Origin: Kribbella turkmenica
GTDB taxonomy: Bacteria > Actinomycetota > Actinomycetes > Propionibacteriales > Kribbellaceae
Assembly: GCF_004348725.1 (NCBI RefSeq)
Contig: NZ_SMKR01000001.1
Location: forward strand, 1-64,000
Length of the DNA: 64,000 nt
Direction of reading: 5' to 3'
A program made the translations under genes and the position numbers. The notes below the pieces were generated by a model that was given only the letters and a program-made list of their open reading frames with translations, searched no databases and was not told the DNA's origin. Below, one piece after another: positions 1 to 64,000 of the stretch. Position 1 is the stretch's first letter; each line of letters opens with the position of its first letter.

Positions 1-835
<835 letters not shown>

Positions 836-839
<4 letters not shown>

Positions 840-1642
840 CGCAGCCCACCGATCCAACGCTCGCGCAGCGACGCCAGTACGACGACCGACACGAGCAACA
901 GCACGAGACTCAGTACGACGGCCACCTCCGGATCGGTCTCCAACGCCAAGTACACCGCCAGCGGCATGGTCGTCGTACGCCCCGGCAGATTGCCCGCGAA
1001 GGTGATGGTCGCCCCGAACTCACCGAGGGCCCGAGCCCAGCACAGCACGGCGCCCGCCATCACACCCGGCGCGATCGAAGGCAGCGTGACCCGCCGGAAC
1101 GTCAGCCACCGTCCCGCCCCGAGGGTCGCGGCGGCCTCCTCGTACCGCGGATCCGCGGCCCGCAGCGCGCCCTCGACAGCGATCACCAGGAACGGCATGG
1201 CCACGAACGCCTCGGCGACGATCACCCCGGCGATCGTGAACGGCAAGGAGAACCCGAACCAGAGATCGAGCCGCTCACCGATCAGTCCGCGCCGCCCCAG
1301 CACCAGCAGCAGTGCAACGCCGCCCACGACCGGCGGCAGGACGAGTGGGACCGTCACGAGCGCGCGGATGAGGCCGCGGCCAGGCAGCGCCCCGCGAGCC
1401 AGTAACCACGCCAACGGGATTCCCAGGAGCAAGCACAGCACGGTGGCCGCCGTCGCACACACCAGCGACAACCGCAGCGCCGTCCAGACCTCCGCACTGA
1501 ACAGGCGGCTCGGCAGCGTCGACCACGGCGCTCTGACGAGCAGGCCGATCAGCGGGACCAGCAGAAACGCCAGACCGAACAGAGCAGGCAGCAGGAGCAC
1601 GAGCGGCAGCCGCCCACTCGTGCTCCTGCGCCTACGACTCAC
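836..1642 (-). CDS. modB: Molybdate ABC transporter permease ModB
   Basis: A 268-residue inner-membrane permease that forms the molybdate channel with ModC. From the GTG at 1642 the protein begins VSRRRRSTSG, followed at once by a strong membrane segment (PLVLLLPALFGLAFLLVPLIG) and about five more. The cytoplasmic EAA loop, which docks on ModC, is visible as EEAAATLGAGRWLTFRRVTLP with the conserved Gly. Longer in-frame starts upstream would read backwards through modA and are rejected. The gene lies 19 bp after modA and overlaps modC by 4 bp. Length is slightly above the usual 220-270 residues of the family. Confidence 0.92.
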
Positions 1643-1661
1643 GATGCGTCGACCCCACCGG

Positions 1662-2453
1662 TCACGGAGCCTCGAAGCCGGCTGCGGTGAGCACGGCCTT
1701 GCCCTGCACCGACAGGACGTAGTCGACGAAGGCCTTGGCGCCGTCCGGGTTCGGAGCGTCGGCCAGGGTGGCGATCGGGTACTCGTTGACAGCCTTGGCG
1801 GCCTCGGGGAACTCGATGCCCTCGACTTCGTCCTTCGCCGAGAGAACGTCGGTCTTGTAGACGAGCGCCGCGTCGACCTCACCCAAACCGACCTTCGTAA
1901 GCGCAGCCTTGACGTCCTGCTCGAGGCTGTCCGGCTCCGGCGTGATCCCGGACGCCTCGAACACCTGGCCGGCCGCGGCGCCGCACGGCACCTGGACGGC
2001 ACACAGCGCGATCTTCTTCCCCTTGTCCGCGAAGTCCTTCAACCCGGTGATCCCGGCCGGGTTACCCTTCGGTACGGCGATCTCCAGCGTGTTCCGCACG
2101 AACGTCGCCGGGGGGTTGATGCCGGTCACCTGGTCCATGTTCTTCGGCGCTGCCGAGGCGAACACGTCGGCCGGTGCACCCTGGTTGATCTGCTGCGCGA
2201 GTGCGGAGCTGCCGGCGAAGTTGAGCGTCACCTTCACTCCGGGGTGCGCCTTCTCGAAGTCCTTGCCGAGCTGCGTGAACGAGCCGGTCAGCGACGCGGC
2301 CGCGAACACGTTGACAGTCCCGGACAGGTTCGTCGTACCGGAGCCGGCGGCGGACGCGGCCGGGCTGTCGTCACCGCAGCCGGAGACGGCGAGCACGGCG
2401 ACGGCGGCCAGCCCGGCGAGCGCAGTACGGCGAAGCGCAGGACGGCGAGACAT
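1662..2453 (-). CDS. modA: Molybdate-binding lipoprotein ModA
   Basis: A 263-residue periplasmic-type binding protein that captures molybdate or tungstate and delivers it to ModBC. It begins with an Arg-rich n-region, a hydrophobic stretch and a lipobox ending at Cys26 (VSGC), so it should be a membrane-anchored lipoprotein. The mature part has the family pattern: VNVFAAASLTGSFTQLGKDF near the N-terminus, then FAGSSALAQQINQGAPADVFASA, where the Ser and Ala contact oxyanion in known ModA proteins. The ATG at 2453 shares one base with the stop of the upstream regulator gene (TGATG), which fixes the start and indicates an operon. Confidence 0.93.
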   Translation of the reverse strand: MSRRPALRRTALAGLAAVAVLAVSGCGDDSPAASAAGSGTTNLSGTVNVFAAASLTGSFTQLGKDFEKAHPGVKVTLNFAGSSALAQQINQGAPADVFASAAPKNMDQVTGINPPATFVRNTLEIAVPKGNPAGITGLKDFADKGKKIALCAVQVPCGAAAGQVFEASGITPEPDSLEQDVKAALTKVGLGEVDAALVYKTDVLSAKDEVEGIEFPEAAKAVNEYPIATLADAPNPDGAKAFVDYVLSVQGKAVLTAAGFEAP

Positions 2454-2851
2454 CAGGCCTCCGGGATCTCGACGACGACGTGGGTGGACTTGATCGACGC
2501 GACCGCGACCACACCCGGCTCCAGCCCGAGGTCGTCGGCGGCCTCGCGGCTCATCAGCGACACCACGCGGAACGGCCCGGCCTGCATCTCGACCTGGGCC
2601 ATCACGCCGTCCTTGACGACGCGCGTGACGATGCCCCGCATCCGGTTCCGCGCCGAGGCCGCCGTGGTGGTACCCGGCTCGGGTGACTCCGCGAGTTGCT
2701 GCGCGAAGGCGGCCAGCTCCCGCCCGTCGATCGCCATCCGGCCGCCGCCGCCCTGAACCGACGGCAACCGCCCCTGCTCGACCCACCGCCGCACGGTGTC
2801 GTCACTGACCCCGAGCAGCGCGGCCGCCTCACTGATCCGCAAATTCGGCAC
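2453..2851 (-). CDS. MerR/excisionase-type HTH fused to a Mop (TOBE) molybdate-binding domain
   Basis: A 132-residue protein, probably the molybdate-responsive regulator of the mod operon. Residues 1-50 form a MerR-like winged helix (LRISEAAALLGVSDDTVRRWVEQGRLPSV), and residues 65-132 form a Mop/TOBE domain (NRMRGIVTRVVKDGVMAQVEM), the fold that binds molybdate in ModE and ModG. The architecture replaces the LysR-like DNA-binding half of ModE with a MerR-like one. I chose the GTG at 2851 because the helix-turn-helix starts directly after it and a -10-like TAGACT lies about 10 bases upstream, so the mRNA may be leaderless. It heads the mod operon. Confidence 0.88.
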   Translation of the reverse strand: MPNLRISEAAALLGVSDDTVRRWVEQGRLPSVQGGGGRMAIDGRELAAFAQQLAESPEPGTTTAASARNRMRGIVTRVVKDGVMAQVEMQAGPFRVVSLMSREAADDLGLEPGVVAVASIKSTHVVVEIPEA

Positions 2852-2866
2852 GATCGACAGTCTAGC

Positions 2867-2880
2867 TCCGCAACTGCGGA
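2867..2880. promoter_or_regulatory. Palindrome in the mod operon promoter, candidate operator
   Basis: A perfect palindrome, TCCGCA-AC-TGCGGA, sits directly upstream of a -10-like TAGACT that faces the minus-strand mod operon. It therefore lies in the -35/spacer region, where a repressor or activator would act. The adjacent MerR/Mop protein is the natural candidate to bind it. This is inference from symmetry and position. Confidence 0.5.
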
Positions 2881-2951
2881 TCCTACCGCCGCTTGTCCAC
2901 AGCGCCGGACCGGTCACCGAAAGTATCCGCCGAGACGCATAAGTTAAGGGC

Positions 2952-4874
2952 ATGAGCACATCGGGGTTGCGGGACTACCTGGACGGGCCGCACAAGGCGG
3001 CGCGGGACGTCGTGCGCGCTGGGCTGGGCGCGGACGCGGAGCTGTTCGAGCCGGCCGTCAGGCTGCCGCGGGACGAGTACCGCGACAAGGTCCTCGAGCT
3101 GCTCCAGCGGATCACCGCGGAGGGACATCCGGCGCGCGGCTTCCCGAAGAAGTACGGCGGTGAGGGTGATCTCGGCGGATTCATCGCCGGGTTCGAGACG
3201 CTCGCCTTCGGGGATCTCTCGCTGATGGTGAAGGCCGGGGTGCAGTTCGGGCTGTTCGCCGGCGCGATCCTGCACCTGGGCACCGAGCGGCACCACGAGC
3301 GCTACCTGGCCGACGCGATCGGCGGCCGGCTGCTGGGCTGCTTCGCGATGACCGAGACCGGGCACGGATCCAACGTCCAGGCGCTCGGGACGACGGCGAC
3401 GTACGACGCCGGGACCGGGGAGTTCGTCGTCCACACGCCGACCGTGGCGGCGCGCAAGGACTACATCGGCAACGCGGCCCGGCACGGCCGGATGGCGGCC
3501 GTGTTCGCGCAGCTGGTGGTCGGTGGCGAGACCCACGGCGTGCACTGCCTGCTGGTCCCGATCCGGTCGGAGGACGGTACGCCGATGCCCGGCGTGACCT
3601 TGACCGACTGCGGGCCGAAGCTCGGGCTGAACGGGGTCGACAACGGGCGGATCGTGTTCGACCAGGTCCGGGTGCCCCGGGACGCACTGCTGGACAGGTA
3701 CGCCCAGGTCGATGCTGACGGCAACTACACGAGCGAGATCGAGAACCCGGACCGCCGGTTCTTCACCATGCTCGGGACGCTGGTGCAGGGCCGGGTGTCG
3801 GTCGGCGGCGCGGCGATCAACGCCGGCAAGGCCGCACTCACGATCGCGATCCGGTACGCCGCCCAGCGGCGGCAGTTCGGTGCTCCGGGAAGTGCCGACG
3901 AGACGCTGCTGCTGGACTACCGGATGCATCAACGACGCCTGCTGCCGCTGCTCGCCCGGACCTACGCGCTGCACTTCGCCCAGGCAGCGCTCGTGGACGA
4001 GTTCGTCAGGGTGTTCGACGACGGCAGCAACGAGCACGACCGGCGAGCGCTGGAGGCGCAGGCCGCGGGCACCAAGGCGCTCGGGACGTGGCACGCCACC
4101 GAGACCATCCAGACCTGTCGTGAGGCGTGCGGCGGAGCCGGCTACCTGGCGGAGAACCGGCTGGCGACGCTGAAGGCGGACACCGACGTGTTCACCACCT
4201 TCGAGGGCGACAACACCGTGCTCCTGCAACTGGTCGCCAAGGGTCTGCTGACGGACTACCGCGAGTCCTTCGGGAAGCTCGATCCGCTCGGGACCGCCCG
4301 GTTCATCGCGACGCAGGCGGTGGAGATCGCGGTCGAGAAGGCGGCCCTGCGACCGTTGATCGAGCGGCTGCGCGACGTCGTGCCGAACCGGAACGACTCC
4401 GCCGACCCGGACGCCGGGTTGCGGGACGACGCGTACCACTCGGGGCTGCTGCGGTTCCGGGAGGAGCACATGCTGGCCGGGGTCGCGCGACGGCTGAAGG
4501 CCGGAATCGACGCGGGCGACGAGCCGTTCGAGGTGTTCAACCGGTGCCAGGACCACGTCATCGCAGCCGGGCGGGCCCACGTCGACCGGGTCGTCCTGGA
4601 GGCGTTCCAGACCGCCGTGCGGAACGCACCGGTGGAGCTGCGCGAGCTGCTGAAGGACGTCCACGACCTGCACGCGCTGGCGACGATCGAGGCGGAGCGG
4701 GCCTGGTACCTCGAGCACGGGCGGCTCTCGCCGGGGCGGTCGAAGGCGATCACCGCGCTGGTGAACGAGCTGTGTGGCGCGGTCCGGCCGGTCGCGGTGG
4801 AGCTCGTCGACGCGTTCGGCGTACCGGGCTCGGCGGTCGATGTGCCGATGGTTGTACCGTCGCAGCATGAGTGA
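2952..4874 (+). CDS. Acyl-CoA oxidase / acyl-CoA dehydrogenase family flavoprotein
   Basis: A 640-residue FAD enzyme that introduces the first double bond in acyl-CoA beta-oxidation. Length and motifs point to the acyl-CoA oxidase branch rather than the 380-residue dehydrogenases: CFAMTETGHGSNVQALGTTA (flavin and substrate contact), a C-terminal helical extension, and GGAGYLAENRLATLKADTDVFTTFEGDN, where the Glu of TFEGDN aligns with the catalytic base of oxidases. No signal peptide, so cytosolic. A TAAGTT -10-like box lies a few bases before the ATG, suggesting a nearly leaderless transcript divergent from the mod operon. Its stop overlaps the next gene by 8 bp. Whether O2 or an electron-transfer flavoprotein accepts the electrons cannot be read from the sequence. 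Confidence 0.85.
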   Translation: MSTSGLRDYLDGPHKAARDVVRAGLGADAELFEPAVRLPRDEYRDKVLELLQRITAEGHPARGFPKKYGGEGDLGGFIAGFETLAFGDLSLMVKAGVQFGLFAGAILHLGTERHHERYLADAIGGRLLGCFAMTETGHGSNVQALGTTATYDAGTGEFVVHTPTVAARKDYIGNAARHGRMAAVFAQLVVGGETHGVHCLLVPIRSEDGTPMPGVTLTDCGPKLGLNGVDNGRIVFDQVRVPRDALLDRYAQVDADGNYTSEIENPDRRFFTMLGTLVQGRVSVGGAAINAGKAALTIAIRYAAQRRQFGAPGSADETLLLDYRMHQRRLLPLLARTYALHFAQAALVDEFVRVFDDGSNEHDRRALEAQAAGTKALGTWHATETIQTCREACGGAGYLAENRLATLKADTDVFTTFEGDNTVLLQLVAKGLLTDYRESFGKLDPLGTARFIATQAVEIAVEKAALRPLIERLRDVVPNRNDSADPDAGLRDDAYHSGLLRFREEHMLAGVARRLKAGIDAGDEPFEVFNRCQDHVIAAGRAHVDRVVLEAFQTAVRNAPVELRELLKDVHDLHALATIEAERAWYLEHGRLSPGRSKAITALVNELCGAVRPVAVELVDAFGVPGSAVDVPMVVPSQHE

Positions 4875-5493
4875 GCCGATCGAACCCGCGTCGGCCGCCG
4901 AGGCCGCCCGTGAACTCGCCCGGGTGCTGCTGGAGCAGGCCGACGCTCTGGACCTGCACGATTTGCGGGCCACCGGCGCGATCGAGAACGTCCGGGTCCA
5001 GGCCCGGGCGCTCGCGGACGCGGTGCACGAACGAGGCTGGGGCGACATCTTCCTCGGGATCGACTCCTACGACCCCGACGAGCTCGACGACCTTCCGCTC
5101 GGGCCGGACGACTTCGACGACCCGGAGGACTACCGGGAGATGGTCGAGGGCGGCAGCGCCGACGACCTCGACGAGCTGGGGGAGCCGCTGGTTCCGGAGG
5201 ACGGGATCCGGCTCAGCTACCAGGCGCGGTACGACTACGTGGTCACTGATCCGGAAGCGTTCGTGCGGTACGTCCGGAGCCGGGCGGACGAGGCGCAGAA
5301 CGACGAGGTGATCGACGACATCGAGGACGCCCAGTCCGCGTTCGAGCTGCTCTGCTACCTCGACGGCCTCGGCTCCAAAGACTACGACAACGCGGGCCTG
5401 ACCCCGGCCGGCGGCGAGGAGTCCCACAAGATCGTCGAGTTCTCCCTCTGGGACCTGGACCCCACCCGCCGCGACGACACCTACCCCTACTAG
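4867..5493 (+). CDS. Acidic protein of unknown function
   Basis: I do not recognise this 208-residue protein. It is soluble, strongly acidic and has no signal peptide or membrane segment. Residues 1-50 look alpha-helical (AAEAARELARVLLEQADAL), and the middle has a low-complexity acidic run (PDELDDLPLGPDDFDDPEDY). The C-terminal third has an ordered-looking pattern (YQARYDYVVTDPEAFVRYVRSR and FELLCYLDGLGSKDYDNAG). The ATG at 4867 lies inside the end of the acyl-CoA oxidase gene (8-bp overlap), and a strong hairpin terminator follows, so the two genes form a transcription unit. Codon use matches its neighbours. Confidence 0.8.
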   Translation: MSEPIEPASAAEAARELARVLLEQADALDLHDLRATGAIENVRVQARALADAVHERGWGDIFLGIDSYDPDELDDLPLGPDDFDDPEDYREMVEGGSADDLDELGEPLVPEDGIRLSYQARYDYVVTDPEAFVRYVRSRADEAQNDEVIDDIEDAQSAFELLCYLDGLGSKDYDNAGLTPAGGEESHKIVEFSLWDLDPTRRDDTYPY

Positions 5494-5503
5494 ACCGATC
5501 CAC

Positions 5504-5540
5504 AGCGGCCTGCCTCCGGAACGTCCGGAGGCGGGCCGCT
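5504..5540. terminator. Strong hairpin terminator after the acyl-CoA oxidase unit
   Basis: A stem of 16 base pairs with one t-g opposition: AGCGGCC plus GCCTCCGGA pairs with TCCGGAGGC plus GGCCGCT around the three-base loop acg. It starts 10 bases after the stop codon at 5493 and has no long T-tract, as is usual in high-GC actinobacteria. Confidence 0.8.
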
Positions 5541-6033
5541 TCTGCGTTCCGGGTTTCTCACCGAGAACCGGGCGCGACGGTCCGGTCCGTGCCCGCCACA
5601 CCGCCGGCGGTGCCGATCCGCTCCTGCCGGGCGGCGTCGGCAGTGCATGCCGGAGGGGGCTGGCGGCACCGATCTGTTGTTGCGGAAGGCAACATGTCTA
5701 CGGAAAGTGAGACGCTGTCTACACAGTGTTGCCTTGTTCAAAGGCAATGCAAATGTTTGATCCGGGGGATGGTCCGGGGGTGTGGCCGCGTGACAACGTT
5801 CTGCTGCCGGCGACGGACGGGTCGCCGGCACAGGCTCCAGGTGGTTCCCGACGTGCTCCCGTCCGCGACCGGACTGTACCTCCCCTGCCGGTCACGGAAT
5901 GAGGCGCCGGGCCTACCCGCTTTCGGGCCGACTGCCCTCTCGGGGCAACAGCAGGACGCCGGCCGCGCCGTTACGGTGCCGGTCGCCAGTGAGGTGGCGA
6001 CCGACATGAGGCGCGGCCGGCGTTTCCCGTTCT
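5541..6033. other. Gene-free region rich in hairpins and inverted half-sites
   Basis: No convincing gene lies here. The stretch contains a perfect 10-bp stem at 5805-5830 (TGCCGGCGAC, loop of six, GTCGCCGGCA) and a nested hairpin at 5956-6023. Around 5676-5747 is an AT-richer patch with three copies of the half-site AAGGCAA (5685 and 5741 direct, 5729 inverted). An ATG at 5694 follows a GGAAGG, but its frame runs with no stop deep into the antisense of fbiC and looks like no protein I know. The region could hold a structured RNA, stacked terminators, or an operator whose gene is gone. Confidence 0.5.
5956..6023. other. Nested double hairpin
   Basis: The outer arms are a perfect 14-bp inverted repeat, ACGCCGGCCGCGCC (5956-5969) and its complement (6010-6023). 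Inside it lies a second perfect 9-bp hairpin, CGGTCGCCA (5980-5988) and TGGCGACCG (5995-6003), with a six-base loop. It lies directly upstream of the fbiC terminator hairpin. Function unknown: a structured RNA, a back-up terminator or a protein-binding cruciform are all possible. Confidence 0.6.
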
Positions 6034-6075
6034 CCGGTCGGTGTCCGGCGCTGCTGGGGGCCGGACACCGACCGG
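6034..6075. terminator. Hairpin terminator at the 3' end of fbiC
   Basis: A perfect 15-bp inverted repeat, CCGGTCGGTGTCCGG and CCGGACACCGACCGG, with a 12-base loop. It begins 43 bases beyond the fbiC stop on the minus strand and could also stop transcription arriving from the left. Confidence 0.8.
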
Positions 6076-6118
6076 GAACAGTTCCGCCGCACCCCGCCTC
6101 CGTGCCGGCGGCGAGCGA

Positions 6119-8629
6119 TCAGGCGAGCTCCAGGGACGGCCGGAAGGGGACCTCGCCGTACGTCGTGGTGCGCTGGCGGGCCGGGCGGCCGGCGGCGGTC
6201 GCCATCGCCGTGAGCTCGGCGATCGACTTGCGGGAGCCGTGCTTGGAGCCGGCCATCCGGCTGATGGTCTCCTCCATCAGCGTGCCGCCGATGTCGTTGA
6301 CGCCGCCGTTGAGGACGGCGACGCAGCCGTCGACGCCCAGTTTCACCCACGAGCACTGGATGTTGTCGATCCGCCCGTGCAGCATGATCCGCGCCATCGC
6401 GTGCACCGCGCGGTTCTCGTCGTACGTCGGGCCGGGGCGGGCGACGCCGGCCAGGTAGATCGGCGAGTTCTGGTGGATGAACGGCAGCAGCACGAACTCG
6501 GTGAAGCCGCCGGTGCGGTCCTGGACGGCGGCGATCGTGCGCAGGTGCTGGACCCAGTGGTGCGGCGCGTCCACGTGGCCGTACATCATCGTCGAGCTCG
6601 ACGGCAGGCCGACCTTGTGCGCGGTGCTGACCACCTCGATCCAGGTTGCTGTGGGCAACTTCCCCTTGGTGAGGATCCAGCGGACGTCGTCGTCGAGGAT
6701 CTCGGCCGCGGTGCCGGGGATGCTGTCCAGTCCAGCCTCCTTCACCGAGATCAGGAAGTCCTCGATCGACAGCCCGGTACGGACCGAGCCGTTGACGATC
6801 TCCATCGGCGAGTACGCGTGCACGTGCATGTCCGGGACCCGGTCCTTGACCGCCCGGACCAGGTCGGCGTACGCCGTTCCCGGCAGGTCGGGGTGGATAC
6901 CGCCCTGCATGCACACCTCGGTGGCGCCGATCACCCAGGCCTCCTCGGCGCGCCGGCCGACCTCGTCCATCGACAGCGAGTAGGCGTCCGCGTCGCTCCG
7001 CCGCTGGGCGAACGCGCAGAACCGGCAGCCGGTGTAGCAGACGTTGGTGAAGTTGATGTTGCGGTTGACAACGTAGGTGACGTCGTCGCCGACCGTTGCC
7101 TTGCGCAACTCGTCGGCGATGCCCGCCAGCGCGTCCAGCGCCGGACCTGTTGCCGTCATCAACGTCAGCGCCTCGGCGTCGGAGAGCCCGGCGGGCTCAC
7201 GCTCGGCGGCGGAGAGCGCTGCCTTCACATCACCTTCGATGCGCTCAGGTGCGGACCGGCCCGCTACCTGCTCGCGCAGTACGTCCCAGTCGCCGTACGC
7301 CGCGTCGAAGTCGGAGCGAGTCTCGGTGCGGCGTCCCTCGGTGTCGATCGCGGTGTGCAGATCGGTCCGTCCGACGCTGTCCCACCCGCCGTCCGGCTCC
7401 TGCCAGGGCAGCCCGGCAGGCAGCGCGTCCTCGTCGGCCAACCCGGTCGTCGGGTCGACGAGCGCCTCGACATGCGAGATCAGCCGCGGGTCGAGCCACG
7501 GCTCCCGCAGGTACTCCGGGTGCGTGGTCAGCCTTTCCCGCAGGGCGAAACCAGCGTCCGCGGTCACCTTGGCCAGGTCGTCGATCATCGGCCACGGCCG
7601 CTCCGGGTTCACGTGGTCCGGGGTCAGCGGCGAGACCCCGCCGAAGTCGTCGACGCCGGCGTCGAGCAGCGCCCGGCACTCGGCCAGATCGACCAGGTTC
7701 GGCGGTGCCTGCACGCGCATCCGCGGCCCGAGCACGATCCGGGTGACCGCGATCGCGGCCAGCCATTCCGCCAGCGGTACGTCGTCGTCGTTGCGCATCG
7801 CGGTGTCGGGCTTCACCCGGAAGCCCTGGATGATGACCTCCTGGATCCCGTTGTACTGCCGCGCGATCCGGCGCAGCGCGAAGATCGAGTCGGCCCGCTC
7901 CGCCAGGGTCTCGCCGATGCCGATCAGCAGGCCGGTGGTGAACGGCACATTCGACCGGCCGGCGTCCTCGAGCACCCGCAGCCGGATCGCCGGGTCCTTG
8001 TCGGGTGAGCCGAAGTGCGGCCGGCCCTTCTCCTCGAACAGCCGGCGCGACGTCGTCTCCAGCATCATGCCCATGCTCGGCGCGACCGGCTTCAACCGCT
8101 GCAGGTCCTGCCACCTCAGCACACCCGGGTTCAGGTGCGGCAGCAGTCCGGTTCCCTCGAGCACCCGGATCGCCATCGCCCGGACGTAGTCCAGCGTGCT
8201 GTCGTACCCGGCCTCCTCGAGCCAGGTGCGGGCAGCGTCCCAGCGGTCCTCGGGCGCGTCGCCCAGGGTGAACAGCGCCTCCTTGCAGCCGAGCGCCGCG
8301 CCCTGCCGCGCGATCTCCAGTACTTCGTCCGGCGACAGGTACGGCGAGTGCACCCGGCCGGGCGTGGTCGCGAAGGTGCAGTAGTGGCACCGGTCGCGGC
8401 ACAGCCGGGTCAGCGGGATGAAGACCTTCTTCGAGTACGTGACGATGCCGGCCCGGCCGGCGTCCGCCAGTCCCTGGTCGCGGACCCGCGCCGCGATCGC
8501 CGTCAAGGCGGTCAGCGCGTCACCGGTGGCGGCGAGCAGCACCTCCGCCTCGGCCGGGTCCAGGGTCTTGCCGTCGTCCGCACGCCTGAGGGCGCGGCGC
8601 ATCGCGGTACTGATGTCGTTGGTGGCCAC
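6119..8629 (-). CDS. fbiC: FO synthase FbiC (7,8-didemethyl-8-hydroxy-5-deazariboflavin synthase)
   Basis: An 836-residue bifunctional radical-SAM enzyme that joins tyrosine and a ribityl-diaminouracil intermediate to make FO, the chromophore of coenzyme F420. The N-terminal half is CofG-like, with the iron-sulfur motif CRDRCHYC near residue 76. The C-terminal half is CofH-like, with CYTGCRFC near residue 531. Both fit CX3CX2C, so both clusters should be intact. The fused form is typical of actinobacteria; archaea use two proteins. I chose the GTG at 8629 ([14 protein letters not shown]); longer starts run into the divergent tetR promoter region. The gene stands alone, with a strong terminator downstream. 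Confidence 0.96.
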
Positions 8630-8720
8630 GGAAACCGAGCCTAAGCGCCGAAAACCGGCCGTTCTCGCGATTCCTGGACCCAAAAACAATCCGTACAAGT
8701 GTCCTGATAGTTTGCTGTTC

Positions 8721-9275
8721 ATGCAGGTCAGAGGGGTCGTCGACGGGCGCCGGATGCGCGGTGAGCAGCGGCGGAGCGAGTTGCTGCGGGCCACGCTCGC
8801 CGTGATCGAACGCGACGGAGTCGCAGGTGTGAGCCATCGCGCGGTGGCCGCGGCGGCGGATGTGTCGGTCGCGTCGATCACGTATCACTACCCGACGCTG
8901 GACGATCTGCTGGTCGCGGCGCTGACCTGGGCGGCGGATGATCTGACCGCCGAGCTGGACGCGCGCGGGAGTGAGCTGGGTGCGCGACCGGCGGACGAGT
9001 TGGCCCGACTGATCGAGCACAGCCTGGTCCGCCGGCGCGGGCGGACGCTGGCCCTGTACGAGCTCTATCTGTATGCCGCCCGCCGCCCGGACCTGCGCGA
9101 GTCCGCCGGGGCCTGGCTGGAGCCGCTCACCGAGATCGCCCGCGCGTTCACCGCCGACCCGCACAAGGCGCGCCTCCTGGTGGCCGCCCTGGACGGCCTC
9201 CTCGTGCAGGCCCTGATCGGCGCCCGCGAGGTGGACCGCGCGGACTTCGCCGCGCTGCTCGACGTTCTCAGGTAG
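8721..9275 (+). CDS. TetR-family transcriptional regulator
   Basis: A 184-residue TetR-type regulator. The N-terminal DNA-binding domain is clear ([44 protein letters not shown]), with the recognition helix in [10 protein letters not shown]. The C-terminal 120 residues are the variable ligand domain. It is divergent from fbiC with a 91-bp gap, so it could control fbiC, itself, or neither; no clear palindrome is visible in the gap. The ATG at 8721 is preferred. A second ATG 11 codons later ([11 protein letters not shown]) is also possible. A hairpin terminator follows. Confidence 0.88.
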
Positions 9276-9286
9276 CGCGGGCGATA

Positions 9287-9313
9287 CCTCGGACCGCGTG
9301 GTCCGGTCCGAGG
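9287..9313. terminator. Hairpin between convergent tetR and DUF2867 genes
   Basis: CCTCGGACC pairs perfectly with GGTCCGAGG around a nine-base loop, 11 bases after the tetR stop. It probably ends tetR transcription and could serve the convergent minus-strand unit as well. Confidence 0.55.
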
Positions 9314-9415
9314 CCGGGAATCAACTCGGCTGATCTTCGTCGCGACGCTGGCCGTCATCGGAGTCGCTGCGCCGTCACCGCGCACCGGGCGACCAGTGCG
9401 CGACCGGTCCACCTG

Positions 9416-9922
9416 CTAGCGGGGCGCGAATGACCTCGTGCCCGCCGCGGCCATGCTCGCCACCACCAGATGGTGGAACGGCCGGATCAGGTTGTAGTAG
9501 AAGCGCCCTGCCGGCCGCAGGTAGCGCACCAGGGTGACGACCTTGAACGTGCTCTCGGGCTGCGCGTCGTCGGTGATGATCGCGAGCCAGCCGATCAGGT
9601 GGTTGTCGGTGACCTTCAGCAGAAGGTAGTGGTCCTCCTCGCCGCGGACGACCTCGAAGAACGTCGCCGGAGCGCCAGGTGTGAAGCTCACCGTCTCCGG
9701 CCGCAGGCGCCGCGAGGCCGGGATACCGGTCGTCTCTAGGCGCAGCACCCGCGCGACCACCATCCGGACCGCGAACAACCCCTTGATCCACAGTGGTGAG
9801 TAGCCCAGCGCGCCGGCAGTGAACTCGCGCAGCGACACGGCGCCGCGAACCGTCTTCACATCGATCTCGTCGACGGTCGGCAGCAGGTCGTCCAGTTCGG
9901 GAAGATCAGTGCGGGTCGGCAT
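9416..9922 (-). CDS. DUF2867-like protein
   Basis: A 168-residue protein resembling the DUF2867 family of unknown activity, often found beside short-chain dehydrogenases or SRPBCC-like proteins. Visible features are a Pro/Asp-rich start, a central hydrophobic segment (PLWIKGLFAVRMVVARVLRL) and beta-strand-like repeats (DHYLLLKVTDNHLIGWLAII). The C-terminal RYLRPAGRFYYNLIRPFHHLVVASM is typical of the family. It overlaps the upstream tetR by 17 bp, so both are read from one message and it is likely a target of that regulator. The biochemical role is unknown. Confidence 0.75.
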   Translation of the reverse strand: MPTRTDLPELDDLLPTVDEIDVKTVRGAVSLREFTAGALGYSPLWIKGLFAVRMVVARVLRLETTGIPASRRLRPETVSFTPGAPATFFEVVRGEEDHYLLLKVTDNHLIGWLAIITDDAQPESTFKVVTLVRYLRPAGRFYYNLIRPFHHLVVASMAAAGTRSFAPR

Positions 9923-10484
9923 GGGTGGCCTCCTCGTCCGACAGCGTCTCGCCAGTCGCGAGCAGCAGTGTCATCGCGTAAATCTCTCGCAACTCGCTCG
10001 TGGGCACGGGAGGCAGCACCTGCTCGGACCCGATCAGGATCAGGTACAGCAGTTGAGCCAGGCGATCCGCGTCGACATCGGCCTTCAGCCCACGGCACAG
10101 CTCGCGAAGGTAGTCGGTCCGCGTCCGGTCGACCCGCTCCTGCGCAGCCCGTGCCTCGGCGTCCTGCAGAGCCCATGCCCGAACGGCAATCTCGAGTCGA
10201 GCGCTGTCCGGATCCGACAGCACCAGCTTCAGCAGATGCTGCAGCCTGGCCCACGGCTCCGTCCCGGGCTCCCTCTCGACCGAGTCGATCAACCGCATGG
10301 TGAACTGCGCCTCGAAGTACTCCAGGAGCGCCGTCCGAAACCCCGCGGTCCCGGTGAAGTGGTGGTAGTACGACCCTTTGGTGACCCCGAGCTTCCCGGT
10401 CAGCCGTTCGATCGTCACCGCCGGCGCTCCCTCGGCCGCCAGCAGCTCGAGTCCCGCCTCCAGCCATTCGCGCCGCGTCACCAT
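9906..10484 (-). CDS. TetR-family regulator with a palindromic operator at its start
   Basis: A 192-residue TetR regulator. The helix-turn-helix spans about residues 22-48 (VTIERLTGKLGVTKGSYYHHFTG), with the recognition helix GVTKGSYYHHF shared almost exactly with the regulator at 12816. The ATG at 10484 starts three bases from a perfect 12-bp inverted repeat, so the gene is very likely autoregulated. It overlaps the DUF2867 gene by 17 bp. The MFS exporter gene ends 38 bp upstream. It could repress just its own two-gene unit, or also respond to substrates of the exporter. Confidence 0.92.
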   Translation of the reverse strand: MVTRREWLEAGLELLAAEGAPAVTIERLTGKLGVTKGSYYHHFTGTAGFRTALLEYFEAQFTMRLIDSVEREPGTEPWARLQHLLKLVLSDPDSARLEIAVRAWALQDAEARAAQERVDRTRTDYLRELCRGLKADVDADRLAQLLYLILIGSEQVLPPVPTSELREIYAMTLLLATGETLSDEEATHADPH

Positions 10485-10486
10485 GA

Positions 10487-10514
10487 CAAGACCATACCAT
10501 CCGGTATGGTCTTG
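10487..10514. promoter_or_regulatory. TetR operator: perfect 12-4-12 inverted repeat
   Basis: CAAGACCATACC and GGTATGGTCTTG flank the four-base spacer ATCC. The site lies between the MFS stop (10522) and the tetR ATG (10484), almost touching the start codon, so bound repressor would block transcription. Its core CATACC-N4-GGTATG matches the sites upstream of the other tetR at 12816. Confidence 0.85.
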
Positions 10515-10521
10515 AGTTCGC

Positions 10522-11733
10522 TCAGGCGTCGGCGGTGGTGAGAGTCTCGGCCCCGGCCCTGCTGTGGACCTCGGGGGTGCGCAGGTGGGACAGCGGCTTC
10601 CAGCCGGTGGCGAGGGTGGCGACCGCGAGCAGGACGGCGAAGGCGCCGACGTAGAAGGGCAGTTGGATGTTGACCTCCTCGCCGAGCTTGCCGGCCAGCC
10701 ACGGCGCGACCGCACCGCCGGAGAAGCGGACGAAGGAGTACGCCGCCGACGCCGTACCGCGCTCGACCGGCGCGGCCGCCATCACGGCCTCGGTGATCAG
10801 GGTGTTGTTGACGCCGAGGAAGAGCCCGGCCACGATCACGCCGATCGCGAGCACCTCCTTGTGGTGGGCGTAGACGCCCATCACCGCGAGGTCCGCGCCG
10901 AACAGCAGCAGGGACGCCATGACCACCGGCAGCGTGCCGAACCAGCGCTGCAGCCGCGGCGCCACGAACACCGACGTGACCGCCAGCCCGATGCCCCACC
11001 CGAAGAAGATCAGCCCGATCTGCCGCGCCGACATCGCCAGCGGGAACGGCGTGAACGCGAGCAGCGTGAAGAACCCGAGGTTGTACAGCAACGCCGTGAT
11101 CGCCACCGTCGCCAATGACCGGTGCCGCAACGCCTTCAGCGGCTCGACGACCGACGTACGGCGTTGTGCCGGGGGCGAGGCCGGCAGCAGGAAGGCCGTG
11201 GCCGCGAGCGCGATCGTCATCAGTACGGCGACACCGAAGAACGGACCGCGCCACGAGATCGTGCCGAGCTCACCGCCGACCAGCGGGCCGGCCGCGATGC
11301 CGACACCGAGTGCGGCTTCGTAGAGGATGATCGCCTCGGCGACGGATCCGGTGGCGGAGTTCACGATCGTGGCGAGCGCGGTCGCGATGAAGAGCGCGTT
11401 GCCGAGGCCCCAGCCGGCCCGGAAGGCGACGATCGCGCCGATCGAGTTGGACAGACCGGCCAGTGCACTGAAGACGACGATGACGGCCAGGCCGATGAGC
11501 AGGGTGCGCTTGGCGCCGATCCGGCTGGAGACCGCCCCGGTGATCAGCATCGCGACGCCGATCACGGCCATGTAGCTGGTGAACAGCAGTGACACCTGTG
11601 ACGGGCCGGCGTGCAACTGCTCGGCGATCGGCTTCAGGATCGGGTCGACCAGGCCGATGCCCATGAACGCGATCACACAGGCGAACGCGACCGCCCAGAC
11701 CGACTTCGGTTGTTTCAGGAACGAGTTGCTCAC
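10522..11733 (-). CDS. MFS transporter, probable drug exporter
   Basis: A 403-residue major facilitator with about 12 membrane segments. The MFS signature between helices 2 and 3 reads SSRIGAKRTLLIGLAVIV, and TSYMAVIGVAMLITGAVSS fits motif regions of 12-TM exporters. The GTG at 11733 overlaps the marR stop (GTGA), so it is co-transcribed with and translationally coupled to that regulator. A MarR-MFS unit is a common resistance arrangement. Substrate unknown. The C-terminal 25 residues (RTPEVHSRAGAETLTTADA) are a polar tail. Confidence 0.92.
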   Translation of the reverse strand: MSNSFLKQPKSVWAVAFACVIAFMGIGLVDPILKPIAEQLHAGPSQVSLLFTSYMAVIGVAMLITGAVSSRIGAKRTLLIGLAVIVVFSALAGLSNSIGAIVAFRAGWGLGNALFIATALATIVNSATGSVAEAIILYEAALGVGIAAGPLVGGELGTISWRGPFFGVAVLMTIALAATAFLLPASPPAQRRTSVVEPLKALRHRSLATVAITALLYNLGFFTLLAFTPFPLAMSARQIGLIFFGWGIGLAVTSVFVAPRLQRWFGTLPVVMASLLLFGADLAVMGVYAHHKEVLAIGVIVAGLFLGVNNTLITEAVMAAAPVERGTASAAYSFVRFSGGAVAPWLAGKLGEEVNIQLPFYVGAFAVLLAVATLATGWKPLSHLRTPEVHSRAGAETLTTADA

Positions 11734-12161
11734 CGGGGGGTGACCTCCAACAGCTTGCGGATAACGGTGACTGCGGCCTCGAGAGTGGAGAGGTCGGCAG
11801 CGGGGAGCTGACCGAGCCGGGTCGCAAGGGCGGCGCCCGCTTGGTGGCGGGCGCTCTGCAGCTCGGCGTACCCGGCGTCGGTGAGGCTGATCAGGCTGGC
11901 CCGGGAGTCGGCCGGGTCGGCTTCGCGCCGTACCCAGCCCTGCTCCTCCTGGCGTTGCACCAGGTTGGACATCGTCGGCTGGGAGCACCGGTCGGCCTTG
12001 GCGAGCTCGCTGATCCGGGTCGGGCCGAGCTCGTCGAGCCGGCCGAGCAGCCGCATGGCCGCGTGCGGCAGGGCGCTCACGTCCCGGCTCGCCATCCGCG
12101 TCAGTCTCGCGGAGGCGACCACCATGTCCACGCCCAGCTGGGTCAGGTCGGTTTCACTCAC
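11730..12161 (-). CDS. MarR-family transcriptional regulator
   Basis: A 143-residue winged-helix regulator. Recognition helix region: ISELAKADRCSQPTMSNLVQRQEEQGWVRREADPADSRASLISLTDAG, the last part being the wing with its typical ADPADSR motif. It starts with GTG at 12161. An imperfect inverted repeat with arms CATAG/CTATG lies 15 bases upstream, a probable operator. The downstream MFS gene overlaps by 4 bp, so this protein most likely represses its own marR-MFS operon. Confidence 0.93.
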   Translation of the reverse strand: MSETDLTQLGVDMVVASARLTRMASRDVSALPHAAMRLLGRLDELGPTRISELAKADRCSQPTMSNLVQRQEEQGWVRREADPADSRASLISLTDAGYAELQSARHQAGAALATRLGQLPAADLSTLEAAVTVIRKLLEVTPR

Positions 12162-12171
12162 ATCTCGGCAA

Positions 12172-12194
12172 TATACATAGGAATGCTATGCATC
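12172..12194. promoter_or_regulatory. Probable MarR operator
   Basis: CATAG (12176-12180), five bases, CTATG (12186-12190). The symmetry extends imperfectly outward on both sides. The site is AT-rich and lies just upstream of the marR start codon at 12161. Confidence 0.55.
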
Positions 12195-12304
12195 TCCAGG
12201 GCCGGCCGGGCGATGCCGCAGGCGCCGAGGTGGTTCATGGTCGGTGTCCTCTGCTGGGGAGCTTCAGCGGAGACGTCGCGGGACCGCGGCTGATCCGGAC
12301 GCGG

Positions 12305-12736
12305 TCAGGGCACGTCGCCGGCGGAGAAGGCCTCCTCGAACTCCGGGCCCGGCGGGATCTCCGTGATCACGTCGATCAGGACTCCACCCGGGTCGGCGAC
12401 GATGAAGTGGCGCTGGCCGAACTGCTCGCTGCGGATCGACAGTTTGGGCTCCAGTCCGTCGCCGATCACCAGTCGCTCCCACTCGGCGTCGACGTCGTCG
12501 ACCTCGAAGTTCAGCAGCAGTCCCTGGACCGGCCGGCGGTAGCCCTCGGGGATGGTCGGGTGCGTGGGGTCGAGCAGGGCCAGTTCGTACCCGGCGTCGC
12601 CCGGGCGCCGGAGGCTCACGTACCAGTCGGCCTCGAAGGTGGTCTCGAACCCGAACAGCCGGGTGTAGAAGTCGTGCGACTCGCGCAGCCGCTCGGTCGC
12701 GATCACGGGGTAGAAGCTGGAGAGGTTCACCGGCAC
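12305..12736 (-). CDS. Glyoxalase / bleomycin-resistance (VOC) family protein
   Basis: A 143-residue vicinal-oxygen-chelate protein made of two beta-alpha-beta-beta-beta modules: residues 8-65 ([23 protein letters not shown]) and 75-135 ([17 protein letters not shown], then [16 protein letters not shown]). Conserved pieces such as DPGG near the C-terminus are present. Such proteins bind a metal and act as isomerases, dioxygenases or antibiotic-binding proteins; the substrate is not readable here. It is divergent from a tetR gene with two operator palindromes between them, so it is very likely the target of that regulator. The interval 12195-12304 downstream holds nothing I recognise. Confidence 0.9.
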
Positions 12737-12747
12737 TCCTCAATTTG

Positions 12748-12764
12748 ACATACCGTTGGTATGT
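12748..12764. promoter_or_regulatory. TetR operator 1, ACATACC-N3-GGTATGT
   Basis: A perfect 7-3-7 palindrome in the intergenic region between the glyoxalase gene and the divergent tetR. It begins 12 bases upstream of the glyoxalase start codon. Confidence 0.75.
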
Positions 12765-12777
12765 ACACGCTACTTGG

Positions 12778-12792
12778 CGTACCATCGGTATG
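12778..12792. promoter_or_regulatory. TetR operator 2, CGTACC-N3-GGTATG
   Basis: A second copy of the same half-site pair with one mismatch (perfect core TACC-ATC-GGTA). It is about 29 bp centre to centre from operator 1 and 24 bp before the tetR ATG. The outermost arms TTGACATACC and GGTATGTCAA also form a long inverted repeat across both sites. Confidence 0.65.
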
Positions 12793-12815
12793 TCAACGTG
12801 GTCGGGAGGCGGTTC

Positions 12816-13400
12816 ATGGCGGGCGTCAGGGCAGAGCAACGGGAGCGGACGCGGGCGGTGCTGCTGGAGGTGAGCCGCAGGCTGTTCGCCTCCCGCGGTT
12901 ACGCCGCGGTCGGACTGGCCGAGTTGGTCCAGGCGGCCGGCGTCACCAAAGGTGCGCTGTACCACCACTTCGAGGGCGGAAAGGTCGACCTTTTCCGGGC
13001 AGTGCTGACCGGGGTCCACGAAAAGGTCGGTGCGGTGGTCGCGGCGGCCGCCGAGGCCGAGACCGATCCGTGGGACCAGTTGCTGGCCGGCTGCCGCGCG
13101 TTCCTGGTCGCCGCCACCGATCCCGCCGTACGGCGGATCATGCTGGTCGACGGTCCCGCTGTCCTCGGCTGGAGCGAGTGGCGGGCGATGGACGAGGCCC
13201 AGTCGGCCAGTCACCTCGCCGAGGCGCTGGCGATGCTCGTGGCGGCGGGCGTCATCGCTGCGCAGCCGGTCGCGCCGCTGGCCAGACTGTTGTCCGGGGC
13301 AATGAACGAGGCCGCCCTCTGGCTCGCCGAGACCGACGACCCCAACGCCCTCGACGACGTCACCTCGGCCCTGTTCCGGATGCTCGGCGCGCTCCGGTGA
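12816..13400 (+). CDS. TetR-family regulator, divergent from glyoxalase
   Basis: A 194-residue TetR regulator whose helix-turn-helix reads VGLAELVQAAGVTKGALYHHFEGG (about residues 36-59). The recognition helix GVTKGALYHHF is nearly identical to that of the regulator at 9906-10484, and the two share the CATACC half-site. The ATG at 12816 is supported by the upstream gggagg and by the family N-terminus (RAEQRERTRAVLLEVSRRLFASRGYAAVG). The gene overlaps a degenerate marR downstream by 4 bp. It probably represses itself and the divergent glyoxalase gene. Confidence 0.93.
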   Translation: MAGVRAEQRERTRAVLLEVSRRLFASRGYAAVGLAELVQAAGVTKGALYHHFEGGKVDLFRAVLTGVHEKVGAVVAAAAEAETDPWDQLLAGCRAFLVAATDPAVRRIMLVDGPAVLGWSEWRAMDEAQSASHLAEALAMLVAAGVIAAQPVAPLARLLSGAMNEAALWLAETDDPNALDDVTSALFRMLGALR

Positions 13401-13642
13401 TCAGCTGCCCGAGTGCTCCTGGGCGAGCGGTCTTGGGGACCGGTCCGGAGTCGGCGCCGGCGCCGTCCGTCCGGGCGTTCCGGACGACGGCGGTGCTCGC
13501 CCGAAAGCTCCGCTGCGCGACGGGCGAGCGACTGCGAACGGACGGGCTCACCACCCAGCAGGCCACCGTGTTCACGGCCGCGGCCGCGCTCGGCGAGTCG
13601 TTCCTGGCCGAGGCGGATCCCGCGGACCGGCGCCGTGCTTAA
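13397..13642 (+). pseudogene. MarR-type regulator remnant lacking its DNA-recognition helix
   Basis: An 81-codon frame from the GTG at 13397 to the stop at 13642. Residues 30-60 (LARKLRCATGERLRTDGLTTQQATVFTAAAALGE) match the first helices of a MarR protein. This joins directly to FLAEADPADRRRA, which is the wing motif normally found about 25-30 residues later. The recognition helix is therefore missing, and the protein stops inside the wing without its dimerisation helix. It cannot bind DNA as a normal MarR. It could be translated by coupling with tetR (GTGA overlap). Its last bases overlap the methyltransferase start. Confidence 0.6.
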
Positions 13643-14096
13643 GGCAGTCCTCGGGAGTGCGGCGTTCTTCTTCGCCGCGCCGTGTGTGGTGGGCGGTGTG
13701 ATCCCGTGGTGGATCAGCGGCTGGGCCGGACCGCGGTTCTGGCCCGGGCTCGTCCTGGTCGCCGTTGGGGCCTCCGTCGTACTGCGGGCGTTCGTGCGGT
13801 TCGTCCGGGAAGGACGCGGTACGCCGGCGCCGGTCGCGCCGACCGAGGAGCTCGTGATCGGCGGCGACTACCGCTTCGTCCGCAACCCCATGTACGTGGG
13901 GGTGGTGACGGCGATCCTCGGTCAGGCGCTCACCTTCCTGGACCTCGTCGTTCTCGGGTACGGCGTCGTCGCGTGGGCCGTGATGGCGTCCTTCGTCCGG
14001 TGGTACGAGGAACCCCTCCTGCTGCGACGGTACGGCGCTCGGTACGAGGACTACCGGCGGACTGTCCCGGCCTGGGTGCCGCGACTCAGACACTGA
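13635..14096 (+). CDS. Isoprenylcysteine carboxyl methyltransferase (ICMT/PEMT)-like membrane protein
   Basis: A 153-residue integral membrane protein of the ICMT/phospholipid methyltransferase type. About four membrane segments precede the signature GGDYRFVRNPMYVGVVTAILGQAL (SAM-binding RNPMY) and the C-terminal YEEPLLLRRYGARYEDYRRTVPAWVPR, with the conserved Glu-Glu and R-Y-G-x-x-Y-xx-Y pattern. Bacterial members methylate unknown small molecules or lipids; true prenylcysteine is unlikely. The start is GTG at 13635, overlapping the end of the marR remnant. An intact marR plus this enzyme would be a recognisable pair, so its control may have been lost. It ends inside the convergent gene (11-bp overlap). 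Confidence 0.8.
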   Translation: MLKAVLGSAAFFFAAPCVVGGVIPWWISGWAGPRFWPGLVLVAVGASVVLRAFVRFVREGRGTPAPVAPTEELVIGGDYRFVRNPMYVGVVTAILGQALTFLDLVVLGYGVVAWAVMASFVRWYEEPLLLRRYGARYEDYRRTVPAWVPRLRH

Positions 14097-14631
14097 CCGG
14101 CCGACCGTCGGCGTCGCGGAACAGGCCGACCGCGAGCGAACCGCGGTGCAGGATGTGCGGGATGTCGGCCCAGGGGAACAGTGGCTCGGTCGCGCTCAGA
14201 TTGCGCAGTCGCTCGAGCGCCTTGTCGGACGGTGTGGACAGGGTGGCGACGGTGGTCGCGCTGTACGGGAGGTAGTCGGTGGCCGGCTGTGGGCGGAACA
14301 AGGGGTCGTGGCGCTTGAGCAGGATGCAGGTGCGCTCGGGATCGAGCAGGTCGGCGTCGAGGGTCCAGTAGTCGAGAGCGGCCGGCCCGATCCGGCCGGA
14401 CTCGCGAAGGGCGTCGAAGATCGGCGCCGGATGGACGGGGGACAGGAAGACCACGTCGCGCCAGCGGCAGCCGAGCGGATGGACCGGGTTGTCAATCGTC
14501 TGCGGACGGTACGAGTACTTCCCGGCCTCCCGCTCGTAGAGGTCGGGGTGCTGCTCGCGGAGCAGGTCGAGCGGCAGGATCTCGGTCCCGCGGAGGTCGT
14601 GGATGGCGGCTCGGTAGAGAAGTGTCGGCAT
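14086..14631 (-). CDS. Conserved-looking protein of unknown function
   Basis: I do not recognise this 181-residue soluble protein. It has a compact globular look with many aromatic and proline residues: YRAAIHDLRGTEILPLDLL, YSYRPQTIDNPVHPLGCRWRDVVFLSPVHPAPIF, DYWTLDADLLDPERTCILLKRHDPLF. There is no signal peptide or membrane segment. The ATG at 14631 is supported by a GGAGG nine bases upstream, but that GGAGG is locked in the 3' arm of a strong hairpin (14639-14671), suggesting regulated translation. The last 11 bases overlap the convergent methyltransferase gene. Confidence 0.8.
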   Translation of the reverse strand: MPTLLYRAAIHDLRGTEILPLDLLREQHPDLYEREAGKYSYRPQTIDNPVHPLGCRWRDVVFLSPVHPAPIFDALRESGRIGPAALDYWTLDADLLDPERTCILLKRHDPLFRPQPATDYLPYSATTVATLSTPSDKALERLRNLSATEPLFPWADIPHILHRGSLAVGLFRDADGRPVSV

Positions 14632-14638
14632 ACGAAAG

Positions 14639-14671
14639 AGCCTCCGAGTGCGGGAACCCGCACCGGAGGCT
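14639..14671 (-). promoter_or_regulatory. Hairpin that sequesters the ribosome binding site of the 14086-14631 gene
   Basis: On the minus strand AGCCTCCG-GTGCGGG pairs with CCCGCAC-CGGAGGCT around a two-base loop: 15 base pairs with one bulged base. The 3' arm contains the GGAGG that should act as Shine-Dalgarno for the ATG nine bases later. The stem is far too stable to melt spontaneously, so translation should need a trans-acting factor or ligand, unless it acts mainly as a terminator. Read on the plus strand it has no T-tract. Confidence 0.6.
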
Positions 14672-14739
14672 GCCCTTCATTCTACCGGCCGGACGAGTCG
14701 GCCGGCCAGTTCTCTGCGTGGCTGCAAAGTCTCACAGCT

Positions 14740-14768
14740 AACAAATTTGCAGTGAGTGCAAGTTTGTT
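14740..14768. promoter_or_regulatory. TetR-type operator before a degenerate tetR
   Basis: AACAAATTTGCA and TGCAAGTTTGTT flank five bases (gtgag); 11 of 12 positions pair. The AT-rich arms and the position 36 bases before the tetR-like frame fit the autoregulatory operators of tetR-MFS pairs. The site survives although the regulator downstream is broken. Confidence 0.65.
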
Positions 14769-14803
14769 CCTCGCCTGGTCCGGTGAGGCAGGCAGAGGGC
14801 GGG

Positions 14804-15419
14804 GTGCGGGAGCGGAAGTAGCGCGAGACGCGGGCGGCGCTGGCCGAGGCTGCCTTGCGGCTGGCGTTGGAGAAGGGCGCGGACAACGTCACCGTCGAGG
14901 AGATCGCCGAGGCGGCGGACGTATCCGAGCGGACTTTCCTCAACTACTTCCCGCACAGGGAGCACGCGATCCTCGGGCGCAACCCCGAGCACATGGAGCG
15001 CGCGCTGGAGCGGCTGCGGACCGCGCCCGCCGGGGAGTCGCCGCTGACCACGATGTGGCACGTGGTCAGCGAGGTGCTGGCGGACCTCGAACGCGACGGT
15101 GGGCTGTCGCCGCGGCGAGCTGATCATGAGCTCGCCGAACCTGCTCTACCAGCTGATGATGTCCAGCTTCGACGACGAGCGGCAGCTGACCGCCGCGCTG
15201 GCCGGGGCGGATGGGCGAGCCGGCCGGCTCGGTGCGTCCGGCCCTGGTCGTCAGCACCGCCGGAGCCGCCTGCCGGGTGGCGATGGAGCTGCACAAGGCC
15301 TTCCCGGACCGATCCGTCCGCGACCTGGTCGCCGAGGCTTCCACCTACTTGCCGAGGGCATCGACCCCGCCTTCGGTCCGGCAAGTACCAGCGAACCGAC
15401 GACGAAAGCTCACTCATGA
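14804..15419 (+). pseudogene. Degenerate TetR regulator of a drug-efflux pair
   Basis: The coding trace starts at the GTG at 14804 but meets a TAG at 14819. In the same frame it continues RETRAALAEAALRLALEK through the helix-turn-helix (VTVEEIAEAADVSERTFLNYFPHREHAI) to about 15110. It then moves to the next frame for ELIMSSPNLLYQLMMSSFDDERQL, to a third for GEPAGSVRPALVVSTAGAACRVAMELHKAFPDRSVRDLVAEA, and back for LAEGIDPAFGPAS, ending at the TGA at 15419. One nonsense codon and about three frameshifts make it non-functional unless base errors explain them. The end overlaps the MFS remnant start by ATGA, the original operon arrangement. Confidence 0.8.
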
Positions 15420-15588
15420 CAACGACCTCGTCACCCTCCCCGTCGCCGGAGAACGTCGCCGGAGGACGTCGCCGGCGACGCCGCGGGTGAGGTCCCTCGT
15501 CGCGATCCTCTTCATCAAGGAAAGGGCCCTCACCACCTCGGCGGCCGAACGCCGGGCCGCCGAGGAGCCTGACATCCTGGACACATGA
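15416..15588 (+). pseudogene. Remnant of an MFS efflux transporter with its membrane core deleted
   Basis: The ATG at 15416 overlaps the stop of the degenerate tetR and begins MTTTSSPSPSPENVAGG, a typical N-terminus of EmrB-type 14-TM exporters. After about 24 codons that frame stops. In another frame a short hydrophobic end follows (VRSLVAILFIKERALTTSAAERRAAEEPD, stop at 15588), which looks like the last helix and cytoplasmic tail of such a transporter. About 450 residues between are gone. The C-terminal scrap overlaps the start of the next gene by 4 bp. Confidence 0.6.
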
Positions 15589-15884
15589 TCGTTGCATTCA
15601 GCATCAGCCCTTCCGGTGGCGACGAGACCGGAGGCGTGAGCCGGGCGGTGGCCGAGGCCGTCCGCGTGGTCCGCGCCTCCGGTCTGCCGAACGAGACCAA
15701 CGCGATGTTCACCAACGTCGAGGGGGAGTGGGACGAGGTGATGGCGGTGGTGAAACAGGCGGTGGACGTGGTGGCCGCGGTCTCGCCGCGAGTGAGTCTG
15801 GTGCTGAAGGCCGACATCCGGCCCGGGTACACCGGCCAGCTCACGGCAAAGGTCGAGCGGATCGAGGAAGCGCTAGGCGACTGA
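15585..15884 (+). CDS. Thiamine-binding / MTH1187 (YkoF-like, DUF77) family protein
   Basis: A 99-residue protein of the MTH1187 family, ferredoxin-like folds that bind thiamine or related small molecules in some members. Family features: MIVAFSISPSGGDETGGVSRAVAEAVRVVRASGLPNETNAMFTNVEGEWDEVMAVVKQA, with the conserved N-E-T-N-A-M-F-T pattern and a C-terminal YTGQLTAKVERIEEALGD. Length is normal, and it is cytosolic. Its ATG overlaps the stop of the MFS remnant (ATGA), so it may once have been the third gene of that operon. Its end overlaps the convergent SDR gene by 12 bp. Confidence 0.85.
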   Translation: MIVAFSISPSGGDETGGVSRAVAEAVRVVRASGLPNETNAMFTNVEGEWDEVMAVVKQAVDVVAAVSPRVSLVLKADIRPGYTGQLTAKVERIEEALGD

Positions 15885-16616
15885 GTTGAGGACGCCGATC
15901 ACCTGGTCGTAGCGGTTCTCCCGTTCGGCGTCGCGGAGGAAGCGGACGCGGTCGACCAGGATCTCGTCGGCGTCCGGGTGCTGCCGGAGCAGGCTGACCG
16001 ACTCGTCCAGGAACGCGTCCAGCGGCATCCACTCGGGGTCCGGGGTGCCGTTGAGCAGTCCGGTCTGAACGGCCGGCGGGACCAGTTCGATCACCTGGAC
16101 ACCGGTGTCCGCGAGCTGGATCCGCAGGCTCTGGGTGTAGCTGTGGACCGCGGCCTTGGTGGCGCTGTACGTCGGGGTGTGCACCAGCGGGACGAACGCG
16201 AGCCCCGACGACACCGTCATGATCACGGCGTCCGGCTTCGCCAGCAGGTACGGCGTGAACGCGGTGATCGTCCGGATCGTGCCGAGCAGGTTGATGCCGA
16301 TCGTGTCCTCGCTGGTCGCCAGGTGGGCCGGATCCCGCAGGTCCTCGAGCTGCATGACGCCGGCCATCGTGACCACCACGTTGAGGTCCGGGTGCCGCGT
16401 GGTGACGGTCTCGACGGCGGCCGCGATCGACTCCGGGTCGGCGACGTCGAGGGTGATCCCCTCGATGCCGTCCTCGGCGGCGATCCGGTCGAGCAGGTCC
16501 TTGCGGCGACCGCTGATGATCACGGTGTTGCCGAGGTCGCGGAACTTCCGGGCCAGCCCGAGACCGATACCCGAGGTGCCGCCGGTCATGAAGATGGTGT
16601 TGCCAGTCGTTTTCAT
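15873..16616 (-). CDS. Short-chain dehydrogenase/reductase (SDR), DltE-like
   Basis: A 247-residue NAD(P)-dependent oxidoreductase with a Rossmann fold. The cofactor motif is TGGTSGIGLGLARKF near residue 10. The catalytic Ser lies in VIMTVSSGLAF, and Tyr and Lys are in YSATKAAVHSYTQSLR (YxxxK). It is a classical SDR; the C-terminal PEWMPLDAFLDESVSLL fits the DltE-like subgroup. Substrate unknown. I chose the ATG at 16616 over a TTG four codons upstream. It is divergent from an XRE/MmyB regulator, an arrangement common in actinobacteria that suggests the regulator controls it. Confidence 0.93.
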   Translation of the reverse strand: MKTTGNTIFMTGGTSGIGLGLARKFRDLGNTVIISGRRKDLLDRIAAEDGIEGITLDVADPESIAAAVETVTTRHPDLNVVVTMAGVMQLEDLRDPAHLATSEDTIGINLLGTIRTITAFTPYLLAKPDAVIMTVSSGLAFVPLVHTPTYSATKAAVHSYTQSLRIQLADTGVQVIELVPPAVQTGLLNGTPDPEWMPLDAFLDESVSLLRQHPDADEILVDRVRFLRDAERENRYDQVIGVLNSVA

Positions 16617-16715
16617 GCCTTCAGCCAACGCCGCCCGGGCGGCGGCAACCAGGCTCGCCTCAGCCTCTGCTCGGCAGGCAGTGGATCACCGCCCGGAGTC
16701 CGGGACACTGGAGTC

Positions 16716-17561
16716 ATGGAGTACGGCGGCCTGTCCGATTTCCTGCGGAAACGACGCGAGGCCCTGCAGCCCGAGGACGTGGGCATGCCGCGTGGCCGGC
16801 GCCGCCGTACGCCCGGTCTGCGGCGCGAGGAGGTCGCCGCGCTGGCGTCGATGTCGGCCGACTACTACAGCCGGCTCGAGAGTGGCCGCGGCCCGCAGCC
16901 GTCGGTCGACATGCTCGGCTCGATCGCCCGGGCGCTCCGGTTGACGCTGGAGGAGCGCGACCACCTGTTCGTGCTCGCCGGGCACGGCCGGCCGCCGCGG
17001 ACGACCCGGGCCGGTCACGTCGACCCGGGGATGCTGCGGATCCTCGACCGGCTGCAGGACACGCCCGCGATGCTGCTCAGCCGGCACGGCGAGACCCTCG
17101 CGCAGACGCCGGCGCACGTCGCGTTCGCCGGCGAGCAGACCAACCTCGAAGGGATGGAGCGCAGCGAGTTCTACCGCTGGTTCGCCGACCCGGCGTCGCG
17201 GACCCTGTACCGCGAGCCGGAGCTGTCGACCCACAGCCGGATGCTGGTCTCCTGGCTGCGTTCGGTCGCCACCGCGGACGGCCCCAGGTCGTACGCCGCC
17301 CAGCTGGTCCGGACCCTGCAGAACCTGAGTCCGGAGTTCGCCGCGATCTGGGACGTCCACGAGGTCGGGGTCGCGCACAGCCGGACCAAGCGGTTCGACC
17401 ATCCGGTGGTCGGCGAGCTCGAACTGTACTGCGAGGTGATCGACAACCGTGACCAGCAGCAGACGCTGGTCGTCTTCACCGCGACGCCCGGCAGCGAGAG
17501 CGCGGAGAAGCTGCAGCTCCTGTCGGTGCTCGGCGGTCAGACACTCGACCCGGCGCGCTGA
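16716..17561 (+). CDS. XRE-family regulator with MmyB-like ligand-binding domain
   Basis: A 281-residue regulator. Residues 1-85 hold the Cro/C1-type helix-turn-helix (LRREEVAALASMSADYYSRLESGRGPQPSVDMLGSIARAL). Residues 100-275 match the PAS-like MmyB ligand-binding domain, recognisable by the pattern FYRWFADPASRTLY and by HPVVGELELYCEVIDNRDQQQTLVVFTATPGS near the end. Proteins of this type usually sense fatty acyl or aromatic ligands and control a neighbouring oxidoreductase, here the divergent SDR. Its 3' end overlaps the convergent transporter gene by 25 bp. Confidence 0.94.
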   Translation: MEYGGLSDFLRKRREALQPEDVGMPRGRRRRTPGLRREEVAALASMSADYYSRLESGRGPQPSVDMLGSIARALRLTLEERDHLFVLAGHGRPPRTTRAGHVDPGMLRILDRLQDTPAMLLSRHGETLAQTPAHVAFAGEQTNLEGMERSEFYRWFADPASRTLYREPELSTHSRMLVSWLRSVATADGPRSYAAQLVRTLQNLSPEFAAIWDVHEVGVAHSRTKRFDHPVVGELELYCEVIDNRDQQQTLVVFTATPGSESAEKLQLLSVLGGQTLDPAR

Positions 17562-18421
17562 ACCGTCGTCCGCCGGCTGAGGTAGTAGGCGAACAACGCG
17601 GTGGGGAAGAACATCACGATGCCGTAGACCGCCACCGGGATGGACATCTCGCTGTTGCCGAGCAGGCTCGGGCTGAGCGCGATGGTGAGCGCGAGGGTCG
17701 CGTTGTGGATGCCGATCTCCATCGAGCAGGCGATCGACTGCCGCTCACCCAGGCCGGTCAGCCGGGGAACGGCGTACCCGAGCGCGAGGCTGAGGACGTT
17801 CAGCAGTACGGCGACCACGCCGACGGCGGCGATGTAGTCGAGCACGTTGTCGCGCTCGCTGTAGATCGCGGCGAAGATCACCAGCGCCAGCACGAGGATC
17901 GAGCCCAGCTTCACCGGCCGCGCCATCCGCTCCGCGAACGCCGGCAGCTTGTTCCGCAACAGCATGCCGAGGGCGACCGGGACCAGCACGATCGCGAACA
18001 CCTGCAGCATCTTGGCCGGTTGCAGGCCGATCTCGCCGTCGCCGAGGAAGTGGGCCAGCGACAGGTTGACCACGATCGGCAGGGTGATCACGGCGAGCAC
18101 CGAGTTCACTGCGGTCAGGGTGACGTTCAGGGCCACGTCACCGCCGGCCAGGTGGCTGAACAGGTTGGCCGTCGTGCCGCCCGGCGACGCGGCCAGCAAC
18201 ATCATGCCGACGGCCAGTGCGGGCGCCAGGCCGAAGAGTTCCACCAGGCCGAAGCAGATCAGCGGAAGCAGGATCACCTGGACGCCGAGTGCGATCAGGA
18301 CCGCTCGCGGCATCCGGAGTACCCGGGTGAAGTCGGCGACCGTCAGGGTCAGGCCGAGGCCGAGCATGATGATCGCGAGCGCGATCGGCAGCAGTACCGA
18401 GGTCAGCACGGAGTCGTCCAT
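17537..18421 (-). CDS. Bile acid:sodium symporter (BASS) family transporter
   Basis: A 294-residue membrane protein with about nine or ten hydrophobic segments. BASS motifs: FGLAPALAVGMMLLAASPGGTTANLFSHLAGGDVALNVTLTAVNS (the crossover helix region with PGGTTANLF) and GERQSIACSMEIGIHNATLALTIAL (second crossover, E-x-G-I-H-N). These carry the sodium ligands in structures of the family. Bacterial BASS proteins move organic anions such as pantoate, taurocholate or keto-acids; the substrate here is open. ATG at 18421. It overlaps the XRE gene tail by 25 bp. Confidence 0.93.
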   Translation of the reverse strand: MDDSVLTSVLLPIALAIIMLGLGLTLTVADFTRVLRMPRAVLIALGVQVILLPLICFGLVELFGLAPALAVGMMLLAASPGGTTANLFSHLAGGDVALNVTLTAVNSVLAVITLPIVVNLSLAHFLGDGEIGLQPAKMLQVFAIVLVPVALGMLLRNKLPAFAERMARPVKLGSILVLALVIFAAIYSERDNVLDYIAAVGVVAVLLNVLSLALGYAVPRLTGLGERQSIACSMEIGIHNATLALTIALSPSLLGNSEMSIPVAVYGIVMFFPTALFAYYLSRRTTVQRAGSSV

Positions 18422-18553
18422 CTGCGAGCCCTTCGAAGGTCGGTGGCTCAGGGTGACAGCGACGCGGGCCGGGAGCAAGAGTTCACCTGCGACGGCACGA
18501 CCGCCCAGTCCTTCCGGCTGACTGCGATGTGAACTTCGGCTAGGTTCACGCGC

Positions 18554-19624
18554 ATGAGAATCCTGCGTGTGGCCGCGATTGCGGCAGGAGGTCTGCTGTT
18601 GATGTCTCAGCTCGTCCCCGCCCAGGCGAGCGGCAAGCCGTCGTACGAGTGGGAGCTGACGCCGACCGGGAGTACGGCGCAGTTCCGCGGGCTGGCGACG
18701 GTGAGCAAGGACGTCGCCTGGGCCGGTGGGTCGGGTGGGCAGGTGCTGCGGACCGTCGACGGCGGGAAGCACTGGCAGAACGTCAGCCCGGCCGGCGCGG
18801 AGACCGTGCAGTTCCGCGACGTCGAGGCGTTCGACGCCGAGCGCGCGGTGGTGCTGTCGATCGGGAACGGCGAGGACTCGCGGGTCTACCGGACCGCGGA
18901 CGGCGGCAGGTCGTGGACCGAGACGTTCCGCAACACCGACCCGAACGCGTTCTACGACTGCTTCGACTTCTTCGACGGCAAGCGTGGGCTGGCGTTGAGC
19001 GATCCGGTGGACGGCAAGTTCCGGATCCTCGCCACCGCGGACGGCGGCAGGTCGTGGAAGGTCCAGCCGACGGCCGGGATGCCGGCCGCGCTGCCGGGTG
19101 AGTTCGCGTTCGCGGCCAGCGGCACCTGCCTGGTCGCCGGTTCCGGCCGGACCGCGTGGTTCGCGACCGGCGGCGGCGACCGGCCGCGGGTGTTCCGGAC
19201 CGTCGACGGCGGCAAGCGGTGGACGGTCGCGGACTCGCCGATGGCGAGCGGCGAGGCGGCCGGGATCTTCAGCCTCGCGTTCCGCAACTCGCTGTTCGGC
19301 GTCGCCGTCGGCGGTGACTTCCTCAAGCCGACCGAGGCGGTGAAGGCCGCCTCGGTCACGGACGACGGTGGCCGCAGCTGGAAGCTGGTGCCGGCCGAGA
19401 AGGCGCCGAAGGGCTACCGGAGTGGTTCCGCGTTCGTGCCGAACACGCCCGCTACCGTGATCGCGGTGGGCCCGTCGGGCAGTGACGTGAGCTACGACGG
19501 CGGGCGCAGCTGGGAGCAGTTCTACGACGGCAGCTTCGACAGCGTCGAGTGCGCCGGGCACGGATCCAAGGCCGGGTGCTGGGCCTCTGGTGCGCGGGGC
19601 GCGGTCGCCCGGCTGACCCGGTGA
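18554..19624 (+). CDS. Secreted Asp-box (BNR / Ycf48-like) beta-propeller protein
   Basis: A 356-residue exported protein. Residues 1-25 form a signal peptide (MRILRVAAIAAGGLLLMSQLVPAQA). The rest contains six Asp-box turns of the form D-G-G-x-x-W: VDGGKHW, ADGGRSW twice, VDGGKRW, DDGGRSW and YDGGRSW, spaced as in a propeller related to Ycf48 and sialidase-like folds. No sialidase catalytic set is evident, so a binding or scaffold role is likelier than hydrolysis. A TAGGTT -10-like box lies 8 bp before the ATG, so the message is probably nearly leaderless. Two cysteines near the C-terminus (VECAGHGSKAGCW) may form a disulfide. Confidence 0.88.
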   Translation: MRILRVAAIAAGGLLLMSQLVPAQASGKPSYEWELTPTGSTAQFRGLATVSKDVAWAGGSGGQVLRTVDGGKHWQNVSPAGAETVQFRDVEAFDAERAVVLSIGNGEDSRVYRTADGGRSWTETFRNTDPNAFYDCFDFFDGKRGLALSDPVDGKFRILATADGGRSWKVQPTAGMPAALPGEFAFAASGTCLVAGSGRTAWFATGGGDRPRVFRTVDGGKRWTVADSPMASGEAAGIFSLAFRNSLFGVAVGGDFLKPTEAVKAASVTDDGGRSWKLVPAEKAPKGYRSGSAFVPNTPATVIAVGPSGSDVSYDGGRSWEQFYDGSFDSVECAGHGSKAGCWASGARGAVARLTR

Positions 19625-19710
19625 TGTTCAGGTGGGCGACACTCGCACGTCGCCCACCTGACCGCGGCGGTGGGGTGGGAAACGTATCCAGATCTGCCAG
19701 GATTGGGACC

Positions 19711-20535
19711 ATGCGCAAACTCTTGCTGGGGACGATTGCGGGACTTCTGATGCTGGCACCCACCTCGGCGGTCGCCGCCGAGCCGGCGGACACGGCCGGC
19801 CGGCCGGAGCGTCCGCTGACCGTGATGACGTACAACATCCACCACGGCGCCGGGTACGACGGCGTCCTCGACCTGGAGCGGATCGCCGTCCTGATCGAGA
19901 AGTCCGGGGCGGACGTGATCGGGCTGCAGGAGGTGGACCGGCACTGGAGCGAGCGGAGCAACCGGGTCGACCAGCCGGCCTGGTTCGCCAAGCGGCTGAA
20001 CATGCACTACGGGTACGCGGCCAATCTCGACCTGCCGCCGTTGAACCCGGGTGAACCGAACCGGCAGTACGGGACCGCGATCCTGTCGCGCTACCCGATC
20101 AAGGACTTCACCAACACCCTGCTGCCGAAGTACCCGGGCCAGGAGCAGCGCGGCCTGGCGGTGGCGACGATCAAGGTGCGCGGGGTCGAGTTGCGGTTCG
20201 CGAACACCCACCTGACCCACAACAACAACGCCGAGCGGCTCGAGCAGGCGCAGAAGGTGGTCTCGGTGCTCGGGGCGTCCGAGCAGCCGACGATGCTGGT
20301 CGGCGACCTGAACGCCCGGCCGGACGCGCCGGAGATCAAGACGCTGACCGCGTTGCTGTCGGACACCTGGGTCGATGTCGGCACCGGACCCGGGTACACG
20401 AGCCCGGCCGAGAACCCGACGGCCCGGATCGACTACCTGCTGCACAGCTCCCGGGTGACGCCGAAGAAGGCCGCCGTACCGGTCTCGCCCGCCTCCGACC
20501 ATCTCCCGGTGGTGGCTTCCTACACCGTTCGCTGA
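19711..20535 (+). CDS. Secreted endonuclease/exonuclease/phosphatase (EEP) family protein
   Basis: A 274-residue exported hydrolase of the DNase I/sphingomyelinase superfamily. It has a signal peptide (about residues 1-23, ending AVAA). All five family motifs are present: TYNIHH, GLQEVD (metal Glu), NTHLTHNNN, VGDLNARPD (metal Asp and Asn) and SDHLPVVASY (catalytic His). Substrate is probably a phosphodiester such as nucleic acid or phospholipid head group; the sequence does not decide. A good rho-independent terminator follows. The gene is preceded by a short spacer after the Asp-box gene. Confidence 0.92.
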   Translation: MRKLLLGTIAGLLMLAPTSAVAAEPADTAGRPERPLTVMTYNIHHGAGYDGVLDLERIAVLIEKSGADVIGLQEVDRHWSERSNRVDQPAWFAKRLNMHYGYAANLDLPPLNPGEPNRQYGTAILSRYPIKDFTNTLLPKYPGQEQRGLAVATIKVRGVELRFANTHLTHNNNAERLEQAQKVVSVLGASEQPTMLVGDLNARPDAPEIKTLTALLSDTWVDVGTGPGYTSPAENPTARIDYLLHSSRVTPKKAAVPVSPASDHLPVVASYTVR

Positions 20536-20553
20536 CCACCGTCCGACGCGCCG

Positions 20554-20590
20554 ACGGCGCCCTCCGGCTCAGACCGGTGGGCGCCGTTTT
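20554..20590 (+). terminator. Rho-independent terminator after the EEP gene
   Basis: CGGCGCCC pairs with GGGCGCCG around a 16-base loop and is followed directly by TTTTT. It is the only terminator in the window with a clear T-tract. Confidence 0.9.
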
Positions 20591-20732
20591 TCGTTGCCCC
20601 CGGCAGCGGTCCGGTCGCAGCGCGCGCGAAATCACAAGCTTGTAGTTTGTCAACCCGACACGCAGGTGAAATGAAGTTACTTGTGTGAAAGGTGTTCCCA
20701 TTGGGGCTGCAGGCAACTAGTGTCGCGTATGA

Positions 20733-20780
20733 GGTCCAAGAGGACCAAAAGTTCACGAACCCTGGGGAAGGGGTTCGTGA
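20733..20780 (+). promoter_or_regulatory. Two hairpins in the leader of the NlpC/P60 gene
   Basis: Hairpin 1: GGTCC-aaga-GGACC (20733-20746). Hairpin 2: TCACGAACCC, eight-base loop, GGGTTCGTGA (20753-20780), a perfect 10-bp stem ending about 7 bases before the GGAAGGA ribosome binding site. Actinobacterial NlpC/P60 genes are often preceded by a cyclic-di-AMP riboswitch, but I do not recognise that motif here. The leader may still be regulatory. Confidence 0.45.
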
Positions 20781-20800
20781 CCGGCGGAAGGAACGACCCG

Positions 20801-22198
20801 ATGCGGACGCCCTCAGGGGCCATGTCCGGTCGGCGGGTCGCGGGCACTGGGAAGACCGGCAGAGCGCTGCTCTCCGGGGTGCTCGCGGTCTGTCTGGCCG
20901 GCTCGATGGCCGTCATCCCCGTCCCGGCGCAGGCCAAGCCGAAGCCGCCGGTCATTCCGTCCAAGGGTGCGGTCGAGCGGGCCGAGCAAGCCGCCTCCGC
21001 GAAGGCCGCCCAGGTGAAGGCGATCGAGAACCAGCTCGCCGCCGCCGGCGCGCGGCTCGAGCAGCTCGGCGTCGCGACCGGGATCGCCGCCGAGGCGTAC
21101 AACGGCGCGGTCTACAAGCTCCAGCTGGCCAAGACCGAGGCGGCCCAGGCGGCGGTCCGGGCCGCCAAGGCGCAGCAGACCCTGACGACCCAGCGACAGC
21201 TGATCGGCCGGTTCGCCGCGGCGTCGTACCAGGGTGGTGGCGACGTGGCGCAGCTGGCGCCGCTGTTCACCGCGGACGGGCCGCAGCAACTGCTGGACTC
21301 GGCCGGGGCCGCACGCTCGGTCTCGGCCGCGATGCAGGGGTCGTACCTGCGCTACACCGCGACGCAGGTGGTGACGAACCTGTTCAAGGTGCAGGCCGAC
21401 CAGGCCGTCGTGAAGGTCAAGCAGGCCACCGACGAGGCGGCCAAGGCCAAGAAGGCCGCCCAGGCCGCCGAGCAGGCCCAGGCGTCCGCGGTCACCGCGA
21501 TGGGCGTCGAGCGGAAGCAGGCGATCACGCAGCTCGCCGTCCTGCAGAACACGTCGACCGAAGTGGCCGCCCAGCGGCAGCGGGGACTCGAGGAGCTTGC
21601 GCGCCAGCGAGCCGCCGCACTCGCCGCGAAGAAGGCCGCCGAGCTGCAGCGCCGCATCGCCGCCCGGGAGGCCGCCGAGCGGCGGCGGGAGGCGGCCCGG
21701 GAAGCGGCCGAGAAGGCGCGCGCGGAGCGTGAGCGGCGCGAGCAGGAGAAGGAGCAGCAGAAGGACCCGGGGAAGAGGCCGCCGAAGAACGAGAAGCCGG
21801 ACCGGCCGCGGGACGACGACCGGCCCACGCGTCAGGGTGCCGGGGCCGCGATCGACTTCGCCCTGGACCAGCTCGGCGACATGTACTTGTGGGGCGGGAC
21901 CGGCCCGAACCGGTGGGACTGCTCCGGCCTGACCCAGGGCGCCTGGGCGAAGGCGGGCGTCTACCTGCCGCACTACAGTGTCGCGCAGTACGAGCAGGTC
22001 CGGCACATCGACGAGGACGAGCTGCGGCCCGGTGACCTGATCTTCTGGTCGGTCGATCCGGACGACCCGGGCACGATCCACCACGTCGGCATGTACCTCG
22101 GCAACGGGCGGATGGTGCACGCGCCCCGGTCCGGCAAGCCGGTGCGGATCGACAGCGTGTACTACTGGGAACCGCCGGACTTCTTCGGCCGCCCCTGA
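20801..22198 (+). CDS. Secreted NlpC/P60 peptidoglycan endopeptidase (RipA-like)
   Basis: A 465-residue cell-wall hydrolase. From the ATG at 20801 (RBS GGAAGGA) there is an Arg-rich start and an export signal (LLSGVLAVCLAGSMAVIPVPAQA), then a long coiled coil (about residues 60-340) rich in Ala, Gln, Glu and Arg. A basic Pro/Lys linker follows, then the NlpC/P60 domain from about 345. Catalytic Cys374 is in WDCSGL and the His in TIHHVGMYLG. Such enzymes cut D-Glu to meso-DAP links, and the coiled coil usually keeps the domain inactive until FtsX or other partners engage it. Starts further upstream would add 40 odd residues and are unlikely. Confidence 0.93.
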   Translation: MRTPSGAMSGRRVAGTGKTGRALLSGVLAVCLAGSMAVIPVPAQAKPKPPVIPSKGAVERAEQAASAKAAQVKAIENQLAAAGARLEQLGVATGIAAEAYNGAVYKLQLAKTEAAQAAVRAAKAQQTLTTQRQLIGRFAAASYQGGGDVAQLAPLFTADGPQQLLDSAGAARSVSAAMQGSYLRYTATQVVTNLFKVQADQAVVKVKQATDEAAKAKKAAQAAEQAQASAVTAMGVERKQAITQLAVLQNTSTEVAAQRQRGLEELARQRAAALAAKKAAELQRRIAAREAAERRREAAREAAEKARAERERREQEKEQQKDPGKRPPKNEKPDRPRDDDRPTRQGAGAAIDFALDQLGDMYLWGGTGPNRWDCSGLTQGAWAKAGVYLPHYSVAQYEQVRHIDEDELRPGDLIFWSVDPDDPGTIHHVGMYLGNGRMVHAPRSGKPVRIDSVYYWEPPDFFGRP

Positions 22199-22204
22199 GT
22201 TCTT

Positions 22205-22234
22205 GCCTCCGGCAAGCTCCTTGTTGCCGGAGGC
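22205..22234. terminator. Hairpin terminator after the NlpC/P60 gene
   Basis: GCCTCCGGCAA pairs with TTGCCGGAGGC around an eight-base loop, seven bases after the stop codon. Confidence 0.75.
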
Positions 22235-22284
22235 CCCTTCTAGTCAGCCGGTGTCCGCCCGTCCGGCGCAGGACGGTGCCACTG

Positions 22285-22599
22285 ATGAATCCTTTGCGCG
22301 GCAAGACGATGCTCGCCTCCGCGATGGCCAGGGTCCGGGTGCGGACGGGCGGCGGCCCGTTGACCGGGAGTGGTTCACCGCCCGGTGCCGAGGCGGTCGA
22401 CGGTCCGCAGCCCTCGTCGAGCGTCGCCGGGACGTGGTGCGCACGGACCGATGCCGGGGCACCGGGTGACTACCGAACGTCGAGCGCCACGGCAGGGTCA
22501 GGCGACTTCCGGGCGCCGGACGACGCCGGGGGTGGTTCGGGCAGTGAGGCGACGGCGCCGCGGGTGGAGCCGACGCCGTACTCGTTGGTCGGCTGGTAG
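22285..22599 (+). CDS. Doubtful Gly/Ser-rich small reading frame in the gap before ppa
   Basis: The 372-base interval between the NlpC terminator and the ppa stop contains no recognised gene. The best candidate is this 104-codon frame beginning MNPLRGKTMLASAMARVRVRTGGG, then low-complexity Gly/Ser/Ala/Pro. Third-position GC is fairly high, but no ribosome binding site is visible and the composition is close to what random high-GC sequence gives. It could equally be non-coding. Confidence 0.2.
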   Translation: MNPLRGKTMLASAMARVRVRTGGGPLTGSGSPPGAEAVDGPQPSSSVAGTWCARTDAGAPGDYRTSSATAGSGDFRAPDDAGGGSGSEATAPRVEPTPYSLVGW

Positions 22600-22606
22600 G
22601 CCGGGG

Positions 22607-23095
22607 TCAGTGATGCTCGGTCTTCAGGCGCTCGAAGGAGGCGGAGATCTCGGCCTCGGCGTCGGACCGGCCGACCCAGGTGGCGCCCTCGACGGACTTG
22701 CCCGGCTCCAGGTCCTTGTAGACCTCGAAGAAGTGCTGGATCTCGAGCCGGTCGAACTCGGGCACGTGATGGATGTCGCGCAGGTGCTCCTGGCGCGGGT
22801 CGCCCGCCGGGACGCAGAGAACCTTGTCGTCCGGCCCCTTCTCGTCGGTCATCCGGAACATGCCGATCGCGCGGGCCCGGATCAGGCAGCCCGGGAAGGT
22901 CGGCTCGGTCAGCAGCACCAGTGCGTCCAGCGGGTCGCCGTCCTGACCGAGGGTGTCCTCGATGAACCCGTAGTCGGACGGGTACTGAGTGGCCGTGAAC
23001 AGGGTGCGGTCGAGCCGCAGCCGGTTCGTCTTGTGGTCCAGCTCGTACTTGTTGCGAGTGCCCTTGGGGATCTCGATGAAGACGTCGAACTCCAT
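22607..23095 (-). CDS. ppa: Inorganic pyrophosphatase
   Basis: A 162-residue family I soluble pyrophosphatase that hydrolyses PPi to two phosphates, pulling biosynthetic reactions forward. Active-site segments are present: [18 protein letters not shown] (Lys and Arg ligands), [11 protein letters not shown], and the metal cluster [10 protein letters not shown] with three aspartates. Length is normal for the bacterial hexameric form. It is divergent from dacB with 50 bp between, an order conserved in mycobacteria and streptomycetes. Confidence 0.97.
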
Positions 23096-23145
23096 ACGGC
23101 AGATACTGTCACGGTTCCGACCGACCGAATGACAGGAGCAGCCCG

Positions 23146-24510
23146 GTGATCCGTCCTCCTCGTGCGGCGTTCGTCACGCTGCTCGCCGCAGCGCTCGGAG
23201 TGAGCCTGGCGAGCGGTGCCGAGGCCGCGCCCGGATCAGCCCGGACCGCGCAGGTCCAGGCGCCGGCTGTGCTGGCCCCGGCGAAGGCCGAGGGGGTCGC
23301 GCCGACCGCGGCCGGCGTCCGGAAGGCGCTGACCCCGATCCTCGCCGACCCGGCGCTCGGCAAGCACCGCGGCATCTACGTGTACGACGCCTCGCGCGAC
23401 CAGCCGGTGTTCTCGTTCGGTGCGACGACGCCGTACGTCCCGGCCTCCACGCTGAAGCTCCTGACGACGGTGGCGGCGCTCGACGCGATCGGCGCGGACC
23501 GTACCTTCACCACGAAGGTGGTCAGCGCCACCCCGGGCTCGCTGATCCTGGTCGGCGGCGGCGACCCGCTGCTGACCGTGAAGCGCCAGAAGGATCCCAC
23601 CGACTACCCGACCCGCGCCTCCCTGCAGGACCTGGCCGCGAGTACGGCGAAAGCGCTGAAAGCTCAAGGCGTCCGAAGCGTCACGCTCGGGTACGACGCC
23701 TCGCTGTTCACCGGACCCGCGGTCAACCCGAGATGGCAGCCGAACTACGTCCCCGAAGGCATCGCGGCGCCGACGTCCGCGCTATGGGTGAACGAGGGCC
23801 GACTGACGCCGGGCATGGCCAAGCGCGCCGACTCCCCGGCGCAGGCGGCGGCCTCGGCGTTCGCGGCTCAGTTGCGCGCGGCCGGCGTCACCGTGGCGCC
23901 CGCCCTCCGGGCGGCGGTCGCGCCGGCCGCGGCGAAGCCGGTCGCGCAGGTGGCTTCGCCGAGTGTCGGCGAGATCGTCGAGTACGTGAACCTGCACAGC
24001 GACAACGACGGTGCGGAGGTCCTGCTGCGGCACGTCGGTCTCGCGACGAACAACGGCGGTTCCACCGTCGGCGGGGTCAAGGGCTTGAAGGCGACGCTCA
24101 CCAAGCTCGGTCTGGACGTCAGCAAGGCCCAGATCTACGACGGCAGCGGCCTGACCCGGACAAATCTCGTTCCACTGCACGTGCTGGCCGGTGCGGTCCG
24201 CGTGGCGGTGTCGGACGACCACCCCGAGCTGCGGCACCTGCTGACCGGGCTCCCGGTCGCCGGGTTCAGCGGGAGTCTCGAGGACCGGTTCGCCACGGCC
24301 GGGACCGGCTCGGGTACCGGACTGGTCCGTGCCAAGACCGGCACGCTCACCGGGGTGCACAGCCTGGCCGGGCTGGTGCGGGACCGCACCGGCACGCTGC
24401 TGGTCTTCGCGGTGGCGTCCGACAGCGTGCCCGTTCCCAAGACGCTGGACGCCCGGGCGGCCCTCGACCGAGCGTCCGCCGTGCTGGCCAATTGCGGCTG
24501 TGCCGGCTGA
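23146..24510 (+). CDS. dacB: D-alanyl-D-alanine carboxypeptidase/endopeptidase, PBP4 family (S13)
   Basis: A 454-residue secreted class C penicillin-binding protein that trims or cuts peptide cross-links in peptidoglycan. A signal peptide covers roughly residues 1-27 (up to GAEAA). Serine 101 and Lys104 form the SxxK motif (STLKLLTT). The second motif SxN is in [14 protein letters not shown], and the KTG triad is in [11 protein letters not shown]. Starts with GTG at 23146 after AGGAG. Compared with E. coli DacB the inserted domains look shorter, as usual in actinobacteria. Confidence 0.94.
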
Positions 24511-24551
24511 ACGGCAGGCGCATGTTGGGACATGCGACTAGGGTCGACACC

Positions 24552-24635
24552 ATGAACGAGCGGAGCGAGTTCATCATCGAGCGCAGGGTGCCTTGTGTCT
24601 CATCCGCGCCCGGAGCGAAGCGAGGACGTGGATGA
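24552..24635 (+). CDS. MIRU-like repeat copy A: 27-residue peptide overlapping the next start codon
   Basis: A short frame starting ATG at 24552 and ending TGA at 24635, where the stop overlaps the ATG of the metalloprotease gene (GGATGAGT). Its peptide begins MNERSEFII and ends [11 protein letters not shown] second copy at 32899-32982 has the same length, the same C-terminal ten residues and an identical 35-base 3' end through the overlap. That conservation at two unrelated loci shows a dispersed element. Mycobacterial MIRUs have the same design: small in-frame repeats inserted at stop/start overlaps inside operons. The peptide may only couple translation between genes. Confidence 0.65.
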   Translation: MNERSEFIIERRVPCVSSAPGAKRGRG

Positions 24636-24637
24636 GT
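24552..24637 (+). repeat. Dispersed about 85-bp repeat, copy A
   Basis: Aligns over its full length with 32899-32984. The last 35 bases, from TCCGCGCCCGGAGCG through GGATGAGT, are identical, and the 5' part is roughly 70 % alike (for example AGCGGAGCGAG). Both copies are in the same orientation relative to the gene downstream. Confidence 0.8.
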
Positions 24638-25723
24638 ACGGAAGGCCCGGCGGCGGCGGAGATGGTCGACTGGCAGCTGGCGACCGGAGTGGCGCGCAAG
24701 CTCCTCCGGCCAGGCCCGGCGGTCAGTCGCGCCGAGGCGGATCAGGTGGTCGCCGAGTTGCGCCAGTTCGCGGCCGACTCCGAGCACCATGTGCGCGAGT
24801 TCACCGGGCTGACGGCCACCTCGGCCACCGCGCCGGTGGTGATCGTCGACCGGCCCGGCTGGGTGCAGGCGAACGCGGACGGCTTCCGGACCGTCCTGCA
24901 GCCGCTCGCGGACAAGCTGCGCGAGAAGGCGGAGCGGGCCGGCGGGCTGTCGTCCGCGGTCGGCTCCCGGGTGACCGCGATCGAGGCCGGCGCGCTGCTC
25001 GCGTTCCTGTCGTCGCGGGTGCTGGGTCAGTTCGACCCGTTCTACCCGTCCGAGCCGGACCCGGACCGCCCCGACCTCACCGGACGGCTGCTGCTGGTCG
25101 CGCCGAACGTGATGCACGTGGAGTCCGAGCTGGGCGTCGTACCGCGGGACTTCCGGTTGTGGGTGTGTCTGCACGAGGAGACGCACCGGGTCCAGTTCAC
25201 GGCCGTGCCGTGGCTGCGGGACCACCTGCGGTCGGAGATCGCGCTGTTCCTCGACCAGGCCGAGCTGGACGCGTCGGCGTACGCGGCGATGTTCCGGGAG
25301 GCCGTGCAGCGGCTGGGGCGGTCGGTGCGGGGCGAGGCCGAGCTGAGCCTGGTCGACCTGATGCAGTCGCCCGAGCAGCGGGCCGTGCTGGACCGGCTGA
25401 CCGCGGTGATGTCGCTGCTGGAGGGCCACGCGGACTTCGTCATGGACGGCGTCGGCCCGTCGGTGATCCCGACCGTGGACACCATCCGGTCCAAGTTCAC
25501 CTCCCGCCGGCAGAGCGGGAACCCGGTCGACCAGTTGCTGAAGCGGCTGCTCGGCCTGGACGCCAAGCTGCGGCAGTACAAGGACGGCGCCGCGTTCGTC
25601 CGCCAGGTGGTCGACAGGGTCGGCATGGAGGGGTTCAACCGGGTGTGGACCGGGCCGAACACCCTGCCGACCAAGCACGAGATCGCGAGCCCCGATGCCT
25701 GGGTCACCCGACTCCACGGCTGA
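24632..25723 (+). CDS. Zincin-like metalloprotease (DUF2342, 'F420 biosynthesis-associated')
   Basis: A 363-residue protein of the DUF2342 family, an actinobacterial zincin-like group sometimes labelled coenzyme F420 biosynthesis-associated because of its phylogenetic distribution. The metal motif is HEETH in [25 protein letters not shown] downstream [10 protein letters not shown] segment supplies a further His/Glu/Asp set. No export signal, so presumably cytosolic. Its start ATG is fixed by the overlap with the repeat peptide. It overlaps tilS by 29 bp, and the order dacB, DUF2342, tilS, hpt is conserved in actinobacteria. No substrate is established. Confidence 0.88.
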
Positions 25724-26759
25724 ACCGCCCGGCAGGTGGGCGGCCGAGGAGTTGGTGGAACACCGGAGGGGGAAGCTGCACCCCGCAGTGGCGCGCACCC
25801 GGGAGGCGGTGCGCGGCGTGCTGTCGGAGCTGCCGCCGGGCACGACCGTGCTGGTCGCCTGCTCGGGCGGCACCGACTCGCTCGCGCTGGCGGCCGCGAC
25901 CGCCTTCGAGGCCCCGAAGCTGAAGTTGCGCGCCGGCGCCGTCATCGTCGACCACGGCCTCCAGGCCGACTCCGCGCAGACCGCGGAGATCGCCGCCGGG
26001 CAGTGCCGGTCGCTCGGCCTCGATCCGGTGCAGGTGCGGGCCGTCGAGGTCGGTAGCGAGGGCGGGCCCGAGGGAGCGGCCCGAGTGGCCCGGTACGACG
26101 CTCTGCGGGACGCGGCCGACGAGTTCGGGGCGGACTTCGTACTGCTGGCTCACACTCGGGACGACCAGGCCGAGACTGTATTGCTAGGGCTCGCCCGCGG
26201 CTCGGGTGCTCGCTCGCTGGCCGGAATGGCCGCGGTCGCCGGACTGCTGCGCCGGCCGTTCCTCGAGCTGCCCCGCGCGACCACGGCCGCCGCGTGCGTG
26301 GCTTCCGGGCTGCGGCCCTGGCACGACCCGCACAACGACGACCCGCAGTTCACCCGGGTCCGCGTGCGCCACGAGGTGCTCCCGGTGCTGGAGGGGGCGC
26401 TCGGGCCCGGTGTGGTCGAGGCGCTCGCCCGGACCGCGGGGCTGCTCCGGGCGGACGCGGATGCGCTGGACATGCTCGCCGCCGAGGTCGCCGAGACCGC
26501 GGTACGGCGTACGGACGGGGAAGTGCATTGTGACGTCGGCACGCTCGAGTCGCAGCCGGACGCCGTCCGCACCCGGGTGCTGCGGCAGGCGGCGCTGGAG
26601 GCGGGCTGCCGGGCCACGGACCTCACCGCCGGGCACGTCGCCGCGGTCGACGCGCTCGTCACCGGCTGGCGCGGGCAGCGCTGGATCGACCTGCCGCAAG
26701 GGATCCGGGCCGCCAGACGGGGTGGATTCATCGTCCTCGGTCCCGATGTGACAGGCTGA
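25695..26759 (+). CDS. tilS: tRNA(Ile)-lysidine synthase TilS
   Basis: A 354-residue ATP-dependent enzyme that changes C34 of tRNA-Ile(CAU) to lysidine, switching its specificity from Met to Ile codons. The PP-loop ATP motif is [10 protein letters not shown] near residue 57. Other family pieces are [37 protein letters not shown] and RPFLELPR. This is the short actinobacterial form without the long C-terminal tRNA-binding domain of E. coli TilS. Start ATG at 25695 lies 29 bp inside the previous gene. Next gene follows after 4 bp. Confidence 0.95.
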
Positions 26760-26763
26760 TCGC

Positions 26764-27315
26764 GTGGATGCGTCGGACATCGAGAAGGACCTGAGCAAGA
26801 TCCATTACACCGAGGACCAGATCCTGGCGAAGCTGCGGGAGCTGGCAGGGCGGATCGAGCGGGACTACGAGGGCAAGGACCTCCTGATGGTCGGCGTCCT
26901 GCGCGGCGCCGTGATGGTGATGGCCGACCTCGCCCGGTCGTTCGGCCGGCACGTCGAGATGGACTGGATGGCGATCTCGTCGTACGGGTCGGGCACCAAG
27001 TCGTCCGGGGTGGTCCGGATCCAGAAGGACCTGGACACCGACATCACGAACCGGCACGTGCTGATCGTCGAGGACATCATCGACACCGGGCTGACGCTCA
27101 GCTGGCTGGTCAGCAACCTGGAGTCCCGCAAGCCGGCCTCGCTCGAGCTGTGCACCGCGTTCGTGAAGCCGGACGCCGCCAAGATGGCGGTCCCGGTGAA
27201 GTACGTCGGCCTCGAGCTGCCGGACGAGTTCGTCGTCGGGTACGGGCTCGACTACGCGGAGAAGTACCGGAACCTGCGGTGCGTGGCCACGCTGGCCCCG
27301 CACGTCTACTCCTGA
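26764..27315 (+). CDS. hpt: Hypoxanthine phosphoribosyltransferase
   Basis: A 183-residue purine salvage enzyme converting hypoxanthine or guanine plus PRPP to IMP or GMP. The PRPP-binding loop is VLIVEDIIDTGLTLSWL, the flexible loop SSYGSGTKSSG is present, and the base-binding Lys lies in VKYVGLELPDEFVVGYGLDY. GTG start at 26764, four bases after tilS. The tilS-hpt-ftsH order is conserved from Bacillus to actinobacteria. Confidence 0.96.
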   Translation: MDASDIEKDLSKIHYTEDQILAKLRELAGRIERDYEGKDLLMVGVLRGAVMVMADLARSFGRHVEMDWMAISSYGSGTKSSGVVRIQKDLDTDITNRHVLIVEDIIDTGLTLSWLVSNLESRKPASLELCTAFVKPDAAKMAVPVKYVGLELPDEFVVGYGLDYAEKYRNLRCVATLAPHVYS

Positions 27316-27522
27316 GCTGCGCGCGGACCTTCCCTTCCCACACCCCGGTCCTGGCCGCCGGGGCAGAATTGGTGACAGCCTGTACAACAGGTCGTACGGT
27401 CCTTTGGTGACCCTCGTGGTGTGTTGTCTTGTGCGGCACGAGACACTTGGACTGGTGTTACCGTCTCAAGCCCGCAAACCCGGGCCTGCCGAGCTAGGAG
27501 GGACGGGGCTCAGGCCTCGATC

Positions 27523-29559
27523 ATGGACGTGAAGCGTATCTTCCGCGGACCCCTGTTCTGGATCGTCGTCGCCTTCCTGGGCGTTCTGGTGATCGGACAG
27601 CTCCTGACCGGCTCGACCGGGTACAAGACCGAGCCCACCGGCCAGGTCGTGCAGCTGATCCAGCAGGCCACGAACTCGTCGGACAAGACGATCAAGTCGG
27701 TGACGCTGATCGATCCCGACCAGGAGATCCGGGTCGAGAAGACCGACGGCACCAAGATCCGGGCGCACTGGGTCGACGGCCAGGCGAACGCCCTCGGCCA
27801 GTCGGTGCAGAAGCTGTTCGACGACAAGAAGATCGAGCGGTACGACGTCGAGAACCCGAAGCCGAGCTTCATCGGCCAGGTGTTCTCCACGCTGATCCCG
27901 TTCCTGCTGATCGCGGTCGTGTTCATCTTCCTGATGAACTCCATGCAGGGCGGCGGCTCCCGGGTGATGAGCTTCGCCAAGTCGAAGGCCAAGCTGATCA
28001 CCAAGGACACCCCGAAGACCACCTTCGCGGACGTGGCCGGCTGTGACGAGGCGATCGAGGAGCTCGGCGAGATCAAGGAGTTCCTGCAGGAGCCGGGCAA
28101 GTTCCAGGCGGTCGGCGCGAAGATCCCGAAGGGCGTGCTGCTCTACGGCCAGCCCGGTACCGGTAAGACCCTGCTGGCCCGCGCGGTCGCCGGCGAGGCC
28201 GGCGTGCCGTTCTACTCGATCTCCGGGTCGGACTTCGTCGAGATGTTCGTCGGTGTCGGTGCGTCCCGGGTCCGCGACCTGTTCGAGCAGGCCAAGACGA
28301 ACGCCCCGGCGATCGTGTTCATCGACGAGATCGACGCCGTCGGCCGGCACCGGGGCGCGGGCCTCGGCGGTGGCCACGACGAGCGCGAGCAGACCCTGAA
28401 CCAGCTGCTGGTCGAGATGGACGGCTTCGACGTCCGCGGCGGTGTGATCCTGATCGCGGCCACCAACCGGCCCGACGTCCTCGACCCGGCGCTGCTGCGG
28501 CCGGGCCGGTTCGACCGGCAGATCGCCGTGGACGCGCCCGACCTGCCCGGTCGTGAGCAGATCCTGAAGGTGCACGCCCGCGGCAAGCCGATGGCGCCGG
28601 ACGTGGACCTGACCGCGGTCGCCCGCCGGACGCCGGGCTTCACCGGTGCCGACCTGGCCAACGTGCTGAACGAGGCGGCCCTGCTCACCGCCCGCTCGAA
28701 CAAGCAGGTGATCGACAACCGTGGGCTGGACGAGGCGATCGACCGCGTCATCGCCGGTCCGCAGCGCCGCAGCCGGCTGATGTCCGACAAGGAGAAGGTG
28801 CTGACGGCGTACCACGAGGGCGGGCACGCCCTGGTCGCCGCCGCGCTGCCGCACTCCGACCCGGTGCAGAAGGTGACGATCCTGCCGCGCGGCCGGGCGC
28901 TCGGCTACACCATGGTGATGCCGGACGAGGACAAGTACTCGACCACCCGGTCCGAGATGCTGGACAAGCTCGCCTACATGCTGGGCGGCCGGGCGGCCGA
29001 GGAGATGGTCTTCCACGACCCGACCACCGGCGCCAGCAACGACATCGAGAAGGCGACCGCGCTGGCCCGCGCGATGGTCACGCAGTACGGCATGACCGAG
29101 CGGCTGGGCGCGATCAAGTTCGGCCAGGACAGCAGTGAGCCGTTCCTGGGCCGCGACATCGGCAGCCAGCGGAACTACTCCGAGGAGATCGCGGCCGCGG
29201 TCGACGAGGAGGTCGGCAAGCTGATCCTGAACGCGCACCAGGAGGCCTTCGACATCCTCGCCGAGAACCGGGCGGTCCTGGACCACCTGGTCGAGGAGCT
29301 GCTGGAGAAGGAGACCCTGGACAAGAACGAGATCGCCCGGGTCTTCGCCCCGGTGGTCAAGCGGGAGCGGCGGCCGGCCTGGACCGGTTCGTCCACCCGG
29401 GTGCCGTCGGACCAGCCGCCGGTGATGCCGGTGCCGACGCGCGGCGAGCAGAACGGCTCGCTGTCCGACGTGCTGCCGGGCGGTGCGGTCGGCCCGGACG
29501 AGGCCGTCAAGCCGCCGAACTACGGCAGCGGCCCGACCCCGCCGTCACCGAAGGACTGA
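27523..29559 (+). CDS. ftsH: ATP-dependent zinc metalloprotease FtsH
   Basis: A 678-residue membrane-anchored AAA+ protease that extracts and degrades membrane and short-lived cytosolic proteins. Two membrane helices bracket a small external domain (about residues 10-28 and 120-142). Walker A is GQPGTGKT near residue 209, Walker B VFIDEID near 266, followed by the second region of homology. The zinc site is HEGGH near 431 with the third ligand in the family SND segment ([11 protein letters not shown]). A Pro/Gly-rich tail ends the protein. The ATG at 27523 is chosen because [18 protein letters not shown] fits the family; the nearest AGGAGG is about 20 bases away, so initiation may be unusual. 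A promoter probably lies in the 207-bp gap after hpt. Confidence 0.96.
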
Positions 29560-29567
29560 GCACCATG

Positions 29568-29599
29568 AACGCCGCCGTCCGGGCCCGGGCGGCGGCGTT
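29568..29599 (+). terminator. Hairpin after ftsH
   Basis: AACGCCGCCG and CGGCGGCGTT form a perfect 10-bp stem around a 12-base loop that is itself GC-palindromic. It starts nine bases after the ftsH stop and separates ftsH from folE. Confidence 0.7.
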
Positions 29600-29637
29600 C
29601 GTCGTTCCCGGCGGGTCCGGCGACCTAGAGTGGCCCG

Positions 29638-30210
29638 ATGACGTCGCCGAAATTCGATCACGCTCGCGCCGAGCGGGCGGTCCGGGAGCTGCTGATCGCG
29701 ATCGGGGAGGATCCCGACCGCGAGGGGCTCAAGGAGACCCCGGCCCGGGTGGCCCGCTCGTACGCCGAGATGACCGGCGGACTGGGCCAGCGGGCCGAGG
29801 ACGTGCTCACCACCACGTTCGACATCGGTCACGACGAGATGGTCCTGGTGAAGGACATCGAGGTCTGGAGCCTGTGCGAGCACCACCTGGTGCCGTTCAC
29901 CGGCGTCGCGCACGTCGGCTACATCCCGAGCCGGGAGGGCCGGATCACCGGGCTGTCGAAGCTCGCCCGGCTGGTGGACGTCTATGCGAAGCGGCCGCAG
30001 GTGCAGGAACGCCTGACCACCCAGGTCGCCGACTCGCTGATCGAGTTGCTGGAGCCGCGCGGCGTGATCGTGGTGATCGAGTGCGAGCACCTGTGCATGA
30101 CCATGCGCGGCGTCCGGAAACCGGGCGCCAAGACGATCACGTCGGCCGTCCGCGGCCAGCTCCGCAACCCGGTGACCCGCGCCGAGGCGATGAGCCTGAT
30201 CGTCGGCTGA
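29638..30210 (+). CDS. folE: GTP cyclohydrolase I
   Basis: A 190-residue enzyme that converts GTP to dihydroneopterin triphosphate, the first step of folate synthesis. Zinc ligands are visible in [13 protein letters not shown] and in [18 protein letters not shown]. The substrate-binding HVGYIPS and [10 protein letters not shown] stretches are standard. Length normal. It opens the folate gene group, but the next gene is an unrelated protease, so folE probably has its own promoter and terminator region. Confidence 0.97.
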
Positions 30211-30373
30211 CGTCGCCCCCGCCGACCGATTCCGCGCGGGCCGTAGCTTCCGTGCCGTTGTCTTCGTTGGAGTTTGAGAGCCGGAATCTGTGGACATTCT
30301 GTCGCTGACCGTTTACTTTCCGTAGGGTGCGTTCGGTCGACAGGACCGGAGGCCGGCGTGAGGGAGGACAAGG

Positions 30374-31513
30374 ATGTCGGGGCGTTTCCGGGTCGGCGCC
30401 GCACTTGCCGGGGCCGTCGTACTGACGGCGGCCGGGCTGGTCGCGGCGAACTGGGCCACCGCAGATTCACGGTCCGCGGAGATCAAGCCCGGTCAGCTGA
30501 CCGACCGCTCGCCACTGGTCGCGGAGACGCTCGAGACCCAGCTGCAGTCGGAGCTCGGGTCGAAGGCCGTCGGCACCTACTACGACGACGCCGGTGAGCT
30601 GGTCGTCGCGGTGTCCGACCTGGCCGCCGCCGACCTGGTCCGCCAGGCGGGCGCGATCCCGAAACTCGTCCGCTTCACCGCCGACCAGCTGAACGCGGTC
30701 CAGGCCGAACTGAACCGGCTGGCCGTCGGCTCGAGCGCCGGCAAGGTCCGGTCCTGGTACGTCGACCCGATCTCGGGCACCGTGGTGGTCACCGTGCCGA
30801 AGGGCGCCCACGACCTGATCACCGAGCGGTTCCTCGAGCGGGCCAGGGAGTACGGCGGCCTGGTGACGATCCGGTCCGCGGCCGGCACGGTGACCACGAC
30901 CGCCGACGACTTCGGCCTGCGCGGCGGGATGAAGGTCGACAAGAACACCGGGTACGTCTGCTCACTCGGGTTCAACGCCCGGACCACCAAGGGCACCCGG
31001 ATCTTCCTCACCGCCGGGCACTGCACGGCGGGCAAGCCGTCGTTCTCCCGGAACGGCTACATCCTCGGGAACACCCGGACGTCGAGCTTCCCGGGCAACG
31101 ACTTCGGCACCGTCGGCGTGATCGAGGGCTGGGACCAGCAGGGGTACGTCGAGGGCTGGGGGGCCGGGAACGTCGCGGTCAAGGGGATCGCGAACGCCAC
31201 CATCGGGTCGACGCTGTGCAAGTCCGGCAAGAGCACCGGCTGGACCTGCGGCCGGATCGTCGCGCGGAACGTGACCGTGAACTACGGCAACAACCGGGTC
31301 GTCCGCGGCCTGTTCCAGCACACCGCGTGCACCGAGGCCGGCGATTCCGGCGGCGCGAACATGACCGGCAACTACGCCCAGGGCATCTCCAGCGGGGCGG
31401 CGCTGATCAACGGCCAGTGCCTGGAGAAGCACGGCCGGCCGAGCGAGTCCTACGCGCAGCCGATCGCCGAAGTCCTGCAGTCCACCAGGTCCCGGCTGGT
31501 CCTGAGCAACTGA
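30374..31513 (+). CDS. Secreted serine protease, alpha-lytic/streptogrisin type (S1E)
   Basis: A 379-residue preproprotease. Residues 1-30 are a signal peptide. A propeptide of about 140 residues follows, of the AlphaLP folding-chaperone type (VGTYYDDAGELVVAVSD and VRSWYVDPISGTVVVTVP). The mature enzyme starts near residue 175. The catalytic triad is His216 (TAGHC), Asp243 (GNDFGTV) and Ser325 (TEAGDSGG). Cys pairs as in streptogrisins are present around the His and Ser loops. It should be exported and self-activated. Its position between folE and folP, preceded by a 163-bp gap with a likely promoter, is not part of the usual folate cluster. Confidence 0.93.
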   Translation: MSGRFRVGAALAGAVVLTAAGLVAANWATADSRSAEIKPGQLTDRSPLVAETLETQLQSELGSKAVGTYYDDAGELVVAVSDLAAADLVRQAGAIPKLVRFTADQLNAVQAELNRLAVGSSAGKVRSWYVDPISGTVVVTVPKGAHDLITERFLERAREYGGLVTIRSAAGTVTTTADDFGLRGGMKVDKNTGYVCSLGFNARTTKGTRIFLTAGHCTAGKPSFSRNGYILGNTRTSSFPGNDFGTVGVIEGWDQQGYVEGWGAGNVAVKGIANATIGSTLCKSGKSTGWTCGRIVARNVTVNYGNNRVVRGLFQHTACTEAGDSGGANMTGNYAQGISSGAALINGQCLEKHGRPSESYAQPIAEVLQSTRSRLVLSN

Positions 31514-31565
31514 CTGGGCGGCGGCCTGTTCTTCCGCTGGGGGTGGGGCCCACTACGGTGGGTGG

Positions 31566-32423
31566 GTGGGAACTGAGTCGTGGGGTCACGTGGACGGGCT
31601 GCCGGTGGTGGACCGGTGTCTGGTCATGGGCGTCGTCAACGTGACACCGGACTCGTTCTCCGACGGCGGGCAGTGGTTCGAGCCGGCCGCGGCGATCAAG
31701 CACGGCCGGGAGTTGCTGGCCGAAGGCGCCGACCTGCTCGACGTCGGCGGCGAGTCGACCCGGCCGGGAGCCGAGCGGCCGGCGCCGGAGGAGGAGATCC
31801 GCCGGGTCCTCCCGGTGATCGAGGCGCTCGCGGCCGACGGCGCACTGGTCTCGGTCGACACCATGCGCGCCGGGGTGGCCGCGCTGGCCCTGGACGCCGG
31901 TGCGGTGATGATCAACGACGTGTCCGGCGGCCAGGCCGATCCTGGCATGCTCCCGCTGGTCGCCGAGCGTCGTACGCCGTACGTGTGCATGCACTGGCGG
32001 GGACACTCGATCGACATGCAGAACAAGGCCGAGTACGACGACGTGGTCGCCGAGACGGTCGCGGAACTGGCCGAGCGGATCGAGGCGATGCGGGCCGCCG
32101 GCGTCGACCTGAACCGGGTCGCCCTCGATCCCGGCCTCGGTTTCGCGAAGAACGCGGACCACAACTGGGAGATTCTCCGCCGGTTGCGGGAATTCTCCGT
32201 ACTGGAAAGACCGTTGCTGATCGGTGCGTCCCGGAAGGCGTTCCTCGGTAGGCTGCTCGCCGACGAGCAGACCGGTGAACCCAGACCGGCCGTACGACGA
32301 GACGATGCGAGCGCGGCCGTATCCGCCCTGGCCGCCGCCGCGGGAGCCTGGTGTGTCCGGGCGCACGCGGTGGCACCCAGCGCCGATGCGGTCCGGGTGG
32401 CGAAGAGATGGGGAACGGTATGA
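31566..32423 (+). CDS. folP: Dihydropteroate synthase
   Basis: A 285-residue TIM-barrel enzyme that joins p-aminobenzoate to the pterin pyrophosphate; target of sulfonamides. Family motifs: MGVVNVTPDSFSDGGQW, DVGGESTRPGAE, INDVSGG, DPGLGFAKNADHNWEIL and the pterin/phosphate site IGASRKAFLG. GTG at 31566. The stop overlaps the start of the next gene by 4 bp (ATGA). Confidence 0.96.
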   Translation: MGTESWGHVDGLPVVDRCLVMGVVNVTPDSFSDGGQWFEPAAAIKHGRELLAEGADLLDVGGESTRPGAERPAPEEEIRRVLPVIEALAADGALVSVDTMRAGVAALALDAGAVMINDVSGGQADPGMLPLVAERRTPYVCMHWRGHSIDMQNKAEYDDVVAETVAELAERIEAMRAAGVDLNRVALDPGLGFAKNADHNWEILRRLREFSVLERPLLIGASRKAFLGRLLADEQTGEPRPAVRRDDASAAVSALAAAAGAWCVRAHAVAPSADAVRVAKRWGTV

Positions 32424-32902
32424 CGGACGGATCCGGCGGTCCGCGGCACGGCACCGATGGTGAGGGTGCGCGCGGTGCCACGGCCGAGGACGTCGTCCTG
32501 ACCGCCAACACCGCCTTCTACAACGCGTTCGAGGCCGGCGACCTGGACCTGATGGCGGCGGTCTGGCTGCCGGAGCCGGACCCGGTCTGCATCCATCCGG
32601 GGAACGCGGCGATCTACGGCTATCCGGAGATGATGCGGGCCTGGGCGATGATCTTCGCGAACACGCCGTACATCCAGTTCTTCCTGACCGACGTGCAGGT
32701 CCGGGTGGACGACGACGTGGCCTACGTCACGTGTACGGAGAACGTGCTGTCCTCGGGGGAGGGTGCGCCGGAGGAGGGGTTCGCGGGCGGCAAGGCGCTC
32801 GCGACGAACGTCTTCCGGAAAACTTCGACCGGCTGGCGGTTGTGGATCCACCATGCCTCACCGGTACTGTCGTCTGGGGGCCGACAGGAGGAGGCGCCGT
32901 GA
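32420..32902 (+). CDS. SnoaL/NTF2-like fold protein in the folate operon
   Basis: A 160-residue protein with an NTF2-like cone fold: LTANTAFYNAFEAGDLDLMAAVWLPEPDPVCIHPGNAAIYGYPEMMRAWAMIF, followed by strands ending RKTSTGWRLWIHHASPV. This family includes small enzymes and binding proteins; a homologue commonly follows folP in actinobacteria, but its role in folate synthesis is unknown. The first 25 residues are polar and probably disordered. ATG overlaps folP (ATGA) and its TGA overlaps the start of the repeat peptide (GTGA). Confidence 0.88.
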   Translation: MTDGSGGPRHGTDGEGARGATAEDVVLTANTAFYNAFEAGDLDLMAAVWLPEPDPVCIHPGNAAIYGYPEMMRAWAMIFANTPYIQFFLTDVQVRVDDDVAYVTCTENVLSSGEGAPEEGFAGGKALATNVFRKTSTGWRLWIHHASPVLSSGGRQEEAP

Positions 32903-32982
32903 GCAAGCGGAGCGAGGTCACCATCCAGCACAGTGTGCCTCGTGTCCGGTCCGCGCCCGGAGCGAAGCGAGGACGTGGATGA
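32899..32982 (+). CDS. MIRU-like repeat copy B: 27-residue peptide bridging two genes
   Basis: GTG at 32899 overlaps the stop of the SnoaL-like gene (GTGA), and the TGA at 32982 overlaps the ATG of folB (ATGA). The peptide begins MSKRSEVTI and ends [10 protein letters not shown], the same length and C-terminus as copy A at 24552. A ribosome could therefore terminate and restart twice in about 85 bases, keeping folB coupled to the genes before it. The perfect fit at both junctions is the hallmark of MIRU elements in mycobacterial operons. Confidence 0.65.
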   Translation: MSKRSEVTIQHSVPRVRSAPGAKRGRG

Positions 32983-32984
32983 GT
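32899..32984 (+). repeat. Dispersed about 85-bp repeat, copy B
   Basis: Homologous to 24552-24637, with 35 identical bases at the 3' end and lower identity in the 5' half. It contains the paired cores AGCGGAGCGAG and GGAGCGAAGCGAGG. It is inserted inside the fol operon without disturbing the reading of its neighbours. Confidence 0.8.
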
Positions 32985-33368
32985 GGTCCCGCGCTTCCGC
33001 CTGACGTGATCGAGATCCGTGGCATCCGAGGGTTCGGGCGTCACGGGGTGTTCGAGCACGAGCGGGCCGACGGACAGGAGTTCGTCGTGGACGTCCGGCT
33101 GGAGCTGGACACCCGGCCCGCGGCGGCTTCCGACGACCTGGCCGACACCGTGAACTACGGGGTGGTGGCCGAGCAGGTTCACCAGGCGATCGAGAGTGAT
33201 CCGGTGGACCTGATCGAGACCCTCGCCCAGCGCATCGCCGACCTGTGCCTCGCCGACCGGCGGGTGACAGCGACCGCGGTGACCATCCACAAACCCTCGG
33301 CGCCGATCACGGTGCCGTTCGACGACGTTGTCCTGACCGTGCAGCGCAGAGCCGGAGAATCTACGTGA
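32979..33368 (+). CDS. folB: Dihydroneopterin aldolase
   Basis: A 129-residue enzyme that cleaves dihydroneopterin to the hydroxymethylpterin used by FolK. Recognised by IRGFGRHGVFEHERADGQEFVVDVRLEL (with the conserved Gly-x-His-Gly region), the active-site Tyr in DTVNYGVVAEQVH, LIETLAQRIADLCL and the C-terminal HKPSAPI with the catalytic Lys. The ATG at 32979 is fixed by overlap with the repeat peptide. GTGA overlap with folK. Confidence 0.95.
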   Translation: MSGPALPPDVIEIRGIRGFGRHGVFEHERADGQEFVVDVRLELDTRPAAASDDLADTVNYGVVAEQVHQAIESDPVDLIETLAQRIADLCLADRRVTATAVTIHKPSAPITVPFDDVVLTVQRRAGEST

Positions 33369-33922
33369 CTGAGACCCCTAGTCCCCACGTCATCGACGCG
33401 GACACCCTGAGCGGTGGCCTCAAACCGATCCGCCAGGTGATCCTGTCGCTCGGCAGCAACCTCGGCGACCGTGAGGCGAACCTGCAGGGCGCGGTCGACG
33501 CGCTGCGGGACACCCCGGACGTCGTGGTGGTCGAGGTCTCCCCGGTGTACGAGACCCAGCCGATCGGCGGCCCCAGCGAGTCCGGCCCGTACCTGAACGT
33601 CGTCCTGCTCGCCGACAGCACGCTGCCGGTCGAGATGCTGCTGGACCGGGCGCACGCGATCGAGCAGGCGTTCGGCCGGGAGCGCAGCGTGCCGGGCGCG
33701 CCGCGGACGCTGGACGTCGACCTGATCACGTACGGCCAGAAGACGATCGAGTCCGAGGAGCTGACGGTGCCGCACCCGCGGGCGCACGAGCGCGCGTTCG
33801 TGCTCGCGCCCTGGCTCGACATCGAGCCGGACGCGGTGCTGCCCGGCCACGGACCGGTGGCCGAGCTGCTCACGAAGGTCGGCTCCGAGGGCGTCACCAA
33901 GCTCGACATCGAGCTGCAGTAG
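33365..33922 (+). CDS. folK: 2-amino-4-hydroxy-6-hydroxymethyldihydropteridine pyrophosphokinase
   Basis: A 185-residue kinase that transfers pyrophosphate from ATP to the pterin just made by FolB. Signature pieces: ILSLGSNLGDREANLQGAV, SPVYETQPIGG, FGRERSVPGAPRTLDVDLITYG (the HPPK signature with metal Asp residues) and VPHPRAHERAFVLAPW. A 25-residue N-terminal extension precedes the fold. GTG start overlaps folB, and the stop shares one base with the next GTG. Confidence 0.96.
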   Translation: MTETPSPHVIDADTLSGGLKPIRQVILSLGSNLGDREANLQGAVDALRDTPDVVVVEVSPVYETQPIGGPSESGPYLNVVLLADSTLPVEMLLDRAHAIEQAFGRERSVPGAPRTLDVDLITYGQKTIESEELTVPHPRAHERAFVLAPWLDIEPDAVLPGHGPVAELLTKVGSEGVTKLDIELQ

Positions 33923-34464
33923 TGGTGTCCGGCGGTCCCGAGCCGGGCCGGGCGCCCGACGACGGACGTCGAAACGGTCGCGGCAACGGCAACGAGCCGC
34001 CGCCGGGGTCGGTCCGGCCGACCTCGCGCCGGCTGCTGGTCGCGATCGCGGTGCTCGGCGCCGCGATCGGCGTGACCCTGGTCAAGGCGATCGAGTCCGG
34101 CGGCGGCGTGGCGCCGGCGGTGTCCTGGCTGACGCTGGTCGCCTGGGCGTTCCTGGCCGCGCTGCTGTTCGCCGCGGCCCGCAACACCCACCAGCGGGTC
34201 CAGGTACGGCGGGAACGGGTCGAACCGTCCCGCGCGGTGTTCCTGCTGCTGATCGGGAAGGCCAGCGCCTTCGTCGGCGCGTTGTGCACCGGTGTTTACG
34301 CAGGGTTCGCGTTATCCTTCCTGGAAGCGGTGAGCTCGTCCGGGCCCCGCAACCGTGTGATCATGGCCGGTGCCGCGGCGGTGGTCTCTGTGCTGGTCGT
34401 CACGGCCGGATTGTTGCTCGAACGCGCGTGTCGCATTCCCGAGGACCCCGACGACACCCCCTAA
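33922..34464 (+). CDS. DUF3180 family membrane protein
   Basis: A 180-residue integral membrane protein of the actinobacterial DUF3180 family, typically located right after folK. About 35 disordered Pro/Gly residues are followed by four membrane segments: RLLVAIAVLGAAIGVTLVKAI, VSWLTLVAWAFLAALLFAAA, the stretch around LIGKASAFVGALCTGVYAGFALSF, and AGAAAVVSVLVVTAGLLLER. The conserved LLIGKASAFVGAL stretch is characteristic. Function unknown. GTG at 33922 or 33925. Confidence 0.9.
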   Translation: MVSGGPEPGRAPDDGRRNGRGNGNEPPPGSVRPTSRRLLVAIAVLGAAIGVTLVKAIESGGGVAPAVSWLTLVAWAFLAALLFAAARNTHQRVQVRRERVEPSRAVFLLLIGKASAFVGALCTGVYAGFALSFLEAVSSSGPRNRVIMAGAAAVVSVLVVTAGLLLERACRIPEDPDDTP

Positions 34465-34475
34465 CATGTCGGTCC

Positions 34476-34916
34476 ATGGGCTCAAGGGGTAACCGCCGTC
34501 GTACCAGGGCCACAGTTCTCGCCGTCGCCAACTCTCTGCTGGTGGTCGTCTGCCTGGGCGTCTCGGTCGCCCTGTTCTCGCAGAACCAGTGGATCCTGCG
34601 GGCGGCCGCCGTCGTGGCCGTCCTGGTCGCCGTCGGTGCCTCGCTGCTGGTCCGCCACCAGCTTCTGGTCGAACGCCTCGCCCATTCCGAGGAACGGGCC
34701 CAGGTGGCCCAGGAGTACTCCCGGATCACCGGTGCGCGGGTGGTCGAGAACGCCGAGTTCGTCGACCTGATGCAGCGCCGGCTGGACAAAATCGACGAGC
34801 GGCTGGACAAGATCGACCAGGAGGTCGCCACGGTCGTTGCCGCCGGCGACAAACACTCCCAGGCCGACGCGCCGACCGTCGTGGACCTCAAGCTGCGAGG
34901 TCTGGCCGCTTCCTGA
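34476..34916 (+). CDS. Two-TM membrane protein with cytoplasmic coiled coil
   Basis: A 146-residue protein of unknown function occupying the slot that another small membrane protein often holds behind DUF3180 in actinobacteria. Two membrane helices (LAVANSLLVVVCLGVSVALF and ILRAAAVVAVLVAVGASLLV) are followed by a helical, charged region. That region contains a short coiled coil with a repeated hexad, LDKIDERLDKIDQEVATV. The C-terminus is soluble. Start ATG at 34476, 12 bases after the previous stop. Confidence 0.8.
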   Translation: MGSRGNRRRTRATVLAVANSLLVVVCLGVSVALFSQNQWILRAAAVVAVLVAVGASLLVRHQLLVERLAHSEERAQVAQEYSRITGARVVENAEFVDLMQRRLDKIDERLDKIDQEVATVVAAGDKHSQADAPTVVDLKLRGLAAS

Positions 34917-34952
34917 GTCCACGCCCATACTGCGGTGTGGGAGGGGATGGAC

Positions 34953-35351
34953 ATGGGGCTGGACGCGAACTACCCGGCCGTGACGATGAACGACCCGAAC
35001 GGGCACGTCACGGTGTACAACCAGGACCACCTGCCGATCGGCCGGCTCGGGCCGACGCCGTTCGAGTCACCGTCGGTGAACGTGACCTGCCGGCTGACGG
35101 CCTGGGAGGAGCAGGACTGGTACCGGCTGCTGAACCCCGACGGCTGGGACTTCCCGGCGACGGCGGCGTACGTCGCGGCCGACGAGACCCACGAGCTGAA
35201 CCCGGGGCAGCCGTACCCGATCCCCGCCTGCCGAAACGTCGGTTGCCGGCGGAAGGCGGGCCAGGCGGCCGCCGCGGGGGTGCTCGCGGCCGGAGTGTTC
35301 ACCGCGGTGCGGTCCTGGCGCCGCGGGGCGGACAGCCAGGAGGCCGGTTGA
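34953..35351 (+). CDS. Small protein of unknown function with a C-terminal hydrophobic tail
   Basis: A 132-residue protein I do not recognise. The first 100 residues look like a beta-rich globular domain (YPAVTMNDPNGHVTVYNQDHLPIGRL, VNVTCRLTAWEEQDWYRLLNPDGWDFPAT), with two cysteines in IPACRNVGCRRK. A hydrophobic Ala-rich stretch follows (GQAAAAGVLAAGVFTAVRSW), possibly a tail anchor. GGGAGGGG precedes two in-frame ATGs; the one at 34953 has better spacing than 34947. Confidence 0.7.
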   Translation: MGLDANYPAVTMNDPNGHVTVYNQDHLPIGRLGPTPFESPSVNVTCRLTAWEEQDWYRLLNPDGWDFPATAAYVAADETHELNPGQPYPIPACRNVGCRRKAGQAAAAGVLAAGVFTAVRSWRRGADSQEAG

Positions 35352-35375
35352 GGCGGTCGCGTAGGTTTCTGCCTT

Positions 35376-36158
35376 GTGGACATCTCCGAACTGCTGAAGG
35401 TCGCCGAAGCCGCCGTCGATCGTGGGCGGACGATCACCGACTCCCGGGCGCCGGGCGTGCTGACGTCCAAGGGGGACCGGGACATGGCCTCCGAGGTCGA
35501 CTTCGCGGTCGAGCGCGAGGTCCGGGCGTTCCTGGAACGGGAGACGCCGGACATCGGCGTCCTCGGTGAGGAGGAGGGCGGCGCGACCGACGGGACCCGC
35601 TGGGTGCTCGACCCGATCGACGGAACGGTCAACTTCGTCCACGGCGTGCCGCTGTGGGCCATCTCGCTCGGCCTGATCCACGAGGGCCGCGCGGTCGCCG
35701 GCGTCATCGACCACCCGGCGCTCGGGACCAGGTACGCCGCCGCCGAGGGCCACGGCGCGACCTGCAACGGGCAGCCGATCCGGGGCAGCGAGTGCACCGA
35801 CCTGTCCGAGGCGTTGGTTGCCGTGGGCGACTATGCCGTCGGCCCGGACGCGGCCGGGCAGAACGCCGTCCGGCTCGCGCTCACAAAGTTGCTGTACCCG
35901 CGGGTGCAGCGGCTGCGGATGATCGGTACGGCGGCCACCGCGCTGTCGTGGACCGCGGCCGGCCACTTCGACGCGATGGTGATGTTCTCGAACAAGCCCT
36001 GGGACACGATGGCCGGCGTGGCGATCAACCGCGAGGCCGGCATGTTCGTCCTCGACCTGGACGGGGCCGAGCACTCACCCGCGTCCGGTGGCACTTTCGC
36101 CGTCTCGGCCGGCCTCCGCGAGCCCCTGCTCGACCTGATCGGCGAGGCCCTCGGCTGA
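35376..36158 (+). CDS. Inositol monophosphatase family protein
   Basis: A 260-residue Mg-dependent phosphatase of the inositol monophosphatase/HisN superfamily. Metal motifs are intact: GEEEGG (Glu), WVLDPIDGTVNFVHGVPLWAISL (first signature), and WDTMAGVAINREAG (second signature, Asp-containing WD). The Li-sensitive core also includes the DFAVEREVRAFL helix. Substrates may be inositol phosphate, histidinol phosphate or fructose bisphosphate; neighbours do not decide. GTG start at 35376. Convergent with the nuoD-like gene, 7 bp apart. Confidence 0.93.
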   Translation: MDISELLKVAEAAVDRGRTITDSRAPGVLTSKGDRDMASEVDFAVEREVRAFLERETPDIGVLGEEEGGATDGTRWVLDPIDGTVNFVHGVPLWAISLGLIHEGRAVAGVIDHPALGTRYAAAEGHGATCNGQPIRGSECTDLSEALVAVGDYAVGPDAAGQNAVRLALTKLLYPRVQRLRMIGTAATALSWTAAGHFDAMVMFSNKPWDTMAGVAINREAGMFVLDLDGAEHSPASGGTFAVSAGLREPLLDLIGEALG

Positions 36159-36165
36159 GGTCCGG

Positions 36166-37371
36166 CTACTTGTCGATGTCGCCGACGACGAAGAACATGC
36201 TGCCGAGGATGGCGATCATGTCCGGGATGACGGTGCCGGGCAGCAGCGCGGGCAGGGCGGAGATGTTGTTGAAGCTCGCCGAGCGCAGCTTGAGCCGCCA
36301 GGGGGTCTTGTCGCCGCGGGAGACCAGGTAGTAGCCGTTGATGCCGAGCGGATTCTCGGTCCACGCGTAGGTGTGGCCCTCCGGCACCTTGAGGATCTTC
36401 GGCAGCCGGACGTTCACCGGCCCGGCGGGCATCGACGACAGCTTGTCCAGGCAGGCGTCGATCAGGTCGAGGGACACCTTCACCTGCTCGAGCAGCACCC
36501 AGAACCGGGAGAAGCAGTCGCCGTCGGTCCGGGTGATCACCCGGAGTACGCCGTCGCGCTGCAACTCGTCGTACGCGAGGTAGGGCTCGTCGCGGCGGAG
36601 GTCGGCGTCGACACCGGAGGCGCGGGCGATCGGGCCGGAGACGCCGTGCTGGGCGACGAGCTCGGGGGTGAGCCGGCCGACGCCGACGGTCCGGGCGCGG
36701 AAGATCTCGTTGCCCATGACAAGGTCCTCGACGTCCGGCAGCCGCTTGCGGACCGCGGCCGAGGCGGCGGCCGCCCGGCCCAGCCAGCCGTACGGCAGGT
36801 CCTCCTTCAGGCCGCCGACGCGGTTGAACATGTAGTGCATCCGGCCGCCGGACAGCTCCTCCATCACCGCCTGCAGGGTCTCGCGCTCGCGGAAGGCGTA
36901 GAAGACCGGGGTGATCGCGCCGAGCTCGAGCGGATAGGAGCCGAGGAACATCAGGTGGTTGAGGACCCGGTTCAGCTCGGCCAGCAGGGTGCGCAGCCAG
37001 ACCGCGCGGACCGGCACCTCCAGGCCCATCATCCGCTCGACCGCGAGCACCACGCCGAGCTCGTTGCTGAACGCCGACAACCAGTCGTGCCGGTTCGCCA
37101 GCACGATGATCTGGCGGTAGTCGCGGACCTCGAAGAGCTTCTCGGCGCCCCGGTGCATGTAGCCGACGATCGGCTCGCAGCCGACGATCCGCTCACCGTC
37201 CAGGGTCAGCCGGAGCCGCAGTACGCCGTGGGTCGCCGGGTGCTGCGGACCGATGTTGAGCACCATGTCGGTGGTCGCCAGCTCCGAGCCGCTCCCGGTC
37301 CCGCCGCGCTCGTACAGCGGGTCGAATCCCGCGGCTCCCGCGCCGATTCCGACCACTCTCTCGGTACTCAT
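36166..37371 (-). CDS. Stand-alone NADH-quinone oxidoreductase subunit D (NuoD paralogue)
   Basis: A 401-residue 49-kDa-type complex I subunit. It carries the hallmark [27 protein letters not shown] (quinone-site His in GPQHPATHG), [40 protein letters not shown] and the C-terminal [41 protein letters not shown]. It looks fully intact. No other nuo gene lies within 30 kb, so this is a second or detached copy. It begins 26 bp from a divergent PH-domain gene. Whether it replaces NuoD in complex I or serves a group-4-hydrogenase-like complex is open. Confidence 0.93.
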
Positions 37372-37397
37372 GACCACTATCGTGACAGGCTTGGGGT

Positions 37398-37886
37398 GTG
37401 GACGACCTCTTCGCACCCTCGGATGTCACCTGGACGCCGGTCTCGCCGAAGCTGGCGGCGGTCCGCCGGCTGAACTCGGCGATCACGTTCGGCGTGCTCG
37501 GGCTGGTCGCGCTGGTGGTGCTGGGCGTGACGCTGGGCTGGGTCTGGGGCCTGCCGGCGCTGGCCGTGTTCGCCGCCGGGTTCGCCTGGTCGTGGATCCT
37601 GATCGGGCGCAACCAGCGGTCCTGGAAGTACGCCGAGCGCGAGGACGAACTGCTGGTCAGCCACGGGATCCTGTTCCGTGAGCTGGTGGTCGTGCCGTAC
37701 GGACGGATGCAGTTCGTCGACGTGACCGCCGGCCCGCTGGAGCGGTCGTTCGGGATCGCGACGGTGGAACTGCACACGGCGACCCCGGCGACCGACGCGA
37801 AGATCCCGGGCCTGCACCCGGACGAGGCGAGCCGCCTCCGGGACCGCCTGTCCGCGCTCGGCCAGGCCCAGGCGTGGGGCCTGTGA
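37398..37886 (+). CDS. PH-domain (bPH2/DUF304) membrane protein, short
   Basis: A 162-residue protein. Two membrane helices ([19 protein letters not shown] and [19 protein letters not shown]) are followed by a bacterial PH domain: [66 protein letters not shown]. The pattern G-x-x-F-R-E-x-x-V-V-P-Y-x-R-x-Q is typical of DUF304 pairs related to YdbS/YdbT. These pairs confer resistance to or stabilise membranes in Bacillus, but the mechanism is unclear. Its TGA overlaps the GTG of the next, longer PH protein. Confidence 0.92.
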
Positions 37887-39364
37887 CGGAGCCGGCGCCC
37901 GGGCCGTACGACGGGCGACAGATGACCCAGCAAACCGGCGGCGAGCAGCCCTGGCCCACGCCGCCACCCGTGCAGCAGCCGCCGGACGAGCCGTCCGGCG
38001 CCCGGCTGCACCCGCTCACGCCGTTCGTGAAGGGCTGGGGGTACTTCGTCGTCGCGGCGATCGCGATGGTGAACAACGAGAGCCTGCGCAGCAACCTGAC
38101 GCTGGCCGGATTCGGGCTGATCGCCGTCCTGGTCGGCGGTATCGCCCTCGGCGCACTGTCGTGGTGGTTCACCAAGTGGCAGCTGACCGAGGAGGCGATC
38201 CGCGTCGACAGCGGGTTCTTGTTCCGCCGGACCCGGATCATCCGGTTCGACCGGATCCAGGCGATCGACGTCGCGCAGCCGTTCGTCGCCCGCCTGTTCG
38301 GCATGGCCGAGTTGCGGATGGACGTGGCCGGTGGCGGCAAGAGCGACGGCAAGCTGAGCTACTTCAGGTACGACGAGGCCGTCCGGCTGCGCACGATCCT
38401 GCTGGTCCGGGCCAAGGGGGAGCAGGCCGTCGAGCACGCCGACCAGCAGCCCCAGTCGGAGCCCATCCTGGTGGTCCCGACGGCCCGTCTGCTCGGTGCG
38501 ACCCTGCTGTCGTCCACCGTGCTCGGCAGCGCCGGTGGTCTGATCTGGCTGATCGTCGCCACCACCGTGCTGGACTTCCACATCGGTCTGTTCGCCGGTC
38601 TGCCGCTGCTGCTCGGTGTGGTGCAGCCGATCTGGAAACAGGTCGTCGGCAACCACGGCTTCACGCTCTCCGAGACCGGCCACGGCCTGCGGACCAAGCG
38701 CGGCCTGTTCGACGTCCAGCGGCAGACCGTGCCGCCCGGTCGAGTGCAGGGCCTGCTGATCACCGAACCGATCATCTGGCGCCTGCTCGGCTGGTCACGG
38801 GTGGAGCTGGACATCGCCGGCGTCGCGGGCAGCCCGGCCGAAGGCGAGGACGACCGCGAGGGCGCGCAACTCCTGCCGGTGGGCGAGCGGGCCGAGGTCG
38901 CGTACGTCCTGGCGCGGGTCCTGCCGGGGCTCGACCTCGCCCGGATCGAGATGCACCGGGCACCGCAGCGTGCCAAGCGGCTGCGCCCGATCGGCTGGCG
39001 TTACCTCGCGTACGGGTACGACGACCAGGTCCTCGTGACCACGCGCGGCTGGGTGAGCCGCCGTACGTCGATCGTGCTGCACCACAAGACGCAGTCCGTC
39101 CGGCTGGAGCAGGGACCGATCCAGCGGCGGCTGGGCTTGGCCAACGTGCACGTGGACACACCGCTCGGCCCGACCGACGCGATCGCGCTGCACCGCGACC
39201 AGTTCGAAGCCGCTCGACTCCTCGAAGCTCAGGCCGACAGAGCCCGCGAAGCCCGCCGCGAGGTTCCCTCGTCGGCCGCGGTCCAGACCCAGCCGAACCC
39301 CCCGAGCCCGGACGGATCCAGCAGTTCCGCGGCTTCGCCGGCTGACGACAGCTCGGCCACGTAG
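37883..39364 (+). CDS. PH-domain (bPH2/DUF304) membrane protein, long (YdbT-like)
   Basis: A 493-residue partner of the short PH protein. After a Pro/Gln-rich disordered start, two helices lead to the first PH domain ([51 protein letters not shown]). Two more helices lead to a second ([47 protein letters not shown]), and a third PH-like unit follows ([47 protein letters not shown]). The last 50 residues are Ser/Pro/Ala-rich and are encoded on DNA that also encodes the end of the convergent methyltransferase (136-bp overlap). Confidence 0.92.
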
Positions 39365-40110
39365 CGCAGAGGATCGGTCTGGGCCAGGCCGAGGCGCGGG
39401 CGGGTCGCACTCACGCCAAGGGCTCGCAGGGCGTCTCGTTGCCGGACCAGGGACCCGCCGAGGGAGTCCAGCGCCACGTGGGCGGTGATGTCGCAGGACC
39501 CGTCCAGGACCGGGTCGCACTCGCGGCCCGAGCGGAAGCCGGTCACCGTCCCGTAGGCCGGCCGGCCGGCACGCACGTGGCCGTAGTCGATCGCCAGTGC
39601 CAGCCCGCCGCCGGCGAGCCGGTCGACGACCGAGGCCCACGCCAGGTCGCGCGCCGTACCGATCTCGGCCCGGTCGCCGGGCTCCTGCAGCGGCCACCAC
39701 TTCTCCAGCCACAGCAGGTCGTTGCCGGTGACAACTTCACCGAGCGACCAGTCGGCGAGCAGATACCGCGGTACGCCGTCGTCGTCCAGCTCGGCGAGGT
39801 CGCACGGCACGTTGTCCAGCCACTCGTTCGCGACCACCAGTCCGTGGACGACCGTCGGCAACTCGTCGTCCAGTTCCACGTCCACGACCGGCAACCCTTC
39901 GGCCCGCAACACCTCGCCCAGCTCACCGGAGCCGGCGCCGAGGTCCACGACCTGCTCAGCACCCACAGCTCGCGCGAGACGAGCCAGTGCCCGGCCGAAG
40001 AGTGCGGACGCGTGCACGGAGGTCCGGAAGTGAGCGGCCGGCCGCTCCCGGCGGTAGAACCCGTCAGGTCCGTACAGCGCGGTCTCCCAGCCCTCGCGGA
40101 AGCTGGTCAC
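39229..40110 (-). CDS. SAM-dependent methyltransferase, MidA/NDUFAF7 (DUF185)-like
   Basis: A 293-residue protein of the MidA type. N-terminal [42 protein letters not shown] is characteristic (the G-x-x-G-Y/F-Y region), followed by the SAM motif [16 protein letters not shown], the family [14 protein letters not shown] (cf. SNELLDALPV) and [15 protein letters not shown] (cf. DYG). Mitochondrial NDUFAF7 dimethylates an arginine of NDUFS2, the NuoD homologue, which is striking because a lone nuoD lies 2 kb away. The GTG at 40110 is set by overlap with the LigT-like gene. Length is shorter than the roughly 350-400 of eukaryotic members. Confidence 0.75.
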
Positions 40111-40661
40111 AACGAGACTGCGCCGAACTGCCGCCACCTGCCGTCGTCGCTTTCACGCCACAGGCCCAGCTCGGTCAGCGTCGTGGTCGGGGCGGGGGCG
40201 GCCGCCAGCGCCGCGGAAGCCTCCCGGACGACGTCGGCACTGCGATCCGTACCGGCGGAGATGGTCAGATGAGGATGCGGGTCGGGGAACTCCCCGCCGT
40301 ACGGCGGGCACTCCGGGAACGCCGCGAAGACCGCGGACAGCAACGACCGCACCTGGCCGAACGGCTCGGGCTTCAGCCAGGCCGTTCCGCCCGGGAACTC
40401 ACCGGCCGTCGGAAAGCTGAGCTCGAAGGGCTCGAACGTGGACACCGCCTCCTCGAGCCGGCGCACGTCCGCGTCGCCCGGCTCGGCGACCCAGGGAACC
40501 AGCACGGTGACGTGCGGTGGGATCAGCTCGGTCAGCGGAACGTGGGGCCGCGCGCTGGACCGGGACACCGACCGCCACCGATCGGTGAACTCCGCCACCT
40601 CGGGCACTGTGATCAGAATCGCCGTCAATCCGCTCCGTGCGGCCCATGCGTCGCTCACCAA
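40107..40661 (-). CDS. 2'-5' RNA ligase / LigT-like phosphoesterase family protein
   Basis: A 184-residue two-histidine phosphoesterase fold. The paired H-x-T-x motifs are HVTVLVPW (about residue 50) and HPHLTISAG (about residue 134), the catalytic signature of the 2H superfamily. Substrates in this family include 2',3'-cyclic nucleotides and RNA ends; the true substrate is not known. It overlaps the MidA-like gene by 4 bp and is divergent from DUF2520-panC across a 99-bp gap that contains a perfect palindrome. Confidence 0.88.
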
Positions 40662-40680
40662 GGCATGCTCTCATCACTCA

Positions 40681-40703
40681 GTGCCTCGTCCTCGACGAGG
40701 CAC
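40681..40703. promoter_or_regulatory. Perfect 10-3-10 palindrome between divergent LigT-like and DUF2520 genes
   Basis: GTGCCTCGTC-ctc-GACGAGGCAC. It sits just upstream of a TACGCT -10-like box for the plus-strand DUF2520-panC-nad operon and 20 bp from the start codon of the minus-strand gene. It could be an operator for a dimeric regulator or a hairpin in the minus-strand transcript. Confidence 0.55.
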
Positions 40704-40760
40704 TACGCTGAAGATAGATCGTCTGGTACCCCGCGCGGGACTGGAACGAAGAGAGTGAGC

Positions 40761-41633
40761 ATGGAACGGATCGGCTTGATCGGAGCCGGCCGGGCCGGAA
40801 CCGCCCTGGGAGCAGCCTTGGCGGCTGCCGGGCATCCCCTGGTCGGCGTGACCGCCCGGTCGAGCGCGTCACGTGAACGCGCCGCCCGGTTCCTTCCCCA
40901 TGTTCCGGTGCTGACGGCCGACGAGGTCGCCGAGCGCGCCGACGTGGTCCTGGTCGCCGTACCGGACGACGTGATCGGCCAGGTCGTCGCCGGTCTCCCG
41001 CTCACCGGTGCGCAGTACGTCGTTCATCTGTCCGGAGCGCACGGCCTCGAGCCGCTGGCGGCCTCGGCGGCGACCCCGGTCGCGCTGCATCCCGCGATGA
41101 CGTTCCCGGGCGGCGCGGTCGGCCTGGACGGCGTGATGTTCACCGCGACCGCGCCGGACGCGGCCACGGAGCTCGTCGACCGACTGGTGAAGGCGCTCGG
41201 CGGGCAGGTGCAGTGGGTGGCCGAGGAACACCGGGCGCTCTACCACGCCGGGCTCGTGCACGGCGCGAATCACCTGACAACGTTGCTCTCGCAGGCGTTC
41301 GCCGTACTGCGGGAGGCCGGGGTGGCGGATCCGGCGGCGACACTCCGGCCACTGGTGACCGCAACCCTCGACAACACGCTGCGATCCGGTCATCATGCGC
41401 TCACCGGGCCGATCGCCCGCGGCGATGTCGACACGGTGGCAGCACATCTGGCCGTCCTGCGGGACCGGGTAGGCACGACGTACGCCGAGCTGGCCCGGGC
41501 GACGGTGGAGGCGGCCGCGGCGGGCGGAAGGCTGGACCCGGACACGGAGGCACGGTTCGCGAAGGTGCTGGACGGGCTGGTGCTGGACGGAGTGGCAGGC
41601 GAGCGGTATCGGACAGGGGAGGCACCGCGATGA
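40761..41633 (+). CDS. Rossmann-fold DUF2520 protein, panC partner
   Basis: A 290-residue protein with an NADP-type Rossmann N-terminus ([23 protein letters not shown]) and the helical DUF2520 C-terminal domain ([48 protein letters not shown]). It resembles ketopantoate reductase or pyrroline-carboxylate reductase architectures. In mycobacteria and streptomycetes it lies directly before panC, as here with a 4-bp ATGA overlap. A role in pantothenate synthesis, perhaps as ketopantoate reductase, is plausible but unproven. Confidence 0.9.
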
Positions 41634-42457
41634 GACTCACCCAGACCAAGGCCGAACTGCGGGCGGCGGCGGCGATCCGGCCCCGGGCGGTCGTGATGAC
41701 GATGGGCGCCCTGCACGAAGGGCACGCGGCGCTCCTGGCCGAGGCCAGGGAACGGGTCGGGCCGGACGGCAGCGTGGTCCTGACCATCTTCGTGAACCCG
41801 CTGCAGTTCGGACCGGCCGAGGACTTCGACCGGTATCCGCGCACGCTGGCCAGCGACCTGGCGATCGCCAAGAACGAGGGCGTCGACCTGGTCTTCAACC
41901 CGTCCCGCGACGAGCTCTACCCGAACGAGCCGTCGATCACCGTGCATCCGGGCCCGCTGGCCGACGAGCTGGAGGGAATGGTCCGCCCGGGTCACTTCGC
42001 CGGCGTGCTGACCGTGGTCGCGAAGATGCTGCACCTGACCGCGCCGGACCTGGCATTGTTCGGCGAGAAGGACTACCAGCAGCTCACGCTGATCCGCGAG
42101 ATGGTGTGCGACCTGGACTGGGACGTCGACATCGTGCCGGTGCCGACCGTCCGCGAGGCCGACGGTCTCGCGCTGTCCTCACGCAACCGGTACCTGGACG
42201 AGACCGAGCGTGACGAGGCGCTCGTGCTCTACCGGGCGCTCACCGCCGGGGCGAAGGCCGGGATGAACGGGCCGGACGCGGTGATGGCCGCTGCGCAGGC
42301 GGAGCTCGAGGCGGTCCCGTCGGTGAAGATCGACTATCTCGCCCTGCGCGCACCGGACCTCGGCCCGGTCATCGGCCCCGGCGAGGCCCGGATGCTGATC
42401 GCCGCCCGCATCGGCACCACCCGTCTCATTGACAACATTTCCATCACGCTCAGGTGA
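41630..42457 (+). CDS. panC: Pantothenate synthetase
   Basis: A 275-residue ATP-dependent ligase joining pantoate and beta-alanine. Nucleotidyltransferase motifs: [16 protein letters not shown] (HxGH-type), [20 protein letters not shown] (pantoate-binding Gln), [14 protein letters not shown] and [15 protein letters not shown] (KMSKS-like SSRN). The ATG overlaps the DUF2520 stop. No panD follows; nadB takes that place, as in streptomycetes. Confidence 0.97.
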
Positions 42458-42479
42458 AAGCGGTTGATACGGTCACGGG

Positions 42480-42602
42480 ATGACCGTGCAAATGCCACGC
42501 CTCCGGCGCGGCGGGACACGGGGCTCTCGCTCCCGGCCTTCCCTCGTCGCCCCAGTCGCTGCGCTCCCTGCGCTTCTCAGTCCAGGCCGGGAGACCCCGT
42601 GA
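42480..42602 (+). CDS. Possible 40-residue upstream peptide ending in the nadB start codon
   Basis: ATG at 42480 to TGA at 42602, where the TGA overlaps the GTG of nadB (CCCCGTGA). The peptide starts MTVQMPRLRRG and ends LLSPGRETP. It contains on the opposite strand GGAGCGCAGCGA, similar to the GGAGCGAAGCGA core of the two repeat copies at 24552 and 32899. The exact stop/start coupling suggests a leader peptide or a third, diverged insertion of the same kind. No strong ribosome binding site precedes it. Confidence 0.35.
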   Translation: MTVQMPRLRRGGTRGSRSRPSLVAPVAALPALLSPGRETP

Positions 42603-44263
42603 CCGGACCCGCAGTCCCCCAGCGGCTGGCCGCGCCTGAACCCGGTTGGACCGACACCGTCGACGTGGTGGTGATCGGGTCCGGGATCGCCGGGCTGACC
42701 GCCGCGCTGAAGGCCCGTGAGCTCGGCTCCGTGCTGGTGGTGACGAAGGATGTCGTCGCCTCCGGATCGACCCAGTGGGCGCAGGGCGGGATCGCCGCCG
42801 CCCTCAGCCCCGAGGACTCGCCCGAGGAGCACCTGCAGGACACGCTGGTCGCGGGCGCCGGCCTCTGCGACCCGGACGCCGTCCGGACGTTGGTCACCGA
42901 GGGACCGGAGGCCGTCCGGGACCTGATCGACCTCGGCGCCCGGTTCGACACCGTCGACGGGGATCTGTCGCTGACCCGGGAAGGCGGGCATCACCGCAAC
43001 CGGATCGCCCACGCCGGCGGCGACGCGACCGGCGCGGAGATCGAGCGAGCGCTGGTCGCCGCGGTGAAGCGGGCTCCGGACATCCGGCTGATCGAGCACG
43101 CCCTGGTCATCGACCTGCTGACCGCGGAGGACGGTGCCGTCGCCGGAGTCACGCTGCACGTGATGGGTGAGGGCCAGCTGGACGGCGTCGGGGCGATCCG
43201 CAGCCGGGTGGTGATCCTCGCGTCCGGCGGGATCGGCCAGTTGTACGCCGCGACCACCAACCCGAGTGTGTCCACCGGCGACGGGATGGCGCTGGCGTTA
43301 CGGGCCGGGGCGAAGGTGCGCGACCTGGAGTTCGTGCAGTTCCACCCGACCGTGCTCTGGCTGGGCAAGAGCGCGAGAGGCCAGCAGCCGTTGGTGTCCG
43401 AGGCGGTCCGCGGCGAGGGTGCGTTCCTGGTGGACCACGAGGGCGAGCGGTTCATGCAGGGACAGCACGAGCTCGCCGACCTGGCACCGCGAGACATCGT
43501 GGCGAAGGCGATCATGCGGCAGATGCTTGCCACCGGCAAGGATCATGTCTTCCTCGACGCCCGGCACTTCGGCGACGAGAAGTGGCGCGTCCGGTTCCCG
43601 ACGATCCTGGCGTCCTGCCGGTCGCACGGCATCGACCCGGTCCGCGAGCTGATCCCGGTCGCGCCGGCTTGTCACTACTCCTCCGGCGGTGTGTGGACCG
43701 ACCTGCACGGCCAGACGTCCGTGCCCGGCCTCTACGCCTGCGGCGAGGTCGCGTGCACCGGCGTACACGGCGCCAACCGCCTCGCCTCGAACTCGCTGCT
43801 CGAAGGACTCGTCTTCGCCCGCCGGATCGCCGACCACCTCGCCGGCGGCCTGCCCGAGCTGCGTGAACCGATCCACGACACCCGTGTCCGCGGTCTCGTC
43901 GACGCGGACGTCGTACCGGAGCTGCAGCGGGTGATGACGGTCGGTGCGGGCGTGATCCGCAGCGCGGCCGGGCTTTCGGAAGCAGGTGCCACGCTCGGCA
44001 AGCTGATCGAGCAGCCGGCGGGGGAGCCCGGTACGCCGGGCTGGGAGGCGACGAACCTGGTCACGGTGGCCTCCGCGCTGATCGCGGCCGCCACCGCCCG
44101 CGAGGAGAGCCGGGGCTCGCACTGGCGTGAGGACCGCCCCGATCGCGACGACGCGCGGTGGTCGGGCAATCTGGACCTCACGTTGCCCGCCGACGGCGAC
44201 CGAGCCGTCCCGCGAACGACGTTCGTCGCGCACGAGATCGAGGAGAATGACCGGCATGGATGA
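42599..44263 (+). CDS. nadB: L-aspartate oxidase
   Basis: A 554-residue FAD enzyme that oxidises L-aspartate to iminoaspartate, the first step of de novo NAD synthesis. FAD motif VVVIGSGIAGLTAALKAREL near residue 24. Succinate dehydrogenase-like active site pieces are STQWAQGGIAAAL, HAGGDATGAEIERAL, EFVQFHPTVLW, HYSSGGVWTD and the RLASNSLLEGLVFARR segment. The GTG at 42599 has GGGAG six bases upstream. NadA is not in this window. Overlaps nadC by 8 bp. Confidence 0.95.
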   Translation: MTGPAVPQRLAAPEPGWTDTVDVVVIGSGIAGLTAALKARELGSVLVVTKDVVASGSTQWAQGGIAAALSPEDSPEEHLQDTLVAGAGLCDPDAVRTLVTEGPEAVRDLIDLGARFDTVDGDLSLTREGGHHRNRIAHAGGDATGAEIERALVAAVKRAPDIRLIEHALVIDLLTAEDGAVAGVTLHVMGEGQLDGVGAIRSRVVILASGGIGQLYAATTNPSVSTGDGMALALRAGAKVRDLEFVQFHPTVLWLGKSARGQQPLVSEAVRGEGAFLVDHEGERFMQGQHELADLAPRDIVAKAIMRQMLATGKDHVFLDARHFGDEKWRVRFPTILASCRSHGIDPVRELIPVAPACHYSSGGVWTDLHGQTSVPGLYACGEVACTGVHGANRLASNSLLEGLVFARRIADHLAGGLPELREPIHDTRVRGLVDADVVPELQRVMTVGAGVIRSAAGLSEAGATLGKLIEQPAGEPGTPGWEATNLVTVASALIAAATAREESRGSHWREDRPDRDDARWSGNLDLTLPADGDRAVPRTTFVAHEIEENDRHG

Positions 44264-45128
44264 CACCGTCGACCGGCAATGGGTCGCCGACCTCGTGCGG
44301 GCCACGATCGAGGAGGACCTGGCCGGTGGGGTGGACGTCACCACCACCGCCACCATCGACCCCGGCCAGGTCTCGGTCGCCGAGCTGGTGGCCCGGGCCG
44401 ACGGTGTGGTCGCCGGCCTGGAGATCGCCGAGCTGGTGATCCGGCTGGTCGCCGCGCCGGACGAGGTCGAGCTCGAGTACTCCGTCACCGACGGTGCGAC
44501 CGTGCGCGAGGGCGATGTTCTGCTGACCGTCCGCGGCAAGACCCGGCAGCTGCTGACCGCCGAGCGGACCACGCTCAACCTGCTCTGCCACCTGTCCGGC
44601 GTGGCCACGCTCACGCGGCGCTGGGTGGACGCGGTCGAGGGCACCGGCGCGGTCATCCGCGACACCCGCAAGACGATGCCGCTGCTGCGCTCGCTGGAGA
44701 AGTACGCCGTCCGCTGCGGCGGCGGCAGGAACCACCGGATGGGCCTGTCCGACGCGGCCCTGATCAAGGACAACCACGTGCTCGCGGCCGGCGGGGTCGC
44801 CGAGGCGTTCCGCCTGGTCCGCAAGGCGTACCCGGATCTCTCGGTCGAGGTCGAGGTGGACTCGGTCGACGACGCGCTGATCGCGGTCGAGTCCGGCGCC
44901 GAGCTGGTCCTGCTCGACAACATGGACATCCCGCAGCTGCGCGAGGCGGTCGGGAAGGTGGCCGGGCGGGCGAAGCTGGAGGCCTCCGGCGGGCTGACGC
45001 TCGACCAGGCCCGGGCCGTGGCCGAGACCGGGGTCGACTACCTCGCGGTCGGCGCGCTGACCCACTCGGCGCCGGTCCTCGACATCGCCCTGGACCTGCG
45101 CGCCGAGCTGGATTCCAGGGACGCCTGA
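44256..45128 (+). CDS. nadC: Nicotinate-nucleotide pyrophosphorylase (carboxylating), quinolinate phosphoribosyltransferase
   Basis: A 290-residue enzyme making nicotinate mononucleotide from quinolinate and PRPP. Family signatures: TTATIDPGQ, ERTTLNLLCHLSGVATLT, IRDTRKTMPLLRSLEKYAVRCGGGRNHRMGLSDAALIKDNH (Arg/His/Lys of the active site), VEVEVDSVDDAL and LEASGGL. The ATG at 44256 has GAGGAG about 10 bases upstream; the ATG at 44247 is an alternative. Its stop shares a base with the coaX ATG (TGATG). Confidence 0.96.
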   Translation: MDDTVDRQWVADLVRATIEEDLAGGVDVTTTATIDPGQVSVAELVARADGVVAGLEIAELVIRLVAAPDEVELEYSVTDGATVREGDVLLTVRGKTRQLLTAERTTLNLLCHLSGVATLTRRWVDAVEGTGAVIRDTRKTMPLLRSLEKYAVRCGGGRNHRMGLSDAALIKDNHVLAAGGVAEAFRLVRKAYPDLSVEVEVDSVDDALIAVESGAELVLLDNMDIPQLREAVGKVAGRAKLEASGGLTLDQARAVAETGVDYLAVGALTHSAPVLDIALDLRAELDSRDA

Positions 45129-45889
45129 TGCTGCTCGCCGTGGCCGTCGAGAACACCAGGACCCTGGTCGGCCTGGTCTTCGAAGGCACGGTCAAGCGGC
45201 ACTGGTGGGTCGGCACGGACGCCCGGCGGACGGCGGACGAGTGGGCGGTGCTGCTCCAGGGCCTGCTGGCCGGGGAGTCGCCGGTCTCCGGGATCGCGGT
45301 GTGTTCCGCCGTACCGCACGTGCTGCACGAACTGCGGGACGTGGTCGCGCGGTACTACCAGGACGTCCCGAGTGTGGTGGTCGAGCCCGGCGTGAAGACC
45401 GGACTGCCGGTGCTGGTGGACAACCCCCGGGAGGTCGGCACCGACCGGATCGCCAACGCGCTCGCGGCGGTCCACCTGTACGGCGCTCCGTGCCTCGTCG
45501 TCGACGTGGGCACGGCGATCACCATCGACGTGGTCAGCCCGGCCGGCGCCTTCGTCGGCGGAGTGATTGCCCCCGGCATCGAGACCGCGACCGATGCGCT
45601 CGGCAACGCGGCCGCCCAGTTGCGCCGCGTGGAGCTGGTCCGGCCGCGTTCGGTGGTCGCGAAGAACACGGTCGAGGCCCTGCAGTCCGGTGCGATCCAC
45701 GGGTTCGCGGCGCTGGTCGACGGCCTGGTCACGCGTATCCGCGCCGAACAATCTCTGGCCGCCGGCACCGCGGTCGTGCTCACCGGAGCGCTTGCGCCCT
45801 TGCTGGCCGAGCAGTTGGCGACGCCGGTCCGCAACGAACCGCTACTGACCCTGCACGGTCTGTTCCGGGCCTTCGCCCGGAACAACTAG
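45128..45889 (+). CDS. coaX: Type III pantothenate kinase-like protein with a divergent N-terminal motif
   Basis: A 253-residue member of the CoaX family, which phosphorylates pantothenate as the first step of CoA synthesis. It keeps NPREVGTDRIANALAAVHLYG, the VVDVGTAITIDVV motif with its key Asp, GGVIAPGIE and the C-terminal VLTGALAPLLAEQL. The N-terminal phosphate motif, normally D-x-G-N-T, reads VAVENTRTLVGLV: the Asp and Gly are replaced and only N-T remain. Activity may therefore be reduced or changed, or a type I kinase elsewhere may carry the load. Position after nadC is conserved in streptomycetes. Confidence 0.88.
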   Translation: MLLAVAVENTRTLVGLVFEGTVKRHWWVGTDARRTADEWAVLLQGLLAGESPVSGIAVCSAVPHVLHELRDVVARYYQDVPSVVVEPGVKTGLPVLVDNPREVGTDRIANALAAVHLYGAPCLVVDVGTAITIDVVSPAGAFVGGVIAPGIETATDALGNAAAQLRRVELVRPRSVVAKNTVEALQSGAIHGFAALVDGLVTRIRAEQSLAAGTAVVLTGALAPLLAEQLATPVRNEPLLTLHGLFRAFARNN

Positions 45890-45961
45890 ACCGCGGAGTG
45901 CCAGATATGCCCGGACGGGCGAAAACCCCTTGTGCGCCCCTGTGGTCTGGATCACTATGAG

Positions 45962-46429
45962 GTGAAACGACTTCCGGGGGTGGGGGAATTGAAGTCTGTT
46001 TACCGTGCACTGGCCGGTCTGGTCGCGATCGGTGTCGTGGTCCAGGCGATGACGATCGCGCTCGCGTGGTTCACCGCGATCAAGGACATGGACGACGGCC
46101 TGGTCATCGACAAGAACACCGATCTCAACTTCGGCCACGTGGCGCACGGCTGGATCGGGATGATGGCCATTCCGGTGATCGCGCTGCTGCTGCTGATCGT
46201 CTCGTTCTTCGCCAAGGTCCAGGGCGGGGTCAGGTGGGCCCTGTACGTGGTCGGGCTGGTGGCGCTGCAGATCGCGCTGGCGTTCGTCTCCTTCGGTACG
46301 CCGATCGTCGGCACGCTGCACGGCCTGAACGCGTTCGCGCTGGCCGGGGTCGCGAGCATGGCCGCCCGCAGGGCAGTCGCCACACCGGCGCCGGCCGCGG
46401 CCGAGTCGCCGGCCGAGGCGGCCAGATAG
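45962..46429 (+). CDS. Four-TM membrane protein beside the multicopper oxidase
   Basis: A 165-residue membrane protein with four helices: YRALAGLVAIGVVVQAMTIALAWF, HGWIGMMAIPVIALLLLIVSFF, VRWALYVVGLVALQIALAFVSF and the stretch after GTLHGLNAFALAGVASMAA. Histidines at the helix borders (FGHVAHGW and TLHG) could bind a metal or haem. The tail is Ala/Pro-rich. GTG at 45962; a TTG at 45989 near LKSVYRALAG is an alternative. It lies 38 bp before the multicopper oxidase, so it may be a membrane partner for copper or electron handling; that link is inference. Confidence 0.82.
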   Translation: MKRLPGVGELKSVYRALAGLVAIGVVVQAMTIALAWFTAIKDMDDGLVIDKNTDLNFGHVAHGWIGMMAIPVIALLLLIVSFFAKVQGGVRWALYVVGLVALQIALAFVSFGTPIVGTLHGLNAFALAGVASMAARRAVATPAPAAAESPAEAAR

Positions 46430-46467
46430 ATGCTCCTGGCAACTGACGCGCGCGTGGTCGCGGGCTG

Positions 46468-47901
46468 ATGGCCTGGCGGCCGCGGCGCCGCACCGTGATC
46501 GCGGTCGCGGCGACGATCGTCGTCCTGGCGCCGATCGCGTGGTTCTGGCAGCGCAGCCTGGTGCCGGGCGACCTGTCCCCGATGGAGATGGGGTACGCCG
46601 ACTACGGCGGTGGGCCGGCCACGCACGCGCACCACGGCCAGGACGTCAGCACGCTCAAGGGGCCGTCCGGTACGCCGGATGTCGCCGTCGAACTGGTCGC
46701 CCGCAAGGAGCGGTTCGAGATCCCCGGCCGCGGCTCGACCGACGGCTACACGCTGAACCACACCTCGCCGGGGCCGGAGATCGTCGCGCGCCAGGGCGAT
46801 CTGATCCAGGTCACCCTGCACAACGAGTCCGTGCCCGACGGGATCACCGTGCACTGGCACGGCGTCGACGTACCGGCGGCCGAGGACGGCGTCGCCGGGG
46901 TGACGCAGGACGCGGTGCTCCGCGGGCAGTCGCACGTGTACCGCTTCGTCGCCGAGGACGTCGGCACGTACTGGTACCACTCCCACCAGGCCTCCCACGA
47001 CCAGGTGAAGAAGGGCCTGTGGGGCGTACTGATCGTGGAGCCCACCGCCGTGGACGTGGTCGCGGCCGTGCACACCTACGACAAGGTGCGCACGGTCAAC
47101 GGCGGGTACGGCGAACGCCGGGTGGCCGCACCGGGATCGACCGTCCGGGTCCGGCTGATCAACACCGACAACGGACCGTGGGCCGCCTGGGTCGACGGGG
47201 CGCCGTACAAGGTGGTCGCGGTGGACGGGACCGAGATCAACGCGCCGCCTCCCGTCGAGGGCAGGTCCGTGCTCGTCACCGCCGGCGGCCGGGTCGATCT
47301 CCAGGTGACGATGCCGCCGGGGTCGGTGATCCGGATCGGTCTCGGCGGTGGCCCGACCTCGCTGGTGATCGGCGACGGCGACGCCCCCGCGGGTGCCGAG
47401 CCGCGGGACCGGGTCGACCTGCTGTCCTACGGGCAGCCGGGCGACCTCGGCTTCGACCCGGACCGGGCGACCCGGGTGTTCCGGTACGACATCGGCCGGC
47501 GGCCCGGGTTCTTCGACGGCCGGCCGGGGCTGTGGTGGACGATCAACGGGCACCAGTTCCCGGACGTGCCGATGTTCATGGTCAGCGAGGGCGACATCGT
47601 CCGGATGACCGTCCGGAACACCTCCGGCCAGGTCCACCCGATGCACCTGCACGGCCATCACGTCGCCGTCCTCAGCCGCGACGGCGTCGCTGCCACCGGC
47701 AGTCCGTGGTGGACCGACTCACTGAACGTCGAGAACGACGAGACCTACGAGATCGCCTTCGTCGCCGACAACCCGGGCATCTGGATGGACCACTGCCACA
47801 ACCTCCCGCACGCCGCCCAGGGCCTGGTCACCCACCTGATGTACACCGGCGTCACCTCGAAGTTCCACCTCGGCGGCCCGGCCGGCAATCAGCCCGAGTG
47901 A
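46468..47901 (+). CDS. Multicopper oxidase (cupredoxin domains), membrane-anchored or exported
   Basis: A 477-residue copper oxidase. N-terminal helix (VIAVAATIVVLAPIAWFW) for export or anchoring, then cupredoxin domains. All four copper motifs are present in order: VHWHGVDV (about residue 131), YWYHSHQASHDQ (about 172), VHPMHLHGHHV (about 394) and MDHCHNLPHAAQGLVTHL (about 442; type 1 Cys and axial residues). There is a His/Met-rich stretch near the start (MEMGYADYGGGPATHAHHG). Such enzymes oxidise Cu(I), metals or phenols at the cell surface. ATG at 46468. Neighbour is a four-TM protein. Confidence 0.93.
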   Translation: MAWRPRRRTVIAVAATIVVLAPIAWFWQRSLVPGDLSPMEMGYADYGGGPATHAHHGQDVSTLKGPSGTPDVAVELVARKERFEIPGRGSTDGYTLNHTSPGPEIVARQGDLIQVTLHNESVPDGITVHWHGVDVPAAEDGVAGVTQDAVLRGQSHVYRFVAEDVGTYWYHSHQASHDQVKKGLWGVLIVEPTAVDVVAAVHTYDKVRTVNGGYGERRVAAPGSTVRVRLINTDNGPWAAWVDGAPYKVVAVDGTEINAPPPVEGRSVLVTAGGRVDLQVTMPPGSVIRIGLGGGPTSLVIGDGDAPAGAEPRDRVDLLSYGQPGDLGFDPDRATRVFRYDIGRRPGFFDGRPGLWWTINGHQFPDVPMFMVSEGDIVRMTVRNTSGQVHPMHLHGHHVAVLSRDGVAATGSPWWTDSLNVENDETYEIAFVADNPGIWMDHCHNLPHAAQGLVTHLMYTGVTSKFHLGGPAGNQPE

Positions 47902-47976
47902 TCCCCGGTCCTTCAGGCTGGGTACCTGGGAATGGGTATGGTTCACCCGGGTCGGTTGTGAGGCAGCTGGAACGAG

Positions 47977-49281
47977 GTGGTCGGAGTGCGGCGAGTCCTC
48001 GCCGTGGGGCTGGCGGTGCTGCTCGGCGCCACCGTTCTGACCGCCTGCCAGTCGGACCCGGTGCCCACCGACGTGGCGGTCGCCTGGGCCGGTGACGGCG
48101 GTGGCGGGGTCGAGGTCACCTGGAAGGACGACAACGCTCCCAACCGGATCACCATCGAGGGCGTGCTCAGCAGCAGTCCGTCGTACGTGAAGTATCTCGG
48201 TGCCGGTGAGCCGAACACGTGGGAGATCCCGACCTCGGCCTTTCCGCCCGACGGCAACTACCGCGTTGCGGTGGCGACCGGGACGTCACAGGGTGGGGTG
48301 ACCAGCAAGCTCGCCCACTCCGAGGTGTTCGACACCGACGGGCCGGTTCGCCCCAGCGGAGCCAGTCCGACCCCGATGGGGCGGGGCGTGCTGATGAAGT
48401 GGTCGGTGCCGGCGGCGCCGCCGGACTTCACCCCGAACGACCCGCTGGACGTGAAGGGCCCGAAGACCCAGCGCTACGTGCCGATGGTCGGCAGGCCCGG
48501 CGGGACGATGCGCGCGATCGGCCCGGCGACGACGTCCACCCGGCAGCTGATCAAGAGCCTCCAGCCGCCGTACCTGTTCCAGCTCCGGGCCCAGAACGAG
48601 TGGAGTAGCCGGATCGGCGGCGAGGTGGTCGGCCTGACCAGCTCGGTCAACGGCGCCCTGCCCGCGCTCGCGTTGTACGGCGTGCAGGTGCACGTCCGTG
48701 GCCGGGTGCTCGTCCAGGAAGTCGTCTGCGAGGCGGAGACCGCCTGCGTCCAGCGGCGGGCGACTCCGGCCGGTGTGCCGGTGGTGATCCTGACGCAGGT
48801 GACCCCGGGCGCCCGGTGGACACCGGTGGCCCGCGGTTCGACGACCGCCGGCGGGCACTACGACATCCCGATGGTCAACGGACCGAGTCGGCCGTACCGG
48901 GCCGTCGTCCCGGCGTACACCCGGGTCGGCGTCCTGACCGGTACGTCCACCAGCCGGCCGACGTACACCAAGAGCGTCGTCCGGGTGGCGGGCGCCGGAT
49001 TCGCCGGCGGTGCGTCGAAGCGACGCGGGGAGAACGTGGTGGTCTCCACGACGGTCACGCCGGCGATGAACACGACCGTGGTCCTGCAGCTGTGGAACCG
49101 GCAGACCCGGCGGTGGGTGAACCAGGCGGCGGTGCCGATGCGCAAGGGGCTGGCGTCGCTGCCGTTCAAGGCGTCCCGGGCCGGATCGTTCAGCTACCGG
49201 TTCGTGATCCCGAACGCGATGATGTTCGGCCGCCCGCTGGCCGGGACGACCACCCCGCCGTTACCGCTGAGCGTCCGCTGA
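47977..49281 (+). CDS. Lipoprotein with fibronectin III-like repeats
   Basis: A 434-residue exported lipoprotein of unknown function. The signal peptide ends in the lipobox LTAC at Cys24. The mature part starts with an Ig/FN3-like segment (DVAVAWAGDGGGGVEVTWKDD, NRITIEGVLSSSP, NYRVAVATGTSQG), then another (RGVLMKWSVPAAPPDF, PPYLFQLRAQNEWSS). A C-terminal beta-rich domain follows (VQVHVRGRVLVQEV, RPYRAVVPAYTRVGV). A Cys pair (VVCEAETACVQRR) may be a disulfide. GTG at 47977. It is probably a surface adhesion or scaffold protein. Confidence 0.8.
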   Translation: MVGVRRVLAVGLAVLLGATVLTACQSDPVPTDVAVAWAGDGGGGVEVTWKDDNAPNRITIEGVLSSSPSYVKYLGAGEPNTWEIPTSAFPPDGNYRVAVATGTSQGGVTSKLAHSEVFDTDGPVRPSGASPTPMGRGVLMKWSVPAAPPDFTPNDPLDVKGPKTQRYVPMVGRPGGTMRAIGPATTSTRQLIKSLQPPYLFQLRAQNEWSSRIGGEVVGLTSSVNGALPALALYGVQVHVRGRVLVQEVVCEAETACVQRRATPAGVPVVILTQVTPGARWTPVARGSTTAGGHYDIPMVNGPSRPYRAVVPAYTRVGVLTGTSTSRPTYTKSVVRVAGAGFAGGASKRRGENVVVSTTVTPAMNTTVVLQLWNRQTRRWVNQAAVPMRKGLASLPFKASRAGSFSYRFVIPNAMMFGRPLAGTTTPPLPLSVR

Positions 49282-49339
49282 CTCCGGTTGCGGCTCGACT
49301 GCCACCGCGCGCAGCCGGCGGCGGATCGTGACGTAGCCG

Positions 49340-49439
49340 TCGCCGCGGCCGCGATCCCCGCGGTCTCACCAGGTCACGGCACCCCCACGCTCTCGATCCC
49401 GATGACCAGCCCGACGACCAGATAGGTCGCGATCGCCAT
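49340..49439 (-). pseudogene. Possible remnant of a DedA-family membrane protein
   Basis: In the 254-bp gap between the lipoprotein and SPFH genes, the minus-strand frame from the ATG at 49439 reads MAIATYLVVGLVIGIESVGVP, a TGA at 49374, then PGETAGIAAA. DedA proteins begin with a helix ending in E-x-x-G-(I/V)-P-(L/V)-P-G-E-T, so this looks like that N-terminus with one residue turned into a stop and the rest of the gene missing. GGAGG lies too close to the ATG to be ideal. No other feature is visible in the gap. Confidence 0.4.
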
Positions 49440-49535
49440 TCCTCCGGTCGGAACGACGATCGCGAGCGCGTGCCCAGGGACCGCCGGGTCTCCATGGTGA
49501 CATCCGGTGACAACCGTGTTGGTGGCTCAGGGGCA

Positions 49536-50462
49536 TCAGTCCGGGGTGATCTCAGGGGCTTTGCCGTTGGCGGCCTCGGCCGTCCGGCCGGTGGCTGCTT
49601 CGGGAGTCTGGCCGTTGGCGAGGTCGGGGGCGAGGCCGTTGAAGGCCTTGGTCACGTTCTGCAGCGCCGTGGTGACCTCGGACGGGATCACCCAGAAGGT
49701 GTTGCCGGGGCCCTTGGCCAGCTCGGGCAGCATCTGCAGGTACTGGTAGGCGAGCAGCTTCGGGTCCGGGTCGTTGCGGTGGATGGCGTCGAAGACGGTG
49801 TCGATCGCCTTCGCCTGACCTTCGGCCCGCAGGATGGCGGCCTGCCGCTCACCTTCCGCGGTCAGGATCTTGGACTGCCGCTGGCCTTCGGCGGCCAGGA
49901 TCGCGGCCCGCTTCTCCCGCTCGGCCCGCATCTGCTTCTCCATCGACTCCTTGATCGACGGCGGCGGCTCGATGCCCTTCAGCTCGACCCGGTTGACCCG
50001 GATGCCCCACTTGCCGGACGCCTCGTCGAGGACGCCGCGCAGGGTGGAGTTGATGTGCTCGCGCGACGTCAGCACCTTCTCCAGGTCGAGGCTGCCGATC
50101 ACGTTGCGGAGGGTGGTCACAGTAAGTTGCTCGATCGCCTGGATGTAGTTGGCGATCTCGTACGCCGCCGCCCGCGGATCGGTGACCTGGAAGTACAGCA
50201 CGGTGTCGATGTGGACGACCAGGTTGTCCTCGGTGATCACCGAGCGCGGCTCGAACGAGACCACCTGCTCGCGCAGGTCGATCAGCTGCCGGGGCCGGTC
50301 GATGAACGGGATGACGAGGTTGAGTCCGGGCTCCAGGGTGCGCAGGTAGCGGCCGAGGCGCTCGACGTTGCTGGCCCGCGCCTGTGGCACGATCCGGACC
50401 GTCCGGAGCACCAGGACGACGGCGAGCAGGGCGACGATCGCCCCGAAGATCAGTTCGGCCAT
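49536..50462 (-). CDS. SPFH/band-7 (stomatin-like) membrane scaffold protein
   Basis: A 308-residue stomatin/QmcA-type protein. One N-terminal helix (LIFGAIVALLAVVLVLRTVRI) is followed by the SPFH domain (NVERLGRYLRTLEPGLNLVIPFIDRPRQLIDLREQVVSF, the INSTLRGVLDEASGKWGIRVNRVELKGIEPP segment) and a charged coiled coil (about 185-240). The C-terminal tail is Ala/Thr/Pro-rich. Such proteins oligomerise at the membrane into microdomains and often work with NfeD proteins, here encoded immediately upstream with a 13-bp overlap. Confidence 0.94.
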   Translation of the reverse strand: MAELIFGAIVALLAVVLVLRTVRIVPQARASNVERLGRYLRTLEPGLNLVIPFIDRPRQLIDLREQVVSFEPRSVITEDNLVVHIDTVLYFQVTDPRAAAYEIANYIQAIEQLTVTTLRNVIGSLDLEKVLTSREHINSTLRGVLDEASGKWGIRVNRVELKGIEPPPSIKESMEKQMRAEREKRAAILAAEGQRQSKILTAEGERQAAILRAEGQAKAIDTVFDAIHRNDPDPKLLAYQYLQMLPELAKGPGNTFWVIPSEVTTALQNVTKAFNGLAPDLANGQTPEAATGRTAEAANGKAPEITPD

Positions 50463-50896
50463 GGATCCTCCCGGGGATGGACGAGGGCGGTGGCGCCCTC
50501 GATGGCGAAGACGTCGACCGTGGTGCCCTCGGGGATGACGAGATCGGGGTCGTAGGACCGCGCGCTCCACTCCTCGCCGTTCAGGCGGACGCGGCCGGCC
50601 TCGCGGTTGACCGGGCTCAGGACGACGGCCTCCCGGCCGACCAGCGCAGCCACCCCGGACTGCAGCCGCGGGTACGACGTCAGGTGACGGCGTGCGACCG
50701 GGCGGACCAGGGTGAGCATCGCGGCGGCGGTGACGGCGAACGCGAGAAGTTGCAGTCCGAGGCCGAGCCCGAGCCCGGCGACTCCTGCTGCGGCGAGCGC
50801 GGCGACGGCCAGCAACAGCAGATCGAGAGTCGCCGTCATCAACTCGGCCGTGCCGAGAACAGCGGCGATGATCAACCACAAATGCCACGACTGCAT
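50450..50896 (-). CDS. NfeD-like membrane protein
   Basis: A 148-residue NfeD-type protein, short form without the protease domain. Membrane segments cover residues 5-65 (WHLWLIIAAVLGTAELMTATLDLLLLAVAALAAAGVAGLG, LLAFAVTAAAMLTLV). The C-terminal OB-fold domain reads LVGREAVVLSPVNREAGRVRLNGEEWSARSYDPDLVIPEGTTVDVFAIEGATALVHP. NfeD partners stabilise SPFH proteins. ATG at 50896 preferred over GTG at 50905. The gene starts 74 bp from the end of the ArsR-type gene upstream. Confidence 0.93.
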   Translation of the reverse strand: MQSWHLWLIIAAVLGTAELMTATLDLLLLAVAALAAAGVAGLGLGLGLQLLAFAVTAAAMLTLVRPVARRHLTSYPRLQSGVAALVGREAVVLSPVNREAGRVRLNGEEWSARSYDPDLVIPEGTTVDVFAIEGATALVHPREDPWPN

Positions 50897-50970
50897 AGGA
50901 ACCACCCACGGGGGCGAGAAGTGCCTCTCCTTCGACGGTACCTCGCCGGGACGGTTAGATAGCTAACAGT

Positions 50971-51537
50971 TCAGCTTTCTTCTGGCGGCTTCCCGATCGG
51001 TACGACGGCCAGCAGCGTGCTGACCTGGCGCGTCCCGCCCGGGTGCGAGGCCGCCGTCCGGCCCTTCCGGTAGCGGTCGACCAGGTCGCTGAGCTCCTGG
51101 CCGAACCGCCGGGCCTCCTCGTGCGTGAGCCACAACCGGGCCCGGCTCAGCGAGCTGACGTCGTCCCAGGGGTCGTCGCCGGAGATGTCCTCGAACTGCT
51201 CGAGCAGCCGGTCCACGGACGTCCGCATGATCGCCTGGCTGGCCAGCCGGCCGGCGCCGGTCGACTGCGAGGCGATCATCAGGCTGGCGGCCACCGCCCG
51301 CCACGGCCGCTCCCGGCCGTCGGCCGACTCCTCGGCCCGCTCGACGATGCCCCAGCGCTCCAGCGCGCGCAGGTGGTAGCTCATCGCGGACGGCGTCAGC
51401 CCGGCCAGCTCGGCGCACTCGGTCGCGGTCAGCACCTTGCCGGTGTAGAGCTCGTCGATCACCCGCTGCCGGGCTGGGTGGGCCAGGGCGCGGATCGCCC
51501 GCGGGTCGGAGATCACCACGCGCTTCTTCTGGGCCAC
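50971..51537 (-). CDS. ArsR-type HTH regulator divergent from an MFS transporter
   Basis: A 188-residue winged-helix regulator of the ArsR/HTH_20 type. The DNA-binding part is ISDPRAIRALAHPARQRVIDELYTGKVLTATECAELAGLTPSAMSYHLRALERWGIVERAEE, with the recognition helix at TPSAMSYHLRAL. It lacks the Cys metal-binding box, so it probably senses an organic ligand or protein state through the helical C-terminus (RLWLTHEEARRFGQELSDLVDRYR). GTG at 51537 (VAQKKRVVI) is preferred. Two TGAAG-N6-CTTCA sites lie between it and the divergent MFS start. Confidence 0.9.
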   Translation of the reverse strand: MAQKKRVVISDPRAIRALAHPARQRVIDELYTGKVLTATECAELAGLTPSAMSYHLRALERWGIVERAEESADGRERPWRAVAASLMIASQSTGAGRLASQAIMRTSVDRLLEQFEDISGDDPWDDVSSLSRARLWLTHEEARRFGQELSDLVDRYRKGRTAASHPGGTRQVSTLLAVVPIGKPPEES

Positions 51538-51574
51538 GGCGTCAGCGTAGCGAATCCCTTGACGCCGCGGAACG

Positions 51575-51612
51575 TGAAGCATTAACTTCAGAATTGTGAA
51601 GCAACCACTTCA
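51575..51612. promoter_or_regulatory. Tandem operator: two TGAAG-N6-CTTCA palindromes
   Basis: Site 1 spans 51575-51590 and site 2 spans 51597-51612, both perfect 5-6-5 palindromes. They are 22 bp apart centre to centre, two helical turns on the same DNA face. Site 2 overlaps the GTG start codon of the MFS gene (51596), so a bound ArsR-type dimer would cover the transcription start of a leaderless message. Confidence 0.8.
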
Positions 51613-52822
51613 GACTTCGATCTGGTCGTTCCGGGACGTCCGGCTGGTGCTGCCGGCCCGCGCGCTGTCGTCGGCCGGCGACTCGATCGCCCTGATCGCG
51701 CTGATGCTGCGGGTTTCGGAGTACGGCGGTCCCGGCACGATGACCGCGTTGCTGCTGGCCTTCGCCGTACCGACGGTGGTGATGATCCCGTTCGCCGGGC
51801 GGATCGTGGACAGCCACGACTCCCGCACGGTCCTGGTCTCGGCGTCGCTGGTGCAGGCGTCGGCCGGGATCGGCCTGGCCTTCGGTGACGGCCTGGCCGA
51901 GACGCTGGTGCTCGTCTGCCTGCTCCAGGTGGGTACGGCGGTCTCCGGGCCTGCGTGGGCGGCGTTGATCCCGCGGATCGTCGGCGAGGACCTCGTCGGC
52001 CGGACGACGGGGACCAGTCAGGCGCTGGTCGGAGTGGCGACGCTGGCCGGGGCGGCGGTCGGGGGAGTGCTGGTGGCCTGGTCCGGCGACCGCGGCGCGC
52101 TGCTCGTGGACGCGACGACGTTCCTCGTCCTGGCGGTGGTGGCCAGGCTGGTGGTCACGCGGCGCCGTCCCGAGCGTGGCGTCGTACCCGAGCCGGGCGC
52201 GATGACGGCAGGTCTGCGCGGCATCTTCAGCGACGCGCTGCTGCGGATCCTGGTGCCGTGCCTGTGGATGTTCGTCCTGGCGGGCGAGGCGGTCAACGTG
52301 GTCGAGGTCTACCTGATCACCGGCGAGCTGGGGCTGGACGCGGCCGGGTACGGCGGGGTGGTGGCCGTGCAGGGCGCCGGCGCGATCGCCGGAGCATGGC
52401 TCACCGGCCGCCTGGTGGGGGCCATCACCCGGTCCCGGGCCGTACTGGCCGGGATGGCGGCGATCGGGGTGGCGTGCGTGCTGATGGGCCTGGCGAACGG
52501 CGTGGTCACGCTGCTGATCGGCTCGGTCACGGTCGGGTTCGGCAGCGGCCTGCTCAACGCGGCAGTCGGCACGCTCGTGGTCACCCGCTCGGCGGAGGCT
52601 GTCCGGGGGCGGGTGGTCGCCGCGCTCAACGGGACGGCCCGGGCGTGCAGTCTGTTCGCCCTCGTGCTGGGCGGTCTCCTGGGAGCCCTGCTGGGGACGC
52701 GGATGACGTTCGTCGCCTGCGGGGCCGCGTGCGGCGTCGCCGCGGCGGCGGCCGCCGTACCGGTGCTCCGTGTCAAGGGCCTGGAGACAAACGATTCGGC
52801 TCAGAAGGTGCTCAGTCACTAG
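51596..52822 (+). CDS. MFS transporter, ArsR-controlled
   Basis: A 408-residue major facilitator with about 12 helices, resembling the macrolide/drug efflux group that lies beside ArsR-type genes. N-terminal segment DVRLVLPARALSSAGDSIALIALMLRV and motif A-like PFAGRIVDSHDSRTVLVSASLVQA are visible, as is GPAWAALIPRIVGEDLVGRTTGTSQAL. Start GTG at 51596 is inside the second operator, which argues for leaderless, tightly repressed expression. It ends 9 bp before lysS, so read-through from the efflux promoter into lysS is possible. Confidence 0.9.
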   Translation: MKQPLQTSIWSFRDVRLVLPARALSSAGDSIALIALMLRVSEYGGPGTMTALLLAFAVPTVVMIPFAGRIVDSHDSRTVLVSASLVQASAGIGLAFGDGLAETLVLVCLLQVGTAVSGPAWAALIPRIVGEDLVGRTTGTSQALVGVATLAGAAVGGVLVAWSGDRGALLVDATTFLVLAVVARLVVTRRRPERGVVPEPGAMTAGLRGIFSDALLRILVPCLWMFVLAGEAVNVVEVYLITGELGLDAAGYGGVVAVQGAGAIAGAWLTGRLVGAITRSRAVLAGMAAIGVACVLMGLANGVVTLLIGSVTVGFGSGLLNAAVGTLVVTRSAEAVRGRVVAALNGTARACSLFALVLGGLLGALLGTRMTFVACGAACGVAAAAAAVPVLRVKGLETNDSAQKVLSH

Positions 52823-52831
52823 CCTTGAGCC

Positions 52832-54352
52832 ATGACTGACGCACACGTGAACCCGGCGAAGCCCGACAGCGGGCAGGACGACCTGCCCGAGCAGATGCGG
52901 GTCCGCCGGGAGAAGCGTGACCGCCTGCTGGCGGAGGGAGTGCAGCCGTACCCGATCTCGGTGCCCCGGACACACCTGCTGAAGGACCTCCGGGCGAAGT
53001 ACGACGGCCAGGAGCTGGCGCCCGACACCCGGACCGGCGAGCAGGTCTCGGTGGCCGGCCGGGTGATCTTCCTGCGCAACACCGGCAAGCTGTGCTTCGT
53101 CCGGCTCCGCGAGGGCGACGGGACCGAGCTCCAGGTGATGCTGTCGCTGGCCGACCTCGGTGAGGAGGAGCTGGCCCGGTTCAAGGCGCTGGTGGACATC
53201 GGCGACCTGCTGTCCGTCCAGGGCGAGGTGGTCACCAGCCGCCGCGGCGAGCTGTCCGTGCAGGCGACCCGCTGGCAGATGGCCGCGAAGACGCTGCGCC
53301 CGCTCCCGAACGAGCACAAGCCGCTGAGCGAGGAGGCTCGGGTCCGGCTCCGGTACGTCGACCTGATCGTCCGGGCCGAGGCCCGCGAGATGGTCCGGAC
53401 CAAGGCCGCCGTGCTCAAGTCGTTGCGGCAGACGTTCGACTCGCACGACTACATCGAGGTCGAGACGCCCGTGCTGCAGCTGACCAACGGCGGCGCGGCC
53501 GCCCGGCCGTTCAGCACCCACCTGAACGCGTTCGACCAGGAGATGAAGCTGCGGATCGCGCTCGAGCTCGACCTGAAGCGGGCCGTGATCGGCGGTGTCG
53601 ACCGGGTCTACGAGATCGGCAGGACGTTCCGCAACGAGGGTCTGGACTCGACCCACGCCGCGGAATTCTCGATGATCGAGGCCTATCAGGCGTACGGCGA
53701 TTACGACACGATGGCCGAACTGATCGAGGAGCTGATCCGGAACGCGGCCCGGGCGGTCGGCCGCACGGTGATCACGGCGCGCGACGGTTCGACCATCGAC
53801 CTGGACCGGCCGTTCCGGCACGCGACCCTTTTCGAACTCGTCTCCGAAGCGGTCGGTACGCCGGTCGACCAGAGCACCGACGTGGCCACGCTGACGAAGC
53901 TGGCCGAGCAGCACGACGTCGGCCTGCAGCCGGGCTGGAATGCCGGTGAGATCGCACTGGAGTTGTACGAGAAGCTGGTCGAGCACACCCTGATCCAGCC
54001 CACCTATGTCCGTGACTATCCGGAGTCGGTGCGGCCGTTGTCGAAGCCGCACCGGGAAATTCCGGGCCTGGTCGAGGCGTGGGACCTGATCGTCAACGGG
54101 GTCGAGCTCGGGGTGGCGTACTCGGAGCTGAACGACCCGGTGATCCAGCGGGAACGCCTGGTGGCACAGTCGATGCTGGCCGCCGCCGGGGACCCGGAGG
54201 CGATGGAACTGGACGAGGACTTCCTGCGCGCGATGGAGTTCGGGATGCCCCCGGCCGGTGGTATGGGGATGGGCCTGGACCGGCTGGTGATGCTGTTCAC
54301 CGGGGCCGGTATCCGGGAGACGATTCTCTTCCCGTTGCTGCGTCCGGAGTGA
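52832..54352 (+). CDS. lysS: Lysine-tRNA ligase, class II
   Basis: A 506-residue aminoacyl-tRNA synthetase. The N-terminal OB anticodon domain (VSVAGRVIFLRNTGKLCFVRLREGDGTELQVML) is followed by the class II core: motif 1 around FDSHDYIEVETPVLQ, motif 2 VYEIGRTFRNEGLDSTHAAEFSMIEAYQAY, and motif 3 GMGMGLDRLVMLFTGAGIRETILFPLLRPE. Motif 2 has the actinobacterial ST-H-xx-EFS form. ATG at 52832, with no room for an own promoter except inside the MFS gene end. lysS-lsr2-clpC is the conserved order in mycobacteria. Confidence 0.96.
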   Translation: MTDAHVNPAKPDSGQDDLPEQMRVRREKRDRLLAEGVQPYPISVPRTHLLKDLRAKYDGQELAPDTRTGEQVSVAGRVIFLRNTGKLCFVRLREGDGTELQVMLSLADLGEEELARFKALVDIGDLLSVQGEVVTSRRGELSVQATRWQMAAKTLRPLPNEHKPLSEEARVRLRYVDLIVRAEAREMVRTKAAVLKSLRQTFDSHDYIEVETPVLQLTNGGAAARPFSTHLNAFDQEMKLRIALELDLKRAVIGGVDRVYEIGRTFRNEGLDSTHAAEFSMIEAYQAYGDYDTMAELIEELIRNAARAVGRTVITARDGSTIDLDRPFRHATLFELVSEAVGTPVDQSTDVATLTKLAEQHDVGLQPGWNAGEIALELYEKLVEHTLIQPTYVRDYPESVRPLSKPHREIPGLVEAWDLIVNGVELGVAYSELNDPVIQRERLVAQSMLAAAGDPEAMELDEDFLRAMEFGMPPAGGMGMGLDRLVMLFTGAGIRETILFPLLRPE

Positions 54353-54653
54353 TTTCGCGAATCGGTCGCAGGACCGTTGCATAGCACAACGGACGGTCAC
54401 TGCAAATGCCGGGGTCCAATATTCCTGATAGCCATGGGATTCTGGCCCGGCCGGTTTCGGATGTGAATACTCCAGGTCACCACGACTGCACAGCGTCGAT
54501 CAGCGCCACGCCGTACCGGCGGTTTAGTCACATCTTTCCCACTCATTGTGGGATGTGAATGACACGAAGCCGGTTTGTGCGGTACAAATCAGGTGCAAAC
54601 AAAACGGCAGGGGGATTGCGGCCCGGTGACGGGCGCGGAAAGGACTGTCATCG
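54353..54653. promoter_or_regulatory. Upstream region of lsr2 with an imperfect hairpin
   Basis: A 301-bp gene-free gap, less GC-rich than its surroundings. At 54528-54558 TCACAT and CCCAC pair with GTGGG and ATGTGA, with a four-base bulge on the left and a five-base loop. This could be an operator or RNA hairpin in the lsr2 leader. GGAAAGGA before the lsr2 ATG is a good ribosome binding site. I see no small gene or known riboswitch. Confidence 0.5.
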
Positions 54654-54980
54654 ATGGCTCAAAGGGTGCAGGTGGTTCTCGAGGACGATCTCGACGGCGG
54701 TAAGGCCGAAGAGACCGTAACCTTTGGCCTGGACGGAACGACGTACGAGATCGACTTGTCCAAGAAGAACGCTGCCAAACTCCGCGACGCCCTCTCCGGG
54801 TATGTCGGGGCGGCACGCCGAGTGTCTGGTCGCCGTGGTGGTGGCCGGGCGCGCGGCCGGGGCCGGTCGGCGTCGGACTCCGCCGACATCCGGGCCTGGG
54901 CCAAGGAGAACGGGTACGACGTCAGCGAGCGCGGCCGGATCTCGGCCGAGGTGCGTGCGGCGTACAACGAAGCCAAGTAG
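54654..54980 (+). CDS. lsr2: Lsr2 nucleoid-associated xenogeneic silencer
   Basis: A 108-residue H-NS-like protein that bridges DNA and silences AT-rich, often foreign, genes in actinobacteria. The N-terminal oligomerisation domain reads QRVQVVLEDDLDGGKAEETVTFGLDGTTYEIDLSKKNAAKLRDAL. A basic linker (GRRGGGRARGRGR) leads to the C-terminal DNA-binding domain IRAWAKENGYDVSERGRISAEVRAAY, whose RGR core inserts into the minor groove like an AT-hook. Length is normal. A 17-bp terminator stem follows. Confidence 0.97.
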   Translation: MAQRVQVVLEDDLDGGKAEETVTFGLDGTTYEIDLSKKNAAKLRDALSGYVGAARRVSGRRGGGRARGRGRSASDSADIRAWAKENGYDVSERGRISAEVRAAYNEAK

Positions 54981-55027
54981 TTCCGCAGGGATCGCCGGTC
55001 CCGGCCTCCGCGGGGTGCCGGACGTGA

Positions 55028-55068
55028 GAGGCGAGGCCGTCCGCAGAAAGCGCGGACGGCCTCGCCTC
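55028..55068. terminator. 17-bp stem terminator after lsr2
   Basis: GAGGCGAGGCCGTCCGC pairs perfectly with its complement at 55052-55068 around a seven-base loop. The rest of the gap to clpC (55069-55300) shows no gene. Confidence 0.88.
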
Positions 55069-55300
55069 CGCTGTGTCATCAGGCTCCGCTCCGTCGGACC
55101 GTCCGCATTCCGGTTGTTTCACAGTGTGGACGCATCCGGTTTCGGGCGTGTCGCGAAGGATCACTGAGGCGGCAGGCAGATCCGGGAATTCGCTGCTGGC
55201 GAACAGGCTCGGTGGGTCGGCCCGGGTGGGAACACCCTGGGGATCCGCGGGGTTGTTCCCTTGTGATGCCTGTCCGGCGCCGGCTCGACGATGAGCATTT

Positions 55301-55340
55301 GTTCGCCCAGAGCGAGCCTGTCGGCACCGGGGACTAGCAT
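55301..55340 (+). promoter_or_regulatory. clpC promoter with a candidate ClgR box
   Basis: GTTCGCCCAGAGCG at 55301-55314 fits the ClgR activator box, whose core is CGC-N5-GCG. It is followed about 20 bases later by a -10-like TAGCAT (55335-55340). ClgR activates clpC and other Clp genes in streptomycetes, corynebacteria and mycobacteria. Placement just upstream of the -35 region suits activation. Confidence 0.6.
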
Positions 55341-55403
55341 GCATGTACGGGGGTCGGCCCACACGGCACGTCCGACTCCTCTGAGGCAAGGAGCGCTTTG
55401 GCG

Positions 55404-57944
<2,541 letters not shown>

Positions 57945-57958
57945 GTCGCACGAACCCA

Positions 57959-57993
57959 CAGAGGGCCCCGCGCTTCGTGCGCGGGGCCCTCTG
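57959..57993. terminator. 15-bp stem terminator after clpC
   Basis: CAGAGGGCCCCGCGC pairs perfectly with GCGCGGGGCCCTCTG around the loop ttcgt, 14 bases after the clpC stop. It probably also terminates the convergent minus-strand membrane gene that ends at 57999. Confidence 0.9.
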
Positions 57994-57998
57994 CTGTG

Positions 57999-59171
57999 TC
58001 AGCCCTGACGGCAGCTCGTGCAGGTGCTTCTCCGGCGGTAGTAGTAGGCAGCGGTGGCCAGCCCGACGGCGGCTCCCCAGAGCGGGAAGGGCAGGATCAG
58101 CTGGTAGACCAGGTTCTCGGTCAGCGAGGCCTCGTCGGACCAGAGCAGGCCGATCAGCGAGGCACTGCCGACCAGGAGCAGGGTCGCGGCCGCGGCGCCC
58201 GGGATCACGGCCGCCTTGATCGGGACCGGCCGCCCGGCGACGATCGGGATCCACCGCGGCCAGATCTCACCCCACGGCCGGATCAGCCCGAGGGTGACGA
58301 TGCCCGCGCCGAGTGCGATCAGCCCGAGCCCGAGGCCGAATAGCTTGATGCCCGGCTCGGCGTTCAGGTCGTCGGCGTCGAAACCGATCGGGTTCGGCAG
58401 CAACCAGGTCATCCGCAGCAGCGCGTACGGCATCGGGCAGAGCACCGCCACGACCGTCGCCCAGAAGCCCCAGCGCCGCGCCGACTCGGGCCGCGTCCAG
58501 CGCGCGCCCGGTCGGCCGCACCGGAGGCACTGTCCGCGCGTGCTGCGCAGGCCACGGACGCCCAGGATGGCCCAACCGCACCCGAGCAGGAAGGCCCCGG
58601 TGACGAACAACGGCATGGTCCCGACCTTCGCCGGTACGCCGCCGATCCCCACGGCCACCTCCCCGAACGCGGCCCGGTCGAACAGCCCCGTGGTCACCTC
58701 GAGCCCCACCAGGACGACCGCCAGGCCACTCAGCAGCACCCGGGTCGCCGGTTGTCTCCAGGCTCCGACGATCAACCACCCGACGCCCGCCGGCAGACCG
58801 ACCAGCACCAGCAGGTAGCCGGTCATGATCACCACGGTGACACTGGGCGCCAGCAGCCCGAACACCACCGTCTGCAACGCCGTGAACCCGAGCAGGGGCC
58901 GGTACACCGACGCACTCCACTCCGTCCTGGTGTGCCCGATCGCCGCCGGCACCCCGAGGATCCCGAGGACGGCGATCAGTCCGGCGCCGACATCGTCCGG
59001 AACCCGCGCCAGCAGCGACAGTCGCTCGCCGTCCGGCGGCACCGGCCCGAACGCGTAGTTTCCGGCACCCAGCAACCAGGCCAGCCCCGTGATCCCGTAG
59101 ACCAACGACAGGGCCGCCACCAGCACCGGTAGCCCGTGCCGGGTTCTCTCCCGGACTCCAACATCGCTCAT
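57999..59171 (-). CDS. Polytopic membrane protein with two Cys-x-x-Cys sites
   Basis: A 390-residue membrane protein of unknown function, with about nine or ten hydrophobic segments (for example PVLVAALSLVYGITGLAWLLG, VVIMTGYLLVLVGLPAGVGWLIVGAW, KVGTMPLFVTGAFLLGCGWAILG). A cytoplasmic loop has CLRCGRPG near residue 219 and the very C-terminus has CTSCRQG. Together these could form a four-Cys zinc or iron site. The gene follows two other membrane genes in the same direction (95-bp gap). No family recognised. Confidence 0.8.
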   Translation of the reverse strand: MSDVGVRERTRHGLPVLVAALSLVYGITGLAWLLGAGNYAFGPVPPDGERLSLLARVPDDVGAGLIAVLGILGVPAAIGHTRTEWSASVYRPLLGFTALQTVVFGLLAPSVTVVIMTGYLLVLVGLPAGVGWLIVGAWRQPATRVLLSGLAVVLVGLEVTTGLFDRAAFGEVAVGIGGVPAKVGTMPLFVTGAFLLGCGWAILGVRGLRSTRGQCLRCGRPGARWTRPESARRWGFWATVVAVLCPMPYALLRMTWLLPNPIGFDADDLNAEPGIKLFGLGLGLIALGAGIVTLGLIRPWGEIWPRWIPIVAGRPVPIKAAVIPGAAAATLLLVGSASLIGLLWSDEASLTENLVYQLILPFPLWGAAVGLATAAYYYRRRSTCTSCRQG

Positions 59172-59266
59172 CGCTTCCTCCAGCCGTCAGTGCTCTCACT
59201 GTCCAGCCGGAGCGCACCCGCGGACCTCAGTCGCGAGAGTGTTCCGTCTCCCTCCGGGGAGTGAAC

Positions 59267-59782
59267 TCAACGGGTCCGGCGGAGCCGGGCGATCGCACGG
59301 ACGACGGCGGCCTCGTCAGGTGCCGCAGGGTTGTTGTTCTGGGCAACGAGTTGGGCGACGGCCGCGAGCAGCCACAGCACCGAGGTGGCGATGGCGAACG
59401 ACGGCCCCGGGCCCGGCCAGGTGTCCTCCACCGGGTCGAGATTGGTGGCCTGCCAGGCGACGGCCAGACACGAGCCGGCGATGACCGCGGTGACCCCTGC
59501 AGTCACTCGAGCGCGGGCGACCGGTTCGAGCGCCAGGGTGGCGACCGTGGTCACGATCCCGGCGAGCCAGGTGAACGCCAGCGCCGGGTGGGTCTCGACG
59601 CCCAGCTGCCAGACCGAGAGGCCGTAGCGCCGGGTGTACGTCCAGGGCAGCAGAAGGGTGAAGCCCGTCGCCAAGGCGGTCAGGAGGGTGATGCGAGCGA
59701 ACCAACGGTGCTCGGACCGCGCCAGCTCCGCTTCGGCTGCGTCCAGCCGGCGAGGCAGTACTTCGTCCGGGAAGTCGGTCAT
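59267..59782 (-). CDS. Four-TM membrane protein of unknown function
   Basis: A 171-residue protein. An N-terminal helical, acidic segment (DEVLPRRLDAAEAELARSEHR) precedes four membrane helices (ITLLTALATGFTLLLPWTY, ALAFTWLAGIVTTVATLAL, AGVTAVIAGSCLAVAWQAT, AIATSVLWLLAAVAQLVAQ). Its ATG overlaps the stop of the 940-residue gene upstream (ATGA), so they are translationally coupled. The acidic segment followed by LLPW resembles the arrangement inside the upstream protein's second half of its membrane part (ALPWRELL), suggesting a distant relation. Function unknown. Confidence 0.78.
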   Translation of the reverse strand: MTDFPDEVLPRRLDAAEAELARSEHRWFARITLLTALATGFTLLLPWTYTRRYGLSVWQLGVETHPALAFTWLAGIVTTVATLALEPVARARVTAGVTAVIAGSCLAVAWQATNLDPVEDTWPGPGPSFAIATSVLWLLAAVAQLVAQNNNPAAPDEAAVVRAIARLRRTR

Positions 59783-62601
59783 CCCGCGGGCTCCAGTCGG
59801 ACGAGGTCGTTGCCCAGCCGGAAGTAGAGCGCCTGGCGGATCACGGTGACCTGGTCCGCGGCCTGTGGCACCCCTTGCCGCGGTCCCGCGATCACCGTGA
59901 TCCGGCCCGGCGCGTCCACGCGCACCAGATGACTTCCGTCGTACCCCCAGAGGGTGCCGTCGGGTCCGGTGAACCAACTGCCGTCGGCGGTTCGCTCCGC
60001 TGCCGGTACGCCGGTCGCCGAGATCGGCCAGCCGGACGCCGATCCACCCAGCAGGACCCTGGTCCGCCCGTCGCCGGCGGCTTGGACGAGTCGTTCGCCG
60101 ATCACCATGGCCGCCTGGCCGGACGGGAGCTGGACCAGCTCACGCAGGTCACCCTTGACGTGCACCCGACGCACCGCGCCGCCCGGCCCGTAGAAGTTGT
60201 AGGCACCGGCACCGACCGCAGTCACCAATCGGTCGCCGGCGGCCGCAGCGTGCTCGCCCTCCTGGTTCGGCGGCAGCGGTCGCGGATCCCGTACGACCGT
60301 CGTGACACCGGCGGACAGATGCGCGGCGCTCTCGCCCGAACGACCGGCAACCGTCCACCACACCCCACCCTGTCCGTCCGGGGCGAATGCACGAGCTGTC
60401 AACGGCACGCGCACTCGGACGAGTTGTCCGGCCGCATCCAGAGCGAGTTGCGTGCTCACACCGGCCGCACCGGGCTTCGGATCGACGACAGGCACAGGCG
60501 GCAATACCGAGGTCCGGTACGACGTCAGGCCGTCGGCCGGCCTCCGACGGTCGCAGCGAGGCGTCGGCTCGGGAGCAGCCGGGTACGACGCCGCCGCGGC
60601 AGCCGCATCGGGGATTCGCAGGATCTGGTTGCCGCCTCCCGGCGACGTGCCGAGCAGAACCGATCCGTCCGGCCGTGCCTCGATGCTCTTCACGCCGTCG
60701 GCCCCACCCGGCAGCTTCCGCAGTACGCCGTCCGGCGTGATCACCGACGTCGGGGCACCACCGCCCAGCCAGACATTGCCGTGGAGGTCGACCGCGAAGG
60801 CATCGATGGTCATCGACGAACTCGCGGCGTCGCTGCTCAGGACGCAGCCGGCCGGGGCCACCCCGGCCAGCTGCCGAGGCTCGCCGCCCGGCCGGACCAT
60901 CGCCACTCCGGTCTCGCTCGTCCGCCAAACCGTCGTCCCGTCCGGACCGGTCGAGACCGCGTTGCCCGGTGCACCCGGTCCGGGATCGACCACGAAGTCC
61001 GCGAGGCGCATCCCCTTGCGCAGCTGGTTCGCCGGGATCCGCCAGGTGGTCGTGGATCCCCGGACGACGATCGACCGGTCCGCGTTGCGGTGACCGAGGG
61101 CGGTGCCGTGGCCGGTCGCGAGCACGTCGACGCCGGGTGTCACATAGTACGATCCGTCCTGGTTCTCGTGGCTCAGGCTGATGTCGGCACTGACCAGGTC
61201 CAGCGGTACGGAGAGGATCGCCCACGGCCGGCCGAGCGCGCCGCCGGCGAGCAGGATCATGCGATCGTCGGTGACTCCCCACAGCGCGGGCGGCGGGGGA
61301 CCGTGGTTGAGCGTGACCTGCGGGAGTGCGACGCCGTCGTCGTACGCGAAGACGGTCGAACTCTCGGAACCGGTCCGGCCCAGCAGCCACTGCCCGGGCG
61401 ACCCGTCCAGCATCCCGGCCACCGAGTCCAGCGGGTCCGGCGTACCGATGCCGACCCGCATGCCGAGGCGATCGACCAGTTGTCCGCCGTGCAGATCCAG
61501 CAACCGATGCGGCACCCCGGCCTCGACCGGCGGCCGGTAAGGCGCTCCGGTCGCCGAAGGAACGAGCACACCGGCCACTGCGCCCAGCACCGCCGCACCG
61601 GTCACCACCGCCCGGCGTGCACCCCACAGACCCGCCACGAGCAGGAGCAGTCCGAGTCCGAGAGCGATCCAGGCGCCGATCGCCGGGCGATACCCGACCC
61701 CCGAGGCCAACCTCGGCGGCAGCCACAGCAGATGAGCGAGCAGCCCGGCGATCACCACCGACCCGGTGGCCACGGCGGCCGCTCGTCGGACCAGTCCCGA
61801 CGAGACGAGCGTCGCCACCGCCGCCCCGCAGACGAGGTACGCCCAGATTCGCGCCGACGGGATCTCCCAGAGCTGCGACCGGGCTAGACCGGCTTCGGAC
61901 GCGGTCGGCCCGAGCGCGACCGGATCGAGCAGTTCACGCCACGGGAGCGCGGTCGAGAGCGCGAGCAGGACGGCGAGGGCACCCGACGCGAAGGCGAACC
62001 CGCGGAAGCGAAATGGCGTCCAGGCGTCGACCTCGTCCCCCAGTTGGACAAAGACTGCCCGCAATTCGGACTGGTTGAGCGGCTCGGCGGACCCGTCGCC
62101 CGGGCCGTCCTCGGGCACCGTCCACGGCGCTGTCGAACGCGTCGCCCAGTGCGCGGCGACGCCGGTCGCGAGCGTGCCGAACACGAGCGTGCCGATCACA
62201 GTCGGTGAGGTCGCGCAGCTCGGCCGGCCCTGCGCGGCGAACCCGGTCCAGGCCGCCACGGTGGTCAGCGCGACCGCCGCCGTACCAAGGGACCGGACCA
62301 GCCGGTGAAGCCGGAATCTGTCGGCGGACAAGCGATCCGCGAGCACGAGCAGCACGATCGCGACCGGTACGGCGAGGGCCGCGCCGCGGCCCGTGATCGG
62401 CTGCGTGCTCGCCCGCCACAGGTAACAGCCTGTACCCGGCGACCCCGGCAGGAGAACCGCGAACGCCGTACCGGCGGCGAGACACGCGAGCACGCCACAG
62501 TGCCGTCCGGATCGTCGTATCGTCCTGCGATGGGTGATCAGATCGGTACGGAGAAGGGCCGCCGCGGCCTTCGATTCGGTGGGAAGATCGCGCAGCGGCA
62601 T
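59779..62601 (-). CDS. Large membrane protein with N-terminal TM domain and C-terminal propeller-like domain
   Basis: A 940-residue protein I cannot assign to a known family. Residues 1-330 contain about nine membrane helices in two groups separated by a soluble acidic segment (WTVPEDGPGDGSAEPLNQSELRAVFVQLGDEVDAW). The remaining 600 residues form an extracellular beta-rich region with recurring strands of the type G-x-D-G-x-V/T-W-x, for example VDLHGNVWLGGG, GVVWW-like FAPDGQGGVWWTVAGR and FTGPDGTLWGYDGSHLVRVD, as in NHL/Kelch-like propellers. It may sense a surface signal. The ATG at 62601 starts MPLRDLPTESKAAAALLRTD; longer frames upstream run antisense through the divergent coiled-coil gene. 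Confidence 0.8.
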   Translation of the reverse strand: MPLRDLPTESKAAAALLRTDLITHRRTIRRSGRHCGVLACLAAGTAFAVLLPGSPGTGCYLWRASTQPITGRGAALAVPVAIVLLVLADRLSADRFRLHRLVRSLGTAAVALTTVAAWTGFAAQGRPSCATSPTVIGTLVFGTLATGVAAHWATRSTAPWTVPEDGPGDGSAEPLNQSELRAVFVQLGDEVDAWTPFRFRGFAFASGALAVLLALSTALPWRELLDPVALGPTASEAGLARSQLWEIPSARIWAYLVCGAAVATLVSSGLVRRAAAVATGSVVIAGLLAHLLWLPPRLASGVGYRPAIGAWIALGLGLLLLVAGLWGARRAVVTGAAVLGAVAGVLVPSATGAPYRPPVEAGVPHRLLDLHGGQLVDRLGMRVGIGTPDPLDSVAGMLDGSPGQWLLGRTGSESSTVFAYDDGVALPQVTLNHGPPPPALWGVTDDRMILLAGGALGRPWAILSVPLDLVSADISLSHENQDGSYYVTPGVDVLATGHGTALGHRNADRSIVVRGSTTTWRIPANQLRKGMRLADFVVDPGPGAPGNAVSTGPDGTTVWRTSETGVAMVRPGGEPRQLAGVAPAGCVLSSDAASSSMTIDAFAVDLHGNVWLGGGAPTSVITPDGVLRKLPGGADGVKSIEARPDGSVLLGTSPGGGNQILRIPDAAAAAASYPAAPEPTPRCDRRRPADGLTSYRTSVLPPVPVVDPKPGAAGVSTQLALDAAGQLVRVRVPLTARAFAPDGQGGVWWTVAGRSGESAAHLSAGVTTVVRDPRPLPPNQEGEHAAAAGDRLVTAVGAGAYNFYGPGGAVRRVHVKGDLRELVQLPSGQAAMVIGERLVQAAGDGRTRVLLGGSASGWPISATGVPAAERTADGSWFTGPDGTLWGYDGSHLVRVDAPGRITVIAGPRQGVPQAADQVTVIRQALYFRLGNDLVRLEPAG

Positions 62602-62689
62602 GAAAAAGAAGTTACCCGCCACCCATGTACCCCGTTGTAACGCTGTGACCACGCTGATGGGACCCGGACTGTCGGAAAGGGGGCCGGGG

Positions 62690-64000
62690 ATGGAATCATC
62701 ACGTCGCATGGACGCCCCGCGTCTGCCCCTGACCCAGGAACCGGTCGCCGACACCGGTTCCTTCGGCGTGCGGCAAGCCGGTGGGGTCCTCGAGCGGGCC
62801 CAGCGGATCGCGGACACGCTGCGGGAGCAGGCCGAGTACGAGAACGACCTCGCCCGCGAGGAGGCGGACCGGGTCCGGGCCGAGAGCGAGCGGCTGAAGA
62901 CCGAGGCCGAGGCGGCCGCGAAGAAGCTCCGGGCCGACGCGACGTCCGCCGCGCAGCGACTGCTCAACGACGCCGAGCGCGCCGCCGAGCAACTCCGGAG
63001 CGAGTCGGAGAACGAGTCCGACCGGGTGCGCACCGAGGCCGAGTCGGCGGCCGAACGGCTCAGGGCCGAGTCCACCGCCGAGGCGGACCGGGTCCGCCGT
63101 GATGCCGCCGCCGCCGCGCAGAAGCTCCAGGCGGAGTCGACCGCGCAAGCGGAGCGGGTCCGGGCCGAGGCGGCCGCGATCGCCGAGCGCCTGCGGACCG
63201 ACTCGGAGTCGGCGGCCGAGCAGCTCCGGGCAGCCGTCGCGGAAGAGGTGGCGAAGCGCCGGGCGGACTCCGAGGCCGCGGCCGAGCAGTTGCGCACCGA
63301 CAGCCAGGCGGCCGCCGACCGGTTGCGGGCCGAGTCGCAGGCGGCGGCCGACCGCCGGATCGCCGCGGCCGAGACCGAGGCGGCGCGGCTGAAGGAAGAG
63401 GCCGACGAACTGCTCGAGGAAGCCCGGATGGCCCGGGAGTCCGCGCAACTGACGATCGACCGGGCCGGCCGCGAGGCGCAGCAACTGGTCAAGGACGCCG
63501 GTGAGCAGGCCGCCCTGGTGTCGCAGGCCGCGGTCCGGAACGAGGCCGAGCTGATCGCCCGTGCCGAGACCGAGGCCGCCGAGCTGCGGGCCGCGGTGGA
63601 GCGCGAGGTCGAGGCGGCCCGGGAGAAGTCCCGCCTCCAGATCGCCGAGGCGCACGCCGAGATCGAGCGGCTGCGCGGCGAGAACCGGGCCGAGCTGGAA
63701 CGCCGGACCGCCGAGCTGGAGGAGACCGAGCGGGCCAAGCTGGCGGCGATCTCCCTCGAGATCGACAAGCTGCGGGCCGAGGCGGTCGCGGAGATCGCCG
63801 AGCGCAAGGCGGAGGCGGAGGCCGGCAACGAGCGGCTGATGGCCGACGCCCGGGCACAGGCGAAGCTGGTCGTGGACAGCATCGAGGCCGACCGCCGGAC
63901 GGCGGCCGCCGAGGCCCAGCGGATCGTCGAGGAGGCGAACCAGGCGGCCGAGGCGGCGCTGGCCGAGGCCGAGAAGCAGACCATCTGGAGCAAGAAGACG
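62690..64000 (+). CDS. Long coiled-coil protein (DivIVA/Scy-like), 3' end outside window
   Basis: At least 437 residues, open at the window end. The ATG at 62690 follows GGAAAGGGGG. Residues 1-20 are polar; then comes FGVRQAGGVLERAQRIADTLREQAEYENDLAREEADRVRAESERL and an almost unbroken coiled coil. It has recurring 11-residue units of the form A-A-x-x-L-R-x-E-S (AAEQLRSES, AAERLRAES, AAEQLRTDS, AADRLRAES). This resembles streptomycete polar-growth coiled-coil proteins such as Scy and DivIVA-like 'cellulose-binding' proteins. It may build a cytoskeletal assembly at the cell pole. It is divergent from the 940-residue membrane gene with an 88-bp gap. Confidence 0.8.
   Translation, partial: MESSRRMDAPRLPLTQEPVADTGSFGVRQAGGVLERAQRIADTLREQAEYENDLAREEADRVRAESERLKTEAEAAAKKLRADATSAAQRLLNDAERAAEQLRSESENESDRVRTEAESAAERLRAESTAEADRVRRDAAAAAQKLQAESTAQAERVRAEAAAIAERLRTDSESAAEQLRAAVAEEVAKRRADSEAAAEQLRTDSQAAADRLRAESQAAADRRIAAAETEAARLKEEADELLEEARMARESAQLTIDRAGREAQQLVKDAGEQAALVSQAAVRNEAELIARAETEAAELRAAVEREVEAAREKSRLQIAEAHAEIERLRGENRAELERRTAELEETERAKLAAISLEIDKLRAEAVAEIAERKAEAEAGNERLMADARAQAKLVVDSIEADRRTAAAEAQRIVEEANQAAEAALAEAEKQTIWSKKT

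What the first reader, a model, noticed from the sequence alone, without database searches (positions are those of the whole stretch)
14629..14680. Ribosome binding site locked in a 15-bp hairpin
The unknown gene 14086-14631 has its GGAGG inside the 3' arm of a 15-bp stem with one bulge and a two-base loop, ending about eight bases before the AUG. A second AUG starts just upstream of the hairpin in another frame (14680). Such strong occlusion implies translational control: a protein, small RNA, ligand, or translation of the upstream frame could open it.
Basis: partly seen in the sequence, partly recalled or inferred. Interest (0 to 1): 0.55.

Follow-up and report, generated by a model that had tools for sequence, protein, structure and literature searches.

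The report
Promoter-hugging terminator hairpin before toxin-like gene
A short RNA hairpin that looks like a transcription stop signal sits between a promoter and the start codon of a gene resembling DNA-modifying toxins in soil actinobacteria, and the same layout precedes several unrelated protective-type genes, hinting at an undescribed kind of off-switch.

Summary
The hairpin is real and conserved. The window is from Kribbella. The gene (181 aa, no family model) has a fold nearest to DarT ADP-ribosyltransferases. All 29 relatives with a readable 5' end, down to about 45% protein identity, keep one layout: a -10-like box, usually 8-9 nt, a GC-rich hairpin, a U-rich tract, ATG. In 1.26 Mb of Kribbella only the window gene passes the same test among 4,912 ATGs. 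Seven of 13 base pairs show two-sided changes. The AUG at 14680 is part of the -10 box and is not conserved. One relative keeps the hairpin without GGAGG.

The same layout precedes an MFS transporter, a GNAT acetyltransferase and an aldo/keto reductase, mainly in a Streptomyces-like genus. In the last, and in part of the GNATs, the gene starts further downstream with its own ribosome site.

Best reading: a promoter-proximal intrinsic terminator (attenuator) whose 3' arm doubles as the Shine-Dalgarno here, shutting off both transcription and translation. The leader is too short for a leader peptide or switching RNA, so it must be opened in trans; by what is unknown. Termination, the start site and enzyme activity are inferred, not shown.

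The parts
   Evidence: TANNNT at similar distance in 29 of 29 leaders
14671..14678 (-). predicted transcription start region, 6-8 nt after the -10 box, at the foot of the hairpin
   Evidence: inference from the -10 position; not mapped
14658..14671 (-). hairpin 5' arm
   Evidence: covariation
14654..14657 (-). hairpin loop (GUUC)
14639..14653 (-). hairpin 3' arm with bulged U at 14647
14641..14645 (-). GGAGG, the Shine-Dalgarno, inside the 3' arm
   Evidence: sequence; GGAG/GAGG at this place in 28 of 29 leaders
14632..14639 (-). U-rich tract UCUUUCGU between stem and start codon
   Evidence: terminator d-score 7.0
14086..14631 (-). 181-aa protein gene, ATG start at 14631, DarT-like ADP-ribosyltransferase fold
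   Evidence: second model

Best explanation
The element is a promoter-proximal transcription attenuator. RNA polymerase starts just before the stem, makes a hairpin plus a U-rich tract, and mostly stops about 40 nt after the start, next to the start codon. Any read-through mRNA has its Shine-Dalgarno locked in the same hairpin, so the toxin-like gene is shut at two levels. Only about 0-8 nt of RNA precede the stem, so there is no room for a leader peptide, T-box or riboswitch; opening must come in trans: a modified polymerase, an RNA-binding protein or a small RNA. Shown: sequence, conservation, covariation, terminator score, the same layout on other families. Inferred: start site, termination, silence, and the trigger.
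For: 29 of 29 leaders have -10 box, stem, U-rich tract and ATG, unique among 4,912 ATGs in Kribbella DNA. d-score >0 in 22 of 29 leaders against 1 of 3,546 background starts. Asymmetry towards the gene: mean 4.7 T in the 6 nt after the stem, 2.2 A in the 6 nt before it. Stem pairs covary, and basal pairs change on both sides in L019. The stem persists without GGAGG in L039. The layout recurs before MFS (30 sites), GNAT (21) and AKR (6) genes with strong terminators, median d 24-27. Where the gene starts further down with its own ribosome site, the promoter and terminator are still there. GAGGCTTTTTTCATG: 54 sites in 392 genomes against 0 for the reversed pattern.
Against: The window's own tract (UCUUUCGU) is interrupted, and 7 of 29 leaders have d<=0; in L023 most of the tract can pair back into the stem. 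The GGAGG at proper spacing is kept in 28 of 29, which a pure terminator would not need. The d-score formula is recalled and was made for E. coli. No RNA data: start site, termination and expression are unmeasured. Three of ten plasmid GNAT loci read had no hairpin with d>0. The Thioclava and phage TS-12 relatives of the protein have no such leader.
Confidence: 0.58

Rival explanations
1. Purely translational control: the hairpin hides the Shine-Dalgarno and the U-rich stretch is only an unstructured spacer.
For: GGAG/GAGG at proper spacing sits in the 3' arm in 28 of 29 leaders; stem -15.6 to -32.2 kcal/mol.
Against: L039 keeps the stem without an SD; the U-rich tract is at the 3' foot in nearly all; AKR and several GNAT genes keep hairpin and tract although their start lies further down.
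Confidence: 0.2
2. A 5'-terminal hairpin that protects the mRNA from decay; the gene is expressed steadily.
For: The stem lies at the predicted 5' end in all leaders.
Against: Protection would not need the SD in the stem or a U tract at a fixed place before the ATG; translation should suffer.
Confidence: 0.08
3. A minimal type III-like toxin-antitoxin: the terminated ~40-nt hairpin RNA itself binds and inhibits the toxin.
For: Toxin-like fold, no DarG-like neighbour seen, terminator before the toxin as in type III systems (PMC5086642, passages).
Against: No antitoxin repeats; the same hairpin type precedes MFS, GNAT and AKR genes, which need no antitoxin.
Confidence: 0.06
4. The hairpin ends transcription of an upstream gene and lies at the ATG by accident, or it is a DNA operator.
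For: Ordinary terminators followed by a chance ATG exist (64 of 122 sites were of other or no kind).
Against: In the window the upstream gene is divergent; a -10 box sits between in 29 of 29; G-U pairs and two-sided changes speak for RNA.
Confidence: 0.03

Closest known systems
Ribosome-mediated transcription attenuators of resistance genes (e.g. lmrC, PMC8546547; passages read)
   Same: a premature terminator between promoter and a resistance-type gene in an actinobacterium
   Different: lmrC has a leader with uORFs and an antiterminator fold; here the stem starts 4-17 nt after the -10 box, so neither fits
Type III toxin-antitoxin loci (toxIN and others; PMC5086642, passages read)
   Same: single promoter, intrinsic terminator directly before a small toxin-type gene
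   Different: no RNA repeats between promoter and terminator; the protein fold is ART-like; the same leader is on non-toxin genes
DarT of DarTG (PF14487; PDB 7omw, 7omy)
   Same: closest fold: VIA Z 9.0, 146 aligned, rmsd 4.4
   Different: no PF14487 or other Pfam match, no invariant Glu, no DarG-like partner seen, sequence profiles do not align
SD-sequestering 5' hairpins (thermometers, riboregulators; recalled)
   Same: SD inside a stem just before AUG
   Different: about -27 kcal/mol and followed by a U-rich tract; related leaders also occur where the gene start is elsewhere

Membership tests
Intrinsic (Rho-independent) terminator | GC-rich hairpin directly followed by a U-rich tract | tested here: met
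   window d 7.0; 22 of 29 leaders d>0, background 1 of 3,546; formula recalled
Intrinsic (Rho-independent) terminator | RNA 3' ends in the tract | not testable with these tools
   no RNA data
Leader-peptide (ribosome-mediated) attenuator | translated uORF ahead of the terminator | tested here: not met
   the only AUG ahead overlaps the -10 box; ATG there in 10 of 29 leaders
Riboswitch / known Rfam leader | match to a described RNA family | tested here: not met
   0 matches in the window at gathering; none over the leaders in 8 related loci
Type III toxin-antitoxin | tandem RNA repeats between promoter and terminator | tested here: not met
   4-14 nt between -10 box and stem in ART leaders
DarT / DarTG | DarT sequence family PF14487 | tested here: not met
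   no Pfam hit at E<=1; the PF14487 search gives no match in G000
DarT / DarTG | ART fold of the DarT type | tested here: met
   Foldseek E 1.4e-3, prob 1.00; VIA Z 9.0; second model weaker: Foldseek E 0.044, Z 8.5
DarT / DarTG | catalytic glutamate (E152/E160, PMC11543638 passages) | tested here: inconclusive
   no Glu among invariant or nearly invariant columns, but no residue-level superposition was possible
DarT / DarTG | adjacent DarG/macrodomain or NADAR antitoxin | tested here: inconclusive
   none in the 25 of 73 Pfam families shown for 104 flanking ORFs in 19 loci; none among the 13 PADLOC families

The most novel reading that the evidence does not exclude
A class of sensor-less attenuators in Actinobacteria: a promoter and a terminator only 4-17 nt apart silence toxin-like and protective genes (ART, MFS, GNAT, AKR), and one common trans-acting antitermination event, such as polymerase changed by a phage or an antibiotic, switches them all on. 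The ART would then be a toxin held off by its leader instead of by an antitoxin.
Probability: 0.25. Interest if true: 0.85.

Novelty: new variant of a known kind. Interest (0 to 1): 0.6.

Why it matters
Known attenuators carry their sensor in the leader. This one seems to have no room for a sensor, yet its geometry is kept across genera and recurs on four unrelated protein families. If termination is confirmed, it points to a trans-acting antitermination signal in actinobacteria and gives a ready reporter for finding it. It would also explain how a DarT-like protein without a visible antitoxin can be carried safely.

Tried and rejected
Leader peptide from 14680: rejected, the AUG is in the -10 box. 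Known Rfam family: none; L234 has a sub-threshold cobalamin riboswitch match on the other strand near the MFS gene, not at the hairpin. Genome-wide family of this exact hairpin: my first pattern had wrong spacing and found nothing; the covariance model found 24 strong places in 38 Kribbella genomes, 22 ART leaders and 2 decayed copies. Of the 9 rows with E 0.058-1, six were read: L139 (MFS) and L140 (GNAT) share the layout; L137, L138/L142 (one place) and L141 do not. Pattern GAGGCTTTTN{1,4}ATG in 38 Kribbella genomes: of 14 rows outside the ART leaders, only the MFS gene and its decayed copy share the layout. MFS relatives at about 45% identity show no such leader: 29 in Kribbella and 12 elsewhere, though in at least L147, L154, L206 and L210 the true start was not displayed. 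Sequence-profile link to DarT: none. PDB by sequence: no meaningful hit. The simple promoter/terminator scan found nothing in the region, as it needs a -35 hexamer and 5 T in 8. A thermometer was not tested. Literature: ten searches (listings, plus passages of PMC5086642, PMC11543638, PMC8546547, PMC10511110) showed no description of this layout; the library is open-access only.

Rows dropped before the count of 29: fragments L022/L045, L024, L025 (no 5' end); L026-L038 and L047 are the same genes as among L001-L020.

Full report
What is there. On the minus strand a -10-like TAGAAT (14684-14679) is followed after 7 nt by a hairpin (14671-14639: 14 pairs including the outer A-U, loop GUUC, bulged U14647), a U-rich tract and the ATG of the 181-aa gene at 14631. 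GGAGG is at 14645-14641 inside the 3' arm. The 59-nt leader folds at -30.9 kcal/mol, z -4.7; a longer 121-nt piece has z -3.4. The AUG at 14680 shares its A and T with the -10 box.

Conservation. A protein search of 38 genomes of the genus found relatives in 23; a named scan shows the genus is Kribbella and adds Flexivirga, Ornithinimicrobium, Microlunatus, Actinospica and a Geodermatophilaceae MAG. A sample of 394 genomes of the class gave only the window's own gene, so the family is rare outside Kribbella. I read the leaders of all 29 relatives whose 5' end is held (L001-L021, L023, L039-L044, L046). All 29 have TANNNT, a hairpin of -15.6 to -32.2 kcal/mol, a U-rich tract and ATG. The distance from -10 box to stem is 7-9 nt in 23 of 29 and 4, 4, 4, 10, 13 and 14 nt in the other six; it depends on how far outer A-U pairs are counted as stem. 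The stem sequence differs between genera (for example CCGUCGG/CCGACGG in L039, CCCUCG/CGAGGG in L041 and L043). On the 22 leaders of the genus set, 7 of 13 pairs show two-sided changes, 93.3% of cells pair, and 0 of 500 shuffles reach these values; sliding the partner by 1-3 columns drops pairing to 34-55% (similar). The sequences are related, so shuffles overstate the significance.

Background. In 1.264 Mb of Kribbella DNA (1.2 Mb of genome G009 plus the window), 4,912 in-frame ATGs of 1,561 ORF-like frames were tested; 11 had a hairpin <= -14 kcal/mol with 4 T in 8, and one of these also had a TANNNT box: the window gene. A terminator score (d'Aubenton Carafa form, recalled) is above 0 in 22 of 29 leaders and in 1 of 3,546 background starts. 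A looser rescan with TTG starts, shorter ORFs and gaps to 12 nt lists 7 starts with d>0, mostly what look like ordinary terminators. The Shine-Dalgarno (GGAG or GAGG) is in the 3' arm in 28 of 29; L039 has the stem but CGACGG instead.

The protein. No Pfam or PADLOC family, one weak NCBIfam and a few weak single PHROG matches. The AlphaFold2 model (pLDDT 89.7) is closest to DarT: Foldseek E 1.4e-3, probability 1.00, VIA Z 9.0 with 146 aligned at 4.4 A. A second model on the Microlunatus relative (pLDDT 87.1) gives DarT first again, weaker: E 0.044, Z 8.5. I call it DarT-like by fold, not a DarT. There is no invariant glutamate, while the DarT catalytic residue is a glutamate (PMC11543638, passages). 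It stands alone: among 104 flanking ORFs of 19 loci no macrodomain appeared in the 25 of 73 families shown. The family decays often: fragments in G009 and G015, an internal deletion in G020, and two genomes (G005, G002) where the gene is ruined but the leader is still recognised by the covariance model.

The same leader elsewhere. The covariance model built from the ART leaders gave, at E 0.058, the same layout before an MFS transporter in G036, and at E 0.31 a promoter plus terminator before a GNAT gene in G005; one search also found a decayed copy of the MFS gene with its hairpin in the window's own genome. Five of five close MFS relatives (70-78% identity) in another actinobacterial genus, probably Streptomyces, carry it, while none of 12 more distant ones displayed shows it, two of these not at a true start. 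The exact string GAGGCTTTTTTCATG occurs 54 times in 392 genomes of that genus and its reversed control 0 times; in 394 genomes of the class 16 times against 1. The looser GGSTTTTTTCATG gave 88 sites in 199 genomes against 3. Of 122 unique sites read: 30 precede MFS (30 with hairpin, 28 with TANNNT), 22 GNAT (21 with hairpin, 20 with TANNNT as well), 6 an aldo/keto reductase (all with both), and 64 are other, many of them ordinary terminators (for example after tRNA-like sequence), of which 4 have a TANNNT. So the string alone is not specific; the families are. Distance from -10-like box to stem is family-specific: about 10 nt in MFS, mostly 13-17 in GNAT, 14-16 in AKR. Protein families were checked with Pfam: MFS_1, Aldo_ket_red, Acetyltransf_1. 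A check that did not start from the string: of 17 plasmid records with the GNAT ten were read; seven have a terminator-like hairpin with d>0 upstream, 9 to 152 nt before the start used, and Curtobacterium L375 has the Kribbella layout, TAGACT-hairpin-UUUUCUUGU-AUG. L371, L372 and L373 did not pass.

What follows. In AKR and in part of the GNATs the gene has its own ribosome site further down, so occluding the gene's ribosome site cannot be the shared job; promoter plus terminator is. In ART, MFS and many GNATs the same hairpin also hides the Shine-Dalgarno. The simplest account is an attenuator with a double lock. The geometry leaves about 0-8 nt of RNA before the stem in the ART leaders, so classical sensing leaders are excluded unless transcription starts elsewhere. 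What opens it is unknown. That the four families are toxin-like, export, acetylation and reduction functions suggests a common stress, toxin or antibiotic signal; this is inference.

Against. The U-rich tract in Kribbella is modest, seven leaders score d<=0, termination is unmeasured, and the retention of the Shine-Dalgarno in 28 of 29 leaves room for a mainly translational reading. Relatives of the protein in Thioclava and in Stenotrophomonas phage TS-12 have no such leader; Cytobacillus is unclear. The leader is thus, on this evidence, an actinobacterial feature.

Noticed in passing
window 14819-14821 and 14855-15490 (+): The divergent TetR-type gene has an in-frame TAG near its 5' end, and Pfam matches only part of TetR_N; the gene looks broken.
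   Followed up: partly
window 14740-14768: Near-palindrome AACAAATTTGCAGTGAGTGCAAGTTTGTT between the two divergent genes, likely an operator of a TetR-type regulator.
   Followed up: no
window about 14685-14706: Inverted repeat of CCGGCC/GGCCGG type over the -35 region of the ART promoter; not seen in L002-L004.
   Followed up: partly
L192 (G000:C53:2295, own genome): Decayed MFS gene whose terminator-like hairpin and CTTTTCATG are still intact.
   Followed up: partly
L024, L025 (G009), L022 (G015), L023 (G020), L133 (G005), L134 (G002): Broken, deleted or residual copies of the ART gene; in L133 and L134 the leader outlasts the gene.
   Followed up: partly
L144-L172, L207-L217: More distant MFS relatives mostly share a TTTCGCCTCC..CGAAAC-TGTAGG-like sequence before the gene, probably another operator/promoter.
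   Followed up: no
L233, L294, L296, L333, L346, L360: After the terminator an ATGCCC starts short open frames of varying length ahead of the aldo/keto reductase gene; a second small inverted repeat follows in some.
   Followed up: no
L365 (Stenotrophomonas phage TS-12), L363 (Thioclava plasmid), L364 (Cytobacillus plasmid): Distant relatives of the ART protein, annotated as hypothetical or group-specific, in a phage and on plasmids.
   Followed up: partly
L234 1165-1316 (-): Sub-threshold AdoCbl riboswitch match (37.4 bits, cut-off 50) near an MFS gene with the leader.
   Followed up: no
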